Source: Prevotellaceae bacterium (GTDB lineage Bacteria > Bacteroidota > Bacteroidia > Bacteroidales > Bacteroidaceae). Taken from it: a stretch of 5,083 nt of DNA. Both the position numbers and the translations under genes were made by a program. The stretch's first letter is position 1; each line of letters starts with the position of its first letter. The notes under the pieces were generated by a model. The model saw only the letters and a list, made by a program, of their open reading frames with translations. It was not told where the DNA came from and searched no databases. Below are positions 1-5,083 of the stretch, one piece after another. Location of the stretch: positions 1 through 5,083 of the forward strand of contig JAJPYP010000011.1 in NCBI GenBank assembly GCA_021204885.1, read 5' to 3'.

Positions 1-795
1 GTAGGCCAGCATCAAGTTGGAGAAGAAGTTGAAGAGCAACGAGAGCGTCATTTGAATGGGGTTGGTCTTGGGATTGTCCGCGAAATACTTCACGATGGTG
101 TTGGCTTTCAACACGTCCTTCTCCACCAAGGCAGCACGCAGTTCAAAGTTGTTGTAGTCCTTGCTGATGCCGATGTTCCGCTCCACATCCAAAGGCGTCA
201 CCTCTTTACGTCCATCGGGAAGCGTGATGATGAGCTTGTCCAACTCACCGGCCAAGCGGCTCAAGTCGTTCCCCACGAAGCCGGCAATCATCAGGGTAGC
301 TTTCGGGTCGGCCGTCACGTCCTTCTGGCTTAAATAACCGTTGATGAATGCGGGCAGCTGCGTTTCCTTCAGCTTCCTTGATTCAAACAACACGCCCGTG
401 CGCTCTATCTCGGCAGATAGTTTCTTGCGGCGGTCGAGCACGCCGTGCTTGTGGCATATCACGAGGATGGTAGAGGGCTGCGGCTTCTTCAAGTAGTAAG
501 ACAGGTCGTCCATACCACGCATGCCCTGCGCCTCTTTCACCACCACCACTTGCCGCTCCGACATCAACGGATAGCGCTTGGCGGCATTGATTACCGTGGC
601 CATATCCACGTCCATGCCGTAGACCACCGTCAAGTTGAACTCCTTCTCCGTATCGCTGAGCACGTTGTCGATGATATAGTCGGCAATCACGTCGATGTAG
701 TAAGGCTCCTCGCCCATCAAGTAGTAGACGGGACGGTATCGCCGGGCTTTCAATTCGGCCAGCACGCTGTCGCAAGTTATCTCGGTCTTTGCCAT
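1..795 (-). CDS. holA: DNA polymerase III subunit delta, C-terminus cut by window edge
   Basis: This is the clamp-loader delta subunit, which opens the beta sliding clamp during DNA replication in the cytoplasm. Translating the minus strand from the ATG at 795 gives 265 codons open to position 1 with no stop; Bacteroidetes homologues run to roughly 340 residues, so the C-terminal collar part is missing. Family landmarks visible are PVYYLMGEEPYYID at residues 22-35 (the start of the RecA-like fold, with a degenerate P-loop as expected for delta), YPLMSERQVVVVKEAQ at 75-90, SRLAGELDKLII at 179-190 and the NIGISKDYNNFEL segment at 207-219. The start is the first ATG after the amn stop and gives the usual short lead before the LMGEEP motif. 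It lies 35 bp downstream of amn on the same strand with no promoter-like sequence between them, so co-transcription with amn is inferred. Confidence 0.93.
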   Translation of the reverse strand, partial: MAKTEITCDSVLAELKARRYRPVYYLMGEEPYYIDVIADYIIDNVLSDTEKEFNLTVVYGMDVDMATVINAAKRYPLMSERQVVVVKEAQGMRGMDDLSYYLKKPQPSTILVICHKHGVLDRRKKLSAEIERTGVLFESRKLKETQLPAFINGYLSQKDVTADPKATLMIAGFVGNDLSRLAGELDKLIITLPDGRKEVTPLDVERNIGISKDYNNFELRAALVEKDVLKANTIVKYFADNPKTNPIQMTLSLLFNFFSNLMLAY

Positions 796-830
796 CGGTC
801 GCGCTTATTACAGGTTACTCTTAACGCGGA

Positions 831-1628
831 TTATAAATCGGGGAAGTCCGCTTCCCCGTCGAAGTGCAGGTGGTGCACCGTGCGCTTCTCCTCTATAATC
901 ATCTTGAGCGACTCGATGCCCATGGCCACATGCTCGGCCGCATATTGCCGGGTCACCAACTTGTCGCTCTCGTCGGTCTTCACCCCTTCGGGTATCATGG
1001 GTTGGTCCGACACCAACAGCAACGCGCCGATGGGAATGCGGTTGGCCAACCCGCAACTGAACAGCGTGGCAGTCTCCATATCCACGGCCATGGCACGGGT
1101 AGTGGTCAAGTACTGCTTGAAAGCGGTGTCGTGCTCCCATATACGGCGGTTGGTGGTGTAGACCGTGCCCGCCCAATAGTCGTGTCCGTGGTCGCGCAAG
1201 GCCGACGATACCGCACGCTGCAACATGAACGAAGGCAGCGCCGGCACCTCCGGCGGAAAGTAGTCATTCGACGTGCCTTCCCCGCGAATGGCGGCTATTG
1301 GTAGTATGAAGTCGCCTATTCGGTTCTTTTCATAGATGCCTCCGCACTTGCCCAAGAAGAGGCACGCCTTGGGATGTATGGCTCCGAGCAAGTCCATTAC
1401 AATGGCCGCGTTGGGGCTTCCCATGCCGAAGTCTATCATGGTTATCCCCTCCGCACTGGCCGATGCCATGTTGGCCTCCCTGCCCATGACAGGCACGCCG
1501 AACTTCCCGGCGAAGAGCTCCACGTATTTGTGGAAGTTCACCAGCAGGATGTATTCGTCAAACTCCTTCAAGGCGCGTCCGGTGTAGCGCGGTAGCCAAT
1601 TGGCCACGATTTCCTCTTTCGTTTTCAT
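831..1628 (-). CDS. amn: AMP nucleosidase, catalytic-domain-only form
   Basis: This enzyme hydrolyses AMP to adenine and ribose 5-phosphate (EC 3.2.2.4), contributing to adenylate turnover and purine salvage in the cytoplasm. The 265-residue product has nucleoside phosphorylase superfamily signatures: GMGSPNAAI at 68-76 and LGKCGG at 92-97 (phosphate/ribose side), AVDMETATLF at 181-190 (the Met-Glu ribose-binding motif) and SDQP at 207-210, whose Asp208 is in the position of the family's catalytic acid. RGEGTSNDYFPPEVPAL at 115-131 is typical of AMP nucleosidases rather than of purine phosphorylases. E. coli Amn is about 480 residues with an N-terminal regulatory domain; that domain is absent here, as is usual in Bacteroidetes. 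The start ATG at 1628 has a -7 box about 54 bp upstream. It heads the amn-holA leftward unit. Confidence 0.94.
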   Translation of the reverse strand: MKTKEEIVANWLPRYTGRALKEFDEYILLVNFHKYVELFAGKFGVPVMGREANMASASAEGITMIDFGMGSPNAAIVMDLLGAIHPKACLFLGKCGGIYEKNRIGDFILPIAAIRGEGTSNDYFPPEVPALPSFMLQRAVSSALRDHGHDYWAGTVYTTNRRIWEHDTAFKQYLTTTRAMAVDMETATLFSCGLANRIPIGALLLVSDQPMIPEGVKTDESDKLVTRQYAAEHVAMGIESLKMIIEEKRTVHHLHFDGEADFPDL

Positions 1629-1638
1629 GATAAATGCC

Positions 1639-1646
1639 TATATTTG
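1639..1646 (+). promoter_or_regulatory. Bacteroidetes -7 promoter element for the HsdR-N gene
   Basis: TATATTTG fits the TAnnTTTG consensus exactly. A TTTC at 1617-1620, 18 bp upstream, is an imperfect -33 element. Transcription would begin near 1650-1653, leaving a leader of about 70 nt before the ATG at 1724. This is a consensus match read by eye. Confidence 0.5.
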
Positions 1647-1681
1647 CCTCTCGAAGCCCAAGGGGCTGCCGATTGATTAGA

Positions 1682-1689
1682 CAAATATA
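1682..1689 (-). promoter_or_regulatory. Bacteroidetes -7 promoter element for amn-holA
   Basis: The plus strand reads CAAATATA, so the minus strand reads TATATTTG, an exact TAnnTTTG match and the identical octamer to the opposing promoter at 1639-1646. Transcription would begin near 1675-1678, about 47-50 nt before the amn start codon. No good -33 TTTG is visible upstream; the region there is purine-rich on the plus strand (CTTTC-type on the minus strand). Confidence 0.5.
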
Positions 1690-1723
1690 CGACAAAAAAG
1701 CGGAAAGCGGAAAGAAAAGCGAC

Positions 1724-2173
1724 ATGTTATCGTTAAACTTGCCTCCATACGAGGTTAGAATAAGCCGTCAGGCCGGGAAAGAGCGGATATTCGACGAGGT
1801 ACGCCGCCGCTTTGTGGCACTCACGCCCGAGGAGTGGGTGCGCCAACACTTCGTGCACTTCCTGCTCTACGACAAGGGCTATCCCAAGGCATTGCTTGCC
1901 AATGAAGTGCGGCTCACGCTGAACGGCACGATAAAGCGATGCGACACCCTGCTCTACCGTCCCGACCTCACCCCGCGTATGGTGGTGGAGTACAAGGCCC
2001 CCGATGTGGAGATAACCCAAGACGTATTCAACCAAATCACGCGCTACAACCATGCGCTGCATGCCGACTATCTGACGGTGAGCAACGGCCTGCGCCATTA
2101 CTGCTGCCGCATCGACTACGCTACGGGCAGCTACACCTTCTTGCCCGACATACCCTCCTACAACGAGCTTTAG
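1724..2173 (+). CDS. Stand-alone HsdR N-terminal-type PD-(D/E)xK domain protein
   Basis: The product is 149 residues and resembles the N-terminal nuclease domain of type I restriction R subunits (the HSDR_N_2 family), without helicase or translocase parts. The putative active site looks intact: Glu61 in NEVRL, Asp74 in RCDTLLY, Glu89 and Lys91 in VVEYKAP (the D-x14-E-x-K pattern) and a QITRY at 104-108 matching the QxxxY motif of HsdR-like nucleases. No hsdM or hsdS lies nearby, so a restriction role is not implied; homologues are common single genes in Bacteroidetes and their function is, to my knowledge, not established. The ATG at 1724 is chosen because an in-frame upstream ATG at 1634 lies before the -7 box and would add 30 basic residues unlike the family. 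A weak purine-rich stretch (GGAAAGAAAAG) precedes the start. The gene is divergent from amn and its stop is followed by the palindrome array. Confidence 0.85.
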   Translation: MLSLNLPPYEVRISRQAGKERIFDEVRRRFVALTPEEWVRQHFVHFLLYDKGYPKALLANEVRLTLNGTIKRCDTLLYRPDLTPRMVVEYKAPDVEITQDVFNQITRYNHALHADYLTVSNGLRHYCCRIDYATGSYTFLPDIPSYNEL

Positions 2174-2218
2174 CATCAGCCGCAAGCCGTCACATCATGC
2201 CTTGCGGTCCACCGATTC
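2174..2218 (+). other. Short inverted repeat after the HsdR-N gene
   Basis: CCGCAAG at 2180-2186 and CTTGCGG at 2201-2207 are perfect 7-bp inverted arms around a 14-nt loop, just downstream of the stop codon. The position suits a terminator or 3' end hairpin, but there is no T-run after it, so intrinsic termination is doubtful. Confidence 0.3.
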
Positions 2219-2236
2219 TACGGAAGCGCTTCCGTA
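2219..2236. repeat. Perfect 18-bp palindrome, first array unit
   Basis: TACGGAAGCGCTTCCGTA equals its own reverse complement over all 18 bp. It is separated from the dense block of AAGCGCTT units by 115 bp, exactly five 23-bp steps, from the GGGCGCTT unit at 2339. Confidence 0.9.
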
Positions 2237-2266
2237 AATCTACAAACTCGACTTCTTACACCCTGC

Positions 2267-2278
2267 AAACTCGAGTTT
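2267..2278. repeat. Palindrome AAACTCGAGTTT, array unit with a different core
   Basis: This is a perfect 12-bp palindrome. Its left half AAACTCGA also occurs exactly 23 bp upstream at 2244-2251, where the right half is decayed (CTTC). The core sequence differs from AAGCGCTT but the CG centre and spacing are kept. Confidence 0.8.
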
Positions 2279-2310
2279 ATACATCCTTGAAGAACCGATT
2301 TTGCAGGATC

Positions 2311-2328
2311 TAAGGAATACTATCCTTA
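2311..2328. repeat. Interrupted palindrome TAAGGA-N6-TCCTTA, array unit
   Basis: Arms 2311-2316 and 2323-2328 are perfect inverted repeats. The dyad centre, 2319.5, is exactly 23 bp before the centre of the GCGCTTCG unit at 2342.5 and about 23.5 bp after an imperfect dyad centred at 2296, whose outer arms are ATCCT (2283-2287) and AGGAT (2305-2309). Confidence 0.65.
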
Positions 2329-2383
2329 TAATCTGTCGGGGCGCTTCGGCAGTTTTGTTCAAGCGCTTCGGCAGGGTCTGTTC

Positions 2384-2429
2384 AAGCGCTTCGACAGGAT
2401 CTATGGAAGCGCTTCGACAGGATCTATGG
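2384..2429. repeat. Exact tandem duplication of one 23-bp unit
   Basis: Units 2384-2406 and 2407-2429 are identical over all 23 bp (AAGCGCTTCG, then ACAGGATCTATGG), and identity continues 11 bp into the next unit. This suggests a recent unit duplication, by slippage or unequal exchange, inside an otherwise diverged array. Similarly the 21 bp at 2516-2536 recur exactly at 2539-2559. Confidence 0.9.
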
Positions 2430-2447
2430 AAGCGCTTCGATAAGACC

Positions 2448-2465
2448 TATGGAAGCGCTTCCATA
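2448..2465. repeat. Perfect 18-bp palindrome, internal array unit
   Basis: TATGGAAGCGCTTCCATA is self-complementary over 18 bp. It is the only unit of the dense block whose flanks are fully symmetrical; the others pair TTC or TGG on the left with CGA on the right. Confidence 0.9.
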
Positions 2466-2611
2466 CGACCTCATCATCACATTCGATAGGGTGAGTTCAA
2501 GCGCTTCGATAAAAGGAATTCAAGCGCTTCGATTCACCGAATTCAAGCGCTTCGATTCAGTGCATGGATTGGGATGCGCGAAACCGGCGGAAACAGTCGA
2601 GGTACTATACG

Positions 2612-2638
2612 AAAAAAGGGGCTGAAAGCCCCTTTTTT
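2612..2638. terminator. Bidirectional intrinsic terminator
   Basis: AAAAAAGGGGCT (2612-2623), loop GAA, AGCCCCTTTTTT (2627-2638) is a perfect 12-bp stem with an A-tract on one side and a T-tract on the other, so it can terminate in both directions. It sits 30 bp past the zinc-ribbon stop codon and also closes any rightward transcript that crosses the palindrome array from the HsdR-N gene. Between the last array unit (2567) and this hairpin I see nothing recognisable. Confidence 0.92.
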
Positions 2639-2668
2639 CTCATTCGGTATATTTACCGGATGTATACC

Positions 2669-3490
2669 TTACTCCTCGACGACGCGCTTCCTGCGCGACG
2701 TGCGCTCCTTGGGCTCTTCCCGCTGTTCGGGACGAACGCCCGCCAATTCGGGGTCTATCAAGATGCGTCCGCAGTACTCGCACACGATTACCTTCTTGCG
2801 ATAACGGATCTCCAACTGGCGCTGGGGCGGTATCTTGTTGAAGCAGCCGCCGCAGGCGTCGCGCTGCACGTAGACGATGCCCAAGCCGTTGCGCGAATTC
2901 TTGCGGATGCGCTTGAACGACTGCAACAGGCGCGGCTCTATCTTGGCTTCGAGCGCTTTGGCTTGGTCGCGAAGACGCTCCTCTTCCTGCTTGGTCTCGG
3001 CAATGATCTCGTCTAATTCACCCTTCTTCACCTCCAAGTCCTTCTTGCGCTCAACCAACGCTTCCGAACTGGCCTCTACCTCCTTGGAACGGTCTTCCAC
3101 GCTTTGGGTGTACTCGCGGATGTGCTTGTTGCAAAGCTCTATGTCGAGCGTCTGGTACTCGATCTCCTTGCTCAACCAGTCGTACTCGCGGTTGTTGCGC
3201 ACGTTGTCCTGTTGTTCCTTATATTTGTCGATGGAGTCTTGCGCCGCCTTGATCTTCACGTTCTCGTTGGCTATCTCGGCCTTCAAGTCGGCCACTTCCG
3301 CCTTGATACGCTCTATGCGGGTGCCAAGTCCGGCAATCTCGTCTTCCAAATCCTGCACTTCCAAGGGGAGTTCACCACGCAAGGTCTTTATCTCGTCTAT
3401 CTTGGAGAGCATCGTCTGGAGCTGGTACAGTGCTTGCAGCTTCTGCTCTACGGTAAGTTCCGTAGCATCTTTCTTTACTTCTTTGGCCAT
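2669..3490 (-). CDS. Coiled-coil C4-type zinc ribbon protein
   Basis: The 273-residue product has a long charged, heptad-like coiled coil over about residues 15-190 (many Glu/Lys/Leu, few Pro/Gly), followed by a C-terminal zinc ribbon with CGGC at 213-216 and CEYC at 237-240, four cysteines placed to bind one zinc. A basic, disordered-looking tail rich in Arg/Glu follows (about 252-273). This layout matches the zf-RING_7 / C4-type zinc ribbon family, often described as putative nucleic-acid-binding; its biochemical role is not established. The gene commonly sits next to a Nif3-family gene, as here, 95 bp downstream of it. The start ATG at 3490 gives the usual short N-terminal lead and is preceded by an AGAGGT ribosome-binding-like motif. 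The gene ends 30 bp before a strong terminator. Confidence 0.9.
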   Translation of the reverse strand: MAKEVKKDATELTVEQKLQALYQLQTMLSKIDEIKTLRGELPLEVQDLEDEIAGLGTRIERIKAEVADLKAEIANENVKIKAAQDSIDKYKEQQDNVRNNREYDWLSKEIEYQTLDIELCNKHIREYTQSVEDRSKEVEASSEALVERKKDLEVKKGELDEIIAETKQEEERLRDQAKALEAKIEPRLLQSFKRIRKNSRNGLGIVYVQRDACGGCFNKIPPQRQLEIRYRKKVIVCEYCGRILIDPELAGVRPEQREEPKERTSRRKRVVEE

Positions 3491-3500
3491 TTTCTATATT

Positions 3501-3506
3501 ACCTCT
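3501..3506 (-). promoter_or_regulatory. Shine-Dalgarno-like site of the zinc-ribbon gene
   Basis: The minus strand reads AGAGGT about 10 nt before the ATG at 3490, supporting that start. Just upstream, 3510-3517 reads TATATTTA on the minus strand, one mismatch from the TAnnTTTG -7 box, so a weak internal promoter in the AT-rich part of this 95-bp gap is possible but not convincing. Confidence 0.4.
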
Positions 3507-3585
3507 ATATAAATATATCTATCTATCAGCTCGTTCGTCATGCCGGTGGGTCGTTGCAGAAACGCCTGCGGTGGCCCTTGCAGCG

Positions 3586-4380
3586 TTACAGCAGGTAGTT
3601 CACCGGATTGGTGTTCACCCTCGAGAGCCGCACCGCCAAGGCGGGGAAAGACTCGCGCAAGAAGGTGTACAACAACTCTTTGGTGTATTGCTCGCTCTCG
3701 TAGTGACCTATTTCGGCCAGCAACATGCCCGTGCCCTCCACATTGAAATACTCGTGGTACTTCACCTCGCCGGTCAAGAACACGTCGGCCTTGCTCTTCA
3801 CGGCTATGGGTACCAAGTAGGCGCTCGCTCCGCCGCAAAGGGCCACACGCTTGATTTTCCTTCCGGTAAGGCGGCTGTGGCGCACGCATCCGGCGTTGAA
3901 GGTCTCTTTGATGCGGCGCAAGAATGCCGGTTCGGTCTCCTCATGCACCAACTCGCCTATAACGCCCTCGCCGGCTTCGCCGTTCCACGGGCCCTCTTTG
4001 GGCTCCAACACATGCACGTTCTCCAACCCTATCTTCCCGGCTATCTTGAAGTTCACGCCGCCGGGCGCGTTGTCCAAGTTGGTATGGGCCGAATAGACCG
4101 CCACGTTGTGCTTGATGGCCATGAGTATGCAACGCTCCACCACGTCTTTGCCCGTGATGGACTTGCAACCTTTAAAGATAAGCGGATGGTGGGAGATAAC
4201 CAAGTTATACCCACCCGTGACCGCCTCTTCCATCACCTCTTCGGTAACGTCGAGACACAATAAAGCCCCTGTCACTTCCGCCTCCGGCAATCCCACTTGC
4301 AGTCCTGCATTGTCGAAGCTGTCCTGCAAAGGCAGAGGCGCGAAACGTTCAAGGGCACCGATAACATCCTTTACTTTCAC
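3586..4380 (-). CDS. Nif3-like dinuclear metal-centre protein (YbgI/DUF34 family)
   Basis: The 264-residue product belongs to the Nif3/YbgI family, whose members form toroidal hexamers with a two-metal site. The cellular reaction is unsettled; the label 'GTP cyclohydrolase I type 2' used for some members is doubtful. Metal-ligand candidates are all present: His64-His65 in VISHHPLIFKG, Asp103 in HTNLDNAPGG, and His226 and Glu230 in EIGHYESE. Other family landmarks are SFDNAGLQVG at 21-30, ALCGGASA at 180-187 and FLTGEVKYHE at 201-210. The length matches the short YbgI form; the roughly 100-residue PII-like insertion found in the 360-370-residue forms (for example Bacillus YqfO) is absent. It is the first gene of a leftward pair with the zinc-ribbon gene, and the start at 4380 follows a clear -7 box by about 20 bp. 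Confidence 0.93.
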   Translation of the reverse strand: MKVKDVIGALERFAPLPLQDSFDNAGLQVGLPEAEVTGALLCLDVTEEVMEEAVTGGYNLVISHHPLIFKGCKSITGKDVVERCILMAIKHNVAVYSAHTNLDNAPGGVNFKIAGKIGLENVHVLEPKEGPWNGEAGEGVIGELVHEETEPAFLRRIKETFNAGCVRHSRLTGRKIKRVALCGGASAYLVPIAVKSKADVFLTGEVKYHEYFNVEGTGMLLAEIGHYESEQYTKELLYTFLRESFPALAVRLSRVNTNPVNYLL

Positions 4381-4400
4381 TGTCCACGAAATTTGGTTTG

Positions 4401-4408
4401 CAAAGGTA
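4401..4408 (-). promoter_or_regulatory. Bacteroidetes -7 promoter element for Nif3/zinc-ribbon pair
   Basis: The plus strand reads CAAAGGTA, so the minus strand reads TACCTTTG, an exact TAnnTTTG match. Transcription would begin near 4394-4397, leaving a leader of about 15 nt before the ATG at 4380. No clear -33 TTTG is seen about 20 bp upstream. Confidence 0.6.
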
Positions 4409-4492
4409 CGGATTATCGCCGAATAACCTTGTGTCGGGATGCCAATTGGACGCTACTTTTACTTTTTTTAGTACGAAAAGCCATTACGCCCG

Positions 4493-4524
4493 TTTGCATA
4501 GCCGGCATTATAGGGCTATCTTTG
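4493..4524 (+). promoter_or_regulatory. Full Bacteroidetes -33/-7 promoter for agmatine deiminase gene
   Basis: TTTG at 4493-4496 and TATCTTTG at 4517-4524 are separated by 20 bp, matching the Bacteroides TTTG-N19-21-TAnnTTTG arrangement at every defined base. It is the best promoter in the window. The expected start of transcription is about 4529-4532, on top of the first ATG. Confidence 0.75.
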
Positions 4525-4528
4525 CCCC

Positions 4529-5062
4529 ATGATGACAAGCGGTCTACATCGTGCGAACAAGGCCGATAGGAAGAGGCAAGCCCCCGTGTTCCCGGCCGAA
4601 TGGGCTCCGCAAAGCGGCGTGCAGCTCACGTGGCCTCATGCGGCTACCGATTGGGCCTACATGCTCGCGCCCGTGCAGGCTTGCTTCGCGCGGATAGCAA
4701 GGGAGATTGCCTTGCGCGAGGAGTTGCTCATCGTTACCCCCGAACCGGAAGCGGTGGAACGGCAGATAGCCGGCACCGTCTGCATGGAGAACGTGCGCTT
4801 CTTCCGTTGCCCCACCAACGACACGTGGGCACGCGACCATGGCGCCATCACCATGCTTGACGTTGATGGGCCTGCCCTGCTCGACTTCACCTTCAACGGC
4901 TGGGGGCTGAAATACGCCGCCGCGAAGGACAACCTCATCACCCGTCGTGCCGTGGCGGCGGGCGTGCTTCAAGGCAAATACGTGAACTGCTTGGACTTCG
5001 TGTTGGAGGGCGGCTCGTTGGAGAGCGCCGGTTGCGGCACCTTGCTCACTACCTCGCGTTGA
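4529..5062 (+). CDS. aguA: Agmatine deiminase, N-terminal half; reading frame broken at window edge
   Basis: This enzyme hydrolyses agmatine to N-carbamoylputrescine and ammonia, on the arginine-to-putrescine route. The 177 residues seen match the N-terminal half of the PAD_porph/agmatine deiminase family: FPAEWAPQSGVQLTWPH at 21-37, NDTWARDHG at 97-105 (substrate-guanidinium side), FNGWG at 122-126 and LEGGS at 159-163. Full enzymes are about 340-370 residues and end with the catalytic Cys; that part and the catalytic His are not in the window. The frame stops at TGA (5060-5062) where homologues usually have Cys in a C-L-L-x-P-N-R-N segment; the next codons still read L-L-S, so the true frame probably continues past the TGA. 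Start choice is uncertain: ATG 4529 or 4532 would be nearly leaderless, while GTG 4586, preceded by AGGAAGAGG at 4567-4575, starts directly at the conserved region. Confidence 0.88.
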   Translation: MMTSGLHRANKADRKRQAPVFPAEWAPQSGVQLTWPHAATDWAYMLAPVQACFARIAREIALREELLIVTPEPEAVERQIAGTVCMENVRFFRCPTNDTWARDHGAITMLDVDGPALLDFTFNGWGLKYAAAKDNLITRRAVAAGVLQGKYVNCLDFVLEGGSLESAGCGTLLTTSR

Positions 5063-5083
5063 CTGCTCTCTGCCTGTATCGTA

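Follow-up and report, generated by a model that had tools for sequence, protein, structure and literature searches.

A 23-bp phased dyad array in a Prevotellaceae genome belongs to a dispersed family within a class of 21-23 bp arrays in Bacteroidaceae

Structure of the locus and its array

The window, meaning here the whole 5,083-nucleotide stretch of Prevotellaceae DNA that was analysed, encodes six proteins with Pfam families (DNA_pol3_delta, PNP_UDP_1, HSDR_N_2, Zn_ribbon_9, DUF34_NIF3 and PAD_porph). A first-pass annotation had placed an array of palindromes in a convergent intergenic region, and the gap at 2174-2668 is indeed bounded by two converging genes, those for the HSDR_N_2 and Zn_ribbon_9 proteins. 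The closest matches of the zinc-ribbon gene in named genomes are mostly from Bacteroides, at up to 78%. The PAD_porph reading frame (4529-5062) stops 21 bases before the end of the window and aligns with no more than positions 2-147 of the 321-position profile. The features of the gap and its borders are listed below; G490 is the nearest related genome among those compared.

1634..2173, plus strand: HSDR_N_2 gene (Pfam); reading frame as listed, the protein start may be further in
2219..2567, unstranded: whole phased dyad array, 15 units at 23-bp pitch with a single 22-bp step
2220..2235, unstranded: unit 1, perfect 16-bp palindrome ACGGAAGCGCTTCCGT, 7 of 7 dyad pairs
2244..2255, unstranded: imperfect second-word unit AAACTCGACTTC; the word family also occurs in G490
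2267..2278, unstranded: second-word unit AAACTCGAGTTT, a perfect 12-bp palindrome at the next phase step; same 12-mer in contig C12 of G490
2312..2327, unstranded: in-phase but degenerate unit AAGGAATACTATCCTT; by eye, perhaps the word GAATGTATTC seen in G490
2361..2460, unstranded: five AAGCGCTT units in a row (2361, 2384, 2407, 2430, 2453) at exact 23-bp pitch
2476..2487, unstranded: decayed in-phase unit ATCACATTCGAT, 1 of 7 pairs, right half-site retained (by eye)
2499..2552, unstranded: three AAGCGCTT units in a row (2499, 2522, 2545), exact word matches
2669..3490, minus strand: gene for a C4-type zinc-ribbon protein (Zn_ribbon_9, Pfam), convergent with the HSDR_N_2 gene

The annotation had counted about 15 units in 23-bp phase with one 22-bp step, and this count holds: the first of 15 in-phase positions is 2224 and the last 2545, and the 14 steps between them comprise 13 of 23 bp and one of 22 bp, the latter between 2339 and 2361. 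The nine exact copies of AAGCGCTT that it reported were found again (2224, 2361, 2384, 2407, 2430, 2453, 2499, 2522 and 2545), and the whole 5,083-nt window has no exact copy outside the array. With up to one mismatch there are 13 matches, a number reached in none of 200 shuffles. At lag 23 the convergent gap scores 99, the highest score among 300 shuffles being 13, and TRF, a type of check that the annotation had suggested, reports four 23-bp rows, two of them overlapping.

The description of the units as palindromes stands for the array taken together, where 4.5 of 7 dyad pairs form at in-phase centres compared with 1.7 at 305 out-of-phase positions (p 0.005, column permutation), but less well for six of the 15 units, which lack AAGCGCTT and have weaker dyads at the exact phase centre (1-4 of 7 pairs). 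Two of these six carry a second, AAACTCGAGTTT-like word, which is centred about one base out of frame, at 22 bp from unit 1.

Between the array and the zinc-ribbon gene, at 2618-2638, lies a terminator-like hairpin, GGGGCTGAAAGCCCC followed by a T run. This hairpin accounts for nine of the best 10 matches in a plasmid search (11 records) and for all of the best 10 in a phage search (46 records); the tenth plasmid match, from Gluconobacter, covers 23 array bases at E 0.5. The pattern AAGCGCTTCG at 23 bp was not found in viral contigs, and no Rfam family matches anywhere in the window at the gathering score.

The word of the window in related genomes

Comparison of the HSDR gene with 158 genomes, 138 of which gave a match, identified G490 as the nearest at 84% amino acid identity, the runner-up being at 72%; the flanking DNA of G490 and the window is 82% identical. 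In the orthologous gap, G490 carries two copies of AAGCGCTT at 23-bp pitch at a contig end and, further left, a AAACTCGAGTTT pair with the same spacing. Across the 1.7-Mb genome, the unit pair AAGCGCTT-N15-AAGCGCTT (up to two mismatches) has 104 matches, and the reversed-pattern control none. A search of relatives for the unit had likewise been proposed in the annotation. The pair pattern is matched 28 times in G488 and 16 times in G296, where the matches listed are largely variants like AAGCACTT, and 0-7 times in each of 15 other genomes compared (controls 0-2).

A search of 399 family genomes, not including G490, gave 1-2 hits to the word in each of 35 genomes, with reversed-control hits in about 16 genomes (counted by hand), and no array of the word among the hits. 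That search suggested that the word was private to its genome, a view overturned by G490, which was found through the neighbouring gene. In word and pitch, the window array matches a lineage-specific family whose members are spread across many contigs of G490, and it is one copy of this dispersed family.

On contigs C1-C36 of G490, seven of 16 arrays are no more than 250 bp from a contig end, a zone of about 8% of the length, as expected because repeats break assemblies. Similar 23-bp arrays occur within about 350 bases of the start of contig C18 and the ends of C20, C23 and C24 of G488, perhaps beside a long repeat such as the rRNA operons.

A class of 21-23 bp arrays in Bacteroidaceae

Non-coding sequence was scanned, after removal of low-complexity sequence, with a detector that scores lag matches +1 and mismatches -1, and arrays were called at scores of at least 20. 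In the pooled Bacteroidaceae samples, 51 of 71 arrays had a pitch of 21-23 bp and 8 more a pitch of 42-46 bp. The 80 loci from a search with the zinc-ribbon gene, some of which originate outside Bacteroidaceae, gave 35 arrays (23 at 21-23 bp, 3 at 42-46), and 20 stretches of 20 kb, chosen from as many Bacteroidaceae genomes, gave 13 (9 and 1, respectively). Forty contigs of G490, 36 taken in order and 4 picked for carrying the word, held 18 arrays (14 and 4). The first 400 kb of G263 held five arrays, every one at 22 bp and with at least three unrelated words between them.

No array was called in 200 kb of E. coli K-12 or in 50 kb of S. meliloti pSymB. Among control stretches whose non-Bacteroidaceae status was inferred from zinc-ribbon identity, 20 from across the phylum had a single array, at 24 bp and so none at 21-23 bp, and 20 from other Bacteroidales had four, one at 21 bp and none at 22 or 23. 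In Markov shuffles of 895 kb, 17 hits had a score of at least 13, and only one of these reached 16. Among the zinc-ribbon loci, two further non-coding tandem arrays, at L006 8576-8716 and L053 2966-3083, have periods of 14 and 11 bp and are not of the 22-bp class, and a 21-bp array of ATTTTCCGAAGGTAGATGGTC type (L334 15931-16084) lies in a Bacteroidales genome that is probably outside Bacteroidaceae.

The array class is thus frequent in the sampled Bacteroidaceae, its 21-23 bp pitch being retained as the dyad word varies from one genome to another and, inside a genome, from one family to another. The annotation had treated the array as a local one; the array itself is real, but the picture of a single array is incomplete, as it is one member of a dispersed family in a class found across Bacteroidaceae. 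Its label as unrecognised agrees with the lack of an Rfam match, and the accessible portions of the literature, mostly outside subscription journals (including PMC3733652, PMC4060949, PMC3940949 and PMC5771137), yielded no account of dyad arrays at 22/23 bp from Bacteroides or its relatives.

Words and their dyad symmetry

Column permutation was applied to 46 arrays with periods near 22 or 44 bp; 19 were dyadic at p < 0.05, where 2.3 would be expected (combined p ~7e-18), and the other 27 were not significantly so. Unit words differ by genome, for example GTACC-N7-GGTAC, ACACTTG-N4-GCTC and GAAGCGCTTC. The pattern GTACC-N7-GGTAC-N5-GTACC is matched 59+55 times in G263, 39+51 in G373, 9+4 in G497 and 14+12 in G498, and 0-6 times in the remainder of 99 genomes. 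The six matches in G040 share the same GTACC-like 27-mer letter for letter and probably belong to a separate repeat or to an insertion element. AATCAT-N5-ATGATT-N5-AATCAT is present in six of 18 genomes. Four viral contigs contain an exact GTACC match, with 2-3 palindromic units each (by eye) and no longer array. The GTACC arrays at L228, L245, L270 and L272 open with a longer inverted repeat of the type GTGTACCAAAG-N10-CTTTGGTACAC, ahead of the regular units (by eye).

Units of three words (GAAGCGCTTC, GAATGTATTC and AACTCGAGTT) share one phase in G490 and in the window. Between neighbours of different words 12-60 bp apart, 11 of 34 spacings are 22 or 23 bp and 6 of 34 are 44-46 bp, in a count that allows two mismatches, so that chance hits dilute the signal. 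One G490 array, for instance, has four GCGC-type, one TGTA-type and three CTCGAG-type units at 23-bp spacing throughout. Tandem duplication alone is therefore insufficient to explain such arrays.

Constraint, co-variation and turnover

The GTACC family of G263 and G373 forms 22 clusters in 23 loci scanned (L229 lacks a cluster of three), and their steps are uniformly 22 bp apart from two exceptions, of 44 and 69 bp. In a logo of 128 units, the inner four positions of each half-site hold about 1.5-2 bits and the linker 0-0.3; the units were selected by half-site, so that only the emptiness of linker and loop is unbiased. Substitutions in five orthologous array pairs affect 24/260 half-site positions (9%), 67/181 loop positions (37%) and 54/105 linker positions (51%), with 22% in the flanks, a comparison that overstates half-site conservation since the loci were chosen because both genomes carry the word. 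A less biased but single locus, located in G373 and G497 through its flanking sequence, gave 20/150 (13%), 40/105 (38%) and 20/65 (31%), respectively, in two comparisons. In this family the rate of change at half-sites is below that of loops and linkers by a factor of 2.3-5.6. Conserved dyad half-sites with free loops and linkers, the signature of a dimer operator array, were found, in the GTACC family only.

Arrays change length mostly by whole units: gaps of an entire 22 bp were found inside the arrays of three of the five ortholog pairs and in one of the two comparisons at the flank-found locus. A single-base gap between L231 and L238 falls in the loop of an edge unit. Orthologous gaps can also bear different words in different species. 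At one convergent gap followed by flank search in 14 genomes, inspection by eye shows a GTACC array in G263, G373, G497 and G239, and different arrays, also of 22 bp, in G528 and G156; G226 has one degenerate dyad, G286, G333, G081 and G063 have no array, and the flanks are unjoined in G504, G296 and G304. Similarly, within 700 bp downstream of a kinase gene, a distance that may extend beyond the gap, 8 of 16 orthologues (the first 16 relatives of 30 loci) have a 21-23 bp array, six of them scoring at least 20, and only one has the GTACC word.

Across 25 dyadic arrays, co-variation between dyad partners has a mean z of +1.1, with seven above 2, none below -2 and the window at 2.4; dyad symmetry therefore tends to persist as words change. 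This fits homodimers of changing specificity, and also hairpins or template switching.

Placement relative to genes

Thirty-seven arrays were classified by the orientation of the adjoining genes as ++ (14), +- (10), -+ (7) and -- (6), where intergenic length alone predicts about 15, 7, 9 and 6, so placement is roughly neutral. A terminator or promoter role is unsupported by this distribution. Among the 38 neighbour genes of GTACC arrays, no Pfam family occurs more than three times (best 25 of 86 families), and a common regulator gene beside the arrays was rejected on the same count.

Interpretation

The comparisons above could best be explained, we judge with modest confidence, by cooperative arrays of dyad sites for one or more putative dimeric DNA-binding proteins, aligned on one face of the DNA. 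Each unit would be the predicted site of a dimer, and the pitch of about two helical turns would bring successive dimers onto the same face, where they may touch and bind cooperatively as a short filament. The assembly might act on the chromosome through local architecture, topology or insulation, or might serve its own spread. Arrays are intergenic whatever the orientation of the adjoining genes, their numbers roughly follow the length of DNA on offer, and the genes beside them are unrelated; they therefore do not appear to be operators or terminators for the adjoining genes. Units would be gained and lost mostly in whole-pitch steps, by which the phase is kept. The first-pass annotation had left open a decaying minisatellite or a selected binding array; the latter is better supported by the word and pitch in G490, the mixed words in one phase and the conserved half-sites, which a plain minisatellite leaves unexplained.

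The most serious alternative, although an unlikely one, is a selfish dispersed repeat, in which composite arrays are copied by transposition or gene-conversion machinery, in the manner of REP/BIME elements, with no function for the host. Its clearest case is G156, where ACACTTG-N4-GCTC-N7-ACACTTG has 115+80 matches of a fairly homogeneous word at many dispersed places and none in 17 other Bacteroidaceae genomes, and where homology appears to stop at the array borders (by eye, 21 arrays), so that the family looks recently copied. The similar word order at some G490 loci and the seven of 16 arrays near contig ends point the same way. However, older arrays keep their half-sites, the pitch is constant across unrelated words and across genomes, and no terminal motif or outer inverted repeat was found in common among the loci. 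Spread by copying is, given the look of the G156 arrays, likely even if binding is the function. The co-variation and the G156 copying weighed together leave protein-binding arrays slightly favoured and a purely selfish repeat at distinctly lower probability.

Hairpins of RNA or single-stranded DNA are a disfavoured explanation, to which we assign a low probability. Here transcripts of the array, or lagging-strand DNA, would fold into a row of hairpins that may affect, for instance, RNA stability, processing or termination. Folding of the window array does exceed that of 100 shuffles by a wide margin on either strand (z -8.5 and -7.6), as is expected of any palindrome array. Furthermore, some arrays co-vary, the innermost loop pair of the GTACC family among them (z 3.2), compensated changes occur in L126 and L127 (by eye), and convergent gaps are somewhat rich in arrays (10 against about 7 expected). 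Against this, the variable outer pair of the GTACC family is without co-variation (observed 0.45, expected 0.52), and in the G490 word the pairs differ, one being anti-complementary (z -3.5) and others positive, two of them at z 4.0. In addition, several words are loopless or have just 4-5 weak stem pairs, and divergent gaps hold arrays too (7 against about 9).

Ordinary transcription-factor operators, each word being the regulon motif of one local regulator, would suit the GTACC logo, which resembles a dimer operator, and AAGCGCTT, which we take to resemble LacI-type operators. This explanation is nevertheless slightly less probable still, as convergent gaps hold arrays at least as often as expected (10/37 against about 7), adjoining genes are unrelated and the same gaps bear unrelated words in other species. 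Least probable of all is a neutral minisatellite with quasipalindrome-templated mutation, slippage building the units and template switching making the palindromes with no selection: linker identity (0.37 between neighbouring units, 0.27 between random ones), whole-unit indels and co-variation in some arrays are consistent with it, but slippage cannot account for a period set so sharply at 21-23 bp and found mainly in one family, and mixed words in phase, the genome-wide dispersal of one word and slow half-sites are left unexplained.

Returning to phased arrays of protein-binding sites, a broader and more tentative proposal, which we put forward at somewhat less than even confidence, is that the phased dyad arrays of Bacteroidaceae form a chromosome-wide system that has not been described before. 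A putative protein family would bind at two-turn pitch at tens of intergenic places, with specificity and sites turning over together between species as places and pitch are kept. If true, part of the intergenic DNA of major gut bacteria would be organised by a rule, the two-turn dyad pitch, and not by a sequence, and motif or repeat searches would therefore miss such arrays. This would open a testable question on chromosome architecture in Bacteroidota and on the joint change of a DNA-binding specificity and its many sites. A practical warning is that arrays at contig ends may break assemblies.

Comparison with known systems

CRISPR repeats are 24-48 bp long (PMC3733652), alternate with unique spacers and go with cas genes. 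In the window, unit and linker together measure 23 bp and no cas family occurs among the six proteins, in line with the annotation, which had set CRISPR aside.

Bacterial minisatellites or VNTRs are also tandem repeats that gain and lose whole units, whereas the arrays described here form a dispersed family with mixed words per phase, slow half-sites and fast loops and linkers. A minisatellite decaying from tandem duplication was rejected, as the even divergence across positions that it implies was not seen between GTACC half-site, loop and linker and as words are mixed; some local duplication remains.

The iterons of plasmid origins are tandem sites of about two helical turns that lie next to the gene of a replication initiator. 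The arrays are likewise tandem at this spacing but are dispersed at many chromosomal gaps, and no replication-initiator family was found among the six window proteins. The chromosome-organising proteins SlmA, Noc and MatP bind single dispersed dyad sites with a conserved word. Such sites resemble the arrays in being many short dyads over the chromosome, independent of adjoining genes, and differ from them in that the arrays are phased and have a species-specific word.

REP/BIME elements are repetitive extragenic palindromes that form GTAG and CGTC super-families with the tag at one end (PMC3733652). A scan of the GTACC and G156 words only found GTAG, CGTC or a complement within 8 bp of 8 of 43 array ends (22 GTACC, 21 G156), where chance would give an estimated 12. 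Insertion sequences and MITEs carry terminal inverted repeats and target-site duplications; in the arrays, complementarity of the outer arms was not raised over shuffled pairs in G156 (z 0.7) or in G263/G373, and outer inverted repeats around arrays, striking in L305, are not general. A RAYT tyrosine transposase in the genome is a further mark of REP/BIME elements. The likeness to REP/BIME elements lies in short intergenic palindromes dispersed in many copies, as found here, in species-specific families. The arrays differ from them in their constant 22/23-bp tandem pitch, in the several words that share one phase and in the turnover of words at orthologous gaps.
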